DNA from: Bradyrhizobium sp. sGM-13
GTDB taxonomy: Bacteria > Pseudomonadota > Alphaproteobacteria > Rhizobiales > Xanthobacteraceae
DNA length: 64,000 nucleotides
Reading direction: 5' to 3'
NCBI RefSeq assembly: GCF_018398875.1
Contig: NZ_JAGWDK010000011.1
Location: 124,001 to 188,000, forward strand
A program made the translations under genes and the position numbers. The notes under the pieces were generated by a model. That model saw only the letters and a list, made by a program, of their open reading frames with translations, had not been told where the DNA came from and did not search any database. Each line of letters starts with the position of its first letter. Within the stretch, counting starts at the first letter, position 1. Below are positions 1 through 64,000 of this stretch, piece after piece.

Positions 1-1
1 G

Positions 2-556
2 CTCTCCAGCAACTGGATCATCGACTGGCGCCGCTATCACGAGGTGCTGGCGGCCAATCCTCCCAATGTGCGGCTCAATCCGTCGCGGAAGATCGATCCG
101 TTCCTGATACCGCAGTTGCACGAGCTGCCGGGCGGTGGCGGTAACCTGCCGTTCCGCAATCTCAAGCGCGGCGTCATGCTGGGGCTGCCGTCGGGACAGG
201 ATGTCGCCAAGGCGATGAAGATCAAGAATCCGCTCACACCGGCTGAGATCGCGAGTGGCACGGACGGCGCCGCGGCAAAGAAGCACGGCCTGCACGAGCA
301 CACACCGCTCTGGTACTACATCCTCAAGGAGGCCGAGCAGCGCGGCGGCGGCGAAAAGCTCGGACCGGTGGGCGCGACGATCGTGGCCGAAGTGTTCGTC
401 GGTCTCGTCCACGGCGACCGTCAATCGTATCTGTGGCTGAAGGGCAAGAACTGGAAGCCAACGCTGCCGTCGAAGACACAGGGCGAATTCACCATGGCGG
501 ACCTGCTGCGGTTCGTCGGCGATATCAGCCCGATCGACGGCATCTCGACGGTCTAG
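2..556 (+). CDS. Heme peroxidase family protein, C-terminal part (cut by window edge)
   Basis: The frame is open from base 2 to the TAG at 554-556, so about 184 C-terminal residues are visible and the start lies outside the window. The segment FRNLKRGVMLGLPSGQDVA followed by a stretch ending in a short hydrophilic tail resembles the C-terminal part of bacterial animal-type heme peroxidases. The catalytic distal and proximal histidine regions would lie upstream and cannot be checked. No signal or membrane segment is visible in this part. The family name rests on recognition of this block only. Downstream is a repeat-filled intergenic region, so it probably ends its transcript. Confidence 0.65.
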   Translation, partial: LSSNWIIDWRRYHEVLAANPPNVRLNPSRKIDPFLIPQLHELPGGGGNLPFRNLKRGVMLGLPSGQDVAKAMKIKNPLTPAEIASGTDGAAAKKHGLHEHTPLWYYILKEAEQRGGGEKLGPVGATIVAEVFVGLVHGDRQSYLWLKGKNWKPTLPSKTQGEFTMADLLRFVGDISPIDGISTV

Positions 557-917
557 GCGTTTTGGCGCCTGGCGATTGCGCGGCGTAACGGCTGCGCAGT
601 CGCAGCGACGTTGCCCACGTTTGCATCCCATCGTCCTGGCTGGACTTGACGCAATTGGCAGGCTGCCTCGTGGGTCCCCGCGAACGCACGCGAACGCGGG
701 GACCCATAACCACCACCGCCGATATGGTGTGCGCAGACGTGCGGCGACTTCACATTACATCGCTGACATCTGTGGCTATGGGTCCCTGCGTTCGCAGGGA
801 CGACGGTGAGAGGGATTGCTTCCGCCTTCGCTCTTGAGCCACGGCGGACAAGTCGTCGCTTGCGCTCCCCGCACCGCCGGCTAGTCTGACGACTGACCCC
901 AGGCAGGATCAGACGCC
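557..917. repeat. Intergenic region with palindromic repeats of two families
   Basis: No gene is seen in this 361-bp stretch. Bases 671-806 hold a repeat with two hairpins: the first has arms GGGTCCCCGCG and CGCGGGGACCC, the second reads GTCCCTGCG-TT-CGCAGGGAC. The same second hairpin recurs at 24409-24437 and, slightly altered, at 25928-25956. Bases 809-868 carry a fragment of another family whose fuller copy is at 19532-19672. These are probably REP-like intergenic elements, not coding sequence. Confidence 0.8.
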
Positions 918-1610
918 ATGTCCCTCAAACTCTACGAACTCGTCGGTACCGATCCATCCCGTCCGTTCAGCCCATTCTGCTGGCGAACGCGGATGGCGCT
1001 GGCGCATAAGGAGCTCTCGGCGGAGACGATTCCCTGGTGCTTCACCGAGAAAAGCGCGATCGCGCCGCACGGCTCGGAGAAGGTGCCGGTGCTGCTCGAC
1101 GGCGACAGCGCGGTCGTCGATTCCTGGACCATCGCCAACTATCTCGAAGACAAATATCCGGACCGTCCGTCGCTGTTCGGCGGCGAGGGCGGCCGCGCCA
1201 TGGCGCGGATGCTGAATTGGTGGGGCGACGGCGTGATCGGCGGCATGTTTCCGCTCATCATCGCCGACATACCGCTCAACCTGAAGCCGGAGGACGCCGC
1301 CTATTTCCGCACATCGCGCGAGGCGCGCTTTGGCAAGAAGCTGGAAGACATCATGGCCGGCCGCGACAAGGCGGTCGAAAGTTTTCGCAAAAGCCTCGAT
1401 CCGCTGCGGCTGACATTGCGGACGCAGCCGTACCTCGGCGGCACGGCGGCGAACTATGCGGACTATATCGTGTTCGGCGCATTCCAGTGGGCGCGCGTGG
1501 TCAGCCCGTTCAAGCTGCTGATGGAGGATGATCCGGTCCATGCCTGGCGCGAGCGGCTGCTCGACGCGTTCGATGGGCTGGCACGCAAGTCGCCGAGCTA
1601 TCACGGCTAG
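918..1610 (+). CDS. Glutathione S-transferase family protein
   Basis: This is a 230-aa soluble protein with GST architecture. Residues 1-80 form a thioredoxin-like N-domain. The cis-proline segment KVPVLL is at 55-60 and the glutathione-binding motif DSWTIANYLE at 68-77. The rest is an all-helical C-domain. The family conjugates glutathione to electrophiles or acts in isomerisation or reduction; the substrate cannot be told here. The ATG at 918 is preceded by AGGA about nine bases upstream. It stands alone, convergent with the HD-domain gene that ends at 1656. No signal peptide is seen, so it is likely cytosolic. Confidence 0.85.
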   Translation: MSLKLYELVGTDPSRPFSPFCWRTRMALAHKELSAETIPWCFTEKSAIAPHGSEKVPVLLDGDSAVVDSWTIANYLEDKYPDRPSLFGGEGGRAMARMLNWWGDGVIGGMFPLIIADIPLNLKPEDAAYFRTSREARFGKKLEDIMAGRDKAVESFRKSLDPLRLTLRTQPYLGGTAANYADYIVFGAFQWARVVSPFKLLMEDDPVHAWRERLLDAFDGLARKSPSYHG

Positions 1611-1655
1611 CATCGGCGGACGGCGCTCGATCCACGCGGAGCGAGCACGGCATTA

Positions 1656-2504
1656 TCACGGCTGCGGGCCGGACAGGTTCATTTCGCGCTCGGCCCGAAA
1701 AACGTTGCTGTGCAGGTTTGCGATCCATTGCCGCCCGCTCGACGTGACATTGAGATAGCGGATTGCCGTCTGGATCTGCGGCGCGACGTTGTTCCAATAG
1801 AACTGCGGATATTTGTAAACGACGTCTGCCGGCGTCTGGTAGCCGAGCGTTTTGTTCATGCCGACTTCTTCAAATTCGTAGAACAGGGCATTCGCTTTCT
1901 TCAGGTAGTTGGGGTCGCCGAGCTGCCCGATGAGGTCGGCCGCGCGCAGCAACAGGCCCTCTTCTTCGATCAGTTCGTCGTTTGACGATGAATCAACATA
2001 GGGAAATCGCGTATATTCGATTGCCCTGGCTATCCGGCTCGCATCAACTTCTTCGGCAGTGTCGAGCCGCTCGAACACGAACAGCTTCGAGCGGTCCACA
2101 TGGTAGGCTGCCAGCGCAGCATCGGATGAACCTCGCGCCAGGCGAACAGTACGGCCGCTGAGATCTGCGACATAGGAATCTCCGTCATCTCCCTGGACAA
2201 TTCCACGAACGAATCCGATGTCGTGGCTGAGGCACGCCAGGATGAAATTGGCGTAATCGTCCGCTGTCGTTGGCCGCAGCATCGCCCGGCCCATCAGGAT
2301 ATCGTGCCCGGCTAGGGTCACGAGCATGGTGTGTTCGATATTGTGATACAGGGCGTCGCTGTTGCCGATGCATTCCAATGTGAGCCTGGCTGCATAGGGG
2401 AGAAATTCAGCCAGCCGGGCATGGGAGGAGCCAAACCGGCTCCTGGTATCCGAGGCCAGAAACGACCCCAAAGCTTGCGCCACCAGTTCCGGGATTGTGA
2501 TCAT
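1656..2504 (-). CDS. HD-domain metal-dependent phosphohydrolase
   Basis: This 282-aa protein carries an HD-type signature: HNIEHT at residues 54-59 and LSHDIG at 92-97, which supply the metal-binding histidines and the His-Asp pair. A later helical region contains further acidic residues at about 190-200 (EEEGLLLRAADLIGQ). The arrangement resembles the cyclic-nucleotide phosphodiesterase-like branch of the HD superfamily, although the substrate is unknown. There is no signal peptide or membrane segment. It is convergent with the GST gene and has no partner in the same direction. The hydrolase family is well supported; any nucleotide specificity is inference. Confidence 0.75.
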   Translation of the reverse strand: MITIPELVAQALGSFLASDTRSRFGSSHARLAEFLPYAARLTLECIGNSDALYHNIEHTMLVTLAGHDILMGRAMLRPTTADDYANFILACLSHDIGFVRGIVQGDDGDSYVADLSGRTVRLARGSSDAALAAYHVDRSKLFVFERLDTAEEVDASRIARAIEYTRFPYVDSSSNDELIEEEGLLLRAADLIGQLGDPNYLKKANALFYEFEEVGMNKTLGYQTPADVVYKYPQFYWNNVAPQIQTAIRYLNVTSSGRQWIANLHSNVFRAEREMNLSGPQP

Positions 2505-2866
2505 CTGAACACCGCGTCATTTGTGCGACGTTGGCGGCATAATAGCACATCGGCGTTTCTTCTGGTGGCCAATGTCTGCTCGCGCCACCAGAAAGCGTGG
2601 CCCAACGTCTCCGTCCGCGGGTGCACTCAACGCGTCCGCCGATCGGTCGTGAAGCGCGCATTCTCTGACATCCGGATACCCGGCCAGGAGGCTTTGCTTC
2701 GCTTGGGAATGATGACGTTTCCCGAGGCAATTACCAGACAACGATTGCCGGAGCGTCCGCGCAATCGCCGAGGCTGTAAATTAGTTCTATCCGATAACGA
2801 TGTTAGCCGTGACGTAAAATGAAGGCGTAAGCTGAACTCCTTGGTGGCCGTTAGGGGAGACGCATC
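2505..2866. other. Intergenic region without a recognisable gene
   Basis: This 362-bp stretch separates the HD-domain gene from a small ORF starting at 2867. Short open frames exist on both strands, but none has convincing codon use, a ribosome-binding site or a recognisable product. The last 90 bases are AT-richer and probably hold the promoter of the downstream small gene; no confident -35/-10 pair can be named. Confidence 0.5.
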
Positions 2867-3043
2867 ATGACCGACCTTGAAGCCAAATTGGAGCGGTTCG
2901 AGACTCTCGCTGCCGAATGCGATTTGATCGGCAAGTTGACGTCGGATGGGGCAAAGCGCGAGCTATACCTGCGCCTCGGCTTGCACTATCGCGAACTGGC
3001 CGACGACATCCGCGCGGTGATCGCAACCAAAGATGCCGCTTAG
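2867..3043 (+). CDS. Small conserved-type hypothetical protein, 58 aa
   Basis: This short gene begins at ATG 2867 with the ribosome-binding site GGGGAGA about seven bases upstream and ends at TAG 3041-3043. The 58-aa product is soluble, predicted mostly helical and charged (MTDLEAKLERFETLA at the N-terminus). Its codon use matches the GC-rich host. It has no membrane segment and no cysteine pair. I do not recognise a function. It is convergent with the enoyl-CoA hydratase gene that ends 40 bases away. The good ribosome-binding site and codon bias make it a likely real gene. Confidence 0.6.
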   Translation: MTDLEAKLERFETLAAECDLIGKLTSDGAKRELYLRLGLHYRELADDIRAVIATKDAA

Positions 3044-3082
3044 CCGGCCGGACAGGAGCGGCAGCGGGATCCTGGCCTTGCG

Positions 3083-3874
3083 TCAACAGCCGCGATAGAG
3101 CGGCGGCCGGTGTTCGATCCACGCATTGATGCCTTCGCCGAGATCGTGGCTCGGCACCAGCGCGGCGAATTGCTCGCTCTCGACCTGCAGCCCTTCGGCG
3201 ATGGCCATGTTCAGTCCGCGGGTGACAGCGGTGATGATGCCGCCGACAGCAAGCGGCGAATGCGGGATGATACGGTTTGCGAGCTCCCGTGCCGCGGACA
3301 GCAATTCACCATGCGGCACGACCCTATTGACGAGGCCGATCTCCAGCGCCTGCTGCGGCAGGAAAGGATCGCCCGTCAGCAACAGTTCAAGCGCGCGCTT
3401 GCGCCCGGCAAGCCGCGGTAGCCGTTGCGTTCCGCCGAAGGTCGGCGGCATGCCGAGATTGATTTCCGGCTTAGCGAATCTCGCGCGTTCGCTGGCAACG
3501 GCGAGATGCACGGCTTCGGTAATCTCGCAGCCGCCGCCGAACGCCAGCCCGTTGACCGCGGCGATCACCGGTTTCCTGAACGCTTCGAGCCGCGCGGTCA
3601 TGGCCTGACCGCGCCGGACGAAGTCGCGGATGGCGATGTTTGCGCCTTGGCGAACGCTGCCTGAGAACTCATGGATATCGGCGCCGGCGGAAAAGGCGCG
3701 CTCCCCTGCCCCGGTCAGGATCATGGCGCGCACGCTGGCGTCAGTCTCGATTGCATCCAGCACCGCCATCAGGCGGTCGATCAGCTCAAAGTTCAGCGCA
3801 TTGAGCCTGTCGGGGCGGTTGAGCGTGATCAGCGCGATCCCCTCCTTGATTTCGATCAGAATGGGCTCGGACAT
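3083..3874 (-). CDS. Enoyl-CoA hydratase/isomerase family protein
   Basis: This 263-aa crotonase-fold enzyme hydrates 2-enoyl-CoA or catalyses a related acyl-CoA reaction. The oxyanion-hole segments are FSAGADI (61-67) and NGLAFGGGCEIT (108-119). Both glutamates equivalent to the catalytic pair of classical enoyl-CoA hydratases appear present, in GGGCE (E117) and KPEINLG (E137), so true hydratase activity is plausible. The start at 3874 is chosen over an upstream in-frame one because GGAG lies just before it and family homology begins there. It is divergent from a TetR regulator and shares an 81-bp promoter region with it, which suggests TetR control. Confidence 0.88.
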   Translation of the reverse strand: MSEPILIEIKEGIALITLNRPDRLNALNFELIDRLMAVLDAIETDASVRAMILTGAGERAFSAGADIHEFSGSVRQGANIAIRDFVRRGQAMTARLEAFRKPVIAAVNGLAFGGGCEITEAVHLAVASERARFAKPEINLGMPPTFGGTQRLPRLAGRKRALELLLTGDPFLPQQALEIGLVNRVVPHGELLSAARELANRIIPHSPLAVGGIITAVTRGLNMAIAEGLQVESEQFAALVPSHDLGEGINAWIEHRPPLYRGC

Positions 3875-3932
3875 CTCCAAATCTCCGCAGGCGTTAATGT
3901 GTTGCATGCATCGTAGAAGACGGTCCGCGTTG

Positions 3933-3956
3933 TGTATATTCACTGGTTAGTATACA
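3933..3956. promoter_or_regulatory. Inverted repeat TGTATA-N12-TATACA, likely TetR operator
   Basis: A perfect 6-bp inverted repeat, TGTATA at 3933-3938 and TATACA at 3951-3956, lies between the divergent enoyl-CoA hydratase and TetR genes and touches the first possible TetR start codon. A dyad in a divergent regulator/target promoter is the usual place for a TetR-family operator. Binding is inferred, not shown. Confidence 0.5.
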
Positions 3957-4573
3957 TGACGGTCATGGCACGACCCGGTATCCCGACGCGCGAACGCATC
4001 ATCTCGGCGGCGAACGCGCTGTTCTACAATAATGGCATCCGGGCCGTCAGCGTCGACGCAGTAGCGGCCAAGGCCGGCGTTACCAAGCGCACGCTCTATT
4101 ATCACTTCAAAAGCAAGGACGATCTGGTGGCAGCGTATCTCGCCGGCCGCGATCAGCCCAATCTCGCATTGTTCCGAAAATGGTTTTCGGAAGCCCAGGG
4201 CAGCCTGCCTGCCAAGGTCGAAGCGATCTTTCGCCATCTCGCACGCTCAGCGCGTCATCCGAAGTGGAACGGATGCGGATTCCTGCGCACTGCGGCCGAG
4301 CTCGCCAATTTGCCCGGACACCCCGCGATCAAGATAGGCGCCGCGCACAAGAAAAAGTTCGAGGAATGGCTGCGCGCGACATTTGCGGAGGAGGGCATAG
4401 TCGAACCCCTCCGGCTCGCGCGGCAAATCCTGCTGCTGCTCGACGGCTCGTTCGCCGTCGTGCTGTTGCATCGCGATCCGTCCTATATGGAGACGGCGGG
4501 AGAGGCGGCGCATGCGCTGATCGAGGCGGCGCTTCCGGTGCGGGCGAGCCGGCGAGTGCGGGCGGGACGGTAG
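3956..4573 (+). CDS. TetR/AcrR family transcriptional regulator
   Basis: This is a 205-aa one-component regulator. The N-terminal DNA-binding domain spans residues 10-57 with the helix-turn-helix around VSVDAVAAKAGVTKRTLYYH, typical of TetR repressors. The C-terminal ligand-binding and dimerisation domain is helical. The start could be ATG 3956 or ATG 3965; neither has a strong ribosome-binding site, and a GTG at 3932 is also in frame. The gene is divergent from the enoyl-CoA hydratase gene, so the ligand may be an acyl-CoA or related compound. A dyad overlapping the start suggests autoregulation. Confidence 0.88.
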   Translation: MTVMARPGIPTRERIISAANALFYNNGIRAVSVDAVAAKAGVTKRTLYYHFKSKDDLVAAYLAGRDQPNLALFRKWFSEAQGSLPAKVEAIFRHLARSARHPKWNGCGFLRTAAELANLPGHPAIKIGAAHKKKFEEWLRATFAEEGIVEPLRLARQILLLLDGSFAVVLLHRDPSYMETAGEAAHALIEAALPVRASRRVRAGR

Positions 4574-4809
4574 CGTTCCGTTGTTGCGAGAAGCCCACCG
4601 GTCGCGCGAACGCGCGAGACGCCCGCTCTGCGGGTCATCACCCTGCAACAGGCCCCAGCGTGTTCTGCGTCGTCGCAACGCGGGCGGCAGTAATGAACCT
4701 TTTGGAAACCACCAGGTCACATACTGAAGGTTGCTTTTGCTGATTGATCCCTCCGCCCTTCCCCTGGACTGGGCCGCAGAGCCGGATCGAACCCAGACGG
4801 GGTGGACGA

Positions 4810-5259
4810 ATGACCGAGGAATCTCATCGTCAGCGCGTACTGGATTTCCTCAACATCCTGTATTCCGGCGACGTCGAAGGCGCGCTGGCGCGCTGCACCG
4901 ACGACATCGAATCCCTCGCCAACGCCCCGATCGACATCCTGCCGCATATGGGCCATCGCCGCGGCAAGGCCGAAATGCGCGAGATGTGGAACGCCGTCCG
5001 CGCCCGCTATTCCGAACTGCGCTGCGAGGTGCCGATCCTGGTCGTCGAGGGCGACAAGGCGGCCGCGTTCATCCGCGTGTTCTTCCGCAAGAGCATCAAT
5101 CAGCGCATGGTGCAGTTCGACATCGCCGGCTTCTACACGCTGCGCGACGGCAAGATCAGCCAGATCAGGGAAATCATCGACACCTTCGATCTGGTCCAGC
5201 AACTGCTCGAACGCGACGTCGCTGCGATCCTGACCCGTAGAAAGCCGGAGCTGATTTAG
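4810..5259 (+). CDS. SnoaL-like / NTF2-fold protein (first paralogue)
   Basis: This 149-aa protein has the cone-shaped NTF2/SnoaL fold pattern. An N-terminal helix is followed by the conserved PIDILPHMGHRRGKAEM stretch at about 38-54, a beta-sheet half, and the closing IIDTFDLVQQLL. Family members are small hydrolases, isomerases or binding proteins; substrate cannot be read from sequence. The ATG at 4810 follows a GGGGTGG purine run and is preferred over an upstream in-frame ATG at 4744, which adds a proline-rich non-family extension. A paralogue with the same landmarks lies 400 bp downstream. Confidence 0.75.
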   Translation: MTEESHRQRVLDFLNILYSGDVEGALARCTDDIESLANAPIDILPHMGHRRGKAEMREMWNAVRARYSELRCEVPILVVEGDKAAAFIRVFFRKSINQRMVQFDIAGFYTLRDGKISQIREIIDTFDLVQQLLERDVAAILTRRKPELI

Positions 5260-5283
5260 CGCAATTGTCATTCCTGGTGCGGT

Positions 5284-5408
5284 CGTCATTCCGGGATGGT
5301 CCGAAGGACCAGACCTCAGACGTGCAATTGCACATCGGGGAATCTCGAGATTCTCAGGTGCGCAATTGCGCACCGTAGTTCGATGCTTCGCATCGCCCCG
5401 GAATGACG
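5284..5408. repeat. Palindromic intergenic repeat with 12-bp terminal inverted arms
   Basis: Perfect arms CGTCATTCCGGG (5284-5295) and CCCGGAATGACG (5397-5408) enclose further palindromes, including the 18-bp perfect GGTGCGCAATTGCGCACC at 5357-5374 and GTGCAATTGCAC. The arrangement is a nested hairpin element of the REP/intergenic type found in rhizobial genomes. It sits between the two SnoaL-like genes. Confidence 0.75.
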
Positions 5409-5663
5409 AGCCTTCAGTTACATTCCGCGCCATTGAACCTCATCGCCTCCGCCGCCGACACCCGCCACAAGGATTTTTCCGACCGATAATGCGGCCAAAA
5501 CAGCCGCATTTGTGCATTGCAAAAACGACAATTGTGTTCTGGCGAAACTGCTCTATTTCTGGCTGCAACAGTGAAAGTCCGGCATTTCGGCCCCGGCGTC
5601 GATGAAGACGCCCGATTGGGCGTGACTGCCGTTTTGAAATCCAGTTTTTAGGACCAAATCAAA
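5409..5663. promoter_or_regulatory. Upstream region of second SnoaL-like gene, with inverted repeat
   Basis: No gene is seen here. An 8-bp perfect inverted repeat, AATGCGGC (5488-5495) and GCCGCATT (5503-5510), lies about 155 bp upstream of the next start codon and could be an operator or a small hairpin. AT-richer sequence around 5515-5555 may contain the promoter, but no confident -35/-10 pair is named. Confidence 0.4.
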
Positions 5664-6098
5664 ATGACAGAGCATAGTCTCTGGCGTTTTTCGCGCGCGC
5701 TGCATCGTGCGATCAATGAACGCCAGCCCGTTGATCTCGAAACCCTGCTCGACGAGGAGGTCGACTGGGCGATCTACGGACCGATCGATATGTATCCGTT
5801 CTTCGGCCAGCGCCGCGGCAAGGCGGCCGTGATGGAGGTGATCAGGCAGATCGCGGACAATTTCCGCGTCCACCGCTTCATCCGCGAATCGATCATGCTG
5901 GGAGTGGATACGGCCGCCTCGATGATGCGCTATTCGCTGACCGCGCTGGATTCCAACAAGCCGATCACCCTGCGCATCGCCCATTTCGCCCAGTTCAGGG
6001 CCGGCCGCCTGACCAACTTGCGCGTGCTGGTCGACACCTTCGATCTGGTCGAGCAGACCGTGGGCTACCCCATTCATCTGCCACGGATGGCGGTGTAA
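5664..6098 (+). CDS. SnoaL-like / NTF2-fold protein (second paralogue)
   Basis: This 144-aa protein shares landmarks with the protein encoded at 4810-5259: GPIDMYPFFGQRRGKAAVM near 39-57 and LVDTFDLVEQT near the C-terminus. The two are therefore distant tandem paralogues of the NTF2/SnoaL superfamily. It is soluble and without a signal peptide. The start is the only good ATG, after AGGACCAAATCAAA. Catalytic residues cannot be assigned because the superfamily is too diverse. A repeat element and its own upstream region separate it from the first copy, so the two are probably not strictly co-transcribed. Confidence 0.75.
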   Translation: MTEHSLWRFSRALHRAINERQPVDLETLLDEEVDWAIYGPIDMYPFFGQRRGKAAVMEVIRQIADNFRVHRFIRESIMLGVDTAASMMRYSLTALDSNKPITLRIAHFAQFRAGRLTNLRVLVDTFDLVEQTVGYPIHLPRMAV

Positions 6099-6208
6099 CT
6101 CACAGGTGCCGTCATGGCGAGGAGCGCAATGACGGCATTTCGACCACCCGCCATAATTTCGCAACAGAGCGAACGCATTCTTGGCGCGACTTGGAATGCG
6201 GGCGGGCA

Positions 6209-7123
6209 ATGATTCCGAAAATGCGATTTGGCTGGGCGCGGCTGCCAATGCTGGTGGCCGGCGTAAGTTTGGCTTCGATATTGGCTGTGGCGGCACAAAC
6301 GCCGCCGACCGACGATGAGGCGGAGATGCAGGAGGCTGAAGAAGCCGAGGCCGCTCCCAGCGTCAACGATGCCGATATCGTGAAGGACATCGACGTCGAA
6401 AAGCTCGACTGGAGCCAACTCAACGTCGATGCATCGACCCTGAGCTTTCAGGCGCCGAAGCGAGGCAATTCGTCGAAAGGCACTGCCAGCGCGGATGCCT
6501 CATGGTCCGCCAATGAAAGACCGAACGGCACCTCCGCGGTATCGGTCAAGCAATCCATCTCGCCGTTCTGGGATGCGCGGATCGGCGCCGACATGACGGT
6601 CGCGCGGCAAGGCACGGTGACGACGTCCGAACTGCTCTCGGAAAAACTTGCCAATGGCGGCAGCCTGCCGCAATCGTCCGGCACCGCGTGGGCTGCGATT
6701 ACCGCTCCAGGCGTTGGCTCGATTTGGGACACGACCGCGGTCGAGGCACGGGTCGATCCCGGATCCGAGCAGAGCAAGCTCGGCACATCCTTGAGCAAAT
6801 CGCTGCCGATCAGCGAGCAATATTCGCTGACCCTGAAGAACGACTACAACCTGATCCAGCAAGGCATCGTGCCGGTGCCCGGCATCGTCGGCCATCCGGC
6901 CAGCAGCTACGAGACCGACCAGTCGGCAAAGCTGAGCATTGCCGACACCGGCACCAGCTTGATCGCCGGCCAGACGCTATCGACATCCGACGACAAGTGG
7001 CTGCGCAAGATCGGCGCCGAGCAGAAGCTGTTCGACGGCGTCACCATCTCGGGCTCGATCGGCGAAACGCCGTCGGGCGCCGCCAACAAGAGCCTCAGCG
7101 CGGGCTTCAGGCGTAGCTGGTGA
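6209..7123 (+). CDS. Exported hypothetical protein, possible outer-membrane barrel
   Basis: This 304-aa protein starts at ATG 6209 with a hydrophobic signal peptide (residues 5-28, ending near AVAAQ) and then an acidic stretch (DDEAEMQEAEEAEAA). The remainder is rich in Ser, Thr, Gly and alternating hydrophobics, and it ends in an aromatic residue (FRRSW), a feature common in outer-membrane beta-barrels. The TTG at 6191 is in frame but lacks the features of a real start. I do not recognise a named family. Location in the periplasm or outer membrane is inferred from the signal peptide and the C-terminal Trp. Confidence 0.6.
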   Translation: MIPKMRFGWARLPMLVAGVSLASILAVAAQTPPTDDEAEMQEAEEAEAAPSVNDADIVKDIDVEKLDWSQLNVDASTLSFQAPKRGNSSKGTASADASWSANERPNGTSAVSVKQSISPFWDARIGADMTVARQGTVTTSELLSEKLANGGSLPQSSGTAWAAITAPGVGSIWDTTAVEARVDPGSEQSKLGTSLSKSLPISEQYSLTLKNDYNLIQQGIVPVPGIVGHPASSYETDQSAKLSIADTGTSLIAGQTLSTSDDKWLRKIGAEQKLFDGVTISGSIGETPSGAANKSLSAGFRRSW

Positions 7124-7305
7124 GGGCCGAAATCGTCCCAATTTGACGCGCTTTCCGATCTCGAGGGCAGCGCCCCAGAGAATGAACCATCATTGCCGCA
7201 GATTGGCCAAGATGCGGACAAAATCGGCGGGACAGATGGGCCCGCTCCACTTCGTCGTGCGGGGGACGTCCGCGCTCGCCTGAAAGCGAAACAGAGGAAT
7301 AGCCG

Positions 7306-7722
7306 ATGAACGCCACCAATCGCTCCGAACAAGTTGATTCCACCACGGAAGCCGACAGCGATCTCGCCGCCGTATCCGAAGTCGAGGCCGGCATCCGCGA
7401 TTTCGTTCGCAACGATATCGCCTATCTGCGTCGGCCCGCGGTGGCCCCGGACACCATGCCGATCGACGCCAATGCCGAAGCGACCGTCAACAACGTCAAC
7501 TCGCTGATCCAGCGCGTTGCCGGCACGTCGCTGGCGGAAATCGAGAAGCTGATTTCCGAACTCGAAAGCCTTCGCGACTTGCTCCATGCCGAAGGCCAGC
7601 GCGTCCAGCGCGAGATCTCCGGCTATGCGCAGCTCAGCCAGGCGGCGATGAAGTCGACGCGCATGATCGCCGACAACGTCACGCAGTGGAAGCGCGCCGC
7701 CGACGGCCTGCGCAACGCCTAA
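7306..7722 (+). CDS. Coiled-coil hypothetical protein, 138 aa
   Basis: The product is a soluble, mainly helical protein. Residues 1-55 are acidic and probably disordered. Residues 60-125 show heptad-like spacing of Leu/Ile/Val (LISELESLRDLLHAEGQ) expected for a coiled coil. There is no signal peptide or membrane segment. The ATG at 7306 follows GAGGAATAGCCG, a good ribosome-binding site. A strong intrinsic terminator follows the stop codon, so the transcript ends here. No function is recognised. Confidence 0.7.
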   Translation: MNATNRSEQVDSTTEADSDLAAVSEVEAGIRDFVRNDIAYLRRPAVAPDTMPIDANAEATVNNVNSLIQRVAGTSLAEIEKLISELESLRDLLHAEGQRVQREISGYAQLSQAAMKSTRMIADNVTQWKRAADGLRNA

Positions 7723-7748
7723 TCTGATCGTTGCAAAAATCTAACACT

Positions 7749-7784
7749 CCGCCGCGTTCCGTAACTGAGCGCGGCGGTTTTGTT
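7749..7784 (+). terminator. Rho-independent terminator after the 138-aa gene
   Basis: The stem CCGCCGCG (7749-7756) pairs perfectly with CGCGGCGG (7770-7777) across a 13-base loop and is followed by TTTTGTTT. It lies 27 bases past the TAA of the gene ending at 7722. Confidence 0.85.
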
Positions 7785-7877
7785 TGGCTGTGTTCGATCT
7801 GAACTTTATAAGCACGGTCGCGTCCAAGGACCGATGTCGTCACTTGGCGGCAGGCACCTTTTGGGGACACACCGGCG

Positions 7878-8015
7878 ATGCAAAACGTTCAGCCAGACAA
7901 CATGGATTCAATGCCGTTGCGGCAATCGTCGCATAGCATGGGCACGCTCGTGATCCGCTTTGTCGGACTGCTGACGCTTGCGGTCGTGGCAATGACGTTG
8001 ATCTGGAGCCGCTGA
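7878..8015 (+). CDS. Small single-helix membrane protein, 45 aa
   Basis: A short gene from ATG 7878 to TGA 8013-8015 encodes 45 residues. The N-terminal half is polar (MQNVQPDNMDSMPLRQSSHS). The C-terminal half, residues 24-43, is one hydrophobic helix (VIRFVGLLTLAVVAMTLIW) that ends in Ser-Arg. It is a candidate tail-anchored inner-membrane microprotein. GGGGA lies about 12 bases upstream, slightly far for a ribosome-binding site. It is convergent with another single-helix microprotein at 8058-8201. No function is known. Confidence 0.55.
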   Translation: MQNVQPDNMDSMPLRQSSHSMGTLVIRFVGLLTLAVVAMTLIWSR

Positions 8016-8057
8016 ATCTTTTTTGAGATTCGGCGTCTATGCTTGCCCAATCCGCAA

Positions 8058-8201
8058 CTACTGGCGGACGAACGCGGTGTCCTCGATCGTGTAAACGCCG
8101 TCGGCATAGGATTTCACCACCATCGTTGCGGTGAGCATCACCGCCATCGTGACGGTTGCGAAGACAAAGCCGACGAATTTCAGGCCGTTGCGATCTGCCA
8201 T
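8058..8201 (-). CDS. Small single-helix membrane protein, 47 aa
   Basis: The product (47 aa) begins MADRNGLKFVGFVFATV and has a hydrophobic segment at about residues 7-29, followed by a short polar tail ending FVRQ. The start at 8201 has the ribosome-binding site GAGGGG six to eleven bases upstream and is preferred over a longer in-frame extension with no such site. One membrane helix with a short cytoplasmic N-terminus is predicted; it could also be a signal anchor. It faces the 45-aa membrane microprotein gene tail to tail. No function is recognised. Confidence 0.6.
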   Translation of the reverse strand: MADRNGLKFVGFVFATVTMAVMLTATMVVKSYADGVYTIEDTAFVRQ

Positions 8202-8374
8202 TTTCATCCCCTCGGTACTTCCCCTGAGACGCATTTGGCAGGCAGAAGGTTCAAAATGCGTTAGCGAAAAAACGGTTTCGTGGAGTCGTGGATTACGAAG
8301 CACTAACGAAACAATTGGCTAACCATGTTTCGCCGGACGGGCGCGCGTAGCCGGATGGAGCCAACGAGCTACGA

Positions 8375-8854
8375 TTAGTCCTTACTCCGTCGCGGCACGA
8401 ACGCGGTGGCGAGGAACGAGAACACGACTTCGTCGCGCTGGTTGGTGCCGGTATTGCGGGCCTGCAGGATGCCCCATTCGGGACGCTTCTCCGAGGTCCG
8501 CTTGGTTTCGACCTGGTTGGAAAAGCTGACCGTATCGCCCGCCAACACTGGCCTGACCCAGCGCAATTCACGAAAACCCGGCGACGGCCCCCACACCGCG
8601 ACGTTCTCACCGCGTGCGACGGCCTCGGTCGTCAATCGCTTGCCGTCGGCGACCAAGAGCTTCATGCACACCGCCGCAACGTGCCAGCCCGATGCGGCCA
8701 GCCCCCCGAACAGGGATTTGCGCCCCTCTTCCTCATCGAGGTGAAAGCGCTGCGGATCGAACTGCGCGGCAAACCGCTTGATGTCTTCGGCCGTGAAGGT
8801 GAACGAGCCGAACTCGCGCCGCGCGCCGATCTCGATGTCCTCGAAGAAACGCAT
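8375..8854 (-). CDS. MaoC-family dehydratase (second of pair)
   Basis: This 159-aa protein has a single hot-dog fold of the MaoC / (R)-specific enoyl-CoA hydratase type. The hydratase signature FDPQRFHLDE is at 32-41, giving Asp33 and His38 as the likely catalytic pair. Such enzymes hydrate 2-enoyl-CoA to 3R-hydroxyacyl-CoA or act on related acyl-CoAs. The gene starts 2 bases after the stop of an upstream MaoC paralogue, so the two are co-transcribed and may form a heteromer. No signal peptide is seen. Substrate is unknown. Confidence 0.85.
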   Translation of the reverse strand: MRFFEDIEIGARREFGSFTFTAEDIKRFAAQFDPQRFHLDEEEGRKSLFGGLAASGWHVAAVCMKLLVADGKRLTTEAVARGENVAVWGPSPGFRELRWVRPVLAGDTVSFSNQVETKRTSEKRPEWGILQARNTGTNQRDEVVFSFLATAFVPRRSKD

Positions 8855-8856
8855 CG

Positions 8857-9318
8857 CTACTCCGCTCCTGCTTCAAGGCGCCGGCGCACGATGATCGGGG
8901 ACTCCATCTCGCACAGTACGACCCCGGCCGCGTTGCGGATCGTGCCCTTGAAGGTCACGATACCGGTCTCGGGTCGGCTTTTCGAAATCCTGGCCTCCAC
9001 GACGCTGACATCCAGCGTCAGGTCATCGCCCGGGCGCAGCGGCGACAGCCAGCGCATTTCGTTGACACCGGGCGAGCCGAGCGAGGCGGTGCGGCCGATA
9101 AAGCCGTCGAACAGCATCCGCATCATGAGCGAGCCGAGATGCCAGCCCGAACCGGACAGCCCTTTGAGCATCGACGCGTTGGCGGCGGCCTCGTCCAGAT
9201 GCATTGGTTGCGGGTCGAATTCGGCGGCGAACGCCAAAATCTCCTCGCGCGTGACGTGGCGCGGTCCGAACGTGCCGAAATGGCCGGGCGTGAAGTCTTC
9301 GAAGGTCAGCGTTGTCAT
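8857..9318 (-). CDS. MaoC-family dehydratase (first of pair)
   Basis: This 153-aa hot-dog protein belongs to the same family as its neighbour. The signature FDPQPMHLDE is at 34-43 with Asp35 and His40 as likely catalytic residues. It is the upstream gene of a two-gene operon with the paralogue ending at 8375. Two single-domain MaoC proteins in tandem are consistent with a heterodimeric enoyl-CoA hydratase, although both chains keep the Asp/His pair, so both may be active. No regulator lies next to the pair. Confidence 0.85.
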   Translation of the reverse strand: MTTLTFEDFTPGHFGTFGPRHVTREEILAFAAEFDPQPMHLDEAAANASMLKGLSGSGWHLGSLMMRMLFDGFIGRTASLGSPGVNEMRWLSPLRPGDDLTLDVSVVEARISKSRPETGIVTFKGTIRNAAGVVLCEMESPIIVRRRLEAGAE

Positions 9319-9523
9319 CGATTGACGATTTGGATTGAGGATTGTGGTGGGGAAGCCCGATTGTGGCCGTTATTTGCAGCAATCTCAACCCGCCCACCCG
9401 CATGGCTCGTTCGCCAAGGGCGAGTACCGCCGCCGGCGCTCGCCCTGACTTGCCCGAAGCAATTTTCGGGGCTAGCCCTGTGCGGTCTGGGACCAGGTTT
9501 CTTGACCCGCCGGAGAGCCATCG

Positions 9524-9817
9524 ATGTTCGATTTTCAGGATCTATTTCAGTGGGACCGCTTCATCACGCCCACGATTATCAAGACTTTCTACTGGCTGGT
9601 CATCGGCTTGATCGTGCTGTTCGGCCTATCCGGAATTTTTTCGGCGCTTGCCGCGATGGCGGTCAGCCCGTTCGGCGGATTCATCCTGCTGTTGTCCTCG
9701 ATCGCCGGCGTCGTGGTCGGCGTGGTGTTTTCGCGCATCGCCGCGGAATTCATCCTGATCGTTTTCCGCATCAACGAGCATCTCGGCGCGATCCGGGATC
9801 AGGGCGGGATGCGGTAG
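9524..9817 (+). CDS. DUF4282 domain-containing membrane protein
   Basis: This 97-aa protein has two hydrophobic helices, at about 22-46 and 53-77, joined by a short turn containing Pro-Phe-Gly-Gly, and a cytoplasmic C-terminal tail that ends IRDQGGMR. The pattern, with an N-terminal polar FDFQDLFQWDRFITP and second helix ending FRINEHL, matches the small DUF4282 family of unknown role. GGAG lies nine bases before the ATG. It stands alone between the MaoC pair and a repeat region. Inner-membrane location is inferred. Confidence 0.75.
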   Translation: MFDFQDLFQWDRFITPTIIKTFYWLVIGLIVLFGLSGIFSALAAMAVSPFGGFILLLSSIAGVVVGVVFSRIAAEFILIVFRINEHLGAIRDQGGMR

Positions 9818-9823
9818 CCTCTT

Positions 9824-9942
9824 GTCCCGGACGCGGTGCAGCGTGTAGCGCTGCTCCGCTGAGCCGGGACCCACGCCGGGTGTGGGCCCCGGCTCTGCAG
9901 CGCACCGCTAACGCGCTGCGCGGCGTCCGGGGCACGCACATC
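9824..9942. repeat. GC-rich intergenic repeat
   Basis: The sequence carries several nested inverted segments, for example GTCCCGG near the start with GAGCCGGGAC, and GGGCCCCGG further on. It resembles the genome-specific palindromic elements found elsewhere in the window and separates the DUF4282 gene from the end of ychF. Confidence 0.6.
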
Positions 9943-9949
9943 GCGCTTC

Positions 9950-11047
9950 TCACGTATTAAACCTGAAATGCATCACGTCGCCGTCGGCGACGACATATTC
10001 CTTGCCTTCCAGCCGGAGCTTGCCGGCGTCGCGGGCGCCGGCTTCGCCGTTCAGCGCGACGTAATCGGCATAGGCGATGGTCTCGGCCCGGATAAAGCCC
10101 TTTTCGAAATCGGTATGGATCACACCGGCCGCCGCCGGCGCCTTGGTGCCGCGGTGGATGGTCCAGGCGCGGGCTTCCTTCGGGCCGACGGTGAAATAGG
10201 TGATGAGGTCGAGCAACTGGTAACCGGCGCGGATCAAGCGGTCGAGGCCGGCCTCTTCCAGCCCAAGCGTCTCGAGGAAATCGGCGCGCTCCTCACGTGA
10301 CAGGGTCGCGATCTCGGATTCGATCTTGGCCGAGATCACCACGGCGACCGCGCCTTCCTTCTTGGCGTGCTCGAACACCTGTTTTGAGAAGCTGTTGCCG
10401 TCCTTGGCCGAGCCTTCCTCGACGTTGCAGACATAGAGCACCGGCTTCGACGTCAAGAGGCCGAGCATGCCGAAGGCGCGCTCTTCCTCCGGCTTGCGCT
10501 CCAGTGCCCGAGCCGGTTTGCCCTCGCGCAGCAGCACCAGGGCGCGGTTAACGAGGTCGAGCGCTTCCTTGGCGTCCTTGTCGTTGCCCTTGGCCTTTTT
10601 CGTCAGATTGTCGACCCGCTTCTCCAGGCTGTCGAGGTCGGCGAGCATCAGTTCGGTTTCGATGGTCTCGATGTCGGCCAACGGCGCGATCTTGCCTTCG
10701 ACATGGGTGATGTCGGAATCCTCGAAACACCGGACGACATGCGCGACCGCATCGACCTCGCGGATGGTGGCGAGGAACTGGTTGCCGAGGCCTTCGCCCT
10801 TCGAAGCGCCGCGCACCAGCCCTGCGATATCGACGAAGGTCAGCCGCGTCGGGATGATCTGCGCCGAGCCTGCAATCGCCGACAGCTTGTCGAGCCTGGG
10901 ATCAGGCACGGCGACTTCGCCGACATTCGGCTCGATGGTGCAGAACGGATAATTCGCCGCCTGCGCCGCTGCCGTCTCGGTCAGCGCGTTGAACAGCGTC
11001 GACTTGCCGACATTGGGCAGGCCAACGATACCGCATTTGAATCCCAT
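9950..11047 (-). CDS. ychF: Redox-regulated ATPase YchF
   Basis: This 365-aa Obg-family P-loop protein binds ATP rather than GTP and associates with ribosomes and stress responses. The G1 loop GLPNVGKST is at 9-17, and G3 lies in [14 protein letters not shown]. The NVEE segment replaces the NKxD of GTPases, which is the hallmark of YchF. A TGS domain forms the C-terminus. Length is normal. It is the last gene of an rplY-pth-ychF cluster, 39 bases after pth, an order common in alphaproteobacteria and consistent with a translation role. Confidence 0.95.
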
Positions 11048-11086
11048 AACTTGTCCTGAAGTTCGTTGCTGTCGGTCGACGACGCG

Positions 11087-11692
11087 TCACGGCGCGCCAT
11101 CATCATCCTTGTCGAAAATTCCCTTGGCCTGCAGCGCCAGATGCACCTTGTTCTGGAACGAGGAGTCGTGCCCTGCCGCCAGCAAGCCCGCATTCTCGGC
11201 CACCGCCGCGCACAGGGCTTCCACCCAGGCGCGGTCGCTCTTGGCGAAATCCGACAGCACGTGGCCGTGCACCAGCTCCTTGATACCGGGATGGCCGATC
11301 CCGAGCCGCACCCGGCGATATTCGTTGCCGATATGCGAGGTGATCGAACGCAGCCCGTTGTGGCCGGCGATACCGCCGCCGACCTTGACGCGGACTTTCG
11401 CCGGCGGCAGTTCGAGCTCGTCCTGAAACACGGTGATGTCGGAGGCGCCGAGCTTGAAAAAGTTCGCGGCTTCCTGAACCGCGCGCCCGGACTCGTTCAT
11501 ATAGGTGGTCGGCCGAAGCAGAACGACCTTCTCGCGATCCAGCGTGCCTTCGGATGTCTCGCCCTGAAAACGGCGGCGCCACGGTGCGAAACCGTGACGC
11601 CGCGCAATTTCATCGACGGCCATGAACCCGATGTTGTGCCGGTTGTTCGCGTATCTCGAACCGGGGTTACCTAGGCCAACAAACAGGCGCAT
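11087..11692 (-). CDS. pth: Peptidyl-tRNA hydrolase
   Basis: The 201-aa enzyme releases tRNA from prematurely dropped peptidyl-tRNA. The N-terminal [18 protein letters not shown] includes the catalytic His19. The TYMNESG motif at 62-68 and the conserved Asp in FQDELELP complete the usual active-site set. [12 protein letters not shown] is also conserved. The gene sits 21 bases downstream of rplY and 39 bases upstream of ychF on the same strand, so it is probably part of one operon. Start and length agree with the family. Confidence 0.96.
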
Positions 11693-11713
11693 GACGCGGC
11701 ATCCTGCCGCTGC

Positions 11714-12436
11714 TTACTTCTTCTTGTCGCCACCAGCCGGCGCCTTCGCGCCAGCCGCCGGAGCGGCAGCTCCCGCCGCAGGCGCGGCAGCAGCAGCCGG
11801 AGCGGCACCCGCCGCCGGAGCAGCCGTGCCTGCCGCCGCAGCAGCCGCGGCGGCCTTCTGTTCTTCGGCGTAGCCGGACGGCGGCACGATGGTCACGAGC
11901 GTCGCGTCCTCACGCGACAGCGCCTTCACGCCCGTCGGGAGCTTGATGTCGGAGAGATGCAGCGAGTAGCTGATTTCCAGCGCGCCGGCATCGGCTTCGA
12001 GGTACTGCGGGATGTTGTCGACCGAGCATTCGAGGTCGACGGTATGGGTGACGATGTTGATGGTGCCGCCGCGCTTGACGCCGGGCGAGGTCTCGCCGTT
12101 GACGACGTGCAGCGGCACGCTGACGCGGATGGTCGCGCCTTCGCCGAGCCGCAGGAAGTCGACATGAATCGGGAAGTCTTTCACCGGATCGAGGTGGAAG
12201 TCGCGCGGAATCACGCGGTGCTTTTTGCCCTCGAGATCGATGTCGTAAATCGTGGTCAGGAAGCGGCCGGCCAGGATGCGCTGGCGCAGTTCCTTGTCGT
12301 CGACCGAGATGGTCACGGGGGGCTCGTTGTTGCCGTAGATCACTCCGGGCACTCTCCCGGCGCGACGCTCTGCCCGGGCGGCCCCCTTGCCGCTCTGCGG
12401 ACGCGCGGTCGCCTTCAATTCCTTGACGGTCGCCAT
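11714..12436 (-). CDS. rplY: 50S ribosomal protein L25 (CTC family) with Ala/Pro-rich tail
   Basis: The protein has 240 aa. The N-terminal L25 domain (KATARPQSGKGAARAERRAG) binds 5S rRNA, and a C-terminal beta-rich TL5/CTC domain reaches to about residue 185. The last roughly 50 residues are almost only Ala, Pro and Gly and end in GGDKKK, a low-complexity extension. It is the first gene of the rplY-pth-ychF cluster. Long-form L25 with a variable tail is known in alphaproteobacteria; the tail here is particularly uniform. Confidence 0.95.
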   Translation of the reverse strand: MATVKELKATARPQSGKGAARAERRAGRVPGVIYGNNEPPVTISVDDKELRQRILAGRFLTTIYDIDLEGKKHRVIPRDFHLDPVKDFPIHVDFLRLGEGATIRVSVPLHVVNGETSPGVKRGGTINIVTHTVDLECSVDNIPQYLEADAGALEISYSLHLSDIKLPTGVKALSREDATLVTIVPPSGYAEEQKAAAAAAAAGTAAPAAGAAPAAAAAPAAGAAAPAAGAKAPAGGDKKK

Positions 12437-12624
12437 CGTGTTAAGTCCTTGTTTTCTAAAAAGTTAAAGGCCGCATCGCGGCCCGTGGGCGTCCCACAGC
12501 AAGCCTCCAGGGGTGCGGGGGCTGCGGACGTGGCCGGCTTTTAGCCCCAAAGGGGCAAAATGACAAGGAAATGAAGGGATTTTTCTTGTTCTTCACCCTC
12601 CCCTGGGGGGAGGGTAACAATCCC

Positions 12625-12915
12625 CTACCCGTCCGCCATGCTGCCGGCATCCGGCGTGGCCGGCGCAATGCCGAGCTTGGCTTCCAGAACAGCAATCCGG
12701 CTCTTCAGTGCCTCGTTCTCCTCGCGCGCCAGGCGGGCCATGTCCTTGACCACGTCGAACTCCTCGCGCTTGACGACATCAAGATCGCGCAGGATGCGCT
12801 CGGCCTGGTTGCGCATGACCGTATCGACCTCGCGCTTGACGCCCTGGGCGGCGCCGGCGGCGTCATTCATCAAACGGCCGATCTCGTCGAAAAACCGATT
12901 GCTGGTCTGGGTCAT
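12625..12915 (-). CDS. UbiK-family accessory factor (BMFP domain)
   Basis: This 96-aa helical protein has the BMFP/YqiC pattern: an N-terminal amphipathic helix (NRFFDEIGRLMNDAAGAA) and a C-terminal coiled coil with the conserved REENEALKSRIAVLEAKLG, followed by a short tail. UbiK of enterobacteria helps the cytosolic ubiquinone-biosynthesis complex associate with lipid. A direct ubiquinone role in this organism is by homology only. It is divergent from the dienelactone hydrolase gene. The ATG at 12915 is the only good start. Confidence 0.8.
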   Translation of the reverse strand: MTQTSNRFFDEIGRLMNDAAGAAQGVKREVDTVMRNQAERILRDLDVVKREEFDVVKDMARLAREENEALKSRIAVLEAKLGIAPATPDAGSMADG

Positions 12916-13100
12916 CTAAAACGCTCCGGTCGCTGCAAATTGATCGTCATCGACAAGACAATGGCAATCCCAAGGGAAACGTTCAAGAGCGCGCTTCAAC
13001 GCCAACGTGACGGCCGTTCGCCTTGTCATGCTGCAGTTTCCTTGCAATCGTATCGAACAGCCAGCCAGACACCGGAATCACAACACAAAAAGCAACGCCC

Positions 13101-13835
13101 ATGATCGACCAGCAAATCGATATTGCGACCAAGGACGGCAAGACCACGACATTCATCACCCACCCTGAGCGCGGCGGCCCCTTCCCGGTCATCATCTTCT
13201 ACATGGACGCACCGGCGATCCGCGAGGAACTGCGCGACATGGCGCGGCGGCTCGGCACGTCGGGCTATTACGTGATGCTGCCCAACCTGTATTACCGCTC
13301 CGGCGTCATGGAGCTGGGGCCGATACCGGCTGATCCGGAAGCGCCTGAGCGCAAGCGGATGTCCGGCTTCATGAACTCCATCAATATTCCCATGGTGATG
13401 GAGGACACCAAGGCGCTGCTCGCTTATGCGGAGACGCAACCTGCCGCAAATACGAAGATCGTCGGCACCGTCGGCTACTGCATGAGCGGCCGCTACGCGG
13501 TCAACGCGGCAACGCATTTTCCGGATCGTGTGAAGGCGGCGGCTTCGATCTACGGCACCCATCTCGCGACCGACCAGCCCGACAGCCCGCATCTGGCTGC
13601 ATCGAAGACCAAGGCAGAGCTGTATTTTGCGTGCGCGGAGACCGACATCTATGCGCCGCAGGAGATCATCGACAAGGTGAAGCAGGCAATGGAAGGCACG
13701 AAGAACGAGGTCGAGATCTATCCCGGCACCCATCACGGCTTCGCTTTCCCGAAGCGGCCGGTCTATCACCGCGACGCTGCCGAGCGGCACTGGGAGCGTC
13801 TGCTGGCGCTCTATCGCCGCAACCTCGCGCAGTAG
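13101..13835 (+). CDS. Dienelactone hydrolase family protein
   Basis: This 244-aa alpha/beta hydrolase has the Cys-Asp-His triad of the dienelactone hydrolase family: Cys127 in GYCMSG, Asp182 in AETDIYAP and His212 in GTHHGF. The enzymes hydrolyse cyclic enol-lactones or related esters; the physiological substrate is not clear. The start at ATG 13101 ([13 protein letters not shown]) fits the family, and a longer in-frame extension to 13023 is not conserved in character. The lgt gene starts 11 bases after its stop, so it probably leads the lgt-midA-pgeF transcript. Confidence 0.85.
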
Positions 13836-13846
13836 ACCTCCCGACG

Positions 13847-14710
13847 ATGCCCTTTCTCACCATCGCCTTTCCGGAAATCGATCCGGTCGCCATCTCGATC
13901 GGGCCGTTCGCGATCCGATGGTATGCGCTGGCCTATATCTGCGGCATCGTGCTCGGATGGATCTATGCGCGCGCGCTGATCAGGCAAGAGAAACTATGGG
14001 GCGGGCCGGCGCCGATCGCACCCGTGCAGCTCGACGACTTTATTCTCTGGGTTACGATCGGCATCATTGTCGGCGGCCGCACCGGCTATGTGCTGTTCTA
14101 CAACCCGGCCTTCTTCATCCAGAACCCAATTGCCATTTTCAAACTATGGGAAGGCGGCATGTCCTTCCATGGCGGCTTTCTCGGCTGCGTCGCCGCGGTG
14201 ATGCTGTTTGCGCGCGTGAACAAGATCTCCATCCTGTCGCTCGGCGACATCACGACCGCCGTCGCTCCGATCGGAATATTCCTCGGGCGGCTTGCCAATT
14301 TCATCAAGGGCGAATTGTGGGGACGGCCGGCGGATTCCAGCGTGCCCTGGGCCATGGTGTTCCCCGACGGCGGTCCGCTCCCGCGGCATCCGAGCCAGCT
14401 CTATGAAGCCGGATTGGAGGGCATTCTGCTGTTCGTTGTCCTGGCTATCATGATCCGGATGGGCGCGCTGAAGCGGCCCGGCCTGATCCTCGGCAGCTTC
14501 ATCGCGATCTACGGCCTTGCGCGCATTGCCAGCGAATTCTTCCGCGAGCCCGATCCCCAGCTCGGATTTTTGTGGGATCCCCAGCTCGGGCTGACCATGG
14601 GTATGCTGCTGTCGGTACCGATGATCATTGCCGGAGCCATCCTGATCATGGTGGCATGGCGCCGCGAGACGCCGCAGCATATAGAGAGGTCGATTCAAGG
14701 CAGGCCGTGA
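13847..14710 (+). CDS. lgt: Prolipoprotein diacylglyceryl transferase
   Basis: The 287-aa integral membrane enzyme transfers diacylglyceryl from phosphatidylglycerol to the lipobox Cys of prolipoproteins. Conserved landmarks are HGGFLG at 108-113, the signature [14 protein letters not shown] at 147-160 and HPSQLYE at 181-187, with about seven hydrophobic segments. Its stop overlaps the GTG of the next gene (GTGA), so the two are translationally coupled. The gene order lgt-midA-pgeF is common in this group. The lipoprotein encoded at 16840 is one possible substrate. Confidence 0.95.
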
Positions 14711-15828
14711 CCGAATTTTCGCCGTTACAGACGGAGATCCACAAGCTGATCAGATCGTCAGGCCCAATGCCGGTCTGGCGTTACATGGAACTGTGCCTGA
14801 TGCATCCTGAGCACGGCTACTACGTGTCGCGCGATCCATTGGGCCGCGAGGGCGATTTCACCACCGCGCCCGAGGTCAGCCAGATGTTCGGCGAACTGCT
14901 CGGGCTATGGACGGCCTCGGTCTGGAAAGCGATCGGTTCGCCGCCGATGCTGCGGCTGGTCGAGCTCGGCCCCGGCCGCGGCACCATGATGGCGGACGCG
15001 CTCCGTGCGGTCCGGGTGCTGCCGCCGCTCGATCAATCGATCCAGATCCATCTCGTCGAGATCAATCCGGTGCTGCGCGAGAAGCAGCAGGCAACGCTAT
15101 CCGGCGCGCGCAACATCACCTGGCATGACAACATCGATGACGTGCCGGAGGGCCCCGCGGTCATTCTCGCCAACGAATATTTCGACGTGCTACCGATCCA
15201 TCAGGTGGTCAAGCGCGAAACCGGCTGGCACGAGCGCGTCGTCGAGCTCGATGCCAATGGCAAGCTGGTATTCGCCGCCGCGGATGACCCGATCCCGCGC
15301 TTCGAGGTGCTGCTGCCGCCGCTGGTGCGCGCGGCCCCGATCGGCGCCGTGTTCGAATGGCGGCCGGATAGCGAGATGATGAAGATCGCGGCGCGGGTGC
15401 GCGACCAGGACGGCGCGGCGCTGATCATCGATTACGGACATTTGCGCAGCGACGCCGGCGATACCTTCCAGGCGATCGCCCGGCACAGTTTTGCCGACCC
15501 CCTGAAAAATCCCGGCCAGGCCGACGTTACCGCCCATGTCGATTTCCAGGCGCTGGCACGAGCGGCGGAAGACGTCGGCGCGCGCGTTCATGGCCCGGTG
15601 ACGCAGGGCGAATTCCTCAAGCGGCTCGGCATCGAGACCCGCGCCGCCACGTTGATGGCAAAAACCACGCCGGAAGTTTCCGCCGATATTTCCGCCGCGC
15701 TTAAGCGCCTGACCGACTCTGGCCGCGGCGGCATGGGATCGATGTTCAAGGTGCTTGCGGTGACCGAACCAAATCTCTCCTCGGTCGCAGGCCTGAGCGA
15801 CGAACCGCCGGGAGACGAAAAAGTATGA
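14707..15828 (+). CDS. SAM-dependent methyltransferase, MidA/NDUFAF7 family
   Basis: The 373-aa protein begins at GTG 14707, overlapping the lgt stop. Conserved [14 protein letters not shown] and the SAM-binding [16 protein letters not shown] are typical of the DUF185 family; eukaryotic NDUFAF7/MidA methylates an arginine of a complex I subunit. Bacterial members may do the same, but that is inference. A later IIDYGHL segment is also characteristic. It is translationally coupled both to lgt upstream and to pgeF downstream (ATGA overlap). Confidence 0.9.
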
Positions 15829-16592
15829 CGTTCGGATCGTCGCTGCTCGCAGCCATTCCCGGGCTACGCCACGCGTTCTTCACCCGCGAAGGCGGGGTAT
15901 CCGGTGGAATTTACGAAGGCCTCAATGGCGGCCTCGGCTCCAATGACGATCCGGCCAATGTCGCGGAAAATCGCCGCCGGATGGCCGAGCAGATGGGGGT
16001 TACGCCCGAGCACTTGCTCAGCGTGCACCAGATCCACTCGCCCGACGCCGTGGTCGCGACCGGACCATGGCAGGGCGACAAGCCGCGCGCCGACGCGCTC
16101 GTCACCCGCACGGAAGGCATTGCGATCGGCGTCACCACGGCGGATTGCGGTCCGATCCTTTTCGCTGACCCCGCCGCGCGCGTGATCGGCGCCGCGCATG
16201 CCGGTTGGAAAGGCGCGCTGACGGGTGTTTTGGAATCCACCATCGACGCAATGGAAAAGCTCGGCGCCGACCGCACCCGTATCGTTGCCGCCATCGGCCC
16301 GTTGATCCGCCAGCACTCCTATGAAGTCGGAAGTGAACTCGTCGAGCGCTTCATGGATGCCGATGCGGAGAATGGCGTGTTCTTCATCCCGTCAGTGCGT
16401 GCGGGTCATTCGATGTTTGATCTTCCCGGATTCATCCGCATGCGGCTGGAGAATGCCGGCATCCTGATGATCGACGACCTCGGCGTCGACACCTATTCCG
16501 ACGAGCGTTTTTATAGCTACCGCCGCTCGGTGCACCGGAAGGAGCCGGACTACGGCCGCCACGTTCACGCGATCGCGCTGGCGAGCGAGTAA
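15825..16592 (+). CDS. pgeF: Peptidoglycan editing factor PgeF (laccase-domain protein)
   Basis: This 255-aa YfiH-family protein has the Zn-binding triad His71 (HQIHS), Cys108 (TTADC) and His125 (AAHAGW). PgeF removes mis-incorporated L-Ser stem peptides from peptidoglycan precursors in E. coli, and some relatives act on adenosine. The ATG overlaps the stop of the upstream methyltransferase by four bases. The older name polyphenol oxidase is misleading. Position in the lgt operon fits an envelope role. Confidence 0.93.
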   Translation: MTFGSSLLAAIPGLRHAFFTREGGVSGGIYEGLNGGLGSNDDPANVAENRRRMAEQMGVTPEHLLSVHQIHSPDAVVATGPWQGDKPRADALVTRTEGIAIGVTTADCGPILFADPAARVIGAAHAGWKGALTGVLESTIDAMEKLGADRTRIVAAIGPLIRQHSYEVGSELVERFMDADAENGVFFIPSVRAGHSMFDLPGFIRMRLENAGILMIDDLGVDTYSDERFYSYRRSVHRKEPDYGRHVHAIALASE

Positions 16593-16595
16593 TTC

Positions 16596-16730
16596 CTACT
16601 TCACCCGCAGCACCACCTTTCCCCGCGCCCGGCGGGCTTCCAGGTAGGTGAGCGCCGCCGGCAATTGCTCGAAGGCAAATTCGCGATCGAGGACAAAGGT
16701 TCGCATGGATGATCCTGCGGAGTTGACGAA
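16596..16730 (-). pseudogene. Remnant of zinc-type alcohol dehydrogenase/quinone reductase C-terminus
   Basis: The last about 45 codons before the stop at 16596 read as a medium-chain dehydrogenase C-terminus: FVLDREFAFEQLPAALTYLE followed by RARGKVVLRVK. This motif normally closes a protein of about 330 aa, but here the homology stops at roughly 16730 and no Rossmann fold or catalytic domain follows. A short ORF to 16793 could be translated, but its N-terminal part is not family sequence. It is a truncated gene relic lying tail to tail with pgeF. Confidence 0.7.
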
Positions 16731-16839
16731 TTCTGGCAACAAAAAGGAGAGACGGGACCAGCCGGACGCAATCTTTTTGGCGAGCTTATCCACGCACTGC
16801 CCTAGACCTTAACACATTTTAACGATATCGCAGGGAGCA

Positions 16840-17460
16840 ATGAGGAACACCTTAATTGCTTCGTGCCTGCAAACCCCGCGCGCCATGATTGCCGCGGTGC
16901 TGCTTGTCGTTTCTTGCGCGCTCGGCGGCTGTGCCGGCGGCGGCGCGGCCAGCGGCTCGTATGCGATGGCACCGAGCGCGGGCGGCGGTCCCACCGTAGC
17001 GTTCGAATCGATCGACGGTCCGCCGCCGCAGGTGTTCGACCGGATGGTCAGCGTGCTCGACAGCGAATCGAAGCTCCGAAACTTATCGATCGTCTCGCGC
17101 GAAGGCGGAGCATCCTACCGCGTGCGCAGCTATCTCTCGGCACAGGTGGTTCGCGGCAAGACCGTGATAGCCTGGGTCTGGGACGTCTATGACAACAACC
17201 AGCAGCGCGCGCTGCGGCTTTCCGGCGAAGAGCCTGCCGGCAAGGCTGGCCGCGACGCCTGGGCCGCGGCCGACGACCTCGTGTTGCGGAAAATCGCGCA
17301 GGCCGGCCTCAGCGGTCTGTCCGGCATGGTCAACGGAAGTCCGGATGCAGCGCCGGCGCCGGCCCCGGAGCGCCGCGGTCCCGCGGTCGCGAGTGCGGAA
17401 GAAACAGTACCCGCCCAGGATGCTGCCGGCGTCACGACGCTCAGTTTCAGCGCCCAATAA
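16840..17460 (+). CDS. Lipoprotein of unknown function
   Basis: The 206-aa product has a lipoprotein signal peptide: a hydrophobic core at 15-29 then the lipobox ALGGC with Cys31 as the lipidated residue. A Gly/Ala/Ser-rich linker follows, then a compact domain at 50-165 (VAFESIDGPPPQVFDRMVSV) and a low-complexity Ala/Pro tail. The product is probably anchored in the inner or outer membrane facing the periplasm. I know similar proteins only as hypothetical lipoproteins of this bacterial group. It stands alone between the pgeF operon and prs. Confidence 0.75.
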   Translation: MRNTLIASCLQTPRAMIAAVLLVVSCALGGCAGGGAASGSYAMAPSAGGGPTVAFESIDGPPPQVFDRMVSVLDSESKLRNLSIVSREGGASYRVRSYLSAQVVRGKTVIAWVWDVYDNNQQRALRLSGEEPAGKAGRDAWAAADDLVLRKIAQAGLSGLSGMVNGSPDAAPAPAPERRGPAVASAEETVPAQDAAGVTTLSFSAQ

Positions 17461-17631
17461 ACAGCCCTTTAAAGTCCCGTATCGGCCGATTTTTGACCGG
17501 GAAAACGACATCAACGGGTTGCCAGCCGAGCCACCCGCCTGATATCTCCTCGCTCACAAAACGCGCCGGTTCCCGAGGACTTTCTCGATATGCTGAACGT
17601 TGTATCCAGCAAGGCGCGAGGAGAAGCGTTG

Positions 17632-18585
17632 ATGGCGGCCAAGAACGGCTCGATCAAGCTGGTCGCTGGCAATTCCAACCCCGCGCTGGCCCAGGAAATC
17701 GCGAACTGGCTGCATCTGCCGCTGACCAAGGCGGTGGTTCGGCGCTTCGCCGACATGGAAATCTTCGTCGAAATCCAGGAAAACGTCCGCGGTTCGGACG
17801 TCTACATCATCCAGTCGACGTCGTTTCCGGCCAACGACCATCTGATGGAACTTCTGATCATCACCGACGCGCTGCGCCGGGCTTCCGCGCGCCGCATCAC
17901 CGCGGTCATCCCCTATTTCGGCTACGCCCGCCAGGACCGCAAGGTCGGCTCGCGCGCACCGATTTCCGCCAAGCTGGTCGCCAACCTGATTACGCACGCC
18001 GGCGTCGACCGCGTCATGACGCTCGATCTTCACGCCGCCCAAATCCAGGGCTTCTTCGATATTCCGGTCGACAATCTCTTCGCCTCGCCGGTCATGGTGC
18101 GCGACATCAAGGAGCGTTTCGACCTCGCCAATGTCATGGTGGTATCGCCTGACGTCGGCGGCGTGGTGCGCGCCCGTGGACTGGCCAAGCGCATCAACAC
18201 CCCGCTCGCCATCATCGACAAGCGGCGCGAGCGCGCCGGTGAATCCGAAGTCATGAACGTGATCGGCGACTGCGCCGGCTACACCTGCATCCTGATCGAC
18301 GACATCATCGATTCCGGCGGCACGCTGGTGAACGCGGCCGACGCGCTGATCGCCAACGGCGCCAAGGAGGTCTATGCCTATATCAGCCACGGCGTGCTCT
18401 CCGGCGGCGCTGCCGCGCGCATCGCCTCGTCGAAAATGAAAGAGCTCGTGATCACCGATTCGATCCTGCCGACGGAAGCGGTCAACAAGGCTGCCAACAT
18501 CCGCACGCTGTCGATCGCGCCCCTGATCGCCGAAGCGATCAGCCGCACCGCTTCGGAAGAATCGGTATCGAGCCTGTTCGACTGA
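17632..18585 (+). CDS. prs: Ribose-phosphate pyrophosphokinase
   Basis: The 317-aa enzyme makes PRPP from ribose-5-phosphate and ATP for nucleotide, histidine and tryptophan synthesis. The flexible-loop signature YARQDRK is at 98-104 and the PRPP-binding loop [12 protein letters not shown] at 221-232. The start at 17632 follows GAGGAG and is preferred over an in-frame ATG 42 bases upstream. It is a single-gene unit; a repeat with hairpin arms follows immediately and may help end transcription. Confidence 0.96.
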
Positions 18586-18594
18586 GATTGCTTC

Positions 18595-18680
18595 GTAGGG
18601 TGGGCAAAGCACAGCGTGCCCACCAGTCAGGTTCACGTTCGAGGAGAGATGGTGGGCACGCTTCGCTTTGCCCACCCTAC
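18595..18680. repeat. Palindromic repeat GTAGGGTGGGC...GCCCACCCTAC, copy 1
   Basis: Inverted arms begin GTAGGGTGGGCAAAGC and end GCTTTGCCCACCCTAC, with an inner pair GCGTGCCCACCA / TGGTGGGCACGC. A second copy lies at 25282-25371. It follows prs and separates it from the convergent SDR gene, so it may act as a bidirectional transcript end. Confidence 0.85.
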
Positions 18681-18687
18681 TGCTCCC

Positions 18688-19503
18688 TCATTCAAATCCC
18701 GGTCGCGGTACCAAGTTCATCAACATATTGGCGTAGCCGCCATCGACCATGATCTCGTCGCCATTGACGTAGGACGCGCGGTCGCTGGCGAGGAACAGGA
18801 TCGCATCGGCCATGTCCTGCGGCATGCCGACCCGCCGCAACGGCACGACTGCGGCGCGGCGTTCGGTGACGCCGGGCGTATCGTAGAACGCCTGGCTCAT
18901 CGGCGTGATCACCATGCCGGGACTGACGACATTGCTGCGGATGCCCTGCGGCCCCCATTCATTGGCGAGCTGCCGCGACAGCATGATCACGCCGGCCTTG
19001 CTGACACTGTAGGCGCCGCTCTGCCCCTGCGCGTTGCTGCCTGCGATTGACGCGACGTGAACCAGACTGCCGCGGCCAAGCGCGCGCATCTGCCGGCCGA
19101 ACACCTGCGCGCAGAGGAAGTAACCGGTCAGGTTGACGGAGAGAACGGCGTTCCATTCGGCAAGCGTCAGCACGTCGAGCGCTCCGGGCCGTAGCACCGC
19201 GGCGGTGTTGACCAGCACGTTGCATGGCCCCAGCGATTTCTCGATCGTCGCGGCCGCGGCGGTGACGCTCTCGACATCGGTCGTATCGCAGCGCGCGATC
19301 ACATGATCGGCGCCGAGCTTGCCGAGCTCGGCGCGCGTTATCTCAAGGCCACGTTCATCGAGATCGATCGCGGCCACGCGGGCGCCGGCCTGGGCAAAAC
19401 TGAGGGCAACGGCGCGGCCGATCCCGCCTCCCCCGCCCGTCACCACGCAGACGCGGCCATACAGGCCGAGCCAATCGGAAGACTCTCTTTCGGCGTTGAC
19501 CAT
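18688..19503 (-). CDS. Short-chain dehydrogenase/reductase (SDR)
   Basis: The 271-aa protein is a classical NAD(P)-dependent SDR. The nucleotide-binding TGGGGGIG is at 22-29, and the catalytic Ser152, Tyr165 and Lys169 (YSVSK) are present. NNAG is replaced by NTAA. The start at 19503 has GGAGG just upstream and excludes a long upstream extension that reads through a repeat. The substrate is unknown; the protein resembles 3-oxoacyl-ACP reductase-like and sugar alcohol dehydrogenase-like SDRs equally. It is convergent with prs and followed, in its own direction, by repeat sequence. Confidence 0.9.
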   Translation of the reverse strand: MVNAERESSDWLGLYGRVCVVTGGGGGIGRAVALSFAQAGARVAAIDLDERGLEITRAELGKLGADHVIARCDTTDVESVTAAAATIEKSLGPCNVLVNTAAVLRPGALDVLTLAEWNAVLSVNLTGYFLCAQVFGRQMRALGRGSLVHVASIAGSNAQGQSGAYSVSKAGVIMLSRQLANEWGPQGIRSNVVSPGMVITPMSQAFYDTPGVTERRAAVVPLRRVGMPQDMADAILFLASDRASYVNGDEIMVDGGYANMLMNLVPRPGFE

Positions 19504-19531
19504 CGATGCCTCCAATCCGATGCTGCTTCGC

Positions 19532-19672
19532 CATTGCGAGGAGCCACCGGGTCCGGCCCTCGGCCGGCCCGATGATAAACTCCGCGATGAAGCTATCCAT
19601 TCGTGGCGAGATGGATTGCTTCCGCCTTCGCTCTTCGAGCTACGGCGGACAAGTCGCTTCGCTCGCAATGAC
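19532..19672. repeat. Intergenic repeat with CATTGCGAG...CTCGCAATG arms
   Basis: Arms CATTGCGAG (19532-19540) and CTCGCAATG (19662-19670) bound the element. The interior carries CCGGCCCTCGGCCGGCC and GCTTCCGCCTTCGCTCTT. A related partial copy is at 809-868, and the short string ATGGCGAGGAGCGCAATGACGG at 6115-6136 looks like a further fragment. It lies between the SDR gene and the end of ribH. Confidence 0.75.
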
Positions 19673-19685
19673 GGAGACTACCCTC

Positions 19686-20264
19686 CTACCCCCCAATCCC
19701 CGCCGCCACTTGTCCACGCAGCCGCTCCAGGCTGTGTAGCGTGTTGGCGCAGGCTTCTGCGACCTCGATGCCCTTAATGACGAAGTGCTTGCGGAAGAAT
19801 TCGTGGTGCACGGCGCTTTCATGGAATTGCTGCGGCGTCAGCACCGCCGAAAATACCGGCACCTCAGTCCTGAGTTGCACGTCCATCAGCGCCTTGATCA
19901 CGGTGTCGGCGACGAATTCGTGGCGATAGATGCCGCCGTCGACGACGAGGCCGGCGGCTACGATCGCGGTGTAGCGCCGCGTCTTCGCGAGCAGTTGCGC
20001 ATGCAGCGGTATTTCGAACGAGCCCGGCACCTCGAACAGATCGACCTGCGCACGCGTGATATGGCGCGCTTCGATCTCTTCGAGAAAGGCAATGCGGCAT
20101 TCCTCGACCACGTCGCGGTGCCACGAGGACTGCACGAAGGCGATACGCTGCGGCTTGACGAAACGCGGATGCACCGGCGCCGGCGGACGCTCGGGCACGT
20201 CAGCAATGTGATGGGCTTCGGCTGCTTGGGATTGGACTTCAGGCTCTTGCAACATCTGATTCAT
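19686..20264 (-). CDS. ribH: 6,7-dimethyl-8-ribityllumazine synthase, type II (RibH2-like)
   Basis: The 192-aa enzyme condenses 3,4-dihydroxybutanone phosphate with the ribityl-pyrimidine to lumazine, the penultimate riboflavin step. VPGSFEIPL at 79-87 and VDGGIYRHEFVADTV at 108-122 (His115) are the active-site segments. The sequence resembles Brucella RibH2, a decameric type II lumazine synthase, and has a 35-residue N-terminal extension. AGAGGAAAG lies before the ATG. The leader contains an FMN riboswitch, so this gene is regulated by flavin separately from ribF elsewhere in the window. Confidence 0.9.
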   Translation of the reverse strand: MNQMLQEPEVQSQAAEAHHIADVPERPPAPVHPRFVKPQRIAFVQSSWHRDVVEECRIAFLEEIEARHITRAQVDLFEVPGSFEIPLHAQLLAKTRRYTAIVAAGLVVDGGIYRHEFVADTVIKALMDVQLRTEVPVFSAVLTPQQFHESAVHHEFFRKHFVIKGIEVAEACANTLHSLERLRGQVAAGIGG

Positions 20265-20345
20265 GGCTTTCCTCTTTCAGGACCAGAATCAGGGCATACG
20301 GAACGACGCCGACCCACGCGCAAACGTGCGAGGCCGCCGCAAACC

Positions 20346-20490
20346 GTTCTCTTTCATCCGGACTGTAACCGTCGGCTTCGGAATCGCACCGAATCTGCTG
20401 ACCCTTCTGCTCTGGCGAGAAGAAGGCGCTCGCGGGCTTGGGCTACGTCACCCTTACCGCCGGTGGGGATTTTCACCCCGCCCTGAGAAC
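20346..20490 (-). promoter_or_regulatory. FMN riboswitch (RFN element) upstream of ribH
   Basis: On the minus strand the sequence runs from GTTCTC (20490) to GAGAAC (20346), which form the P1 stem. Between them are the conserved blocks GGGCGGGGTGAAAATCCCC, ACCGGCGGTAA, AGCCCGCGAGC, GATTCGGTGCGATTCCGAA and GCCGACGGTTACAGTC, then CCGGATGAAAGAGAAC. These match the six-stem RFN aptamer consensus. The aptamer ends 81 bases before the ribH start, leaving room for an expression platform. Confidence 0.95.
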
Positions 20491-20679
20491 ATCGGCCGCC
20501 CGGAATGGACGACCTGCCGAAGAATATGACCAAGGCCCGGGCGTCAGCAAGCGTCTTTGGCATGGGGAATCGGCATGTCCCCATGCCGCCGAAACAGAGC
20601 ATGTGGCCTGCCGGATCGTTGCCTTTACTCAAACCGCACCAATTGAGATAGGCTTGCCAAGAACAGGGGGGCGCTCAAC

Positions 20680-21657
20680 ATGAAAATTCTTCGCCGGAAT
20701 TTCCTCAAGCTGGCCGGCGCACTCATCGCCGCGCCCGCCTTGCCGCGACCGGCGTCCGCGCTCGACTATCCGACGCGACCGACGAAAATCGTGGCCGGCT
20801 TCGCCGCCGGAGGCGGCGTCGACATCACGGCGCGGCTGATCGGCCAGTGGCTGGCCGACCATCTCAAGCAACCCTTCGTCGTCGAGAACCGCACCGGCGC
20901 CGGCGGCAATATCGGCACTGAAGCGGTCGTGAATGCGGCGCCCGACGGCTACACGCTGTTGCTGGCGACGGTGCCGAACGCGGTCAACGCCTCGCTCTAC
21001 GAAAAACTCAGTTTCAATTTCGTCCGCGATATCGCGCTGGTGGCCGGCGTCATTCGCGTGCCGATGGTGGTGCTGGTGCACCCCGCGGTGCCGGCGCAGA
21101 CCTTGGCCGAATTCATCGCTTACGCCAAAGCCAACCCCGGAAAGTTCAACATGGCCTCGGCCGGCAGCGGCAGCGCGCCGCACATGGCGGGCGAGTTGTT
21201 CAAGATGATGACCGGCGTTGACATGATCCACGTCCCCTATCGCGGCCAGGGTCCGGCGATGACAAATCTGATCAGCGGCCAGGTGCAGGTCCTGTTTGCC
21301 GCCGCGCCCGGCACCGCCGATCACATCAAGACCGGCAAGCTGCGCGCGCTCGCGGTGACGACGGCCACGCGCATGGCGGAGCTGCCGGAGGTTCCGACGG
21401 TAGGCGATGTCGTGGCAGGCTATGAAGCCAGCCAGTGGTACGGTTTCGCGGCGCCGAAAAACACGCCGGCCGAGATCGTCGACAAGCTCAACAAGGAGAT
21501 CAACGCGGCGATCGCCGATCCCGGCATGAAGGCCCGGCTTGCCGCCATTGGCGGCGCGCCGATGCCGGGCTCGCCTGCCGATTTCGGCAGACTGATCGCA
21601 GACGAGACCGAGAAGTGGGGCAAGGTAGTCCGCGCGGGTGGGCTAAAGCCGGAGTGA
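20680..21657 (+). CDS. Tripartite tricarboxylate transporter (Bug-type) substrate-binding protein
   Basis: The 325-aa periplasmic binding protein starts with a twin-arginine signal (LRRNFLKLAGAL) followed by a hydrophobic core and a cleavage region near PASALDYP. The mature part shows the Bug/TctC pattern: RPTKIVAGFAAGGGVDITAR, then VENRTGAGGNIGTEAV and SGSAPHMAGELF. Bug proteins bind carboxylates, amino acids or other small ligands for TctAB transporters, but no transporter genes adjoin it, as is usual for orphan Bug genes. The ligand is unknown. Confidence 0.92.
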   Translation: MKILRRNFLKLAGALIAAPALPRPASALDYPTRPTKIVAGFAAGGGVDITARLIGQWLADHLKQPFVVENRTGAGGNIGTEAVVNAAPDGYTLLLATVPNAVNASLYEKLSFNFVRDIALVAGVIRVPMVVLVHPAVPAQTLAEFIAYAKANPGKFNMASAGSGSAPHMAGELFKMMTGVDMIHVPYRGQGPAMTNLISGQVQVLFAAAPGTADHIKTGKLRALAVTTATRMAELPEVPTVGDVVAGYEASQWYGFAAPKNTPAEIVDKLNKEINAAIADPGMKARLAAIGGAPMPGSPADFGRLIADETEKWGKVVRAGGLKPE

Positions 21658-21790
21658 GCGCGCGCGATTTGCGAACGATCCGAGAGGCACCGATGCACGG
21701 CGAAACATTCACGAATCCTTAAAGCCGGCATCCTAGAGGTGTCTATCGTGCCCAACTCCAGATCGCCTGGGCGTCGCAAATGGAACAAGC

Positions 21791-23413
21791 GTGACACACG
21801 CCGCTGAGGTTGCCGGCACGGATGCAGCAAGGCCCGCGGACCGGGCCTGGCGAACGCCGATCCTTCAGACCAATATCCTGGCGCCGATGGCCATCGCGCT
21901 CGGCTCGTTGCTGGCCGGCGCGATCTACACCTGGTTTGCCGGTGAGGACGTCAACTGGGATTGGCAAAACTACCACGAGTATAACGTTTGGGCCGTCATC
22001 AATGGCCGCTACGGCATCGATGCCTTGCCGGCCGGCTTTCAGACCTACTTCAATCCGACCGTCTATTTCCCGCTTTACTATCTGCGCCATCTGCTGCCGG
22101 CACCCTACGGCCTGATGATCATCGGCGCGATACACGGCCTCAATCTGCTGCTGATCTATTTTCTCGTCCGCATCCTGCTGCAGGAAGCGGCGACGGCAAG
22201 CGCGATCGGCGCAGCGATCCTGATTGCGGCCGTCGGACCGATGACGCTTTCGGAAGTGGGCACGAGCTTCTCCGACATCCTTACCGCGCTTCCGATTGTT
22301 GCAGGCTGCATTCTGATCCTGTCGGCAAATGGATCCCATCACGGGCGCTACGTCCTCGCCGGGCTGTTGATCGGGGCGGCCGTCGGGCTGAAGTTGACCA
22401 ACGTCGTCTATGCGCTCGGAGCGGCTACCGCAGTGCTGGTTGCGGCCCGGCCGCTGCTGGCAACGCTCTGTCTCGGAGTCGGCGGACTGATCGGCGCGCT
22501 GACGACCGGCGGCGCCTGGGGGCTGATGCTCTGGCGCGAGATGGGAAATCCGATTTTCCCGCTCTTCAATGCCGTGTTCCAGTCCAAAGAGCTGGTCCCG
22601 ATGAACATCATGGACTGGCAGTTCATGCCGCGCGGCCTGCTGGACGCGCTGGCCTATCCCTTCTACTGGGTGGTTGGCGACCACAGGAGTTCGGAATATC
22701 CGTTCCGCGATGCGCGATTTGCGGTCGTGATGGTGTTGATCGTGCTCGGCATCGGCCGTTCGGTCATCAACCGTGCCACGATCTTCACGCGCCGCGACGT
22801 TCAATTCCTGCTGTTCTTCGCGGTCTCCTATGCGACATGGCTCGCGCTGTTTGCGATTCAGCGTTACGCAATCGTGCTGGAGCTGTTATGCGCGCCGCTG
22901 GTCGTCCTGCTGATCGCGCGCTGCATGGCAGCGACGCCAGGAGCACCGTCCGGCCGCGTCTCCGCAGTGCCTGCCAATTCCGTGATGGTCGCGACGGCGT
23001 TGTGCGTGGCGCTGTGGTCGCAACCGGGTGACTGGTTCCGCCGCCCCTGGTCCAATCCATTCAACCCCGCGATTCCCGAGCAGCTTCACCAGCCTGCAAA
23101 CTATCTCATTATCGACAAGCCGATCGCCTATGTCGCCCCGCTGCTGCCGCCGCAGTCGCGGTTCTATCAGATCGCCGACATCGCCTTGCCCATCATGCCT
23201 GACGGCGAGTTCGACCGCCGCATTCGCGCCAGGCTGGCATCACCAATGCCGGGCGGCATATGGGAATTGCACATGCGGGGCAAGCCGATCCGCGAGACGT
23301 TGCTGGAACGGTATGGTCTGCGGGTGGATGCCTCCCGGCCGTGCGTCGAATTCGAGGGCGCGCAGCTCGGAACAGCGATCGAGGCCTGCCCGCTAGCAGC
23401 GCGCGAGAGATAG
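21791..23413 (+). CDS. GT-C-like polytopic membrane protein (putative glycosyltransferase)
   Basis: The 540-aa product has about ten to twelve hydrophobic segments, the first at 30-50. The first extracytoplasmic loop carries the acidic cluster GEDVNWDWQNYHEYN (51-65), reminiscent of the catalytic Asp/Glu loop of lipid-phosphate-sugar-dependent GT-C glycosyltransferases. The C-terminal 120 residues are a soluble, probably periplasmic, domain. It starts at GTG 21791 with only a weak ribosome-binding site. No polyprenol-sugar genes are next to it. The membrane protein assignment is firm; the enzyme class is inference. Confidence 0.6.
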   Translation: MTHAAEVAGTDAARPADRAWRTPILQTNILAPMAIALGSLLAGAIYTWFAGEDVNWDWQNYHEYNVWAVINGRYGIDALPAGFQTYFNPTVYFPLYYLRHLLPAPYGLMIIGAIHGLNLLLIYFLVRILLQEAATASAIGAAILIAAVGPMTLSEVGTSFSDILTALPIVAGCILILSANGSHHGRYVLAGLLIGAAVGLKLTNVVYALGAATAVLVAARPLLATLCLGVGGLIGALTTGGAWGLMLWREMGNPIFPLFNAVFQSKELVPMNIMDWQFMPRGLLDALAYPFYWVVGDHRSSEYPFRDARFAVVMVLIVLGIGRSVINRATIFTRRDVQFLLFFAVSYATWLALFAIQRYAIVLELLCAPLVVLLIARCMAATPGAPSGRVSAVPANSVMVATALCVALWSQPGDWFRRPWSNPFNPAIPEQLHQPANYLIIDKPIAYVAPLLPPQSRFYQIADIALPIMPDGEFDRRIRARLASPMPGGIWELHMRGKPIRETLLERYGLRVDASRPCVEFEGAQLGTAIEACPLAARER

Positions 23414-23466
23414 GACCGCAGCGTTCCCGCCGGTCCTTCAAGCTGCCTGCCGTCCTTCCGGGAAAT

Positions 23467-23481
23467 TTAACCACAAATTAA
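23467..23481. promoter_or_regulatory. CtrA-type box TTAACC-N5-TTAACC
   Basis: TTAA (23467-23470) and TTAA (23478-23481) are separated by seven bases, and each is followed by CC. This matches the alphaproteobacterial CtrA consensus TTAA-N7-TTAA. It lies 301 bases upstream of the YbjN-domain gene, in a long AT-richer intergenic region. Regulation by CtrA is inferred from motif only. Confidence 0.45.
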
Positions 23482-23781
23482 CCATTGTGGCAGACTTGCC
23501 CAATTTCCTTCGGCGCATCGGACGCCGTGGCGCTCGAATCCGATTCCGGTTTGTTCTCAAATTAGCAGCTATGACCGCGTTCAACTGTGGACGACGCCGC
23601 TTTGGCCTGTGGACGGACTCAGGGGTCAGTTGCGCGGATTCCGCAAATCACATCACTTGATCTCGGCAGGCCCCGGGATGATCCGCGAACGGGGGATTGC
23701 AGTCGGCGGCGCCACATCGGTTCAACGCGTGCCGTCCTTGCGTGCGTATCAGAAGAATTCAAGAAACAGGGTCGAGACGGC
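23482..23781. other. Upstream region of the YbjN-domain gene, no gene seen
   Basis: This 300-bp stretch holds an in-frame upstream extension to 23587 that lacks a ribosome-binding site and does not resemble YbjN sequence, so it is treated as noncoding. A second small dyad, CCACAA (23471-23476) and TTGTGG (23485-23490), overlaps the CtrA-like box at its left end. Confidence 0.4.
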
Positions 23782-24282
23782 ATGTCCCTCCTCGAAGGCA
23801 TTATTGATTCCCGGAACAACCCGCTCGCGGCCGTCGAGGACATCGCCGCCGAAAACAACTGGGCGTTCGAGCGCTCCGGCGAAGACGAAGTCACGATCGT
23901 CTCCAAGGGGAACTGGACCGACTACCAGCTCTCCTTCACCTGGATGGCGGAGATCGAGGCGATGCACCTGGCCTCCGCCTTCGACATGAAGATTCCTCCT
24001 GCACGCCGCGCGGAAGTGCAGCGGCTGATCGCGGCGATCAACGAACAATTATGGGTCGGCCATTTCGACATCTGGAGCCACACCGGCATGATCATGTACC
24101 GGCAAGCGCTGCTGCTGCCGGGCGGGCTGACCGCCTCGACCGCGCAATGCGAGGTCATGCTGGCCGGCGCCATCCACGCCTGCGAGCGCTACTACCCCGC
24201 GTTCCAGTTCGTGGTCTGGGCGGGAAAGAGCGCCGCGGAAGCTATGAGCGCGGCGATGTTCGACACCGAGGGCGAGGCGTAG
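23782..24282 (+). CDS. YbjN domain-containing protein
   Basis: The 166-aa soluble protein has the YbjN/type III secretion chaperone-like fold pattern, with NNPLAAVEDIAAENNWAFE at the N-terminus and a central LSFTWMAEIEAMHLASAF. YbjN of E. coli affects motility and stress responses when overproduced; the biochemical role is not known. The start ATG 23782 follows GGTCGAGACGGC and is preferred to an extension of 65 codons. A CtrA-type box lies upstream, which would suit a link to cell cycle or motility, but this is speculative. Confidence 0.8.
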   Translation: MSLLEGIIDSRNNPLAAVEDIAAENNWAFERSGEDEVTIVSKGNWTDYQLSFTWMAEIEAMHLASAFDMKIPPARRAEVQRLIAAINEQLWVGHFDIWSHTGMIMYRQALLLPGGLTASTAQCEVMLAGAIHACERYYPAFQFVVWAGKSAAEAMSAAMFDTEGEA

Positions 24283-24310
24283 GTCTCCTAGTCGCCTCCA
24301 CATGCACAGT

Positions 24311-24437
24311 GTCGTGCCTGCGAAAAGCAGGGACCCATACTCCGTCACCTCAAGGCTCAAGCAAACTGCTTGTAGCCCCTTCTGAGCTTTACTAAAACCG
24401 CCGATGGTTATGGGTCCCTGCGTTCGCAGGGACGACG
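24311..24437. repeat. Paired hairpin repeat (GTCCCTGCG/CGCAGGGAC family), copy 2
   Basis: The left part carries GCGAAAAGCAGGGACCCATA and the right part TATGGGTCCCTGCG-TT-CGCAGGGACGACG, so the two ends are inversely related. The same layout is seen at 671-806 and 25814-25956. It fills the gap between the YbjN gene and proC, leaving only 20 bases before the proC start. Confidence 0.85.
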
Positions 24438-24457
24438 GCAGAACTCATGGTGACACC

Positions 24458-25273
24458 GTGACCGATACACTCCAAAATCTCCGCGGCACCATTGCGCTGG
24501 CTGGCGCCGGCAAGATGGGCGGCGCGATGCTGACCGGCTGGCTGGCCGGCGGGCTCGACGCAAGCGGCGTAATCGTGATCGAGCCGCAGCCATCCGCTAA
24601 GATCGGCGCGCTGGCGGCGCGAGGCATCCGCCTCAATCCGAAGGACGCCGGCACGGTCGACACGCTGGTGATGGCGGTGAAGCCGCAGACGTTCCGCGAA
24701 GCGGGGCCGGCGCTGAAGTCCTTCGTCGGAACGAACACGCTCGTCGTCTCTATCATGGCCGGCACGACGATCGCGGCACTTGAAGAAGTCTGCGGCGGCA
24801 TGGTGGTTCGCGCCATGCCGAACACGCCGGCCGCGATCGGCCGCGGCATCACCGTTGCGGTCGCGGCGAAAAACGTCAGCCCCGCCCAACGCGCTACGGC
24901 CGACGCGCTGCTGCGCGCCACCGGCTCGGTCGAATGGGTCGAGGACGAAAGCCTGATGGATGCGGTCACCGCCGTCTCCGGCTCCGGCCCGGCCTACGTG
25001 TTCCTGCTCGCCGAAGAGCTCGCGCGCGCCGGCGTCGAGGCCGGCCTGCCGGGCGAGCTTGCAACGAAGCTCGCGCGCGAAACCGTCGCCGGCTCCGGCG
25101 AATTGCTGCACCGCTCGGACCTTGCTTCGGCCACGCTGCGCCAGAACGTCACCTCGCCCGGCGGCACCACCGCGGCCGCGCTCGAGGTGCTGATGGCCAA
25201 AGACGGCCTGCAGCCGCTGATGATCCGCGCGATCGCCGCGGCGACGAAGCGCTCGAAGGAACTGGCGAAGTAG
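24458..25273 (+). CDS. proC: Pyrroline-5-carboxylate reductase
   Basis: The 271-aa enzyme reduces pyrroline-5-carboxylate to proline with NAD(P)H. The Rossmann segment LAGAGKMGGAML is near residue 12, MPNTPAAIGRG near 120 and the P5CR signature VSGSGPAYVFLLAEELA near 170. It begins at GTG 24458 (VTDTLQNLRG). A longer in-frame start at 24404 would lie inside the upstream repeat and is rejected. It is a single-gene unit flanked on both sides by palindromic repeats. Confidence 0.94.
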   Translation: MTDTLQNLRGTIALAGAGKMGGAMLTGWLAGGLDASGVIVIEPQPSAKIGALAARGIRLNPKDAGTVDTLVMAVKPQTFREAGPALKSFVGTNTLVVSIMAGTTIAALEEVCGGMVVRAMPNTPAAIGRGITVAVAAKNVSPAQRATADALLRATGSVEWVEDESLMDAVTAVSGSGPAYVFLLAEELARAGVEAGLPGELATKLARETVAGSGELLHRSDLASATLRQNVTSPGGTTAAALEVLMAKDGLQPLMIRAIAAATKRSKELAK

Positions 25274-25281
25274 ACGGAATC

Positions 25282-25371
25282 GTAGGGTGGGCAAAGCGCC
25301 AGCGTGCCCACCATTACGAGCACGGTGCCAGATGGTGGGCACGGCGCGAAGTGCGCCTTTGCCCACCCTAC
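25282..25371. repeat. Palindromic repeat GTAGGGTGGGC...GCCCACCCTAC, copy 2
   Basis: The same element as at 18595-18680, with inverted outer arms GTAGGGTGGGCAAAGC / GCCTTTGCCCACCCTAC and inner arms around GTGCCCACCA / TGGTGGGCAC. It lies between proC and the convergent thioesterase gene, as copy 1 lies between two convergent genes. Confidence 0.85.
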
Positions 25372-25386
25372 GCACCGAGTCCGCTG

Positions 25387-25782
25387 CTATTTCCCTGCAA
25401 GCCTTTTTGTAAACGTCTCGACATTGACGAGGCCGCGGGCGTGGCGGCCGTCGCCTATTCTGCGCCCGCCCTCGAAGGCTTCGACCTCGAAGCGGATCAC
25501 GCGGCGCTCGACTGTTACGACCTTTGCCGCGACGCGTACCGTCGCGCCGACCAGCGATGCGCCGAGATGGCGGATATCGACCTCGGTGCCAACCGTGATC
25601 CAACCCAGCTGAAGATAGCTGCGGATGGCATCGCTTGAGGCCATCTCCATTTCCAGGATCATCATCGGCGTCGCATAGACCATCGGCATATCAGGCACGA
25701 AATGCCCGACCGTGCGTTCCGCCGGCACCACCAGCGTCCGTTCCGCGCTCATGCCGATCTTGATGAAATCGCGTGCGTCCAT
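25387..25782 (-). CDS. FlK-like hot-dog thioesterase family protein
   Basis: The 131-aa protein is a single hot-dog domain. Thr38 in YATPMM, Glu44 or Glu46 in LEMEMAS and His72 in DIRHLGAS match the Thr-Glu-His set of fluoroacetyl-CoA thioesterase, so acyl-CoA thioester hydrolysis is plausible. Fluoroacetyl-CoA itself is unlikely to be the natural substrate. The start at 25782 follows AGGA at the right distance; the upstream in-frame extension enters a repeat and is rejected. Confidence 0.8.
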   Translation of the reverse strand: MDARDFIKIGMSAERTLVVPAERTVGHFVPDMPMVYATPMMILEMEMASSDAIRSYLQLGWITVGTEVDIRHLGASLVGATVRVAAKVVTVERRVIRFEVEAFEGGRRIGDGRHARGLVNVETFTKRLAGK

Positions 25783-25813
25783 GAAAAGTCCTGAAGCACA
25801 ATGCTTCCACAGT

Positions 25814-25956
25814 GTCGTCCCGGCCCTTATGCGCAATTGCGCATCAGGAGCCGGGACCCATAACCACAAATCGCCATTGTTGCAGCACGCTGGGGCTCCA
25901 GCTTGCTCCAACAACAACGTCGGTGGTTATGGGTCCCTGCGTTCGCAGGACGACGG
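25814..25956. repeat. Paired hairpin repeat (GTCCCTGCG family), copy 3
   Basis: The left end reads GTCGTCCCGG with GCCGGGACCCATAACCAC further in, and the right end reads GGTTATGGGTCCCTGCG then TTCGCAGGACGACGG. An inner palindrome ATGCGCAATTGCGCAT is also present. It lies between the thioesterase and tautomerase genes. Confidence 0.85.
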
Positions 25957-25961
25957 GAAAG

Positions 25962-26165
25962 TTACTTCTTCGCCGCTGCAGCGCGTTCCACGAACGTCTT
26001 GCCGCCCTTCATCTTGTGAGTGAGCGGCGCCTCGTTGATCTGGATCACGACGGCTTCTGCGTCGACGCCAAGATTCTTCACCAGTGCCTGGGTGATGTCG
26101 CGCATCATGCCGACTTTCTGTTCTTCGGTACGGCCGGCGGCCATGCTGATGGTGATCTCAGGCAT
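25962..26165 (-). CDS. 4-oxalocrotonate tautomerase family protein
   Basis: This 67-aa mini-enzyme becomes MPEITISMAAGR after the chosen start; removal of the initiator Met exposes Pro1, the catalytic base of 4-oxalocrotonate tautomerases. Arg12 is in a position similar to the Arg11 of characterised members. Such hexameric enzymes tautomerise enol/keto acids in aromatic meta-cleavage, but orphans are common. AGGGAG lies about ten bases upstream. No aromatic degradation genes adjoin it. Confidence 0.85.
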   Translation of the reverse strand: MPEITISMAAGRTEEQKVGMMRDITQALVKNLGVDAEAVVIQINEAPLTHKMKGGKTFVERAAAAKK

Positions 26166-26203
26166 TGGTAGTGCTCCCTCTTGCTCTTGCTTGTTCGGTA
26201 AAC

Positions 26204-26312
26204 TGTCATTGCCGGGCATAGTAGTCCGCCTGCGCAGACTACGTAAGCTTGTCTGCGCCCGGCAATCCATCATTTTGAAGATCGGTACGCGGGTCAACCC
26301 CGCGTATGACGA
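26204..26312. repeat. Intergenic repeat with TGCCGGGC/GCCCGGCA arms and second hairpin
   Basis: The segment TCATTGCCGGGCATAG and GCGCCCGGCAATCCA forms one inverted pair around CTGCGCAGACTACGTAAGC. A second hairpin, TACGCGGGTCAACCCCGCGTA, follows. It separates the tautomerase gene from the end of hisS. Confidence 0.75.
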
Positions 26313-26314
26313 AA

Positions 26315-27829
26315 TCAGTTGCCCCACTTCACATCATGGCGCGCGAGCACCTCGCGCACTTTTGCGACGATCTCACCCTCAGCACAGGAAAACTGCGCCG
26401 GACGAGTCTCGCGCCATTCCTGGTTGGAGGCGATCGCAGCCGCGGCTTTCGCGCCTTCGATCAGATCCTTGATCTGGATTTCGCCCCGCGCCTTTTCATC
26501 CGAACCCTGGATGATGACGCAAGGCGAGTTGCGGCGGTCGGCATATTTGAGCTGGTTACCCATGTTTTTGGGATTGCCGAGATAGAGCTCGGCGCGGATG
26601 TTCTCGTTGCGCAACTGCGCAACCATTTTCTGGTAGTCGGCGACACGATCGCGGTCGAACACGGTGACCACGACGGGGCCGAAGTCAGGCCGCGTGTCGA
26701 GCTTGCCGAGCATCGTCAGCGCCGCCTGCAAGCGCGACACGCCGATTGAAAATCCCGTCGCCGGCACCGGCTCGCCGCGGAAGCGCGAGACGAGACCGTC
26801 ATAGCGACCGCCGCCGCCGACCGAGCCGAAGCGAACGGGGCGGCCTTTTTCATCCTTGGTGTCGAGCAGAAGTTCGACCTCGTAGACGGGGCCGGTGTAA
26901 TATTCGAGGCCGCGCACGACGGAGGGATCGATGCGGATGCGATCCCCGTAGCCTGCCGCCATTACAAGCTTTTCAATTTCCTTCATCTCCGAGAATCCAG
27001 CCGCAGCCGTCGCACTAGCATTTAGCCTCTTATTCCAAGCCTCAACGTCGTTGGAGGTACCCACTTGAACAAGAGGTTGAAATTGAACTACCGCTAGAAT
27101 GTACTCAATCTGCACGGCATCCAAATTCGCGCCCTTGGTGAAATCACCGCTTTCATCCTTACGGCCTGGGCCGAGCAGTTGCTTAACGCCATCGCTTCCG
27201 AGCCGATCCAACTTATCGATAGCCCGAAGCACCGTCAGTCTTCGTCCTGCATTTTCTTCGCCGCCGAGATCGATGCTCTCCATCACGCCATCGAGCACCT
27301 TACGGTTATTCACCTTGACCAAATACTGGCCTCGCTGAATGCCAAGCGCTTCCATCGCATCCGCCGCCATCATGCACATCTCGGCATCGGCGGCCGGTGA
27401 AGCGCTCCCCACCGTATCAGCATCGAATTGCATGAACTGGCGAAAGCGGCCGGGGCCTGGCTTCTCGTTGCGATAGACGTAACCCGCGCGGTAGCTGCGA
27501 TATGGTTTGGGCAGCGCGTCGAAATTCTCCGCCACATAGCGCGCCAGCGGCGCAGTCAGATCGTAGCGCAGCGATATCCACTGCTCGTCGTCGTCCTGGA
27601 ACGAGAACACGCCCTCGTTCGGCCGGTCCTGGTCGGGCAGGAATTTGCCGAGCGCGTCGGTGAACTCCATTGCCGGCGTTTCCACCGGCTCGAAACCGTA
27701 GCGCTCGTAGACCTCGCGGATTTTCTCGACCATCTGGCGCGTGGCCGCAATCGCGGCCGGACCACGGTCTTCGAGCCCGCGCGGCAGCCGCGCCTTCAGT
27801 TTCTGCGGTTTTTTGGGTTTTTCAGCCAT
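26315..27829 (-). CDS. hisS: Histidine--tRNA ligase
   Basis: The 504-aa class II synthetase charges tRNA-His. Motif 2 lies in [14 protein letters not shown] and the histidine-binding block in [11 protein letters not shown]. The C-terminal anticodon-binding domain contains [18 protein letters not shown]. The central part, residues about 157-289 (bases 26961-27360), is visibly lower in GC (about 52 percent against about 65 percent around it) and uses different codons, although the frame is intact. The gene is otherwise of normal length and expected to be functional. Confidence 0.94.
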
Positions 27830-27879
27830 CGCGGCTAGGTACCAGCCGAGGCGCGGCAGGGCAACCAGGGCTTTCTTCC

Positions 27880-28025
27880 CTTCTCCCCTTGTGTGGGAGA
27901 AGGTGGCGCGAAGCGCCGGATGAGGGGTACCGTACCCTCCGCGGACACTGCATTTGCGGAGACAGACCCCTCACCCGTCGCCTCACTTCGTGAGGCGCCA
28001 CCCTCTCCCACAAGGGGAGAGAAGA
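27880..28025. repeat. Long inverted repeat TTCTCCCCTTGTG...CACAAGGGGAGAG
   Basis: The left arm TTCTCCCCTTGTGTGGGAG and GGTGGCGCGAAGCGCC pair with the right arm GGCGCCACCC and CTCCCACAAGGGGAGAG. The core carries GATGAGGGGT and its inverse ACCCCTCA(C). It lies between ilvE and hisS, in the direction of transcription downstream of the aminotransferase gene. Confidence 0.85.
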
Positions 28026-28049
28026 GAGATCCGCCGAGGAAGCTCGGCC

Positions 28050-28940
28050 TTACGCCGCCGCTGCCTTGCCCTTGGGCTGCACTTCGGCGCTGTAGTCCGC
28101 CATCAACTGCTCGGAGATCTTACCGGGCGTGAACTTCCAGTTCGCGATCTCGGAGACCGGCGTCACTTCGGCGGCAGTGCCGGTGATGAAGCACTCGGTG
28201 AAGCCGTCAAGCTCCTCCGGCATGATGCGGCGCTCGATCACCTCGACGCCGCGGCGCCTGGCGAGGTCGATCGCGGTGGCGCGGGTGATGCCGGCGAGAA
28301 AGCAGTCGGCGATCGGCGTATGGATCTTGCCGTCCTTGATGAAAAAGATATTGGCGCCGGTGCATTCGGCCACCCGGCCCTGCCAGTCCAGCATCATGGC
28401 ATCGGCATAGCCGGCGCGTTCCGCTTTGTGCTTACTGATGGTGCAGATCATGTAGAGGCCGGACGCCTTGGCCATCGCCGGGATCGTCGCGGGATCGGGC
28501 CGCCGGTACTCGGCCATGCACATCCGGATGCCCTTCAGCTTCTCCGCCGGATCGAAATAGCTCGGCCAGTCCCAGGCGGCGATGGCGAGATGGATGGCGT
28601 TGGCTGGCGCCGAGACGCCCATCATCTCCGAACCGCGCCAGGCAATCGGGCGCAGGTAGGCATCCGGCAGATTGTTCTTGTCGATCACGGACTGCTTGGC
28701 GGCATCAATCTCGGCCACCGAATAGGGAATCTCGAAGTCGAGAATATTGGCTGAATTCTTCAGCCGCTCGGAATGCTCGGTGCTCTTGAAGACGTTGCCG
28801 CCATAGGCGCGTTCGCCCTCGAACACGCAGCTCGCATAGTGCAGGCCATGGGTCAGGATGTGGATGTTGGCGTCGGCCCACGGCACCAGCCTGCCATCGT
28901 ACCAGATGACGCCATCGATCTTGTCGAACGAAACTCCCAT
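28050..28940 (-). CDS. ilvE: Branched-chain amino acid aminotransferase, fold-type IV (shorter paralogue)
   Basis: The 296-aa PLP enzyme transfers the amino group between glutamate and Leu/Ile/Val keto acids. HYASCVFEGERAY at 34-46 is characteristic of class IV aminotransferases. Lys158 in PAMAKASGLYM aligns with the PLP lysine, and VAECTGANIFFIKDG matches the phosphate-binding region. It is 128 bases downstream of a second, longer aminotransferase gene on the same strand. Two different BCAT subtypes may divide synthesis and degradation. Confidence 0.9.
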   Translation of the reverse strand: MGVSFDKIDGVIWYDGRLVPWADANIHILTHGLHYASCVFEGERAYGGNVFKSTEHSERLKNSANILDFEIPYSVAEIDAAKQSVIDKNNLPDAYLRPIAWRGSEMMGVSAPANAIHLAIAAWDWPSYFDPAEKLKGIRMCMAEYRRPDPATIPAMAKASGLYMICTISKHKAERAGYADAMMLDWQGRVAECTGANIFFIKDGKIHTPIADCFLAGITRATAIDLARRRGVEVIERRIMPEELDGFTECFITGTAAEVTPVSEIANWKFTPGKISEQLMADYSAEVQPKGKAAAA

Positions 28941-29068
28941 GAGCTCCTCTCTCTGATTGGCGTTGTTTCGATGAGCCGCACGTCAGCCTCGCGCGACTCG
29001 ACGAGACGCGCGCTACCGAACGCTTAAAGTGATCTATCGCTTAAGCGGCGGCGTAATCCCGCCGCCGG

Positions 29069-30145
29069 TCACAGGACCTTTCTGATCCAGTCGTGCGGGT
29101 CCGCTGCGCGACCGTACTGAATATCCACGAGCTTCTTGCGCAGCCCCATAGCGACAGGGCCGGCGACGCCGCCATTGATCAGAAAATCGCCGCTCGCGGA
29201 GCACACCTTGCCGATCGGCGAGATGACGGCTGCGGTACCGCAGGCGAACGCCTCTTTCAGCTTTCCGCTGGCGGCATCCGCGCGCCACTGCTCGACCGTG
29301 TAGGTCTCCTCGCGCACGACCGTGCCGGAATCCTTCGCCAGCGCTATGATCGAATCGCGGGTGATGCCCGGCAGGATGGTGCCGAGCGGCGGCGTCGAGA
29401 GCGAGCCGTCGTCGAACACGAAGAACACGTTCATGCCGCCGAGCTCCTCGATGTAGCGGCGTTCGATCGCGTCGAGGAAAACGACCTGGTCGCAGCCGTG
29501 CTCAATGGCCTCGGCCTGCGCGCGCAGGCTCGCGGCGTAATTGCCGCCGCATTTGACGGCACCGGTGCCGCCGATCGCGGCGCGCGTATAATTCTCCGAC
29601 ACCCAGATCGACACCGGCGCAGGTCCGCCCTTGAAATAGGAGCCGACCGGCGAGGCGATGACGGCGAAGATATATTGCGCCGATGGCTTCACGCCGAGGA
29701 ATATCTCGCTCGCGATCATGAATGGCCGCAAATAGAGACTGCCCTCACCGCCCGGTATCCAGGCGCTGTCGATGCGCACGATCTGCTCGACCGCTTCGAT
29801 GAAGATAGCCTCAGGCAGCGGCGCCATGGCCATGCGCTCAGCCGAACTGTTGAAGCGCCTCGCGTTGGCGTCGGGGCGGAACAGGTTCACGCCGTTGTCG
29901 CGCTTGTAGGCCTTGAGGCCTTCGAAAATCTCCTGCGCGTAGTGCAGGACGGCCGTGGCCGGATCGAGCGGAAAATTCGCGCGGGCTTCGACCCGCGCGT
30001 CATGCCAGCCGTTCGCCTGATTGTAGCGGACGATGGCCATGTGATCGGTGAAAATCCGGCCGAAGCCCGGGTCCACGAGCTTGGCCGCGCGCTCCCTCTC
30101 AGGGGTTGGATTCGCCGCAGGCCGGATTTCGAATTTCAAACTCAT
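29069..30145 (-). CDS. Branched-chain amino acid aminotransferase, longer subtype
   Basis: The 358-aa protein belongs to the longer BCAT subtype that resembles eukaryotic BCAT. Landmarks are HYAQEIFEGLKAY at 68-80, TGAVKCGGNYAAS at 194-206 with the PLP Lys198, and LDAIERRYIEELGGMN. It is distinct from the shorter paralogue encoded downstream. It starts 332 bases from a divergent MarR-type regulator gene, which may control it. Length is normal. Confidence 0.9.
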   Translation of the reverse strand: MSLKFEIRPAANPTPERERAAKLVDPGFGRIFTDHMAIVRYNQANGWHDARVEARANFPLDPATAVLHYAQEIFEGLKAYKRDNGVNLFRPDANARRFNSSAERMAMAPLPEAIFIEAVEQIVRIDSAWIPGGEGSLYLRPFMIASEIFLGVKPSAQYIFAVIASPVGSYFKGGPAPVSIWVSENYTRAAIGGTGAVKCGGNYAASLRAQAEAIEHGCDQVVFLDAIERRYIEELGGMNVFFVFDDGSLSTPPLGTILPGITRDSIIALAKDSGTVVREETYTVEQWRADAASGKLKEAFACGTAAVISPIGKVCSASGDFLINGGVAGPVAMGLRKKLVDIQYGRAADPHDWIRKVL

Positions 30146-30468
30146 TCCCCTTTGCCCTTGCTTCCCGCTATTGGAATTCGGCGCCCATATCGGCGCCGGC
30201 GTGCGTCTCCCGGGCCTTCACAGGTCTGGACTTCACCATCACCGGCCTTGCGGCCGGCTTCCGTCGCCGTCATGTCGGTCGAGGACATGCTTTTGCGGGA
30301 TGCCGAAGTCCAGTATGTTTGCCGAAATGCCGCTCGACAATCGCACGGTAATCCTTTTGCGGCCGTTGCCGCCATCGCTGGCTTTTTCCGGCTGTCTGAC
30401 ACGTCACCAGGTTCGAAACGACCTAAAGTTTCGTCGTGGCTGGAAGTTTTGTAACATTGAACCCAAGA
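30146..30468. promoter_or_regulatory. Divergent promoter region between the aminotransferase and MarR genes
   Basis: No gene is recognised in these 323 bp; open frames here are incidental. The last 60 bases are AT-richer (GTAACATTGAACCCAAGATA) and probably hold the promoter of the MarR operon. No confident -35/-10 boxes can be named. Confidence 0.4.
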
Positions 30469-30489
30469 TATGTCAACATGACTGACATA
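30469..30489. promoter_or_regulatory. Perfect dyad TATGTCA-N7-TGACATA over the MarR start codon
   Basis: A perfect 7-bp inverted repeat (30469-30475 and 30483-30489) is centred on the ATG at 30478-30480. MarR-family repressors bind such dyads and often autoregulate, so this is the best operator candidate in the region. Position over the start codon would allow direct interference with initiation. Binding is inferred. Confidence 0.55.
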
Positions 30490-31026
30490 AATTTCTCCAA
30501 GAGCTCCGTAGCCTCCGATTCGCAGGAGGCCGCCAGCCCTGCCCCGCGCACTGGCGAATTTCGCTGGGACATTATCGAGCTGCTGTTCTTCGCCTATCGC
30601 GACTTCGTCGGCGACGCCGACCATGAGCTCGAGGCTTTCGGGTTCGGCCGCGCCCATCACCGCGTGATGCATTTCGTCTACCGCTACCCCGGCCTCAAGG
30701 TCGCCGACCTCCTGGACGTGCTGCGGATCACCAAGCAGTCGCTTGGCCGGGTGCTCAAGCAGTTGCTCGACGAGGGCTACATCATCCAGAAGACCGGCAA
30801 TAACGACCGCCGGCAGCGCCTTCTTTACGCCACCCCGAAGGGCGAAGCCTTAGTGGCAAAGCTCGCAGGGCTGCAGACCGATCGCATCACCCGCGCGCTC
30901 CGGGACATCAATCCCGAAGGCGTCGCCGCGATCAGCGAGTTCCTGCGCGCGATGATCGATCGCGACGACCCCGACAAGGTGTTGGAGGCGATCTTCGGGA
31001 TCGGCAGCAAGAAGCCAAGGGAGTAA
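30478..31026 (+). CDS. MarR family transcriptional regulator
   Basis: This 182-aa regulator has a winged helix-turn-helix: DLLDVLRITKQSLGRVLKQL is the recognition region, followed by the wing with the DRRQRLLYATPKGEA motif typical of MarR. The N-terminal 30 residues are polar and probably disordered. ATG 30478 has no clear ribosome-binding site, whereas a dyad overlaps it. It is the first gene of a three-gene operon, with a response regulator 2 bases downstream. The aromatic or acidic ligand is unknown. Confidence 0.88.
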   Translation: MTDINFSKSSVASDSQEAASPAPRTGEFRWDIIELLFFAYRDFVGDADHELEAFGFGRAHHRVMHFVYRYPGLKVADLLDVLRITKQSLGRVLKQLLDEGYIIQKTGNNDRRQRLLYATPKGEALVAKLAGLQTDRITRALRDINPEGVAAISEFLRAMIDRDDPDKVLEAIFGIGSKKPRE

Positions 31027-31028
31027 TC

Positions 31029-31763
31029 GTGCCGCAAGGAGCAACCATCGCTGCAGCCACCACGCCCGCGCCGCGGCAATTGGCCGATGACGCCCCGCAT
31101 GTGCTCTTGGTCGACGACGACCGCCGTATCCGCGATCTGTTGTCGCGGTTTCTGACCGGCGAGGGCTATCGCGTCACCACCGCCTCGAGCGCGAGCGATG
31201 CGCGCGCAAAGCTGCTCGGCCTGCATTTCGACCTCCTGATCCTCGACGTCATGATGCCCGGCGAAACCGGGTTCGATCTGGCGCGGTTCATTCGCACCTC
31301 CTCCTCGGTGCCGATCATCATGCTGACGGCGCGCCATGAGGCGGAGGCGCGGATCGAGGGCTTGCAGATCGGCGCCGACGATTATGTTGCGAAACCGTTC
31401 GAGCCGCGCGAACTGATCTTGAGGATCGGCAATATCCTCAAGCGCGCTGCGCCGCCGCCGGTGGAGGCGCTGGAGCAGATCGCGTTCGGCCCTTACATTT
31501 TCCATCTCGATCGTGGCGAACTGCGCCAGGGCGAGGAGATCATTCACCTCACCGACCGCGAGCGCGAAATGCTGCGCATTCTGGCGGCTGCGCCCGGCGA
31601 AACGGTGCCGCGCGCGGCGCTGACCGGCGGCGGCACGGTGAACGAGCGCGCGGTCGACGTGCAGATCAATCGCCTGCGGCGCAAGATCGAGCGCGATCCC
31701 GCCAATCCGCTGTTCCTGCAGGCGGCGCGCGGCATCGGCTATCGCCTGGTTGCGTCGCCCTGA
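31029..31763 (+). CDS. OmpR-family response regulator
   Basis: The 244-aa regulator has an N-terminal receiver with Asp29-Asp30, phospho-acceptor Asp73 (LLILDVMMPG) and Lys122 (VAKPF), and a C-terminal OmpR-type winged helix (ERAVDVQINRLRRKIERDP). It starts at GTG 31029, two bases after the MarR stop, and an AAGGAG just upstream (in the end of marR) fits a ribosome-binding site. The cognate kinase follows immediately. An unusual 22-residue Ala/Pro-rich leader precedes the receiver. Confidence 0.94.
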   Translation: MPQGATIAAATTPAPRQLADDAPHVLLVDDDRRIRDLLSRFLTGEGYRVTTASSASDARAKLLGLHFDLLILDVMMPGETGFDLARFIRTSSSVPIIMLTARHEAEARIEGLQIGADDYVAKPFEPRELILRIGNILKRAAPPPVEALEQIAFGPYIFHLDRGELRQGEEIIHLTDREREMLRILAAAPGETVPRAALTGGGTVNERAVDVQINRLRRKIERDPANPLFLQAARGIGYRLVASP

Positions 31764-31770
31764 GCAGTTC

Positions 31771-33156
31771 ATGAGCACGCTCGACACCGGCCTGACGTTC
31801 ATCCGCAACGCGTCGCAACGCGTCTCCAGGGCCAATGGCTGGATGGGCAATGCGTTCAAGAGCTGGATGCCGACCGGCCTCTACGCCCGCGCGCTCCTGA
31901 TCATGATCGTTCCGATGGTGATCCTGCAAACGGTCGTGGCGTTCGTGTTCATGGAGCGGCACTGGAACACGGTGACGCGGCGCCTGTCGGCGGCCGTGGT
32001 CCAGGACATCGCCAGCCTGATCGACATCTACAAGGCATTTCCGCAGGACAAGGACCGTGCGCAACTCCGCCGCATTGGACAACGGCTGCAATTGGTCGTC
32101 GATTTCTTGCCTGTCGACGACATGCCGCAGCCGGGGCCAAAGCCGTTCTTCTCGCTGCTCGACCAGACCCTATCGTCGCAGATCGGCCGCCAGATTCGCC
32201 GCCCGTTCTGGATCGACACCGTCGGCAAGTCCAATCTGGTTGAAATCCGCATCCAACTCGACGATGCCGTGATGCGCGTGTTCGCGCAGCGCAGCGCCGC
32301 CTATGCCTCCAATTCGGAGATTTTCATCTTCTGGATGCTCGGCACATCCTCGATCCTGCTGATCGTCGCGGTGCTGTTCCTGCGCAACCAGATCAGGCCG
32401 ATCCTGCGGCTGGCGGACGCCGCCGAAAGTTTCGGCAAGGGCCGCGAGGTGCCGAATTTCCGTCCGCGTGGCGCGCGGGAGGTGCGGCAAGCGGCACAGG
32501 CGTTCCTGGAGATGAAGGCGCGCGTCGAACGCTCGATCGATCAGCGCACCGCGATGCTGGCCGGCGTCAGCCACGATTTGCGCACCATCCTGACCCGCTT
32601 CAAGCTCGAGCTGGCGCTGATCGGCGACAGTCCCGAAGTCGACGGCATGCGCAAGGACGTCGACGAAATGTCCGGCATGCTCGAGGCCTATCTCGCCTTC
32701 GCGCGCGGCGACAGTGGCGAGATCGCGCAGCCGACCGATATGGCAATGGCGCTGGAGGAATTGCGCAGCGACGCCGAACGCCACGGCCATACCGCAACCG
32801 TGACGTTCCACGGCCTGCCGGTGGTGACGGTGAAGCCGGCCTCGTTCAAGCGCTGCATCGCCAACCTGGTTTCCAACGCGGCTCGGTACGCCAAGACGGT
32901 CGCCATCACCGGCCACCGCGATCACCGCTATCTCACGGTGACGGTCGACGACGACGGGCCGGGCATTCCAGCCAACATGCGCGAGGAAGTATTCAAGCCG
33001 TTCCTGCGGCTCGACGATGCCCGTAACCAGGACGAGGGCGGCACCGGCCTCGGCCTCGCCATTGCCCGCGACATCGCCCGCTCGCACGGCGGCGACATCA
33101 CGCTCGGCGACAGCCCGATGGGCGGCCTGCGCGCTGCGGTAAGGGTGCCGGTCTGA
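31771..33156 (+). CDS. Sensor histidine kinase (EnvZ-like architecture)
   Basis: The 461-aa kinase has two membrane segments, 41-62 and 184-205, with a periplasmic domain of about 120 residues between them. A HAMP region follows, then the H-box GVSHDLRTILTRFKLE with His268 as phosphorylation site. The N-box NLVSNAARYA and G-boxes DDDGPGIP and GGTGLGLAI complete the ATPase. It is encoded 7 bases after its response regulator gene. The signal is unknown; linkage with MarR and, divergently, with a branched-chain aminotransferase is suggestive only. Confidence 0.94.
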   Translation: MSTLDTGLTFIRNASQRVSRANGWMGNAFKSWMPTGLYARALLIMIVPMVILQTVVAFVFMERHWNTVTRRLSAAVVQDIASLIDIYKAFPQDKDRAQLRRIGQRLQLVVDFLPVDDMPQPGPKPFFSLLDQTLSSQIGRQIRRPFWIDTVGKSNLVEIRIQLDDAVMRVFAQRSAAYASNSEIFIFWMLGTSSILLIVAVLFLRNQIRPILRLADAAESFGKGREVPNFRPRGAREVRQAAQAFLEMKARVERSIDQRTAMLAGVSHDLRTILTRFKLELALIGDSPEVDGMRKDVDEMSGMLEAYLAFARGDSGEIAQPTDMAMALEELRSDAERHGHTATVTFHGLPVVTVKPASFKRCIANLVSNAARYAKTVAITGHRDHRYLTVTVDDDGPGIPANMREEVFKPFLRLDDARNQDEGGTGLGLAIARDIARSHGGDITLGDSPMGGLRAAVRVPV

Positions 33157-33162
33157 TCCTCC

Positions 33163-33693
33163 CTACTTCTTCGGGATCAGCGCCTTCAGCTTTTCCATGT
33201 CCTTGATGTTCATCTTGATGCCGCCGGGCATGATGATGTCGCCTGGCTTCTGATCCGCCTTGCAGGCGCCGACCCATTTGGCCTCGATCGTCGAGCTGTT
33301 GTCGCGCGGGGCGCCGGCCATGCCGCCCTCACTCTGCGAGGTCGATTTTACGGTGTAGGCGGAATTGAAGTCGCCGTTGATTTCGGCACGTGATTTGACC
33401 GTGATCCCGGCGACGCCGCAGACGGAATCAGTGACATAGCCGGTTGCGGTCTTCTGGATATCCTGCTTCGAGCAGATCTGCTTGGCCAACGGCGACATTG
33501 CAGTGCTCATGTCCTTGTCGGTGGTCTCGTCCGTGCACTGCTGCATCGTCATCTCGGGCGAGCCTGTGCTCACCACCTTCATCTCCCACAGGCCGGCCTT
33601 GCGCAGCGGCAGCTCCACGGCGACGGCGCTGCTTGCCGGCAACAGAGCAAGCACACCAACGGCCGAACAAGATACAAGAAGCAGTCGTCTCAT
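33163..33693 (-). CDS. DUF3617 domain-containing exported protein
   Basis: The 176-aa protein has a signal peptide (MRRLLLVSCSAVGVLALLPA) and the DUF3617 pattern: LRKAGLWEMKVVSTGSPE, then a Cys-containing MQQCTDE and later Cys pairs. Function is unknown, and members are periplasmic. GGGAG lies nine bases before the ATG at 33693, so the longer in-frame start at 33765 is rejected. It is convergent with the histidine kinase gene, only 6 bases apart. Confidence 0.82.
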   Translation of the reverse strand: MRRLLLVSCSAVGVLALLPASSAVAVELPLRKAGLWEMKVVSTGSPEMTMQQCTDETTDKDMSTAMSPLAKQICSKQDIQKTATGYVTDSVCGVAGITVKSRAEINGDFNSAYTVKSTSQSEGGMAGAPRDNSSTIEAKWVGACKADQKPGDIIMPGGIKMNIKDMEKLKALIPKK

Positions 33694-33795
33694 GCGTGGC
33701 TCCCGCTGATTTCTTCCAGAGATCGTCATCGCGAAGTGAACACACGCTCCGCGTGGCGAAAACATGTCCAGCCGGAAAACAGGTAGCGGCAGCGC

Positions 33796-34101
33796 TCAGT
33801 AAAGCGTGCGCAGCGGCCGCTCAGCGGCGCCATAGGGCACCCAGCGGCAGGCAAAGGAAACGTAGCCGCCGTAATTGGGCTGCACGCCGAGGAATTTCAC
33901 CACCTTGCCGTAGCGGGCGCAGTGATCGACGGCGAGTTGGCGGGCGTCGGCCTGCATCGCGAGCGGATAGGCGATGATGCCGCCGGTGTCGTTGCCCTTG
34001 AACGGTGGCACCGTGTCGATATCCCACCAGTGCGCCTGCGCCGGCGCCGCCGCCAGCATTCCGCCCATGACAATCAGGCTCGCGGCCACAATTCTTCGCA
34101 T
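33796..34101 (-). CDS. Small exported hypothetical protein, 101 aa
   Basis: A signal peptide (MRRIVAASLIVMGGMLAAAPAQA, 23 residues) precedes an about 78-residue mature part with WWDIDTVPPFKGNDTGG and two Cys (DHCARYG and FACRWVP), likely a disulphide. Such small periplasmic proteins are common in this group and have no known role. The ATG at 34101 follows ATGGAG at good distance, so the much longer upstream extension is not used. Confidence 0.7.
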   Translation of the reverse strand: MRRIVAASLIVMGGMLAAAPAQAHWWDIDTVPPFKGNDTGGIIAYPLAMQADARQLAVDHCARYGKVVKFLGVQPNYGGYVSFACRWVPYGAAERPLRTLY

Positions 34102-34267
34102 CGCAGACTCCATTTCGCTTGAACCGCACCATAGTGTGCGCCGATGGCCGTGAAAAGAATGCTTGCGGCACGAGGCGGACTTGGCTGTCAGGTGTTGCCG
34201 CGCTGCACTTGACCTTGTCAGGGCTTCGCGGCACCGTCCCGTGCGTTGGCTTACCGGCGGATTCCCC

Positions 34268-34729
34268 ATGCGCAATTTGTTCAAATCCTTGAGAGCACTC
34301 GGTCCGACGGCGGCGGCGCTCGCCCTGCTGGCCTCCAGCCACGCCGCCCAGGCCGCCAATCCCTTGGAATTGAATTTCTGGCTGTCAGGCCCGCGCTATG
34401 ACGGCGGCGTTGTCGAATGCGAGCGGGCGCTGTCGACCATCGCGTACCAATTCCGGGAGAAAGAGGGCAAGTTCTGGAATTCGGCGCTGACGATCACCGG
34501 CTTTGGCCGGATCCAGGAAACCGCATTCCGGCCGTGGCAATCCGACAACATTCCGCGCCGTTTTTGCAGCGGCGATGTGATGCTGAGCGACGGCAAGATG
34601 CGCAGCGTGCACTACTCGATCATCGAGGATGGCGGCTTTGCCGGTTTCGGCCAGGGCGTCGAATGGTGCGTGACCGGGCTTGACCGCAACTGGGCCTACA
34701 GCCCCGGCTGCAGGGCCGCGCGGCCCTGA
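34268..34729 (+). CDS. Exported hypothetical protein, 153 aa
   Basis: The product starts MRNLFKSLRALGPTAAALAL with a signal peptide ending near AAQAANP. The mature part of about 123 residues includes PRYDGGVVECERALSTIAY and three further Cys, probably disulphide-bonded. It resembles hypothetical periplasmic proteins of Bradyrhizobium-like genomes. It is divergent from the 101-aa exported protein gene, so both may share a promoter region of 166 bp. No ribosome-binding site is strong; the signal peptide decides the start. Confidence 0.65.
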   Translation: MRNLFKSLRALGPTAAALALLASSHAAQAANPLELNFWLSGPRYDGGVVECERALSTIAYQFREKEGKFWNSALTITGFGRIQETAFRPWQSDNIPRRFCSGDVMLSDGKMRSVHYSIIEDGGFAGFGQGVEWCVTGLDRNWAYSPGCRAARP

Positions 34730-34854
34730 TCGCCCCCTGAAGTCCGGCAAACGATCCGGCCGGCTCGAACCGATTCTGGGGTCAATTCAATTTTGTTCTT
34801 GAAATGTTCCACTTCCCTGCTAGGCTCCCGGTAGTTGAGTAGAGGGGGCGTTCG

Positions 34855-35535
34855 ATGCACCGGTCGATCACTATTTCGCGGCTTCTGATTTCGCTGGCTC
34901 TTGTTGTCGTCTTGGCCGGGACGGCGTCCGCACAGGATCGCCGGCAGAACGCGCCGGGCGAATTCGACTTTTATGTCCTGGCTCTTTCCTGGTCCCCCTC
35001 CTTCTGCGAGGCGGCGGCTGAGCGCGGCAATAGCGGGCGTTCACAGACCCAGTGCAGCCGCCCCTATTCCTTCGTCGTTCACGGCCTGTGGCCGCAATAT
35101 GAGCGCGGCTTTCCCGAATATTGCCAGCGCCCCTCGCCGCGGCTCGATCGCAACATCATGACCTCGATGCTGGACCTGATGCCGGCGCCCGGCCTGATCT
35201 TCAACGAGTGGGACAAGCACGGCACCTGTTCGGGCCTTGGTGCCCGAGCCTATTTCGAGACCACCCGGAAAGCGCGTGCGGCGGTAAAGATTCCCGAGGA
35301 ATTCCTGCAATTGTCGGAGCAGAAGACCATCGCCCCCGGCGATCTCGAAGAGGCCTTTATCAAGATCAACCCGGGCTTGAGCAGTTCGGCGATTTCGGTG
35401 ACCTGCTCGAGCCGGCGCCTGAGCGAGGTGCGGGTCTGTCTGAGCAAGGACATGCAATTCCGCGCCTGCGACGAAATCGATCGCCGCGCCTGCCGGCGTG
35501 ACGAGGTGGTGATGCCGCCGGTACGGGGCGGCTGA
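34855..35535 (+). CDS. Ribonuclease T2 family protein
   Basis: The 226-aa secreted endoribonuclease has a signal peptide (1-26, ending ASAQ). The two T2 catalytic segments are intact: CAS I FVVHGLWPQ at 73-81 (His76) and CAS II NEWDKHGTCSG at 117-127 with Glu118 and His122. Several Cys suggest disulphides. Such enzymes cut single-stranded RNA in the periplasm for nutrient scavenging. An AGAGGGGGCG purine run precedes the ATG. It is a single-gene unit followed by repeat sequence. Confidence 0.93.
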   Translation: MHRSITISRLLISLALVVVLAGTASAQDRRQNAPGEFDFYVLALSWSPSFCEAAAERGNSGRSQTQCSRPYSFVVHGLWPQYERGFPEYCQRPSPRLDRNIMTSMLDLMPAPGLIFNEWDKHGTCSGLGARAYFETTRKARAAVKIPEEFLQLSEQKTIAPGDLEEAFIKINPGLSSSAISVTCSSRRLSEVRVCLSKDMQFRACDEIDRRACRRDEVVMPPVRGG

Positions 35536-35548
35536 AGACCCGCTTTCC

Positions 35549-35814
35549 GTCATGCCAGGGCATGGCGGCCCGCTTTTGCGCAGACTGCTCGAAGTTGTCT
35601 GCGTTCCCGGTCATCCACGGCTTATCGTCATCTGCAAGACACGTGGATGGCCGGGACCTGTCTGCACCAAAGCGTCGTCGTTCGCGAAGGAGGACCCGTC
35701 TTCGCCAAGGCTTCGCCGGGTTTTCAGCCCTGGTCCTCCGAAGCGCTTCGCGAAGGAGGACAAGCCCGGCCCTGACGAGTAGAAGACGATACGTCTTCTC
35801 CAATTGGTCGGCCG
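35549..35814. repeat. Composite intergenic repeat
   Basis: Several inverted pairs occur here: GTCATGCCAGGGCATGGCGG, then CCCGGTCATCCACGG with CGTGGATGGCCGGG, and GAAGACGATACGTCTTC. A GCGAAGGAGGAC unit occurs twice (near 35683 and 35751). The element fills the gap between the RNase T2 and rlmJ genes. Short overlapping frames are considered incidental. Confidence 0.75.
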
Positions 35815-35820
35815 ATTGCC

Positions 35821-36681
35821 ATGAACTACCGACACGCCTTTCACGCCGGCGGCTTTGCCGATGTCATCAAGCACATCGTGTTGGTACGCATGCTGACCTA
35901 TCTGCAGGAAAAGCAGGCCCCGTTTCGTGTCATCGACACCCATGCCGGCGCCGGGCGCTATGATCTCACGGCTGAGGAGGCGCGCCGCGGCGGCGAATGG
36001 CTGACCGGCATCTCGCGGGTAGTGCAGGCGCGGTTCTCGGAAAGCGCGCTGCCGCTGGTGACCCCCTATCTCGACATCATCAGGGCATTCAACGCGCCGG
36101 GCCGGCTCGAGGCCTATCCCGGATCGCCCCTGATCGTCCGCGCCCTGCTGCGGCCGCAGGACCGCCTCACCGCCTGTGAAATCGAGCCCAATGCCCGCAG
36201 GCAACTGATCGATGCGCTGCGCCGCGACAGCCAGGCGCGGGTGGTCGACCTCGACGGCTGGACGGCGTTGCCGGCCTTCGTGCCTCCCAACGAGCGGCGC
36301 GGCCTGGTGCTAATCGACCCCTCGTTCGAACAAAAGGACGAGTTCGATCGGCTGGCCGGCGGCTTCGCCGAAGCCTACGCGAAGTGGCCGACCGGCAGCT
36401 ATCTGATCTGGTATCCGGTGAAGAGCCGGCGGGCCACCGACACGCTGGCACGGCTCGTCGCAGGCGCTGCCGCGGCCAGCAAGCCGGCCGGGAAATGTCT
36501 GCGGCTTGAATTCAGCGTTGCGCCGCAGGAGCCGGGCGGCCCCCTCGCCTCCACCGGCCTCCTGATCGTCAATCCGCCATGGACGCTGGCTGGTGAGTTG
36601 AAGACAATTCTCCCCGAGCTCGAAAAACCGCTCGGCCAGGGCGGGGCCGGCCGGTTCAGGCTGGAGACGCCCAAGCCGTGA
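35821..36681 (+). CDS. rlmJ: 23S rRNA (adenine(2030)-N6)-methyltransferase
   Basis: The 286-aa enzyme methylates A2030 of 23S rRNA. The N-terminal MNYRHAFHAGGFADVIKH is diagnostic of RlmJ, VIDTHAGAGRYDL contains the SAM-binding region, and GLVLIDPSFEQKDEF carries the DPxF-type catalytic motif (DPPY in E. coli). Length and start agree with the family. It is a single-gene unit downstream of a repeat. Confidence 0.94.
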   Translation: MNYRHAFHAGGFADVIKHIVLVRMLTYLQEKQAPFRVIDTHAGAGRYDLTAEEARRGGEWLTGISRVVQARFSESALPLVTPYLDIIRAFNAPGRLEAYPGSPLIVRALLRPQDRLTACEIEPNARRQLIDALRRDSQARVVDLDGWTALPAFVPPNERRGLVLIDPSFEQKDEFDRLAGGFAEAYAKWPTGSYLIWYPVKSRRATDTLARLVAGAAAASKPAGKCLRLEFSVAPQEPGGPLASTGLLIVNPPWTLAGELKTILPELEKPLGQGGAGRFRLETPKP

Positions 36682-36943
36682 GCCTCGGCGCGGCCGGTGG
36701 AAAGTGCGAATCGTCGTAGGCAATTTACGCGAAACCGTATTATGCTCAGGCCGTTGGGACTGGCTTTACGTTCCGCTTCCGCGAATGGTTGCGGCGGAGT
36801 GATCAAGGCCGAACAAAGATCCGGGTTGATCGGCGGCGTGAATCCGATCGGCTCAGGTGGCCAAGCTTCCGGCAGCGAATGTCCGGTCGGCCGACACGCG
36901 AGGTGCGCGTAACGGCAGAGCAATACGGGGGAGGAGTTTCCCG
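36682..36943. other. Leader region of the cold-shock gene
   Basis: The 262-bp region carries no recognised gene. A long 5' untranslated region before a csp gene is often functional as a thermosensitive leader; there is no direct proof here. The last 25 bases include the purine-rich ribosome-binding site GGGGGAGGAG. Confidence 0.4.
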
Positions 36944-37159
36944 ATGGCCATGACTGGAACAGTCAAGTTCTTCAATGGAGAACGCGGCTACGGCTTCATC
37001 AAGCCCGATGACGGCGGCCGCGATGTGTTCGTGCACATCACTGCTGTCGAGCGGGCCGGATTGAAGGATTTGACTGAAGGGCAGCGCATTACGTTCGAGG
37101 TCGAACCGGACAAGAAGGGCAAAGGCCCCAAGGCGGTCAACCTGGTGATTTCATCGTGA
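36944..37159 (+). CDS. Cold-shock domain protein
   Basis: This 71-aa single-stranded nucleic-acid chaperone has RNP1 (ERGYGFIKPDD) and RNP2 (DVFVHITAV) of the OB-fold CSD family. A full set of aromatic binding residues (Phe, Tyr, Phe, Phe, His) is visible. The start ATG 36944 follows GGGGGAGGAGTTTCCCG. It could belong to any csp paralogue, so no symbol is given. Confidence 0.93.
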   Translation: MAMTGTVKFFNGERGYGFIKPDDGGRDVFVHITAVERAGLKDLTEGQRITFEVEPDKKGKGPKAVNLVISS

Positions 37160-37266
37160 GCTGACGCTCACGTTGAACGCGGACTGAATTCTTGCTGCGA
37201 AGATTGCGCTGGGCATGGCGTCGCCGTCCACAGCGTTGAGATTTGCAATGCCTGCGGCCTGAAGGC

Positions 37267-37298
37267 AAAAAAATCCCGGCGACTTGCTGCCGCCGGGA
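37267..37298 (-). terminator. Rho-independent terminator after the outer-membrane protein gene
   Basis: Read on the minus strand, stem TCCCGGCG (37298-37291) pairs with CGCCGGGA (37281-37274) around a nine-base loop and is followed by seven T. It lies 27 bases beyond the stop of the gene at 37325. Confidence 0.85.
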
Positions 37299-37324
37299 GA
37301 TGGTCGCCGACAGTTTCTTTGTTC

Positions 37325-37951
37325 TTAGAAGCGATAATTCACGCCGGCCCGTATCAGGCCGAACCGGTAACCATTCGACGCGCCTGTAATGACGAAGTTG
37401 CTGTTGGCCAGATCGACATAGAGATATTCGATCTTGGCGCTCCAGTTCGGAGCGAAGGCCATCTCGGCACCGGCGCCCAGCGTCCAGCCCGCATTGGTAT
37501 GAAATTCCGACAGGCCGAAGGTGGTGGCGCGCAGTTCGCCGAAGGCGAGACCGCCGGTGCCGAAGAATAACATGTTGCTGAACGCGTAGCCGGCGCGGCC
37601 GCGAATCGTGCCGAACCAAGGATTGGAAAATTTCCATGGGGCGAAGGTTTCTTCGGCGCCGGTCGCCTGGATGTCGCCTTCGAGACCGAACACCCACGGT
37701 CCGCCATTCTGCCAATTATAGCCGGCCTGGACACCGCCGACGAAACCGGACGGGTTGGCCGGATTGTTTGCGACCGAACCCCAGGCGTAGCCGATGTTGA
37801 CGCCAAGGTAAGGACCGGCCCAGCTATCGGGACGGAACAGCGACTGGTTGACCGTATTGGGCGCGCGCGATCCGTAGAAGTCTGCTGCCTGCGCCGACAT
37901 GGTCCAGCCAGCGGCGACCAGCGCCAGCGCGCCCGACACAATCCTGCTCAT
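37325..37951 (-). CDS. Outer-membrane beta-barrel protein (Omp25/porin-like)
   Basis: The 208-aa protein has a signal peptide (about 1-22) and an eight-stranded barrel pattern with alternating aromatic strands. SWAGPYLGVNIGYAWGSVAN and VFGLEGDIQATG match the rhizobial Omp25/Omp31-like family, and it ends in a typical Phe (VNYRF). It is inserted in the outer membrane. ATG 37951 is preferred; a GTG at 37963 is possible. A terminator follows, and a CtrA-type box lies about 100 bp upstream. Confidence 0.88.
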   Translation of the reverse strand: MSRIVSGALALVAAGWTMSAQAADFYGSRAPNTVNQSLFRPDSWAGPYLGVNIGYAWGSVANNPANPSGFVGGVQAGYNWQNGGPWVFGLEGDIQATGAEETFAPWKFSNPWFGTIRGRAGYAFSNMLFFGTGGLAFGELRATTFGLSEFHTNAGWTLGAGAEMAFAPNWSAKIEYLYVDLANSNFVITGASNGYRFGLIRAGVNYRF

Positions 37952-38048
37952 CACGCACCCCACGCAACTGCCGCAACCAAGCCCGGCGGGAGATCGGCCT
38001 GGTTACGGAACCCCACCTTTTTCGCTAAGATTTATCGAGAGATTTAAG

Positions 38049-38063
38049 TTAAAGGGTTGTTAA
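38049..38063. promoter_or_regulatory. CtrA-type box TTAA-N7-TTAA upstream of omp and uvrC
   Basis: TTAA (38049-38052) and TTAA (38060-38063) are seven bases apart, matching the CtrA consensus. The box lies between the divergent outer-membrane protein gene and uvrC. An additional TTAA at 38044-38047 overlaps the area. Regulation is inferred from the motif. Confidence 0.45.
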
Positions 38064-38172
38064 GCGGGGTTACCCGCCGCCCATCATTCTTAAGGATCCG
38101 TTACCGGCGCCCCTTCGGCGACGCGCGCCGCGAGCGCTGGCGATGCCGCCTCGCAGCGCTTAGTTTAGGGCC

Positions 38173-40239
38173 ATGGATCACGATTCTACCGACCATTCGA
38201 AGCCTCCGAGCAGGGCGCGGCGGGGTTCCCAGCCGGATTTGCCGCCACCGGACCCGACCGCCGCCGATGTCGATCCCGCAACTTCCGCTGCCGAGGAGGA
38301 CGACGAGGCGCGCCTGCCGGAAGCGCCCGAGGAACCCACTGATGCGATTGCCGAAGGCCCGCTGGCGGTCGGCCACGCGGCCATCGAGAACGCTGTGCGG
38401 CTGGCGCCGACCTCTCCCGGCGTCTACCGCATGCTCAATACCGCCAACGACGTGCTCTACGTCGGCAAGGCGAAGAACGTTCGCAAACGGCTTGCCTCCT
38501 ATGCCCGCGCCAACGCGCCCTTGCCGGCGCGCATCCTGCGGATGATCGCGGCGACCGTCACGGTCGAGATCGTTTCCACCACGACCGAGACCGAAGCGCT
38601 GCTGCTGGAAGCCAACCTGATCAAGCAGCTACGGCCACGCTTCAACGTGCAGCTACGCGACGACAAATCGTTTCCCTACATCCTGATCACCGGCGACCAT
38701 TGGGCGCCGCAGATCCTCAAACATCGCGGCGCGCAAACCAGGCCCGGACGATATTTCGGGCCGTTCGCATCCGCCGGCGCCGTCAACCGGACTATCACGG
38801 CGCTGCAGCGCGCGTTTCTGATCCGCTCCTGCACCGACGGCTTTTTCGAAAGCCGCACGCGGCCCTGCCTGCTGTATCAGATCCGCCGCTGTTCCGGGCC
38901 CTGCACCCGCGAGATCGACTTCCCCGGCTATGGCGAGCTGGTGCGCGAGGCGACCGATTTCCTGTCCGGCCGCAGCCATGCGGTGAAGGAGCTGCTCGCA
39001 GCCGAGATGGAGAAGGCATCAAACGAGCTCGAATTCGAGACCGCGGCGCTCTATCGCGATCGTCTCGCCGCGCTGTCGGCGATCCAATCGCAGCAGGGCA
39101 TCAATCCCCGCACCGTGGAAGAGGCCGACGTGTTCGCCATCCATCAGGAAGGCGGCTATTACTGCGTGGAAGTGTTCTTCTTCCGCACCGGCCAGAACTG
39201 GGGCAACCGCGCCTATTTTCCGCGCGCGGAAAAGTCGTTCACGCCGCAGGAGGTCCTGGCCTCGTTCCTCGCGCAATTCTACGACGACAAGCCGCCGCCA
39301 AAGCTCATTTTGCTGTCGCATGAGATTGAGGAATGCGCGCTGCTGGCCGACGCCCTGTGCGTCAAGGCTGGCTACAAAGTCGAAATCTCGGTGCCGAAGC
39401 GCGGCGAGAAAAAGGAACTGGTCACGCATGCGCTGACCAATGCGCGCGAGGCGCTTGGCCGCAAGCTCGCCGATACCGCGACGCAGAGCCGGCTCTTGGA
39501 AGCGATGGCCGCCAAGCTCGGGCTGCCGCAGGTGCCGAAGCGCATCGAGGTCTACGACAACAGTCACATCCAGGGCACCAACGCGGTCGGCGCAATGATC
39601 GTGGCGGGACCGGATGGCTTTATCAAAAACCAGTATCGCAAGTTCAACATCAAGTCCGAGGGACTGACGCCCGGCGACGACTACGCGATGATGCGCGAAG
39701 TGCTGGAACGGCGCTTCAAGCGGCTGTTGAAGCCGCCGGAGGACGACGCGGCCAAGGCCAAGGCCGACGACGATTCGTTTCCGCAATGGCCCGACCTCGT
39801 CATCATTGATGGTGGCCGTGGGCAGCTCAACGCCGTCAGGGAAATTTTCCAGGGTCTGGGATTGACTCAGGTCTCCCTGATGGCCGTGGCAAAAGGCCCG
39901 GACCGAGATGCCGGGCGCGAGACCCTGTTCATGCCGGACCGCGAAGCCATCAAGCTCGAGCCACGCGATCCCGTGCTGTATTTCATCCAGCGGCTGCGCG
40001 ACGAGGCGCATCGCTTCGTGATCGGCTCTCACCGCAAACTGCGGAAAAAGGATATCCGGGAAGCGGGCTTGCAGGAGATCCCGGGCATCGGCCCGTCACG
40101 CAAACGTGCCTTGCTGCATCACTTCGGAACACTGAAGGAGATCGAGCGGGCCTCGATCGCGGACCTCGGCAAGGTTCCAGGCGTTAGCGCCGAAAGCGCC
40201 CGCAAGATCTTCGAGTTTTTCCATGCACAGGCGGGTTAA
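38173..40239 (+). CDS. uvrC: Excinuclease ABC subunit C
   Basis: The 688-aa subunit makes both incisions in nucleotide-excision repair. After an unusual 65-residue Pro/Asp/Glu-rich N-terminal extension, the GIY-YIG nuclease begins at [20 protein letters not shown]. Then follow the UVR region ([14 protein letters not shown]), the RNase H-like endonuclease ([18 protein letters not shown] and DGGRGQLN) and tandem HhH ([17 protein letters not shown]). The start ATG 38173 is the only one upstream of family sequence. It begins a row with pgsA, moaD, moaE and prmB. Confidence 0.96.
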
Positions 40240-40341
40240 GGGGACTTCGCGTCGAGAGGCCTGTCATTTGGGCGTCGCCTGCGACAGATGATCTAAATCC
40301 GCACGGTTGACCTTCACGCTCCAGCGGTATTGGTAAGACGG

Positions 40342-40956
40342 ATGAACATCGCGACAACCAGGGGGCAGGCCAAGACCCTGTCCCTGCCGAATATTCTAAC
40401 CTACGCCCGTATTGCCGCCATTCCGGTGGTGGTCGGCTGCGTTTTCGCCCAATCCATCCAGGACGGCCCGCTGTGGCTGCGCTGGGTAGCGCTGGCGGTC
40501 TTCCTCGCCGCCGCCGTGACTGATTACCTTGATGGCTACTATGCGCGAATTTGGGACCAGCAATCCGCCTTTGGCCGGATGCTCGATCCGATCGCCGACA
40601 AGCTCCTGGTAGCGTCCTGCCTCTTGATGCTGGCCGCCGATAGCAGCATCCACGGCTGGACCCTGTGGGCCGCCATCGTGATCCTGTGCCGCGAAATCCT
40701 GGTCTCGGGCTTGAGGGAATATCTCGCGGCGTTGCGGGTCAGCGTACCCGTGACCAAGCTGGCCAAATGGAAGACCACGATCCAGTTGGTCGCGATCGGT
40801 TTCCTGATCGCGGGCGAAGCGGGCGAGCAGCTCCTGCCTGCGACCACCCTGATCGGGATCGTGCTGTTGTGGATGTCGGCGCTCTTCACGATCTACACCG
40901 GCTGGGACTATTTCCGCGCCGGCATCCATCACCTCATCAAGGAGGATGAGGGATGA
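40342..40956 (+). CDS. pgsA: CDP-diacylglycerol--glycerol-3-phosphate 3-phosphatidyltransferase
   Basis: The 204-aa integral membrane enzyme makes phosphatidylglycerol phosphate. The CDP-alcohol phosphotransferase motif DGxxARx8GxxxDxxxD is intact in DYLDGYYARIWDQQSAFG and RMLDPIADK. Four to five hydrophobic segments are seen. ATG 40342 is chosen over an upstream TTG. Its stop overlaps the moaD start (ATGA), a coupling seen in related genomes. Confidence 0.94.
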   Translation: MNIATTRGQAKTLSLPNILTYARIAAIPVVVGCVFAQSIQDGPLWLRWVALAVFLAAAVTDYLDGYYARIWDQQSAFGRMLDPIADKLLVASCLLMLAADSSIHGWTLWAAIVILCREILVSGLREYLAALRVSVPVTKLAKWKTTIQLVAIGFLIAGEAGEQLLPATTLIGIVLLWMSALFTIYTGWDYFRAGIHHLIKEDEG

Positions 40957-41204
40957 GGGTCAAATATTTCGCCTGGGTGCGTGAGCGGGTCGGCGTCGCG
41001 GAAGAAACCGTCGAGCCACCGGCCGACGTGCGCACGGTGAGCGATCTGATCGGCTGGCTTTCCAGCCGTGGCGAGACTTACGCCCATGCCTTCGAGAAGC
41101 CGAAGGTGATCCGCGCTGCGATCGACCAGGCCCATGTCAAGCCCGATGCCGTGATATCAGGCGCACGCGAGATTGCGTTTTTCCCGCCGATGACCGGCGG
41201 CTGA
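40953..41204 (+). CDS. moaD: Molybdopterin converting factor subunit 1
   Basis: The 83-aa ubiquitin-like sulphur carrier ends in the obligatory Gly-Gly (PPMTGG) that is thiocarboxylated for molybdopterin synthesis. MRVKYFAWVRERVGVAEE is the typical N-terminus. It overlaps pgsA by four bases and is followed after 6 bases by moaE, its partner. Confidence 0.94.
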   Translation: MRVKYFAWVRERVGVAEETVEPPADVRTVSDLIGWLSSRGETYAHAFEKPKVIRAAIDQAHVKPDAVISGAREIAFFPPMTGG

Positions 41205-41210
41205 CTTACT

Positions 41211-41678
41211 ATGTCCGTCACCGCGACCATTCGCATCCAGGAAGCGGATTTCGACGCTGCGCAGGAGATCGCGGCGCTTACCGGAGGCCGCACCGATATC
41301 GGCGCGGTCGTCACCTTCAGCGGCATCTGCCGCGGCAGCGAGAACGGCGAGCCGATCGCAGCCCTGACGCTCGAGCATTATCCCGGCATGGCCGAGGCCG
41401 AGATCGGGCGCCACGCCGACGAGGCGCTGTCGCGCTGGCCGTTGCAGGGCCTCACCATCATTCACCGGTTCGGCCGCATCGCGCCGGGCGAGAACATCGT
41501 GCTCGTGGTAACCGCCTCACCGCATCGCCAGGCGGCCTTTGAAGCGGCGGAATTCCTGATGGATTTTCTGAAGACCAACGCGCCGTTCTGGAAGCGCGAG
41601 GAAAGCGAAAAAGGCACAAGCTGGATCGAAGCCCGCGATCATGACGACGCTGCCGCCGCACGCTGGACCAAGTCCTGA
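41211..41678 (+). CDS. moaE: Molybdopterin synthase catalytic subunit
   Basis: The 155-aa large subunit of molybdopterin synthase converts precursor Z to molybdopterin. GAVVTFSGICRGS, LTLEHYPGMAEAE and APFWKREE with its catalytic Lys are conserved. It follows moaD after 6 bases, and its stop overlaps the prmB start by one base. The pair forms the heterotetrameric enzyme. Confidence 0.95.
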   Translation: MSVTATIRIQEADFDAAQEIAALTGGRTDIGAVVTFSGICRGSENGEPIAALTLEHYPGMAEAEIGRHADEALSRWPLQGLTIIHRFGRIAPGENIVLVVTASPHRQAAFEAAEFLMDFLKTNAPFWKREESEKGTSWIEARDHDDAAAARWTKS

Positions 41679-42643
41679 TGGCCAAGCGCACCAAGCCGGC
41701 GGCGAAGCGCGGCCAGACCACACCAAAACTTCCCAAGGTCGGCGCGGGAGAATTGCTGACGCTGCTCGACTTCGCCCGCTATGCCGTCAGCCGCTTCGTC
41801 GAGGCCAAACTGGTATTTGCGCACGGCACCACCGATCCGCTTGCCGAAGCAGCATTCCTGGTCTGCGAAGCGCTGCACCTGCACCCCGACCAGTTCGAGA
41901 CGTTCGCGACCGCGCGCGTCACCGCCGCCGAAGGCAAGGAGATCCTCGACCTGATCGCGCGCCGCGTCACCACGCGAAAGCCCGCCGCCTATCTCGTCAA
42001 CAAAATCTACATGCGCGGCCTGCCCTTTTACGTCGACGAGCGCACCATCGTGCCGCGTTCCTTCATCGGCGAATTGCTGGACCAGCACTTCGGCCGCGAT
42101 GGCGATGACGAGGCGGGCTCGCTGATCTCGGATCCTGACACGGTGGAAAGCGTGCTCGATCTCTGCACCGGCTCGGGCTGTCTTGCCATCCTGGCCAGCC
42201 GGAATTTTCCGAATGCGGCGATCGACGCCGTGGATATCTCCAAGGATGCGCTCGAAGTCGCCGCGCGCAATGTCGGCGATTACGGGCTTCAGGACAGGCT
42301 GACGCTGTACCGCGGCGATCTGTTCAAGCCGCTGGGGGACAAGCGCTACGACCTCATCATTTCCAATCCGCCCTATGTCGACGCGGAAGGAATGGCCGGC
42401 CTGCCGCGCGAATGCCGTGCCGAACCGAAACTTGCCTTCGATGGCGGCTCCGATGGGCTCGACATTGTCAGGCGCATCCTCGACGAGGCGGCCGCGCACC
42501 TGACGCCACAGGGCGGGCTATTATGCGAGATCGGCCGCTGCCGCCCGCAACTGGAAGCCGCCTATCCGCAACTGCCGCTGCTCTGGCTCGATACCGAGGA
42601 ATCCGAGGGCGAAGTATTCTGGATCGCGGCTGCGGATCTCTGA
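41678..42643 (+). CDS. prmB: 50S ribosomal protein L3 N5-glutamine methyltransferase
   Basis: The 321-aa SAM enzyme of the HemK/PrmB family has LDLCTGSGCLAI (SAM-binding motif I) and the catalytic NPPY in DLIISNPPYVDAEGM. The N-terminal helical domain ends at PRSFIGELL. A basic N-terminus (AKRTKPAAKRGQ) adds about 20 residues. The gene directly follows moaE. Discrimination from PrmC rests on overall resemblance and the SFIGELL region. Confidence 0.88.
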   Translation: MAKRTKPAAKRGQTTPKLPKVGAGELLTLLDFARYAVSRFVEAKLVFAHGTTDPLAEAAFLVCEALHLHPDQFETFATARVTAAEGKEILDLIARRVTTRKPAAYLVNKIYMRGLPFYVDERTIVPRSFIGELLDQHFGRDGDDEAGSLISDPDTVESVLDLCTGSGCLAILASRNFPNAAIDAVDISKDALEVAARNVGDYGLQDRLTLYRGDLFKPLGDKRYDLIISNPPYVDAEGMAGLPRECRAEPKLAFDGGSDGLDIVRRILDEAAAHLTPQGGLLCEIGRCRPQLEAAYPQLPLLWLDTEESEGEVFWIAAADL

Positions 42644-42751
42644 ACGGTCCGATTGCGCGAAAAATATCACGTCGTGGCGGCGTTCCCGTGTCGCGACGAA
42701 ACTGATACCTTGTGGCAAATCCGACGTTCAAGCTGAAGAGAGGCGCCTTCC

Positions 42752-44098
42752 ATGCTGGACAAGAGCCCCCGCCCCACTCCCGTCAATGTTCCGAACGATC
42801 TCGCCGCGCACTGGATGCCGTTCACCGCGAACCGGGCGTTCAAGAAGAACCCGCGGCTGCTCGCCGGCGCGAAAGACATGTATTACTTCACCGTCGACGG
42901 CCGCAAGATCATCGACGGTGCCTCGGGTATGTGGTGCACCAATGCCGGACACGGCCGCACCGAGATTTCGTCGGCGATTGCCAAACAGGCCGAGGCGCTG
43001 GACTACGCGCCGCCGTTCCAGTTCGGCATTCCGCAGGCCTTCGAACTTGCAAGCCGCATCGCCGAGCTGGCGCCTGATGGGCTCGACCATGTATTCTTCT
43101 GCAACTCCGGCTCGGAAGCGGCCGACACCGCGCTCAAGATCGCGCTAGCCTATCACCAGATCAACAGCCAGGGCAGCCGCATCCGCCTGATCGGCCGCGA
43201 GCGCGGCTATCACGGCGTCGGCTTTGGCGGCACCGCCGTCGGCGGCATCGTCGGCAACCGAAAACTGTTCGGCTCGCTGCTCACCGGCGTCGACCATCTG
43301 CCGGCCACCTATGACCGCGAGAAGCAGGCGTTCAGCAAGGGCGAGCCGGAATATGGCGCGCATTTCGCCGACGAGCTCGAACGGCTCGTGAACCTGCACG
43401 GCGCCAACACCATCGCTGCCGTGATTGTCGAGCCGATGGCCGGATCGACCGGCGTGCTGCCCGCACCGAAGGGCTATCTCAAGCGGCTGCGCGAGATCAC
43501 CCAGAAGCACGGCATCTTGCTGATCTTCGACGAGGTCATCACCGGCTATGGCCGGCTCGGCTTCGCCTTTGCCGCCGAACGCTACGGCGTGGTGCCTGAC
43601 ATGCTGACCTTCGCCAAGGGCGTCACCAATGGCGCGGCGCCGATGGGCGGCGTGCTGGTGCGCGATACCATCCATGATGCTTTTATGAGCGGCCCAGAAC
43701 ATGTGGTCGAGCTGACCCATGGCTACACCTATTCCGCGCACCCGCTGGCCTGCGCCGCGGCTCTTGCCACCCTCGACATCTACCGTGACGAGAAGCTGTT
43801 CGAGCGCGCGCGTGAACTCGAGCCGAAATTCGCCGACGCCGTGATGTCGTTGCGCAACGAGCCGGGCGTCGTGGATATCCGCACCATCGGTTTGACCGCC
43901 GGCATCGATCTCGCACCGGTTGCGGATGCGCCGGGCAAGCGCGGCTTCGCCGGGCTCAACAGCGCCTTCCACGACCATGATCTGATGCTGCGGGTGGCCG
44001 GCGATACGCTCGCGCTGACGCCGCCCCTGATCATCAGCGAAGACCAGATCGGCGAGATTGTGGACAGGGTCGCCAAGGTGATCCGAGCGACGGCGTAA
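42752..44098 (+). CDS. Class III (omega) aminotransferase
   Basis: The 448-aa PLP enzyme has the class III signature: FCNSGSEAADTALK, then FDEVITGYGRLG with Asp260 and LTFAKGVTNGAAPMGG with PLP Lys289. It resembles omega-amino acid:pyruvate (beta-alanine) transaminases, including the N-terminal HWMPFTANRAFKKNPRL. The start ATG 42752 follows AAGAGAGGCGCC. No beta-alanine or amine pathway genes lie nearby. The donor substrate is therefore uncertain. Confidence 0.88.
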   Translation: MLDKSPRPTPVNVPNDLAAHWMPFTANRAFKKNPRLLAGAKDMYYFTVDGRKIIDGASGMWCTNAGHGRTEISSAIAKQAEALDYAPPFQFGIPQAFELASRIAELAPDGLDHVFFCNSGSEAADTALKIALAYHQINSQGSRIRLIGRERGYHGVGFGGTAVGGIVGNRKLFGSLLTGVDHLPATYDREKQAFSKGEPEYGAHFADELERLVNLHGANTIAAVIVEPMAGSTGVLPAPKGYLKRLREITQKHGILLIFDEVITGYGRLGFAFAAERYGVVPDMLTFAKGVTNGAAPMGGVLVRDTIHDAFMSGPEHVVELTHGYTYSAHPLACAAALATLDIYRDEKLFERARELEPKFADAVMSLRNEPGVVDIRTIGLTAGIDLAPVADAPGKRGFAGLNSAFHDHDLMLRVAGDTLALTPPLIISEDQIGEIVDRVAKVIRATA

Positions 44099-44155
44099 GC
44101 GCCAGCATCGGCTCTGACCGGGCAGGAACATTCGAAACGACCCCGCGTTCATTAC

Positions 44156-44193
44156 GTTTGGCGGAGGCGATCCTGCCTCCGCCAAACGGAGGG
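44156..44193 (+). promoter_or_regulatory. Perfect 13-bp hairpin adjoining the ribosome-binding site of the next gene
   Basis: GTTTGGCGGAGGC (44156-44168) and GCCTCCGCCAAAC (44175-44187) form a perfect stem with a six-base loop. It is followed with no gap by GGAGGG (44188-44193), the apparent ribosome-binding site for ATG 44202. No T-run follows, so it is not a normal terminator. It may control translation or be an operator. Confidence 0.5.
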
Positions 44194-44201
44194 TTGCGGA
44201 A

Positions 44202-44798
44202 ATGCTCGCGCCTTCGAGCGGCTTGCTGCGCGCCGCGATCGGACTGAAGCTGAATCAAGTCAAGCTGGCGACGCGGTCGTATTTGCGCGACCGGACCCAT
44301 CAGGCGACCGGAACGATGACTTCCTATGCCATCGCCACAGGCCTGTTCGCAGCAGCGGGCATTTTCCTGATCGCCGCCTGCCTGGTCGGCATGACCGCGC
44401 TGTTTCGCTGGATCGAGATCCATTACGGGCCGTTTTGGGCCTTCGGCGCGATCGGCGCATTGCTCGCGATAATCGCCGCGATTTGCGCCGGGCTCGCCGC
44501 CGCCAAGCTCAGACAAAGGCCGCCGCAGTTTCCTTCGCTTACAAGCCGCCTGCGCGTGGCGATCAAGGCCAGTCCGCTTGAACCGGACCAGATCGAAGCG
44601 ACGCGGGACACCGCCAAGTCAACTTTGGCCAGGTCAATGTTGCAGGCGCCCTCGGCAGCTCCCACGCGCAGCCGTGCTCGGCGCCGATCCCCAGGAAGGG
44701 ACACCAGGCATCTGCAGGCCGGTCTTATCCTGATGGCGACATTACTGGGCCTGGCGGCGACGCGACGGCGATGGCATGCGCGGCAGTCGGACGTTTGA
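44202..44798 (+). CDS. Phage-holin-family (DUF1469-like) membrane protein
   Basis: The 198-aa protein has two strong hydrophobic helices at about 43-66 and 81-103, and a third weaker one at 176-190, with a basic cytoplasmic linker between. The pattern matches the holin-X / DUF1469 superfamily, which in most proteobacteria are chromosomal inner-membrane proteins and not phage lysis proteins. No phage genes lie nearby. A hairpin overlaps its ribosome-binding region. Confidence 0.7.
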   Translation: MLAPSSGLLRAAIGLKLNQVKLATRSYLRDRTHQATGTMTSYAIATGLFAAAGIFLIAACLVGMTALFRWIEIHYGPFWAFGAIGALLAIIAAICAGLAAAKLRQRPPQFPSLTSRLRVAIKASPLEPDQIEATRDTAKSTLARSMLQAPSAAPTRSRARRRSPGRDTRHLQAGLILMATLLGLAATRRRWHARQSDV

Positions 44799-44987
44799 CG
44801 GCGCAACGGCGCTGGCTATTGCACCGCTTTGATCGCAGGTTCCGACCGTGTTCAAAGAACACTAGCTCTGCGAATCAACATTGATGCTAAGGTTGCGCCG
44901 CTGGGGAATGCGCAAGTCAGACGATGCCTGAAACTTCCGTGTTTTCCCGGGGGAGCACAGTTCGGACCTGAAGGCGTAGCGCGCGAC

Positions 44988-46448
44988 ATGATTCGCATTT
45001 CGACGATTTTCATCGCCATCTGCATGGTGCTGGTTGCGGCCTCCCTCGGCCTCGTCCTGCATACCGTGGCGGGCTTCAACGGCACCGAATCCGCGATCGT
45101 GGCGCTAACCGCGCTGACCTTCCTGATCCTTTACAACGCCGTATCGATGCGGCTGCGCGACCGCTCAGACGTCGGCGGTCAGATCGCCGATCTTTCCCGT
45201 GGCACCGCCGACCTCGCCCGTCAGGTCGCCGAATTCGGCCGCCGGCTAGCCGCCGTCGAGAGCCGCCTGGTGTCGGCGAACTCCGCAAGCTCCGACCGCA
45301 TCCAGGCGGTGGTCGGCGAAATCAACGAGCTCGGCGTCCTGGTCAAGCAACTGGCGGTCTCGGTGGCGGGCCATGAGGATCTATTGGCCCAAGGTGCGGC
45401 GGCAACCGCAAGCCGGCCGGATCCGGAGCCCCCGAGCGAACCGGCGGTCGCCGCGGAGCAAGCCGCGCCGATCGTCGCCAGGCCTGCACCGGCTGCTGCC
45501 GCAAGGCCGGCAGCGGCTGCAATTGCCGCGGAATCAGCTCCGCCCTCGCGCAACCAACCGCAACTGCTTGCCGCGGTGAAAAACGCCGTAGAGGAAAACC
45601 GGCTCGACATCTACCTGCAGCCGATGGTGACGCTGCCGCAGCGCAAGGTGCGCTTCTACGAGGCGGTGACGCGGCTGCGCGACGACAGGGATCAGATCCT
45701 CGCCGCCGATGATTTCATCCCCACCGCCGAAGCCGGCGGGCTGATCGGCAAAATCGATCACATGGTGATGTTGCGCTGTATCCAGGTGTTGCGCCGCCTG
45801 ATGGTGCGCAACAAGGATGTCGGCGTGTTCTGCAACGTTTCTGCGGGGACGCTCGGCAATGCCGCCAATTTCGCGCAATGCCTCGACTTCCTGGAGGCCA
45901 ATCGGGCACTGGCGCCCTCCTTCGTGCTCGAATTCAAGCAGGCGACGTTCCGCCAGCTCCGTCCGACCGAAGTCGAGAATCTCGCCGCTCTGTCGCAGCG
46001 TGGTTACCGCTTCTCGATCGACCATGTCACGGACTTGCGGATCGAGCCGCGCGACCTCGCCGATCGCGGCGTCCGTTTCATCAAGGTGCCCGCGGCATTG
46101 CTGCTCGATCCCAAGCAGAGCTCGACCTCGGACATCCACCCTTCCGATCTTTCCGACCTGCTCGGTCGCTTCGGCATCGACCTGATCGCCGAGAAGATCG
46201 AGGGCGAGCGCGCGGTGGTGGACCTGCTCGACTACGACGTGCGGTTTGGACAGGGCTTTCTGTTTGCACCGCCGCGGCCGTTGCGGCCCGAGGGAGCATC
46301 TGCTACCGGCGGGGCGACAGCGAACAAGGAATCCGGCAGCCCCAATGGCCCCAGCAACCCCGTCCCCACGGCCAGCCAGGCCGCGGAGCCCCCGATGCGC
46401 GCGACCGGCAATGCCGCGTTGGCGCGCCGTGCCGCGGGACCGGGCTAA
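44988..46448 (+). CDS. TipF-like membrane protein with degenerate EAL domain
   Basis: The 486-aa protein has two N-terminal membrane helices (residues 2-25 and 33-53), a coiled coil at about 60-125, an Ala/Pro-rich linker to about 185 and a C-terminal EAL domain. The EAL motif reads EAV, and several catalytic positions of phosphodiesterases are lost: KQATF replaces ITES, IDHVTD replaces DDFG, and KVP replaces KID. Conserved GQGFLFAPP remains. This architecture is that of Caulobacter TipF, a c-di-GMP receptor for flagellum positioning. ATG 44988 is preferred over an upstream extension that lacks TipF features. Confidence 0.75.
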   Translation: MIRISTIFIAICMVLVAASLGLVLHTVAGFNGTESAIVALTALTFLILYNAVSMRLRDRSDVGGQIADLSRGTADLARQVAEFGRRLAAVESRLVSANSASSDRIQAVVGEINELGVLVKQLAVSVAGHEDLLAQGAAATASRPDPEPPSEPAVAAEQAAPIVARPAPAAAARPAAAAIAAESAPPSRNQPQLLAAVKNAVEENRLDIYLQPMVTLPQRKVRFYEAVTRLRDDRDQILAADDFIPTAEAGGLIGKIDHMVMLRCIQVLRRLMVRNKDVGVFCNVSAGTLGNAANFAQCLDFLEANRALAPSFVLEFKQATFRQLRPTEVENLAALSQRGYRFSIDHVTDLRIEPRDLADRGVRFIKVPAALLLDPKQSSTSDIHPSDLSDLLGRFGIDLIAEKIEGERAVVDLLDYDVRFGQGFLFAPPRPLRPEGASATGGATANKESGSPNGPSNPVPTASQAAEPPMRATGNAALARRAAGPG

Positions 46449-46463
46449 CAGGCTTCCGGCATC

Positions 46464-47318
46464 ATGACCTCATTGCGCTTCGTCGAGCGGCTACGCGACC
46501 TCGTGGACGGCGTCGAGGTCATCCTGTCCGACATCTGGGGCGTGGTGCACAACGGGCTGGAGTCCTTCCCCGAGGCCTGCGAGGCGCTGCACACCTATCG
46601 CCAGCGTGGCGGCACCGTCATCCTGATCACCAACGCGCCGCGGCCCGCCGATTCCGTGCAGCGGCAACTACGCAAGCTCGGCGTCGCCGACGAAACCTAC
46701 GACGCCATTGTCTCTTCCGGCGACCTGACCCGGCACTTCGTCGCCGATCACCCCGGCAAGAAGATATTCTGGGTCGGTCCGGAACGTGATTCTTCGATCC
46801 ACCGCGGGCTCGACGCCGTGCTGGGGCCGCTGGAGCAGGCTGACTACATCATCTGCACCGGCCTGTTCGACGACGAAACCGAATCGGCGGAAGACTATCG
46901 CGCGATGCTGCTGCAGGCGCGCGAGCACAAGCTGCCGCTGATTTGCGCCAATCCCGACATCGTCGTCGAACGCGGCGACCGGTTGATCTATTGCGCGGGC
47001 GCGATCGCCGAGCTTTACCGCGAGCTCGGCGGCGAGGCGATCTTCTACGGCAAGCCGCACCGGCCGATCTACGAGCGCGCGATGGCGCTCGCCGCCGAGC
47101 GCCGCGGCCATTCGGCACCGCTCAACCGCGTGCTAGCCATCGGGGATTCGGTGCGGACCGATCTTACCGGCGCGCACGGCTTCGGAATCGATTGTCTTTT
47201 CCTTACCCGTGGCATCCATTCGGAAGAATTCGAGGGCATCGACCAGCTCGATCCGGCCTCGGTGAAGGAGCTATTCGGACATCCACCCCGCGCGCTGATG
47301 CGGGAGCTGCGGTGGTAG
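46464..47318 (+). CDS. HAD-superfamily hydrolase, TIGR01459 type
   Basis: The 284-aa phosphatase-like protein has a motif I variant SDIWGVVHNG, in which the second Asp is replaced by Trp (Asp23, Trp25), motif II ITNAPRP, and motif III/IV IGDSVRTDLTGA. The FYGKPHRPIYERA region fits the NagD-like cap family. TIGR01459 members occur in alphaproteobacteria and have no confirmed substrate. It follows the TipF-like gene after 15 bases and may be co-transcribed. Confidence 0.87.
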   Translation: MTSLRFVERLRDLVDGVEVILSDIWGVVHNGLESFPEACEALHTYRQRGGTVILITNAPRPADSVQRQLRKLGVADETYDAIVSSGDLTRHFVADHPGKKIFWVGPERDSSIHRGLDAVLGPLEQADYIICTGLFDDETESAEDYRAMLLQAREHKLPLICANPDIVVERGDRLIYCAGAIAELYRELGGEAIFYGKPHRPIYERAMALAAERRGHSAPLNRVLAIGDSVRTDLTGAHGFGIDCLFLTRGIHSEEFEGIDQLDPASVKELFGHPPRALMRELRW

Positions 47319-47485
47319 GTGCATCGCTGCACCGGGCTCAAAATTGCGAAAACGACCCCATGCAAAGTAGGAGTGGGCCTTACATCATCCGAAAACGCAA
47401 GACCTGGTAGGGTTCATGAGAGCGCAGCATGCCCGGGATTGGGCCGGGCATCACGAGAATTGGAGCGAGCTGGAGACCAGGCGCC

Positions 47486-47881
47486 TTACGCCGTCGCCAT
47501 GTCCGGGAAGACCGCCTCGATCTTGGTCTTAAGCGTCGCCGCGTTGAACGGCTTGACGATGTAGTTGTTCACGCCGGCCTTCTTGGCGGCAATCACGTTC
47601 TCGGTCTTGGATTCCGCCGTGATCATGATGAAGGGGGTGGTGGCGAGATTAGGGTCGGCGCGGACTTCCTTGAGCAGGTCGTAGCCGGTCATCGGCTCCA
47701 TGTTCCAGTCCGAGATCACCAGCCCATACTTTTTGCTGCGCATCTTGTTCAGTGCGGCCGAGCCGTCGCTGGCGTCGTCGATGTTATCGAAGCCGAGCTG
47801 CTTCAAAAGATTTCGGATGATGCGGATCATGGTGCTGTAGTCATCAACCACCAGAACCGGCATGGACAAATCAACCGCCAT
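47486..47881 (-). CDS. CheY-like single-domain response regulator
   Basis: The 131-aa stand-alone receiver has Asp13-Asp14, phospho-acceptor Asp58 (VISDWNMEPMTG), the conserved Thr in ITAES and Lys110 (YIVKPF). It resembles CheY more than DivK. Without an output domain it acts by protein contact, for example on the flagellar switch. The start at 47881 follows GGGGGGAAAG and excludes a long upstream extension. No chemotaxis genes adjoin it, though a TipF-like gene is near. Confidence 0.92.
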   Translation of the reverse strand: MAVDLSMPVLVVDDYSTMIRIIRNLLKQLGFDNIDDASDGSAALNKMRSKKYGLVISDWNMEPMTGYDLLKEVRADPNLATTPFIMITAESKTENVIAAKKAGVNNYIVKPFNAATLKTKIEAVFPDMATA

Positions 47882-48157
47882 CTTTCCCCCCACTCGACGC
47901 TTTACGCCACAAAAAATCGACAGGCCTGCGGGACCCGCAGTCCTCCCCCCACCTGTAGCATCAGCCGTTAAACAGCCCGTTAAAGACGAGCGGGTGTTTG
48001 TCATCGTTAAGGTGTGGGGTAGGGTGGGCTTGAAAAAATCGCAAAAGCGCCCGTCTCGCAACGGTTTCTGGCATTGTTAATAGCGGAGCCGTTAGGGATG
48101 GTTAAGCCCCATTAAGGGGCAAATCGCCCCGATCAATTGTCCGGGGAGGACATCCAG
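47882..48157. promoter_or_regulatory. Upstream region of the CheY-like gene with repeated GTTAA words
   Basis: This 276-bp stretch has no gene. GTTAA words occur repeatedly (for example GTTAAACAGCCCGTTAAAG and GGTTAAGCCCCATTAAGG), with spacings of eight and six rather than the seven of the canonical CtrA box. They may be degenerate sites or chance. No promoter is named. Confidence 0.35.
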
Positions 48158-48217
48158 ATGCTGCAACTGGTAAGGTCAGCGGGCGCTGCCGCTGCCAATA
48201 AACCTCGAGTAAAATGA
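48158..48217 (+). other. Short leader-like ORF with good ribosome-binding site, 19 codons
   Basis: ATG 48158 follows a strong GGGGAGGA (48143-48150). The 19-residue frame (MLQLVRSAGAAAANKPRVK) ends at TGA 48215-48217, overlapping the ATG at 48214 of the integrase remnant. It could be a short translated leader, or the shifted first codons of the degraded integrase gene. Confidence 0.35.
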
Positions 48218-48360
48218 ACGATCTCTTCTATGGCGAGAAGAAAAACAAGTCATGGAAAGCGGCCGACAAACTGATCAAGCGCTACGTGTTGCCAAGCTGG
48301 GGCAAGCTGCGGGCGGCCGACATATCGCGTGGTGATGCCAATAAACTGCCGTTGTTCTGG
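48214..48360 (+). pseudogene. N-terminal remnant of a tyrosine-type site-specific integrase
   Basis: About 46 codons from ATG 48214 read like the SAM-like core-binding domain of phage integrases: KSWKAADKLIKRYVLPSWGK followed by LRAADISRGD. The sequence then leaves the family pattern, and the catalytic Arg-His-Arg-Tyr domain is absent; an open frame continues only to 48435. It marks an old integration event at the left edge of the accessory block. No tRNA or clear attachment repeat is visible beside it. Confidence 0.65.
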
Positions 48361-48465
48361 AAGGCATTCGATAAGCAGCGGCGTGACCCTCGCGATGGAT
48401 GCGCTCTGGAACCATTTCAGAGAGTATCCGGTTAGTCTGCTGGGGCCGATGGAGGAACCATCGCC

Positions 48466-48627
48466 ATGAGGATCAGATATCTTGCTGCACTTGCGATACT
48501 TGCCGCTGGTGCTGGACTGGCGGTCCATTCTCTGCCGCCCGAGAAGCAGTCCCCGCCTGCCCTTGCCCAATTGGCGAGCCTGCTAGCTGAATCCGCGGGT
48601 CCGTTTTTGCATCGGTCCGGTGGCTAA
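48466..48627 (+). CDS. Small exported hypothetical protein, 53 aa
   Basis: A short gene with GGAGGA ten bases upstream of ATG 48466. The 53-aa product starts MRIRYLAALAILAAGAGLAV, a signal peptide or membrane anchor, and continues into a short Pro/Leu/Ala-rich tail. It is close to the Cys-rich exported protein gene downstream (90 bp) and may be co-transcribed. No known family is recognised. Confidence 0.5.
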   Translation: MRIRYLAALAILAAGAGLAVHSLPPEKQSPPALAQLASLLAESAGPFLHRSGG

Positions 48628-48717
48628 CACCCGCCGCAGTCCCCGTCTCTTTGTCCGCAACCATTCGGGGACCGACCTCAACCGCACAAGCCGCGCAAGC
48701 GGAGCGGCAGGACGGCA

Positions 48718-49365
48718 ATGCGATATCTCAAACTGGCAACCCTAGTTTTGGCAAATGCGCTGATAGGATCGCCCTCGTTCGCGCAAACCTGTTGCCCCGC
48801 CGGCTGCGCGCCAGAGGCCGATCGGTGCGTGACCACGGGTCCGCCGTGGACCAGATGCATTCCGATCGCCTGCGACGAGGGTACAAGAAGGCCGATCTCG
48901 GGGGCCTCTGACCCTGCGCGCGAGCCCCGAAAGCGCGCGGTGCTTGCTCGCTCGCTGCGCCCAGCGCGTACTTACGTGGCCCCACGTCAGATCCCCCGGC
49001 ATTGCCCATTGATAAATCCAACCAAAGCACAAGTCGCCGAGGCGACCAATCAATGCGTGAACGCGTTGACGCGAAGTGCGCAATTGCGGAATTGCGTTTT
49101 CGAGGACGATGCTGGCAGGGCCGAAGACAAAAGAACTGGCCTGAGCTGCCCTGATCGTCAAGCTGCGCTTGCTAAGCAGTGTCTAAGACGCTGCGCCAAT
49201 TACGCATCCAATTCGACCCATTTGGTGTGCAGCGGCAGCTATCCGAACACGGTCTGGCGTATCTCCTTTGGAGATATTTTGGCCGAGCCTGGCAATTCCG
49301 CGCGTGTAGACCTCTGCGGGCCTCGACTAAGAAGCATGTCCGCGAAAAAGCCGCCAACGGGTTGA
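48718..49365 (+). CDS. Cysteine-rich exported hypothetical protein
   Basis: The 215-aa protein has a signal peptide (MRYLKLATLVLANALIGS, cleavage near SFAQ) and a mature part with about a dozen Cys, the first group being TCCPAGCAPEADRC. Spread Cys suggests several disulphides and a periplasmic or secreted role. AGGA lies about six bases upstream. I do not recognise the family. The 5' portion has host-like codon use, while the 3' end is less GC-biased, and the C-terminus may be degraded or foreign. Confidence 0.5.
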   Translation: MRYLKLATLVLANALIGSPSFAQTCCPAGCAPEADRCVTTGPPWTRCIPIACDEGTRRPISGASDPAREPRKRAVLARSLRPARTYVAPRQIPRHCPLINPTKAQVAEATNQCVNALTRSAQLRNCVFEDDAGRAEDKRTGLSCPDRQAALAKQCLRRCANYASNSTHLVCSGSYPNTVWRISFGDILAEPGNSARVDLCGPRLRSMSAKKPPTG

Positions 49366-49433
49366 GAGTGATGTCCGGCTCACAAGAAGCCGTCTTGCCA
49401 AGCATCGTCGGGCGACGTCGATACTCTTTTTAA

Positions 49434-49451
49434 AGAGGGCTTCGGCCCTCT
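49434..49451. terminator. Hairpin AGAGGGC-TTCG-GCCCTCT
   Basis: A seven-base perfect stem with the stable tetraloop TTCG lies in the left direct repeat. Read on the minus strand, a short AT run follows, so it may terminate transcription from the right; on the plus strand there is no T-run. A diverged version occurs in the right repeat at about 51234-51254. Confidence 0.45.
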
Positions 49452-49521
49452 CTTCGGTTCCTGCTAACGTTTGGTCCAAAGCACGTTGCGATAGATCGGC
49501 CCGATGTCCGCGGACCTTTCA

Positions 49522-49565
49522 TCAGCGGTACTTGCCGTTCGGGCTGCCGTCACCGCCGCCATTGG
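49522..49565 (-). pseudogene. C-terminal fragment of the Tat-exported Gly-rich protein gene
   Basis: On the minus strand the left repeat encodes NGGGDGSPNGKYR and a stop, matching the end of the intact 77-aa protein (NGGGDGSPNGKDDKYR). The rest of the gene is missing upstream of 49565. It is a partial duplicate created by the repeat. Confidence 0.7.
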
Positions 49566-49639
49566 AAGGTCTCACCTTCGACTAGATCGAGGAAACGCGT
49601 GGTGGCCGGGCCGAGGCCGCCCGATCGGATGCTGACAAC

Positions 49640-51133
49640 GTGATCGTTCCCGAGGGCTTCTCCCTCCAACTGTTCGCAACAGGTCTGACGTTCCCGACTG
49701 CGATAGCGTTTTCAGATGACCAGGTGTGGGTGAGCGAGTCGGGAGCCGTGCCCGGCACCGTGCCGCAGATCGTGCAGGTCGGCCCCCGCGGCGAGGCGAT
49801 CATAGCGCTCTCGAGTGAGCAACTGCCGGAAGGCATTCTGGCCGGACCAATTACCGACGTCACCTTCCACGACGGCGAGGTCTGGCTCACGCACCGGCAG
49901 ATCGGCGCCAACGGTTGGCTGGTGGGCGCCATCTCCAAATTCGATCCCGCCAATCCGGTCGACAGCTTCACGACTGTGCTGACCAACCTGCCTTCCACCG
50001 GCGATCACTATGCCGAGGAGATCGCGTTCGATACATCAGGTCGCGCGTATTTCTCACAGGGGACCGCCACCAACTCGAGCGTTGTCGGGCCAGACAACGA
50101 GCTCGTGACTGGATGGCTGACGCAATTTCCGGATTTTCACGACTTCGCCGCTCACGATGTCGTGCTGAACGGGACGGAATTTCATGCCCCGCTTTCCGTG
50201 CCCGGACTCAACCCCGAAAATCAGGTGACGGCCCCGTTCATGCCGTTTGGCTCAGGCCCGATTGCGCCAGGCACCGTCATCCCAGCTGCTACCCCGCAAA
50301 CACCGCAGGAAGGTATGATTGCGGGTAACGGAGCCGTGTACTCGTTTGATCCCGCGGCGGATGACCCCGCCTCCACCCTGACGCTCGAGGGGTGGGGGAT
50401 CCGCAACTCTTTCGGCATAGGTTTTGACCCGTTCAACCCTGACCTGCTGTTTGCCACCAATAATGGTGCCGACATCCGGTCGGCTCCACTGGATGGACTC
50501 CGGGTCGTGGAGTCACGCCCGATCGCGAATGATTACGATGATCTGTTCACCATCAATGTTGGCGGCGACCCGGAATTTTTCGGATGGCCGGATTTCTTCC
50601 ATGATCCCGACACCGGCGCCGTGCTGCCGGTCACTGATCCGCTGTTTGCCCAGGGCGAGCTGCCGATCAACCCGCCTGGTTTCGTGTTGGACCAGGATTT
50701 CCGGAACGGCTTAGAGGTCGAGCCTGCCCTTGCTCAATTCGAACTCCATTCATCCGCCAACAAGTTCGACTTCTCGACAAGCGACAATTTCAAATTCGGT
50801 GAAGTCGGAGACCTGTTTGTCGCAGAAACCGGTTCGTTCGTCCCTGTGACGGGGGCACAGGAGTTCGTCGGCTACAGCGTGGTCCAAGTCGATCGGGACA
50901 CCGGCGCGGTGAGCGACTTTATCGTTCACACCAGCAATACGGCCGACGATATCTTTGATCCCGAGGGGTTCAACAAACCGATCGACGTCAAATTCCAGGA
51001 GGACACGATGTTCATCGTGGACTTCGGGGTGTTCGAGCCGGGTCTCGAGCTGGCAGAACCCGGAACTGGAAAGGTCTGGATCCTCGCTCCCGGTCAGCAC
51101 GATGGACATCATGATGGACTGCTATTGGCGTGA
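49640..51133 (+). CDS. Beta-propeller (sorbosone/glucose dehydrogenase-like) protein, probably 5'-truncated
   Basis: The 497-aa reading begins at GTG 49640 and shows a repeated propeller pattern of the PQQ sugar dehydrogenase/ScyD type: VPEGFSLQLFATGLTFPTAI at the first blade, then SFGIGFDPFNPDLLFATNNG and NKPIDVKFQEDTMFIVDFG. The frame upstream is closed by TAG at 49583, leaving no room for the signal peptide such proteins normally have, and no good ribosome-binding site is seen. It is therefore likely truncated by the rearrangement that placed it between two direct repeats. Substrate and cofactor are unknown. Confidence 0.6.
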   Translation: MIVPEGFSLQLFATGLTFPTAIAFSDDQVWVSESGAVPGTVPQIVQVGPRGEAIIALSSEQLPEGILAGPITDVTFHDGEVWLTHRQIGANGWLVGAISKFDPANPVDSFTTVLTNLPSTGDHYAEEIAFDTSGRAYFSQGTATNSSVVGPDNELVTGWLTQFPDFHDFAAHDVVLNGTEFHAPLSVPGLNPENQVTAPFMPFGSGPIAPGTVIPAATPQTPQEGMIAGNGAVYSFDPAADDPASTLTLEGWGIRNSFGIGFDPFNPDLLFATNNGADIRSAPLDGLRVVESRPIANDYDDLFTINVGGDPEFFGWPDFFHDPDTGAVLPVTDPLFAQGELPINPPGFVLDQDFRNGLEVEPALAQFELHSSANKFDFSTSDNFKFGEVGDLFVAETGSFVPVTGAQEFVGYSVVQVDRDTGAVSDFIVHTSNTADDIFDPEGFNKPIDVKFQEDTMFIVDFGVFEPGLELAEPGTGKVWILAPGQHDGHHDGLLLA

Positions 51134-51195
51134 AGTGCCTGGGTTTCCGGCTGCCGTCACTTCTGCGGCGTGACGGCGCAGCGCTGGTTGCAAAG

Positions 51196-51226
51196 AACTA
51201 AGGCCGCCAAAGAGGCGGCCTTAGTT
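51196..51226. terminator. Strong hairpin after the beta-propeller gene
   Basis: AACTAAGGCCGCC (51196-51208) and GGCGGCCTTAGTT (51214-51226) form a perfect 13-bp stem with an AAAGA loop. It lies just left of the right direct repeat. The stem ends in AT pairs but no long T-run follows, so termination is likely but not certain; it may serve both strands. Confidence 0.7.
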
Positions 51227-51229
51227 GCT

Positions 51230-51374
51230 CTTAAAGAGGGATTCGGGCCTCTCTTCGGTTTCTGCTAACGTTTGGTCCAAAGCACGTTGCGATACATCGG
51301 CCCGATGTCCGCGGACCTTTCATCAACGGTACTTGTCGTCCTTGCCGTTCGGGCTGCCGTCGCCGCCGCCATTG
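51230..51374. repeat. Direct repeat DR2 (right copy)
   Basis: Right copy of the 135-bp repeat at 49431-49565, longer by nine bases (TGTCGTCCT-type insertion near 51335). It includes the end of the intact 77-aa gene on the minus strand. The two copies bracket about 1.66 kb that contains the truncated beta-propeller gene. Confidence 0.85.
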
Positions 51375-51556
51375 CCTTTTCCATTATTACCCCTCGGCCC
51401 GCCATGGCCACCTGCCCCAGAATGAGCAATCGCATCAGAGGTTAGAGAGGTTGATAGCAGCAGCGTTATTGCTGGGGGCGTTACAGCCGCAAACCGACCA
51501 GCCGCCTTTAGGAAATTACGGCGGTCTTCGATCTCTCGTACCTCACGATCGTTCAT
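51323..51556 (-). CDS. Small Tat-exported Gly-rich protein, 77 aa
   Basis: The 77-aa protein starts MNDREVREIEDRRNFLKAAG, a clear twin-arginine motif (RRNFLK), followed by a hydrophobic core (PPAITLLLSTSLTSDAIA). The mature end of about 30 residues is Gly/His/Asn-rich (SGAGGHGGPRGNNGKGNG) and ends KYR. Export by Tat suggests folding or cofactor binding in the cytoplasm, but the mature peptide is very short. GGAGG lies before the ATG. A partial duplicate of its end lies at 49522-49565. Confidence 0.7.
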   Translation of the reverse strand: MNDREVREIEDRRNFLKAAGRFAAVTPPAITLLLSTSLTSDAIAHSGAGGHGGPRGNNGKGNGGGDGSPNGKDDKYR

Positions 51557-51711
51557 GGTGATTGCCTCCGACAGGTTATGGATGCAATATTATACCGCAT
51601 TTAGTTTTCAGAATTAACTATATTAAATCGTTCAATCGCCTTTAATTGCACCGAGCGGTTGGAACTTCGCGATTATCCTAATGACATTCGCATCGCGCCT
51701 AGGGAAAACGC
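51557..51711. promoter_or_regulatory. AT-rich divergent promoter region
   Basis: This 155-bp stretch is visibly AT-rich compared with the window (for example TTTTCAGAATTAACTATATT) and separates the divergent Tat-exported gene and zinc-ribbon gene. It is likely to carry both promoters, but no specific boxes are named. Confidence 0.5.
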
Positions 51712-51924
51712 ATGCCTGAAGCGCGATATCGGTCGATTTGCCCGACTTGCCAACGCTCGATGACGCTTGAACTTCAACCGAGTAGCATGTCTCCACGCAC
51801 GTTCCAGTGTCTGGAATGCGAGTGGCCCGCCCCGCTGAAGTCGCGGGTTTTTGCGGGCATCATCAAGGGTTGCAGCCGCTTGAATAAAACAAAAGAACGG
51901 CCCCAGCCGGGGGGCGATGGCTAA
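51712..51924 (+). CDS. Small zinc-ribbon-like protein, 70 aa
   Basis: The 70-aa protein contains two CxxC pairs, ICPTCQRS near residue 9 and FQCLECEW near 31, the pattern of a zinc ribbon. The C-terminus is basic. An AGGGAAAA run precedes ATG 51712. Similar microproteins are scattered in Bradyrhizobium-type genomes with no known role. It could bind nucleic acid or protein; function is not inferred. Confidence 0.65.
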   Translation: MPEARYRSICPTCQRSMTLELQPSSMSPRTFQCLECEWPAPLKSRVFAGIIKGCSRLNKTKERPQPGGDG

Positions 51925-52130
51925 GGGCCGCTCAGGTCGGTGAATGCCTCGGCGGCGATGCACTCGACTATCCAAAAGTTCTATCGCGGCAAAGGTTCCG
52001 GCCCCAGCTTGCCTCCAGTTCCCGGCTCCACACAATCTGAACAAATATTCAGAATCGAGGAACGAAAATCCTGGCCATGGCTTAAGTCGGCGACCCGACA
52101 TTGGTGTCGGTTTTCCCTGGGAGAGATGTT
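51925..52130. other. Intergenic region, no gene seen
   Basis: The 206-bp stretch has overlapping short frames but no convincing gene. It probably holds the promoter of the NepR-like gene; no boxes are named. Confidence 0.35.
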
Positions 52131-52316
52131 ATGCGAAAGCCTGTTGACATCGACTCCTCCCATAGTCGCGCGATCACCAAAAAGATCGGTGAAGGACTAC
52201 GCGCGTCATTCAAAGAAGATCGAGAGTTACCGGTGAGCTTCCGAAAGCAGATCGAACGGCACCGTCAATTAGAAAGCGAGGCGCAGCCTGGGTCGTCGCC
52301 TAATGACAAACCCTAA
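52131..52316 (+). CDS. Small hypothetical protein, possibly NepR-like
   Basis: The 61-aa protein from ATG 52131 (ribosome-binding site GGGAGAGA) reads HSRAITKKIGEGLRASF followed by ELPVSFRKQIERHRQLE. The spacing resembles the NepR anti-sigma pattern (IG..LR..Y, then EP-P..F..LL..L), although the match is loose. NepR proteins hold the general-stress sigma factor EcfG in alphaproteobacteria. No phyR or ecfG lies beside it, so the assignment is tentative. Confidence 0.45.
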   Translation: MRKPVDIDSSHSRAITKKIGEGLRASFKEDRELPVSFRKQIERHRQLESEAQPGSSPNDKP

Positions 52317-52485
52317 TTGCCCAATCTGTCACAGCATCGGGTGGGTGTGCGAAAATCAGCCTGACAAAAGCTTGGGATCAAGAAATCGGCTGCATCTACG
52401 GTGTGGTATGCCTTGAAAATGCAATTCCGATGACGAGCCGGATATCAGTCAGGTGATGGAAGAGAAACCGCCGACGCGTCACTAA
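52303..52485 (+). pseudogene. Decayed small Cys-rich (zinc-binding type) gene
   Basis: From ATG 52303 the frame gives NCPICHSIGWVCENQPDKS, which I recognise as the start of a small Bradyrhizobium Cys-rich family. It then leaves the family pattern, while the +1 frame gives WDQEIGC, and the original frame resumes at CGMP. A TGA at 52414-52416 interrupts it, after which KCNSDDEPDISQVMEEKP continues to TAA 52483-52485. Two compensating frameshifts, loss of a Cys codon and a stop mark a pseudogene. The family consensus is from memory. Confidence 0.6.
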
Positions 52486-52512
52486 GGACAATCCGCGTAA
52501 GAATTGATGAAC

Positions 52513-52538
52513 GGGCGGCATAGCGCCGCCCATTTTTG
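52513..52538 (+). terminator. Rho-independent terminator before ribF
   Basis: Stem GGGCGGC (52513-52519) and GCCGCCC (52525-52531) with an ATAGC loop is followed by ATTTTTGTT. It ends transcription from the left before the ribF operon. Confidence 0.85.
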
Positions 52539-52649
52539 TTGGAATTGACGCCGGATTGCATCCGTTTTGATCCGCCCCGCCCGGCTTGACTTCGATGGCG
52601 GCGCCGCGTCACCGTCCGGCCGCCTTCACCGAGACCAAGAATCCCTGAA

Positions 52650-53633
52650 ATGACAACTGCTTTTACCGTTATCCGAGACGCCACCCCTGCCGCCGACATC
52701 CCCCGCGGGGCGGTGGTCGCGATGGGCAATTTCGACGGCGTCCATCTGGGCCACCGGGCCGTGATCGACGCGGCCTTGCGGATGGGCCGCGCCCACGGCA
52801 AGCCGGCCTTTGCCGTCACTTTCGAGCCGCATCCGCGCAGCTTTTTCAGCCCGAACAGCCCCCAGTTCCGGCTCTCCGACGAGACCAACAAGCTGCGGCT
52901 GCTGGCCGGAACGGGGCTTGATGGCGCGGTCGTGATGACCTTCGACAAGACCCGCGCCGGAACCTCGGCGCAAGACTTCATTCACCATGACCTGATCGGG
53001 CGGCTCGGCGTCAGCGGCATTGCCGTGGGCTACGACTTTCATTTCGGCAAGGGCCGGGCCGGCTCGCCGAGCTTGTTGGTCAGCGAGGGGCCGCGGCTCG
53101 GCATCGAGGTCGACGTCCAGGCCCATGTCGATATCGACGAGCGGCCGGTGTCCTCCAGCGCGATCCGCATGGCGCTGGCGGAGGGCCAGATCGACGAAGC
53201 CACCGCCATGCTGGGCGGGCCGTGGTTCGTCAGCGGCGCGGTGATCCATGGCGAGAAGCGCGGCCGGGACCTCGGGTACCCCACCGCCAACATCCGCCTC
53301 GACAAGAATTGCAGCCTCAAGCACGGCATCTATGCGGTGCGGGTCGGCCGCGGGCAAGGAAAGGATCATGAGCGCTTCGACGCCGTCGCGAGCTTCGGCC
53401 GCCGCCCGACTTTCGACAACGGCGCACCGCTGTTGGAGGTGTTCCTGTTCGATTTCAAGGGCGACCTCTATGGGGCGGTGCTCGATGTCGCCTTCATCGG
53501 CTTCATCCGCGACGAACTTAAATTCGACTCGATCGACGCGTTGATCCGGCAGATGAACGATGACAGCGCGCGCGCCCGCGCGCGGCTGGCCGCAGCCCCC
53601 GATGCGTTTCCGAAGCTCGGAGTGATCGATTGA
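52650..53633 (+). CDS. ribF: Bifunctional riboflavin kinase/FAD synthetase
   Basis: The 327-aa protein makes FMN and FAD. The N-terminal nucleotidyltransferase has GNFDGVHLGH at 26-35, and the C-terminal kinase has GEKRGRDLGYPTANI. Start ATG 52650 and length are typical. It begins a group with an acetyltransferase, ileS and lspA. Unlike ribH, no FMN riboswitch is seen upstream. Confidence 0.95.
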   Translation: MTTAFTVIRDATPAADIPRGAVVAMGNFDGVHLGHRAVIDAALRMGRAHGKPAFAVTFEPHPRSFFSPNSPQFRLSDETNKLRLLAGTGLDGAVVMTFDKTRAGTSAQDFIHHDLIGRLGVSGIAVGYDFHFGKGRAGSPSLLVSEGPRLGIEVDVQAHVDIDERPVSSSAIRMALAEGQIDEATAMLGGPWFVSGAVIHGEKRGRDLGYPTANIRLDKNCSLKHGIYAVRVGRGQGKDHERFDAVASFGRRPTFDNGAPLLEVFLFDFKGDLYGAVLDVAFIGFIRDELKFDSIDALIRQMNDDSARARARLAAAPDAFPKLGVID

Positions 53634-54184
53634 GTAAGACCGAAAAAGAAAAGATGCTGGCCGGCGAGCTCTATCGCCCTGGCGATCCCGAACTGCAGGC
53701 GGATGCCGCCGCCAACAAAGCCTGGCTCGCGCGCTACAATGCGGCGCTGGCTGCGCCTGTGTCCGAGCGGCATGCGCTGCTATCGGCCCATCTCGGCCGT
53801 GTCGGCATCGGCGCCGTGATCCGTCCGCCGTTCTTTTGCGACTATGGCTACAATATCCGGCTCGGCGATGAGGTGTTTCTCAACTTCAATTGCGTCATAC
53901 TCGACGTGGTCGAAGTCACGATCGGCGACCGCACCCAGATCGGACCCGCGACGCAAATCTACGCCGCCGATCACCCGCGCGACCACGAGACGCGGCGAAC
54001 CGGCCTCGAATTCGGCCGCCCGGTGCGGATCGGCAGCGACGTCTGGATCGGCGGCGGCGCCATCATCCTCCCCGGCGTCACAATCGGCGATGGCGCGGTG
54101 ATTGGCGCCGGCAGCGTGGTCACGCGGGACGTCGGCCCGGGCGTCATCGTCGCGGGAAACCCGGCCCGATCGCGGCAGGGCTGA
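53630..54184 (+). CDS. Sugar O-acetyltransferase (maltose/NodL type, left-handed beta-helix)
   Basis: The 184-aa hexapeptide-repeat enzyme resembles maltose/galactoside acetyltransferases: [14 protein letters not shown] at the N-terminus, [18 protein letters not shown], the catalytic AADHP region and [13 protein letters not shown] repeats. It starts at TTG 53630, which overlaps the ribF stop (TTGA) and has GGAG at about eight bases; ATG 53654 is an alternative. Coupling to ribF is likely positional only. Confidence 0.85.
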
Positions 54185-54377
54185 CCGTCCGCCCGCCAGC
54201 AGGCTTTGCGATTTTCCCGGCTGGCTGCTATGGAAAGCCCCATGTTTGCGCGGTGCACCATCAGCATTAGGAGCCCGGCTTCCGCCTGAGCGTTCGCTCG
54301 GCGCAAGACCGGGATTTCTTGTTTCAGCCGCTACTCCCCAGCGTTTCAGCACCGTCTTCGAGCCAACCAGAGCATTC

Positions 54378-57938
<3,561 letters not shown>

Positions 57939-58457
57939 GTGTCCGGCAAGGAGCGTTTCGTGACCCCTCACCTTCGCGCCGGCGCGGTTGCCGCGGTCGC
58001 GACGCTGGTGATCGACCAGGCCTCGAAGCTTTGGTTGCTCTACGTGTTCGACCTCGCCCACCGCGGCGCGGTCAGGGTCACGCCGTTCTTCGACCTGGTG
58101 CTGGCCTGGAACGTCGGGATCAGCTTTGGCTGGTTCCAGAGCGATAATCAGTTCGCCCAGCTCGCGCTGATGGCGATCAAGGCGATTGCGGTGATCGTGC
58201 TGGGGATCTGGATGGCACGCTCGAGCACGCTCCTGGCGACGCTGGCGCTCGGCCTGATCATCGGCGGCGCGGTCGGCAACGGCATCGACCGATTCGTGCA
58301 CGGCGCGGTGGTCGATTTCGCCCTGTTCCACATCGAGATCGGGGGAAAAACCTTCAATTGGTACGTGTTTAACCTTGCGGATGTGGCCATTGTTGCCGGG
58401 GTAGCGGGCCTATTGTATGACTCGTTCCTGGGGGTACCCGCCGCAAAAGCGCCCTGA
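57939..58457 (+). CDS. lspA: Lipoprotein signal peptidase
   Basis: The 172-aa inner-membrane aspartyl protease removes signal peptides from lipidated prolipoproteins. Catalytic Asp117 (GNGIDRFVHG) and Asp148 (FNLADVAI) are present, with four membrane helices. It starts at GTG 57939, right after the ileS stop, with a second GTG at 57960 possible. It works after Lgt, encoded elsewhere in the window. Confidence 0.95.
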   Translation: MSGKERFVTPHLRAGAVAAVATLVIDQASKLWLLYVFDLAHRGAVRVTPFFDLVLAWNVGISFGWFQSDNQFAQLALMAIKAIAVIVLGIWMARSSTLLATLALGLIIGGAVGNGIDRFVHGAVVDFALFHIEIGGKTFNWYVFNLADVAIVAGVAGLLYDSFLGVPAAKAP

Positions 58458-58550
58458 TCCCGGCCGATACGACCCCTGCGGTCTGGAGCCGTTAGGCCCC
58501 TTAAGCACGGCCCCCCGCGTGTTACGGAAATTGTGAATGGGAACAGCGCG

Positions 58551-59267
58551 ATGCGCGAGACCGAACCCCGCTTCTTCTGGATGATGCAGACCAGCTCGCT
58601 CACCCGGGCGCTGCGGTTCGCCGCCATCGCCCTCGGCATAGGTCTCGTGATGGCCGCTGGCCCCGTGCGCGCGGCTGACGACGAGGACGAAGACGACAAG
58701 ACCTTCGAGGAAAAGATCATCGAAGGCATCATGCGCGGCCTCGGCGGCACCAACATGGAAAATCGCGGCATCGAATACCGCGAGCGCTCCCCCCTGGTCG
58801 TTCCACCCAAACTGGATTTGCCGCCGCCAGCCGCGGCCGCGGCCGACGCGAAGGCGCCGAACTGGCCAAAGGACCCCGACGAGCAGCGCCGCAAGGCGGC
58901 CATCGCCGCACGCAAGAAAGAGAACAAGGACCCACGTGAAGCGTCCCGCATCCTGACGCCGGCCGAACTGGCGGTGGGCAAGACCGGGGCGCCCGCGCGC
59001 AAGGACAATGATCCGGTGCAGCCCGGCACCACGAACTACAATCCGATCCTGAGCCCGTCGCAGCTCGGCTATAACGGCGGCTTCAGCGGCCTGTTCGGCG
59101 GCAACAAGACCGAGACGGCGCCGTTCAAGGGCGAGCCGACGCGGGAATCGCTGACCCAGCCTCCGCCCGGCTACCAGACACCGTCGTCCAATTATGCCTA
59201 CGGCACCGGGCCGAAGGAATCGCTGAACAAGGAATACAATCCGGCCGCCGGCAAATATGGCGAATAG
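58551..59267 (+). CDS. Exported hypothetical protein, 238 aa
   Basis: From ATG 58551 (GGGAA about ten bases upstream; a GTG at 58533 is possible) the product has a signal peptide (RALRFAAIALGIGLVMAAG) and a very acidic start of the mature part (DDEDEDDKTFEEK). A Pro/Ala-rich centre follows, then a Gly/Asn/Tyr-rich C-terminus. It is probably periplasmic or surface-associated. The family is known to me only as hypothetical proteins of this genus. Confidence 0.65.
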   Translation: MRETEPRFFWMMQTSSLTRALRFAAIALGIGLVMAAGPVRAADDEDEDDKTFEEKIIEGIMRGLGGTNMENRGIEYRERSPLVVPPKLDLPPPAAAAADAKAPNWPKDPDEQRRKAAIAARKKENKDPREASRILTPAELAVGKTGAPARKDNDPVQPGTTNYNPILSPSQLGYNGGFSGLFGGNKTETAPFKGEPTRESLTQPPPGYQTPSSNYAYGTGPKESLNKEYNPAAGKYGE

Positions 59268-59430
59268 TTAAGCCGATCTCTCGCCATCGTGACGATAGTT
59301 GGTACCGGCGCGGTGTACGATGCCGCCGCTTTGATCCCGAGCGGTTTTGTCGGGTTACTTCTAACATTTGCGCGGATTCGTTTCGCAGGGCCGGTAACCA
59401 GCTTTGCGGAATTTTAGCGCCAGATAGGTC

Positions 59431-60822
59431 ATGATGTTCTCACACCGTCTTGCCGTTTCTCTCGCTATAGCCCTCATCTCAACGTTTGCTTTCTCCGCCG
59501 GCAGCGCACTCGCCCAGACCACGGTCACGTCGGAACGTCCGGCCAGCTTCACCCTCGACAACGGCCTGCAAGTCGTGGTGATCCCGGATCACCGCACGCC
59601 CGTCGTCACGCAGATGATCTGGTACAAGGTCGGCTCCGCCGACGAGACGCCGGGCAAATCCGGACTGGCGCACTTCCTCGAACATCTGATGTTCAAGGGA
59701 ACCGCGAAACATCCCGCCGGTGAATTTTCGCAGACCGTGCTGCGGATCGGCGGCAACGAGAACGCCTTCACCTCGCTCGATTACACCGGCTATTTCCAGC
59801 GCGTGCCGCGCGAGCAGTTGGCGAAAATGATGGAATTCGAGGCCGACCGCATGACCGGCCTCATCCTCAAGGACGAGAATGTGCTTCCCGAACGCGATGT
59901 CGTGCTCGAGGAATTCAACATGCGGGTCGCCAACAATCCGGACGCCCGGCTCACCGAACAGATCATGGCGGCGCTGTATCTCAACCATCCCTATGGCCGC
60001 CCTGTGATCGGCTGGCGCCAGGAGATCGAGAAGCTCGACCGCGAGGATGCGCTGGCGTTCTACAAGCGCTTCTACGCACCGAACAACGCGATCCTGGTGA
60101 TCGCGGGCGACGTCGATGCCAAGGAAGTCCGAGCGATGGTCGAGAAGGCCTATGGCGGCATCCCGGCGCAGCCGGCCATTGCCGCGCAACGAATCCGCCC
60201 GCAGGAGCCGGTGCCGGCGGCACCGCGCACGGTAACGCTGTCCGATCCGCGCGTCGAGCAGACCAGCCTGCGGCGCTATTATCTCGTCCCCTCTTCGACG
60301 ACCGCCGCGGCCGGCGAGAGCCCGGCGCTCGACGTGCTCGCGCAACTAATGGGCGGCGGCTCCAACTCCTATCTCTATCGCGCACTGGTAATCGACCGCC
60401 AGCTCGCGATTAGCGCCGGTGCCGGTTACCAGGGCACCGCGCTGGATCCCTCGCAGTTCTCGATCTCGGTTTCGCCGAAGCCCGGCGTGGAATTTTCGCA
60501 GATTGAGCAGGCGATCGACGGCGTGATCGCGGAGGTCATCCAGAACCCGGCCCGCGCCGAGGATCTCGAGCGGGTCAAGACCCAGTTGATTGCGGAAGCG
60601 ATCTACGCCCAGGACAACCAGGCCACGCTGGCGCGCTGGTATGGCGGCGCGCTGACCACGGGGCTTTCCATCGATGATATCAGGAGCTGGCCGGACCGGA
60701 TTCGCGCCGTCACCGCCGAGCAGGTCCGTGACGCCGCGCAGAAATGGCTCGACAAGAAACGCTCGGTGACGGGCTATCTGATCAAGGATACCGCGCAAAA
60801 ACGCGAGGAGAAGCGCTCGTGA
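59431..60822 (+). CDS. M16 family zinc metallopeptidase (active subunit)
   Basis: The 463-aa secreted peptidase has a signal peptide (about 1-29) and the inverted zinc motif HFLEH at 81-85 (His81, Glu84, His85), with the third ligand Glu161 in VVLEEFNMR. It resembles the PqqL/insulinase-like exported processing peptidases. The next gene starts in its stop codon and encodes a partner that lacks the motif, so a heterodimer is likely. Confidence 0.92.
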   Translation: MMFSHRLAVSLAIALISTFAFSAGSALAQTTVTSERPASFTLDNGLQVVVIPDHRTPVVTQMIWYKVGSADETPGKSGLAHFLEHLMFKGTAKHPAGEFSQTVLRIGGNENAFTSLDYTGYFQRVPREQLAKMMEFEADRMTGLILKDENVLPERDVVLEEFNMRVANNPDARLTEQIMAALYLNHPYGRPVIGWRQEIEKLDREDALAFYKRFYAPNNAILVIAGDVDAKEVRAMVEKAYGGIPAQPAIAAQRIRPQEPVPAAPRTVTLSDPRVEQTSLRRYYLVPSSTTAAAGESPALDVLAQLMGGGSNSYLYRALVIDRQLAISAGAGYQGTALDPSQFSISVSPKPGVEFSQIEQAIDGVIAEVIQNPARAEDLERVKTQLIAEAIYAQDNQATLARWYGGALTTGLSIDDIRSWPDRIRAVTAEQVRDAAQKWLDKKRSVTGYLIKDTAQKREEKRS

Positions 60823-62189
60823 TCCGTTTTTCGATTCCCGCGCAGCGCCTCGCATCCGCCCTGATCGCCGGCGCCGTACTGCTGTCGCTGGCGGCGAGCC
60901 CATCGCACGCTGCAGCCAAGATCCAGCGGCTGGTCTCGTCTGGCGGCATCGAAGCCTGGTTCGTGCAGGATGCCACCGTGCCGCTGATAGCGATGGAATA
61001 TGCCTTCGCCGGCGGCGCCGCCCAGGACCCGGCCGGCAAGTCCGGCGTCGGCAACATGGTCGCCAGCCTGCTCGACGAAGGCTCCGGTGATCTCGATTCC
61101 AAAACCTTCCACGAGCGCCTCGAGCGCCGTGCCATCGAGCTGAGCTTTTCGTCGACCCGGGATTATTTCCGCGGCTCGCTGCGCATGCTCAAGGACAACA
61201 AGGACGAGGCTTTCGGCCTGCTCCATCTGGCGCTGACCTCGCCGCATTTCGACGCCGTCGACGTCGAACGCATTCGCGCGCAGGTGCTCTCCGGGCTGCG
61301 CCGCGACACCACCAACCCGTCTTCGCTGGCGAGCCGTAAATTCCTGGAAGTCGCCTTTGGCGATCATCCCTACGGCCGACAGGCCAACGGCACGCTCGAC
61401 AGCGTGCCGAAGATCGATGTCGCCGACATGAAGGATTACGTCCGCCGCGTGATCGCGAAGGATAATTTGCGGATCGCCGTGGTCGGCGACGTCGATGCCG
61501 ACACGCTCGGCAAGCTCCTGGACAAGACGTTCGGCGGACTGCCGGCCAAAGCCAGCCTCACGCCGATTGCCGAGGTCGAGGCGACCAAGCCGCCGCAGCG
61601 CGCGTTCGTGCCGCTCGACGTGCCGCAGACCGTAGTGACGTTCGGCGGCCCCGGCATTCGCCGCCACGATCCGAATTTCATGGCCGCCTATGTGGTGAAC
61701 CACATCCTCGGCGGCGGCGGGTTGTCATCGCGGCTCTACAGGGAGGTGCGTGAAAAGCGCGGTCTCGCCTATTCCGTTTATCAATCCCTGCTCTGGATGG
61801 ATCGCTCCGCGCTGTTCATCGGCAATACCGGCACCCGTGCCGACCGCGCCGGCGAGACGGTGGACGCGATCGAAAGGGAAATCCGCCGCATCGCCGAGGA
61901 AGGCCCGACCCAAAAGGAACTGGACGAGGCCAAGTCGTACCTCAAGGGCTCGCAGATGCTGGCGCTCGACACCTCTTCGAAGCTGGCGCAGGCACTGCTG
62001 CAATACCAGCTCGATAAGCTGCCGATCGACTACATCGAGAAGCGTAACGCCCTCGTCGATGCGGTCACGCTGGACGACGCCAAAAAGGCGGCGCAGAAGC
62101 TGTGGGGCCAGGGTCTGCTCACCGTGATCGTCGGCCGCGCCCCGCAAGCCGCCGCGCAGCCCGCCGCAGCGCCGCCGAGAGCGAATTAG
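60819..62189 (+). CDS. M16 family peptidase-like protein (non-catalytic partner)
   Basis: The 456-aa protein starts at GTG 60819, overlapping the previous stop, with a signal peptide ending near SHAAAK. The fold is M16, but the HxxEH segment is replaced (GVGNMVASLLDEGSGD), so zinc and catalysis are lost. The Arg/Tyr pair region (SRLYREVREKRGLAYSVY) is kept. Such partners form the second half of the M16 clamp. An Ala/Pro tail ends the protein. Confidence 0.92.
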   Translation: MIRFSIPAQRLASALIAGAVLLSLAASPSHAAAKIQRLVSSGGIEAWFVQDATVPLIAMEYAFAGGAAQDPAGKSGVGNMVASLLDEGSGDLDSKTFHERLERRAIELSFSSTRDYFRGSLRMLKDNKDEAFGLLHLALTSPHFDAVDVERIRAQVLSGLRRDTTNPSSLASRKFLEVAFGDHPYGRQANGTLDSVPKIDVADMKDYVRRVIAKDNLRIAVVGDVDADTLGKLLDKTFGGLPAKASLTPIAEVEATKPPQRAFVPLDVPQTVVTFGGPGIRRHDPNFMAAYVVNHILGGGGLSSRLYREVREKRGLAYSVYQSLLWMDRSALFIGNTGTRADRAGETVDAIEREIRRIAEEGPTQKELDEAKSYLKGSQMLALDTSSKLAQALLQYQLDKLPIDYIEKRNALVDAVTLDDAKKAAQKLWGQGLLTVIVGRAPQAAAQPAAAPPRAN

Positions 62190-62210
62190 GCCTTCCCCTT
62201 TCTCCATGTT

Positions 62211-62290
62211 CATGGCCGGGCTTGTCCCGGCCATCCACGTTTTCTATACGCTGATTAAGTCGTGGATGCCCGGGACAAGCCCGGGCATGA
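62211..62290. repeat. Inverted repeat CATGGCCGGGC...GCCCGGGCATG
   Basis: Nearly perfect 29-bp arms, starting CATGGCCGGGCTTGTCCCGG and ending CCGGGACAAGCCCGGGCATG, form a long hairpin with an about 21-base loop. It lies between the M16 operon and arfB and makes an in-frame extension of arfB look longer than it is. Confidence 0.85.
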
Positions 62291-62307
62291 CGACCTTTGG
62301 TGCCGCC

Positions 62308-62724
62308 ATGCTGCGGGTTTCCCGCGATCTCACGATTGACGAAAACGACATCGAGATCGGCTTCGTCCGCGCCTCCGGCCCGGGCGGGCAGAATGTCAAC
62401 AAGCTCGCGACCGCAGCCCAGCTCCGTTTCGACACGCGCAAGATCGCGCTGCCGGAGGATGCGGCCGCACGGCTGGTGCGGCTCGCCGGCCAGCGCATGA
62501 CCAAGGAGGGCGTGATCGTGATCCACGCCCAGCGCTTCCGTACCCAGGAGCGCAACCGGGCCGACGCCATCGATCGCCTGCTCGAATTGTTGCGCGAGGC
62601 CCTGATCCGCCCGACGCCGCGCCGGCCGACCAAGCCGACCTTCGGATCGAAGCAGCGGCGGCTGGAAGGCAAGAAACGGCGCAGCGACGTCAAGGCGAAG
62701 CGCACGGCGCGCTTTGACGATTGA
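62308..62724 (+). CDS. arfB: Alternative ribosome-rescue factor ArfB (YaeJ)
   Basis: The 138-aa release-factor-like peptidyl-tRNA hydrolase frees stalled ribosomes. GGQ is at 26-28 (ASGPGGQNVNK) with the conserved basic C-terminal tail (GKKRRSDVKAKRTAR) that probes the empty mRNA channel. ATG 62308 is used; earlier in-frame starts lie in the repeat. Length is typical. Confidence 0.93.
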   Translation: MLRVSRDLTIDENDIEIGFVRASGPGGQNVNKLATAAQLRFDTRKIALPEDAAARLVRLAGQRMTKEGVIVIHAQRFRTQERNRADAIDRLLELLREALIRPTPRRPTKPTFGSKQRRLEGKKRRSDVKAKRTARFDD

Positions 62725-62742
62725 ACCGCCGATCACGACGTC

Positions 62743-63273
62743 TCAATCGCGAACCAGATATTCCCGGATCATGATCCGCGCGCGGTGGATACGCGCCTTG
62801 ACGCTTTCGCGTGTCAACCCAAGAACACCAGCGATCTCGTCGATCGACAACTCCTCGATATCGCGCAGCAGGATCACCTCGCGATAGTGGTCGGGCAGCG
62901 ACTGGATGGCGCGGGAAAGATCGATGCGAATGTCTTCCGGCGCAAGATGCGCCAGGCGCGCCTCCGCATCGTCGGCCGGCGCTTCCGTGCTTGCTGCGCG
63001 GCGCAGCAAGCGAAGGCAGGCGCGGCGGGCCACCGCAAACAGCCACGCCGAAAACGACGTCACCGCGCGCAACGTGCCGACCCGCCGGTACAACAGCAGC
63101 AGCGTTTCCTGAACCGCGTCGTCGATATCGGCGGCGCGGCAATTGCGTGCGGCATAGCGGCGGATATCCGGCTGAGCGGCTGCGATCAGCGACACCAGCG
63201 CCTCGGTGTCGCCGCCGCGAGCGGCCTCGATCAGCGAGGGGCTGCAGCGCCCCGCTCGGGCCAACGCGCTCAT
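62743..63273 (-). CDS. ECF-type RNA polymerase sigma factor
   Basis: The 176-aa sigma factor has region 2 (DIDDAVQETLLLLYRRVGTL and SFSAWLFAVARR) and region 4 (YREVILLRDIEELSIDEIAG, then LTRESVKARIHRARIMIR). The ATG overlaps the stop of the DUF2892 gene (ATGA), so the two are coupled. No zinc-type anti-sigma gene is adjacent. Group assignment is not attempted. Confidence 0.93.
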   Translation of the reverse strand: MSALARAGRCSPSLIEAARGGDTEALVSLIAAAQPDIRRYAARNCRAADIDDAVQETLLLLYRRVGTLRAVTSFSAWLFAVARRACLRLLRRAASTEAPADDAEARLAHLAPEDIRIDLSRAIQSLPDHYREVILLRDIEELSIDEIAGVLGLTRESVKARIHRARIMIREYLVRD

Positions 63274-63476
63274 GATGAGGGAAGCCTGCGGCCGACCATG
63301 GCGCACATCGGACAAAAGCCGAAAAATCCGGTCGCGATTGCGACCGCGCCGGTGGCCGCGATCAGGTAGCCGGCCATCGTGCCGGGCATGCCCAAAAACC
63401 CATAGGCGATCATCACAACGCCCCCGATCGTCCGCATCGCCCGCTCCCAGCCCGGCAAATTCTTGCGATAGAACAT
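63270..63476 (-). CDS. DUF2892 (YgaP-like) small membrane protein
   Basis: The 68-aa protein has the N-terminal MFYRKNLPGWERAMRTIGG and two hydrophobic helices, with the loop between. The second helix ends FGFCPMCAMVG, carrying two Cys in CPxC form. This is the DUF2892/YgaP-transmembrane family. The start follows AAGGGAG. It is co-translated with the ECF sigma factor and could sense a membrane or redox signal for it, which is inference. Confidence 0.85.
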   Translation of the reverse strand: MFYRKNLPGWERAMRTIGGVVMIAYGFLGMPGTMAGYLIAATGAVAIATGFFGFCPMCAMVGRRLPSS

Positions 63477-63500
63477 AACAGCTCCCTTCGATTGCACGAA

Positions 63501-63518
63501 AGAACGTCAGCGCGTTCT
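63501..63518. promoter_or_regulatory. 18-bp dyad AGAACG-N6-CGTTCT upstream of the DUF2892-sigma pair
   Basis: A perfect 6-bp inverted repeat lies 25 to 42 bases upstream of the DUF2892 start, in the expected promoter region. It may be an operator. A canonical ECF -35/-10 pair is not evident. Confidence 0.4.
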
Positions 63519-63573
63519 CGTCAGATAGAGCCGCCGGGCCGAGCTTTCGGTTCGCGGGTCGCCGATCGAGGCA

Positions 63574-63606
63574 TAAAAAAACTCCGGCCGCCAGACGGCC
63601 GGAGTT
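63574..63606 (-). terminator. Rho-independent terminator of the small exported protein gene
   Basis: On the minus strand, ACTCCGGCCG pairs with CGGCCGGAGT around a five-base loop and is followed by seven T. It closes the transcript of the gene at 63653 before the DUF2892-sigma pair. Confidence 0.88.
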
Positions 63607-63652
63607 CTGTTGGAGAGCAACCCGTCGGAGGAGGCGGGTTTCCTCCAGGCAT

Positions 63653-63943
63653 TTAGCGGCTGCTTGCTGGAGGCGTCGCTGCTCCGCCCGTGTGCTTGGG
63701 CGGCGCTGCACTACCGCCCGCTCCGACGGTGCCTTTCGCACCCGGCTTGGCGCCTGCCCTCTGGCCCGCGGCGCCCGCCGGCGCGTCTTCGTCCATGCTG
63801 CCCGACGCGCCGCCTTGCATTTGGGTCGTGCCCTTTGCTCCGCCGCGGATCTGGGTGTCGGATGAGACGCCTTGCGCCAGTACCGGACCGGCAAGCAGAG
63901 CCGAGATTGCAACCGCGATCGCCGAGGTTTTCACTAGCTTCAT
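63653..63943 (-). CDS. Small exported Gly/Ala/Pro-rich protein, 96 aa
   Basis: From the ATG at 63943 (GGAGAAGTGG upstream) the product has a signal peptide (MKLVKTSAIAVAISALLAG, cleavage near VLAQ) and a low-complexity mature part rich in Gly, Ala and Ser (TTQMQGGASGSMDED, later GAGGSAAPPKHTGG). It is likely periplasmic or secreted. No function is recognised. A terminator separates it from the ECF sigma operon, so it is an independent gene. Confidence 0.6.
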   Translation of the reverse strand: MKLVKTSAIAVAISALLAGPVLAQGVSSDTQIRGGAKGTTQMQGGASGSMDEDAPAGAAGQRAGAKPGAKGTVGAGGSAAPPKHTGGAATPPASSR

Positions 63944-64000
63944 CCACTTCTCCAAGGTTTTGTCGAACGACAAACAGTTCGGCTTCTTCAGGCACCGTTC

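What the first reader, a model, noticed from the sequence alone, without database searches (positions are those of the whole stretch)
49431..51374. Truncated beta-propeller gene bracketed by ~135-bp direct repeats
Two near-identical direct repeats (49431-49565, 51230-51374) flank about 1.66 kb holding a propeller gene without signal peptide or good ribosome-binding site. The left copy ends in a fragment of the 77-aa gene that is intact beside the right copy. This looks like a duplication-insertion event or a unit able to excise by recombination between repeats; no transposase is present.
Basis: partly seen in the sequence, partly recalled or inferred. Interest (0 to 1): 0.6.

Follow-up and report, generated by a model that had tools for sequence, protein, structure and literature searches.

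The report
Patchwork insertion carrying headless propeller gene
A soil bacterium carries a 4.6-kb patch of gene scraps between two ordinary genes, including a propeller gene that lost its front end; it looks like evolutionary debris rather than a movable unit.

Summary
The repeats and the headless propeller gene are real. The two copies agree at 128 of 134 aligned positions plus one 9-nt gap; 91 nt of the right copy is non-coding. The excisable-unit reading is not supported. The real unit is a 4,563-bp insertion, 47984-52546, between a cheY-like gene and ribF; the uninterrupted junction is present in 19 of 20 relatives examined. The insertion is a mosaic: a tyrosine-recombinase remnant; a small-gene block found elsewhere in relatives; the 3' end of a 77-aa gene; a 59-bp antisense scrap of a 2OG-Fe(II) oxygenase gene (97% identical to relative G099); the propeller gene without its 5' end; the intact 77-aa gene; another accessory block. 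The oxygenase scrap fills the space between left repeat and propeller, as filler DNA at an illegitimate junction would. The missing signal peptide is not damage: no close relative appears to have one, and in 4 of 6 related loci (2 of 4 lineages) type I secretion genes follow the propeller gene; the window has none. I read it as debris of horizontal transfer and end joining, with a recent pseudogene; the host encodes Ku.

The parts
47984..52546 (.). whole insertion between a cheY-like gene and ribF, absent from 19 of 20 relatives examined
   Evidence: flanking homology breaks at 47983 and resumes at 52547-52553, with 5-12 nt between, in 19 of 20 relatives (14 of the 19 junctions printed); neighbours named by Pfam
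48236..48341 (+). remnant of a tyrosine recombinase (part of its central domain), inside the 73-aa ORF 48214-48435
   Evidence: 77% DNA match to G238; 24 of 42 residues identical to a 413-aa open frame in L189 that hits PF00589, PF13356 and PF22022; the 73-aa ORF itself has no Pfam hit
48398..49377 (+). accessory block: 53-aa ORF and 215-aa ORF (48718-49365)
   Evidence: 81-88% DNA identity at other loci of relatives, L058-L065; only L061, L063 and L064 reach the start of the block
49431..49564 (-). left repeat: last codons of a 77-aa gene copy plus 3' noncoding region with a hairpin
   Evidence: hairpin -14.4 kcal/mol, 8 of 200 shuffles as good
49564..49622 (-). 59-bp filler: antisense internal fragment of a 2OG-Fe(II) oxygenase gene
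   Evidence: 97% identity to G099 C21, E 1.3e-21; source ORF hits PF13640 at 5e-14; the frame GLGPATTRFLDLVEGETF is kept
49640..51133 (+). 5'-truncated propeller gene, 497 codons open from an internal GTG
   Evidence: 80-83% aa identity to full-length genes in L050, L052, L054, L166; upstream starts
51196..51226 (.). strong hairpin between the propeller stop codon and the right repeat
   Evidence: -25.6 kcal/mol, z -6.06
51232..51374 (-). right repeat: 3' end of the intact 77-aa gene plus 3' noncoding region
51323..51556 (-). intact 77-aa gene, a multicopy family in this genome
   Evidence: six matches in the own genome
51932..52485 (+). second accessory block with the 71-aa ORF 52101-52316
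   Evidence: 79-82% DNA identity to parts of it at other loci of relatives: L073, L074, L079, L191

Best explanation
The repeats and the headless propeller gene sit inside a 4.56-kb mosaic of gene scraps, inserted in this lineage between a cheY-like gene and ribF. Shown: the insertion's extent, the empty site in relatives, separate homologues for several of its segments, the 5' truncation, and the 59-bp third-gene filler at the junction. Inferred: the pieces came by horizontal transfer and were joined by illegitimate end joining (Ku-type repair), and the repeats arose because a second, truncated copy of the 77-aa gene's 3' end was one of the joined pieces. The propeller gene is probably derived from the cargo gene of a type I secretion operon. 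Here it lacks the ribosome-binding site, start codon and N-terminus of its relatives and has no transporter genes beside it, so it is probably a recent pseudogene.
For: Clean junction in 19 of 20 relatives. Segments of the insertion have homologues at other loci in different genomes. The 59-bp oxygenase scrap fills the gap between the left repeat and the propeller homology. Apart from that scrap (67% GC) the segments have 50-62% GC, against 63.5 and 65.6% for the flanks and 62.7% for the whole window. The propeller relatives have RBS and ATG upstream. PrtD- and HlyD-type genes follow the propeller gene in L050, L051, L052 and L053. Ku genes are present in the host. No terminal direct repeats of 6 nt or more, no tRNA in the window. 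No plus-strand sigma-70-like promoter was found in 49300-51650 (consensus scan only).
Against: The ORF is intact over 497 codons and shows purifying selection against all four relatives (dN/dS 0.097-0.124), so decay is at most recent. Type I genes are not beside the gene in the Microvirga and Methylobacterium stretches, so the cargo role rests on two lineages. End joining is not shown: microhomology at the filler junctions is 1-3 nt by eye and was not tested; LigD was not searched. The noncoding part of the repeat also recurs in three other genomes (G013, G197, G222; 83-86% over 53-66 nt), in G013 with no 77-aa gene within the 8 kb read, so part of the repeat may be a dispersed module rather than a by-product of one event. 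No intermediate genome was found.
Confidence: 0.7

Rival explanations
1. Single-crossover (Campbell-type) integration: a small circle carrying a propeller fragment and the 3' end of a 77-aa gene recombined with the resident 77-aa gene, giving flanking direct repeats; the reverse crossover would excise it.
For: Repeats are in direct orientation, 95.5% identical over 134 aligned positions, with a 33-nt identical core.
Against: No single-repeat version was seen; the surrounding insertion is itself absent from 19 of 20 relatives, so the nested event cannot be dated. Repeat divergence (6 of 134) is not lower than that of the flanks from the nearest relative (0 of 100 and 4 of 103). A third-gene scrap abuts the left repeat.
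Confidence: 0.15
2. An ancestral local pair of 77-aa genes, one of which was broken by insertion of the propeller piece.
For: Members of the 77-aa family often lie 0.6-2.9 kb apart, e.g. in G005, G007, G013, G018, G021 and on G000 C8.
Against: The members of those pairs differ in their identity to the query (for example 74 and 61% in G005), though I did not compare them with each other; here the copies are 95.5% alike including noncoding DNA. Most of this noncoding DNA is not found beside the other family members of this genome (matches extend at most about 23 nt past the stop codon).
Confidence: 0.25
3. Decayed integrative element: the recombinase whose remnant is present brought the whole insertion in, and it later eroded.
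For: Recombinase remnant inside the insertion.
Against: No tRNA in the window, no att-like direct repeat at the ends, and only 42 residues of the recombinase aligned.
Confidence: 0.2

Closest known systems
Type I secretion operons with a PrtD ABC transporter (TIGR01842) and HlyD adaptor (TIGR01843)
   Same: In B. australiense, and in three copies in Bradyrhizobium sp. WSM1743, the propeller gene is directly followed by prtD- and hlyD-type genes
   Different: The window copy has neither gene beside it and has lost its 5' end; nor are they beside the gene in the Microvirga and Methylobacterium stretches
Glucose/sorbosone dehydrogenase-like six-bladed propellers (PF07995, aldose sugar dehydrogenase)
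   Same: The best PDB fold matches include aldose and PQQ-dependent sugar dehydrogenases, with TM-scores to the query of only 0.37-0.40; the M. nodulans homologue is annotated glucose/sorbosone dehydrogenase-like
   Different: No Pfam hit for the window protein; the M. nodulans homologue scores 11.9 bits against a cut-off of 25; the model is low confidence (pLDDT 48.7)
Illegitimate end-joining junctions with filler DNA (known from T-DNA integration in plants; start of the abstract of PMC8395108 seen in the listing)
   Same: A short foreign scrap between two unrelated joined pieces
   Different: Here in a bacterial chromosome; the joining mechanism is inferred

Membership tests
Transposon or IS-borne unit | transposase gene | tested here: not met
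   no Pfam transposase among the nine insertion ORFs scanned; other small ORFs were not scanned
Transposon or IS-borne unit | terminal repeats with target duplication | tested here: not met
   no direct repeat of 6 nt or more between 47950-48030 and 52500-52590; longest inverted match 7 nt
Integrative element with tyrosine recombinase | intact recombinase | tested here: not met
   only 42 residues of a recombinase aligned (source ORF identified)
Integrative element with tyrosine recombinase | att repeats, often at a tRNA gene | tested here: not met
   no tRNA in the window, no terminal direct repeat
Repeat-bounded excisable unit | related genome with a single repeat and no interior | tested here: inconclusive
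   none of the 19 relatives with a readable site carries the surrounding insertion
Repeat-bounded excisable unit | detectable excised junction | not testable with these tools
   needs PCR or reads
Type I secretion cargo of this propeller family | homology to genes linked to PrtD and HlyD | tested here: met
   80-83% aa identity; linkage in 4 of 6 related loci, 2 of 4 lineages
Type I secretion cargo of this propeller family | own transporter genes adjacent | tested here: not met
   none in the window; PrtD-like genes of up to 58% identity elsewhere in the genome
Type I secretion cargo of this propeller family | secretion through the transporter | not testable with these tools
   needs an experiment
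PF07995 glucose/sorbosone dehydrogenase | profile match above cut-off | tested here: not met

The most novel reading that the evidence does not exclude
The filler scrap gave the beheaded propeller gene a new 5' end: the antisense oxygenase fragment supplies a Shine-Dalgarno-like GAGGAA (49589-49594) and a GTG (49599) that opens a 14-codon leader whose TGA (49641-49643) overlaps the GTG at 49640, so the propeller core could be made by translational coupling and remain functional. That would be a gene 5' end born from end-joining filler (sequence).
Probability: 0.07. Interest if true: 0.5.

Novelty: new member of a known kind. Interest (0 to 1): 0.3.

Why it matters
It shows how a bacterial accessory patch can be assembled from unrelated gene scraps, with a traceable 59-bp filler, at a site where two of the other relatives examined carry extra DNA close by. 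It also points to a rare propeller family, found in Bradyrhizobium, Microvirga and Methylobacterium, that in two lineages is linked to type I secretion genes.

Tried and rejected
Excisable unit: no single-repeat version seen. IS or composite transposon: no transposase among the ORFs scanned, no terminal repeats. tRNA-targeted island: no tRNA in the window. Structured RNA: no Rfam hit in 47000-53000. Spacer 49566-49627 as a native Microvirga-like N-terminus: 217 of 300 shuffles reached the score; later explained by the oxygenase match. Terminator labels: the consensus scan found 2 terminator-like sites in 49300-51650 against 2.7 expected by chance, both on the plus strand, and the hairpin of the right repeat is not unusual (42 of 200 shuffles as good), so I call them hairpins. 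PDB sequence search with the propeller: no hit at E 0.1. Structure prediction: low confidence, used only as a hint. Literature: searches seen as listings, passages of PMC3034196 read; nothing in these listings concerned this locus or this propeller family, and no wider claim is made.

Limits of counts. The genome search with DNA scored few candidates per genome (two), so those tallies are lower bounds. The 20 relatives are 20 of the 21 best ribF matches after the window itself; G024 was left out because its contig begins just upstream. In some searches I printed only part of the fetched loci (25: L019, L050-L054, L056-L090 and L141 on; 36: from L050, without L055 and L085-L120); one search printed the right-copy matches only beyond position 235. 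One search printed 14 of the 19 empty junctions. One search compared flanks with 5 of the 20 relatives.

Full report
Check of the observation. Two direct repeats are present at 49431-49564 and 51232-51374. They align with 128 matches, 6 mismatches and one 9-nt gap, with a longest identical run of 33 nt; the left copy finds the right one at E 2.2e-50 in the whole genome. The right copy is the 3' end of an intact 77-aa minus-strand gene (51323-51556) plus 91 nt of noncoding sequence with a hairpin; the left copy keeps only the gene's end. Elsewhere in this genome the left copy finds only pieces of the coding end (two places, 34 and 29 nt). In other genomes the noncoding part recurs in G013, G197 and G222 (83-86% over 53-66 nt), in G013 without a 77-aa gene in the 8 kb read. 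The hairpin is more stable in the left copy (-14.4 against -7.5 kcal/mol; 8 and 42 of 200 shuffles fold as well); a consensus scan did not call either a minus-strand terminator.

Organism. The window lies in G000, 8.3 Mb in 574 contigs. Genomes of the same genus include ones whose contig lengths equal those of Bradyrhizobium australiense WSM 1791 and Bradyrhizobium sp. WSM1743, so the genus is inferred to be Bradyrhizobium.

The real unit. The flanking genes are a response regulator (cheY-like) and riboflavin kinase/FAD synthetase, ribF (Pfam). I fetched the region upstream of ribF from 20 of the 21 best ribF matches. In 19 of 20 the window's homology runs to 47983 and resumes at 52547-52553 with only 5-12 nt between (14 of the 19 junctions printed); the remaining one (G063) matches on the ribF side only. 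The window therefore carries a 4,563-bp insertion, 47984-52546, which these 19 relatives lack. Its ends share no direct repeat of 6 nt or more in the stretches compared, there is no tRNA in the window and no Rfam match in 47000-53000. Two relatives carry extra DNA of about 5.9 and 5.4 kb on the other side of the cheY-like gene (L131 and L134), so the neighbourhood tolerates insertions.

A mosaic. (1) 48236-48341 matches G238 at 77%; it corresponds to 42 residues (24 identical) of a 413-aa open frame with phage-integrase domains PF00589, PF13356 and PF22022. The 73-aa remnant itself has no Pfam hit. (2) 48398-49377, with a 53-aa and a 215-aa ORF, matches other loci of relatives at 81-88% (L058-L065; three of these eight reach the start of the block). 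(3) Left repeat. (4) 49564-49622 matches G099 at 97% over 59 nt; there it lies inside a gene whose product hits 2OG-Fe(II) oxygenase, PF13640, at 5e-14, antisense to the propeller. The window keeps that reading frame. The next best match in any of the 265 genomes is E 3.7e-4. (5) The propeller piece. (6) Right repeat and 77-aa gene. (7) Parts of 51932-52485 match other loci at 79-82%. GC is 50-62% per segment except the oxygenase scrap (67%), against 63.5 and 65.6% for the flanks and 62.7% for the window.

The propeller gene. Relatives are rare: 5 of 265 genomes of the genus including the window's own, two of these remote at 37 and 31% identity; 6 of 397 in the order including the window's own, the other five weak (E 2e-4 to 1e-3); five loci in the GTDB collection, three of them in one genome and one in Microvirga lupini; and five plasmid records, one of them close (Methylobacterium nodulans, 83%) and four at 26-34%. 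The close relatives are legume nodulators (recalled). The four related lineages have a GGAGGAGG ribosome-binding site and an ATG 13 to 107 codons upstream of the conserved core; the window lacks them, and its homology ends at about 49620. None of the relatives' N-termini looks like a signal peptide (by eye). In B. australiense and in all three WSM1743 copies the gene is followed by a PrtD-type transporter and a HlyD-type adaptor; these are not beside it in the Microvirga stretch, the Methylobacterium stretch, the remote G081 homologue or the window. The likely role of the family is type I secretion cargo; the host genome holds PrtD-like transporters of up to 58% identity elsewhere. dN/dS between the window gene and the four relatives is 0.097-0.124, among the relatives 0.078-0.141; the window has 13 private changes at 358 columns invariant in the others, the others 8 of 353, 7 of 352, 8 of 353 and 35 of 380. 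The gene was thus under selection until recently. The fold model is of low confidence (pLDDT 48.7); its best PDB matches include sugar dehydrogenase propellers. NCBIfam gives a sub-threshold ScyE match (27.6 bits, cut-off 80).

Mechanism. The most economical account is that DNA scraps, probably acquired horizontally, were joined without homology and inserted. The host encodes Ku (four matches over the cut-off on three contigs; the same search rang in 1 of 14 control genomes). The oxygenase scrap between two unrelated pieces is the best single sign. The duplicated 77-aa gene end is then one more scrap, or the remnant of a second gene copy, or partly a dispersed module; I cannot tell these apart. 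Repeat divergence (6 of 134) is not less than the divergence of the flanks from the nearest relative (0 of 100 and 4 of 103; four other relatives 1-8 of 100 and 5-7 of 103), so the duplication is not evidently younger than that split, although the numbers are small.

Verdict. Observation confirmed, interpretation partly supported, ordinary in kind but unusually legible. The boldest reading not excluded is that the filler gave the headless gene a new translation start; the leader, its Shine-Dalgarno-like site and the overlapping stop and start codons are in the sequence but may be accidental.

Noticed in passing
48398-48480: Short stretch of which part recurs in 38 other Bradyrhizobium genomes of 257 searched; it contains GGAACC-N17-GTT (48408-48433), which resembles the EcfG general-stress promoter (consensus recalled, not from a call).
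   Followed up: partly
L131, L134: Two relatives carry extra DNA of about 5.9 and 5.4 kb between the HAD-type gene and the cheY-like gene, next to this site.
   Followed up: no
L051, L052, L053: Bradyrhizobium sp. WSM1743 holds the propeller-prtD-hlyD block three times, 95-100% identical over at least 4.8 kb.
   Followed up: partly
51323-51556: The 77-aa protein belongs to a multicopy family (six matches in the own genome) whose members often sit 0.6-2.9 kb apart; no Pfam or NCBIfam match.
   Followed up: partly
L157:842-907: The hairpin-bearing noncoding part of the repeat recurs in G013 at 85%, with no 77-aa gene in the 8 kb read; similar short matches in G197 and G222.
   Followed up: partly
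L054:5956-8196: The Microvirga lupini homologue has an extra C-terminal region with a sub-threshold CHRD-domain match.
   Followed up: no
51196-51226: Very stable hairpin (z -6.06) just after the propeller gene, not part of the repeat.
   Followed up: no
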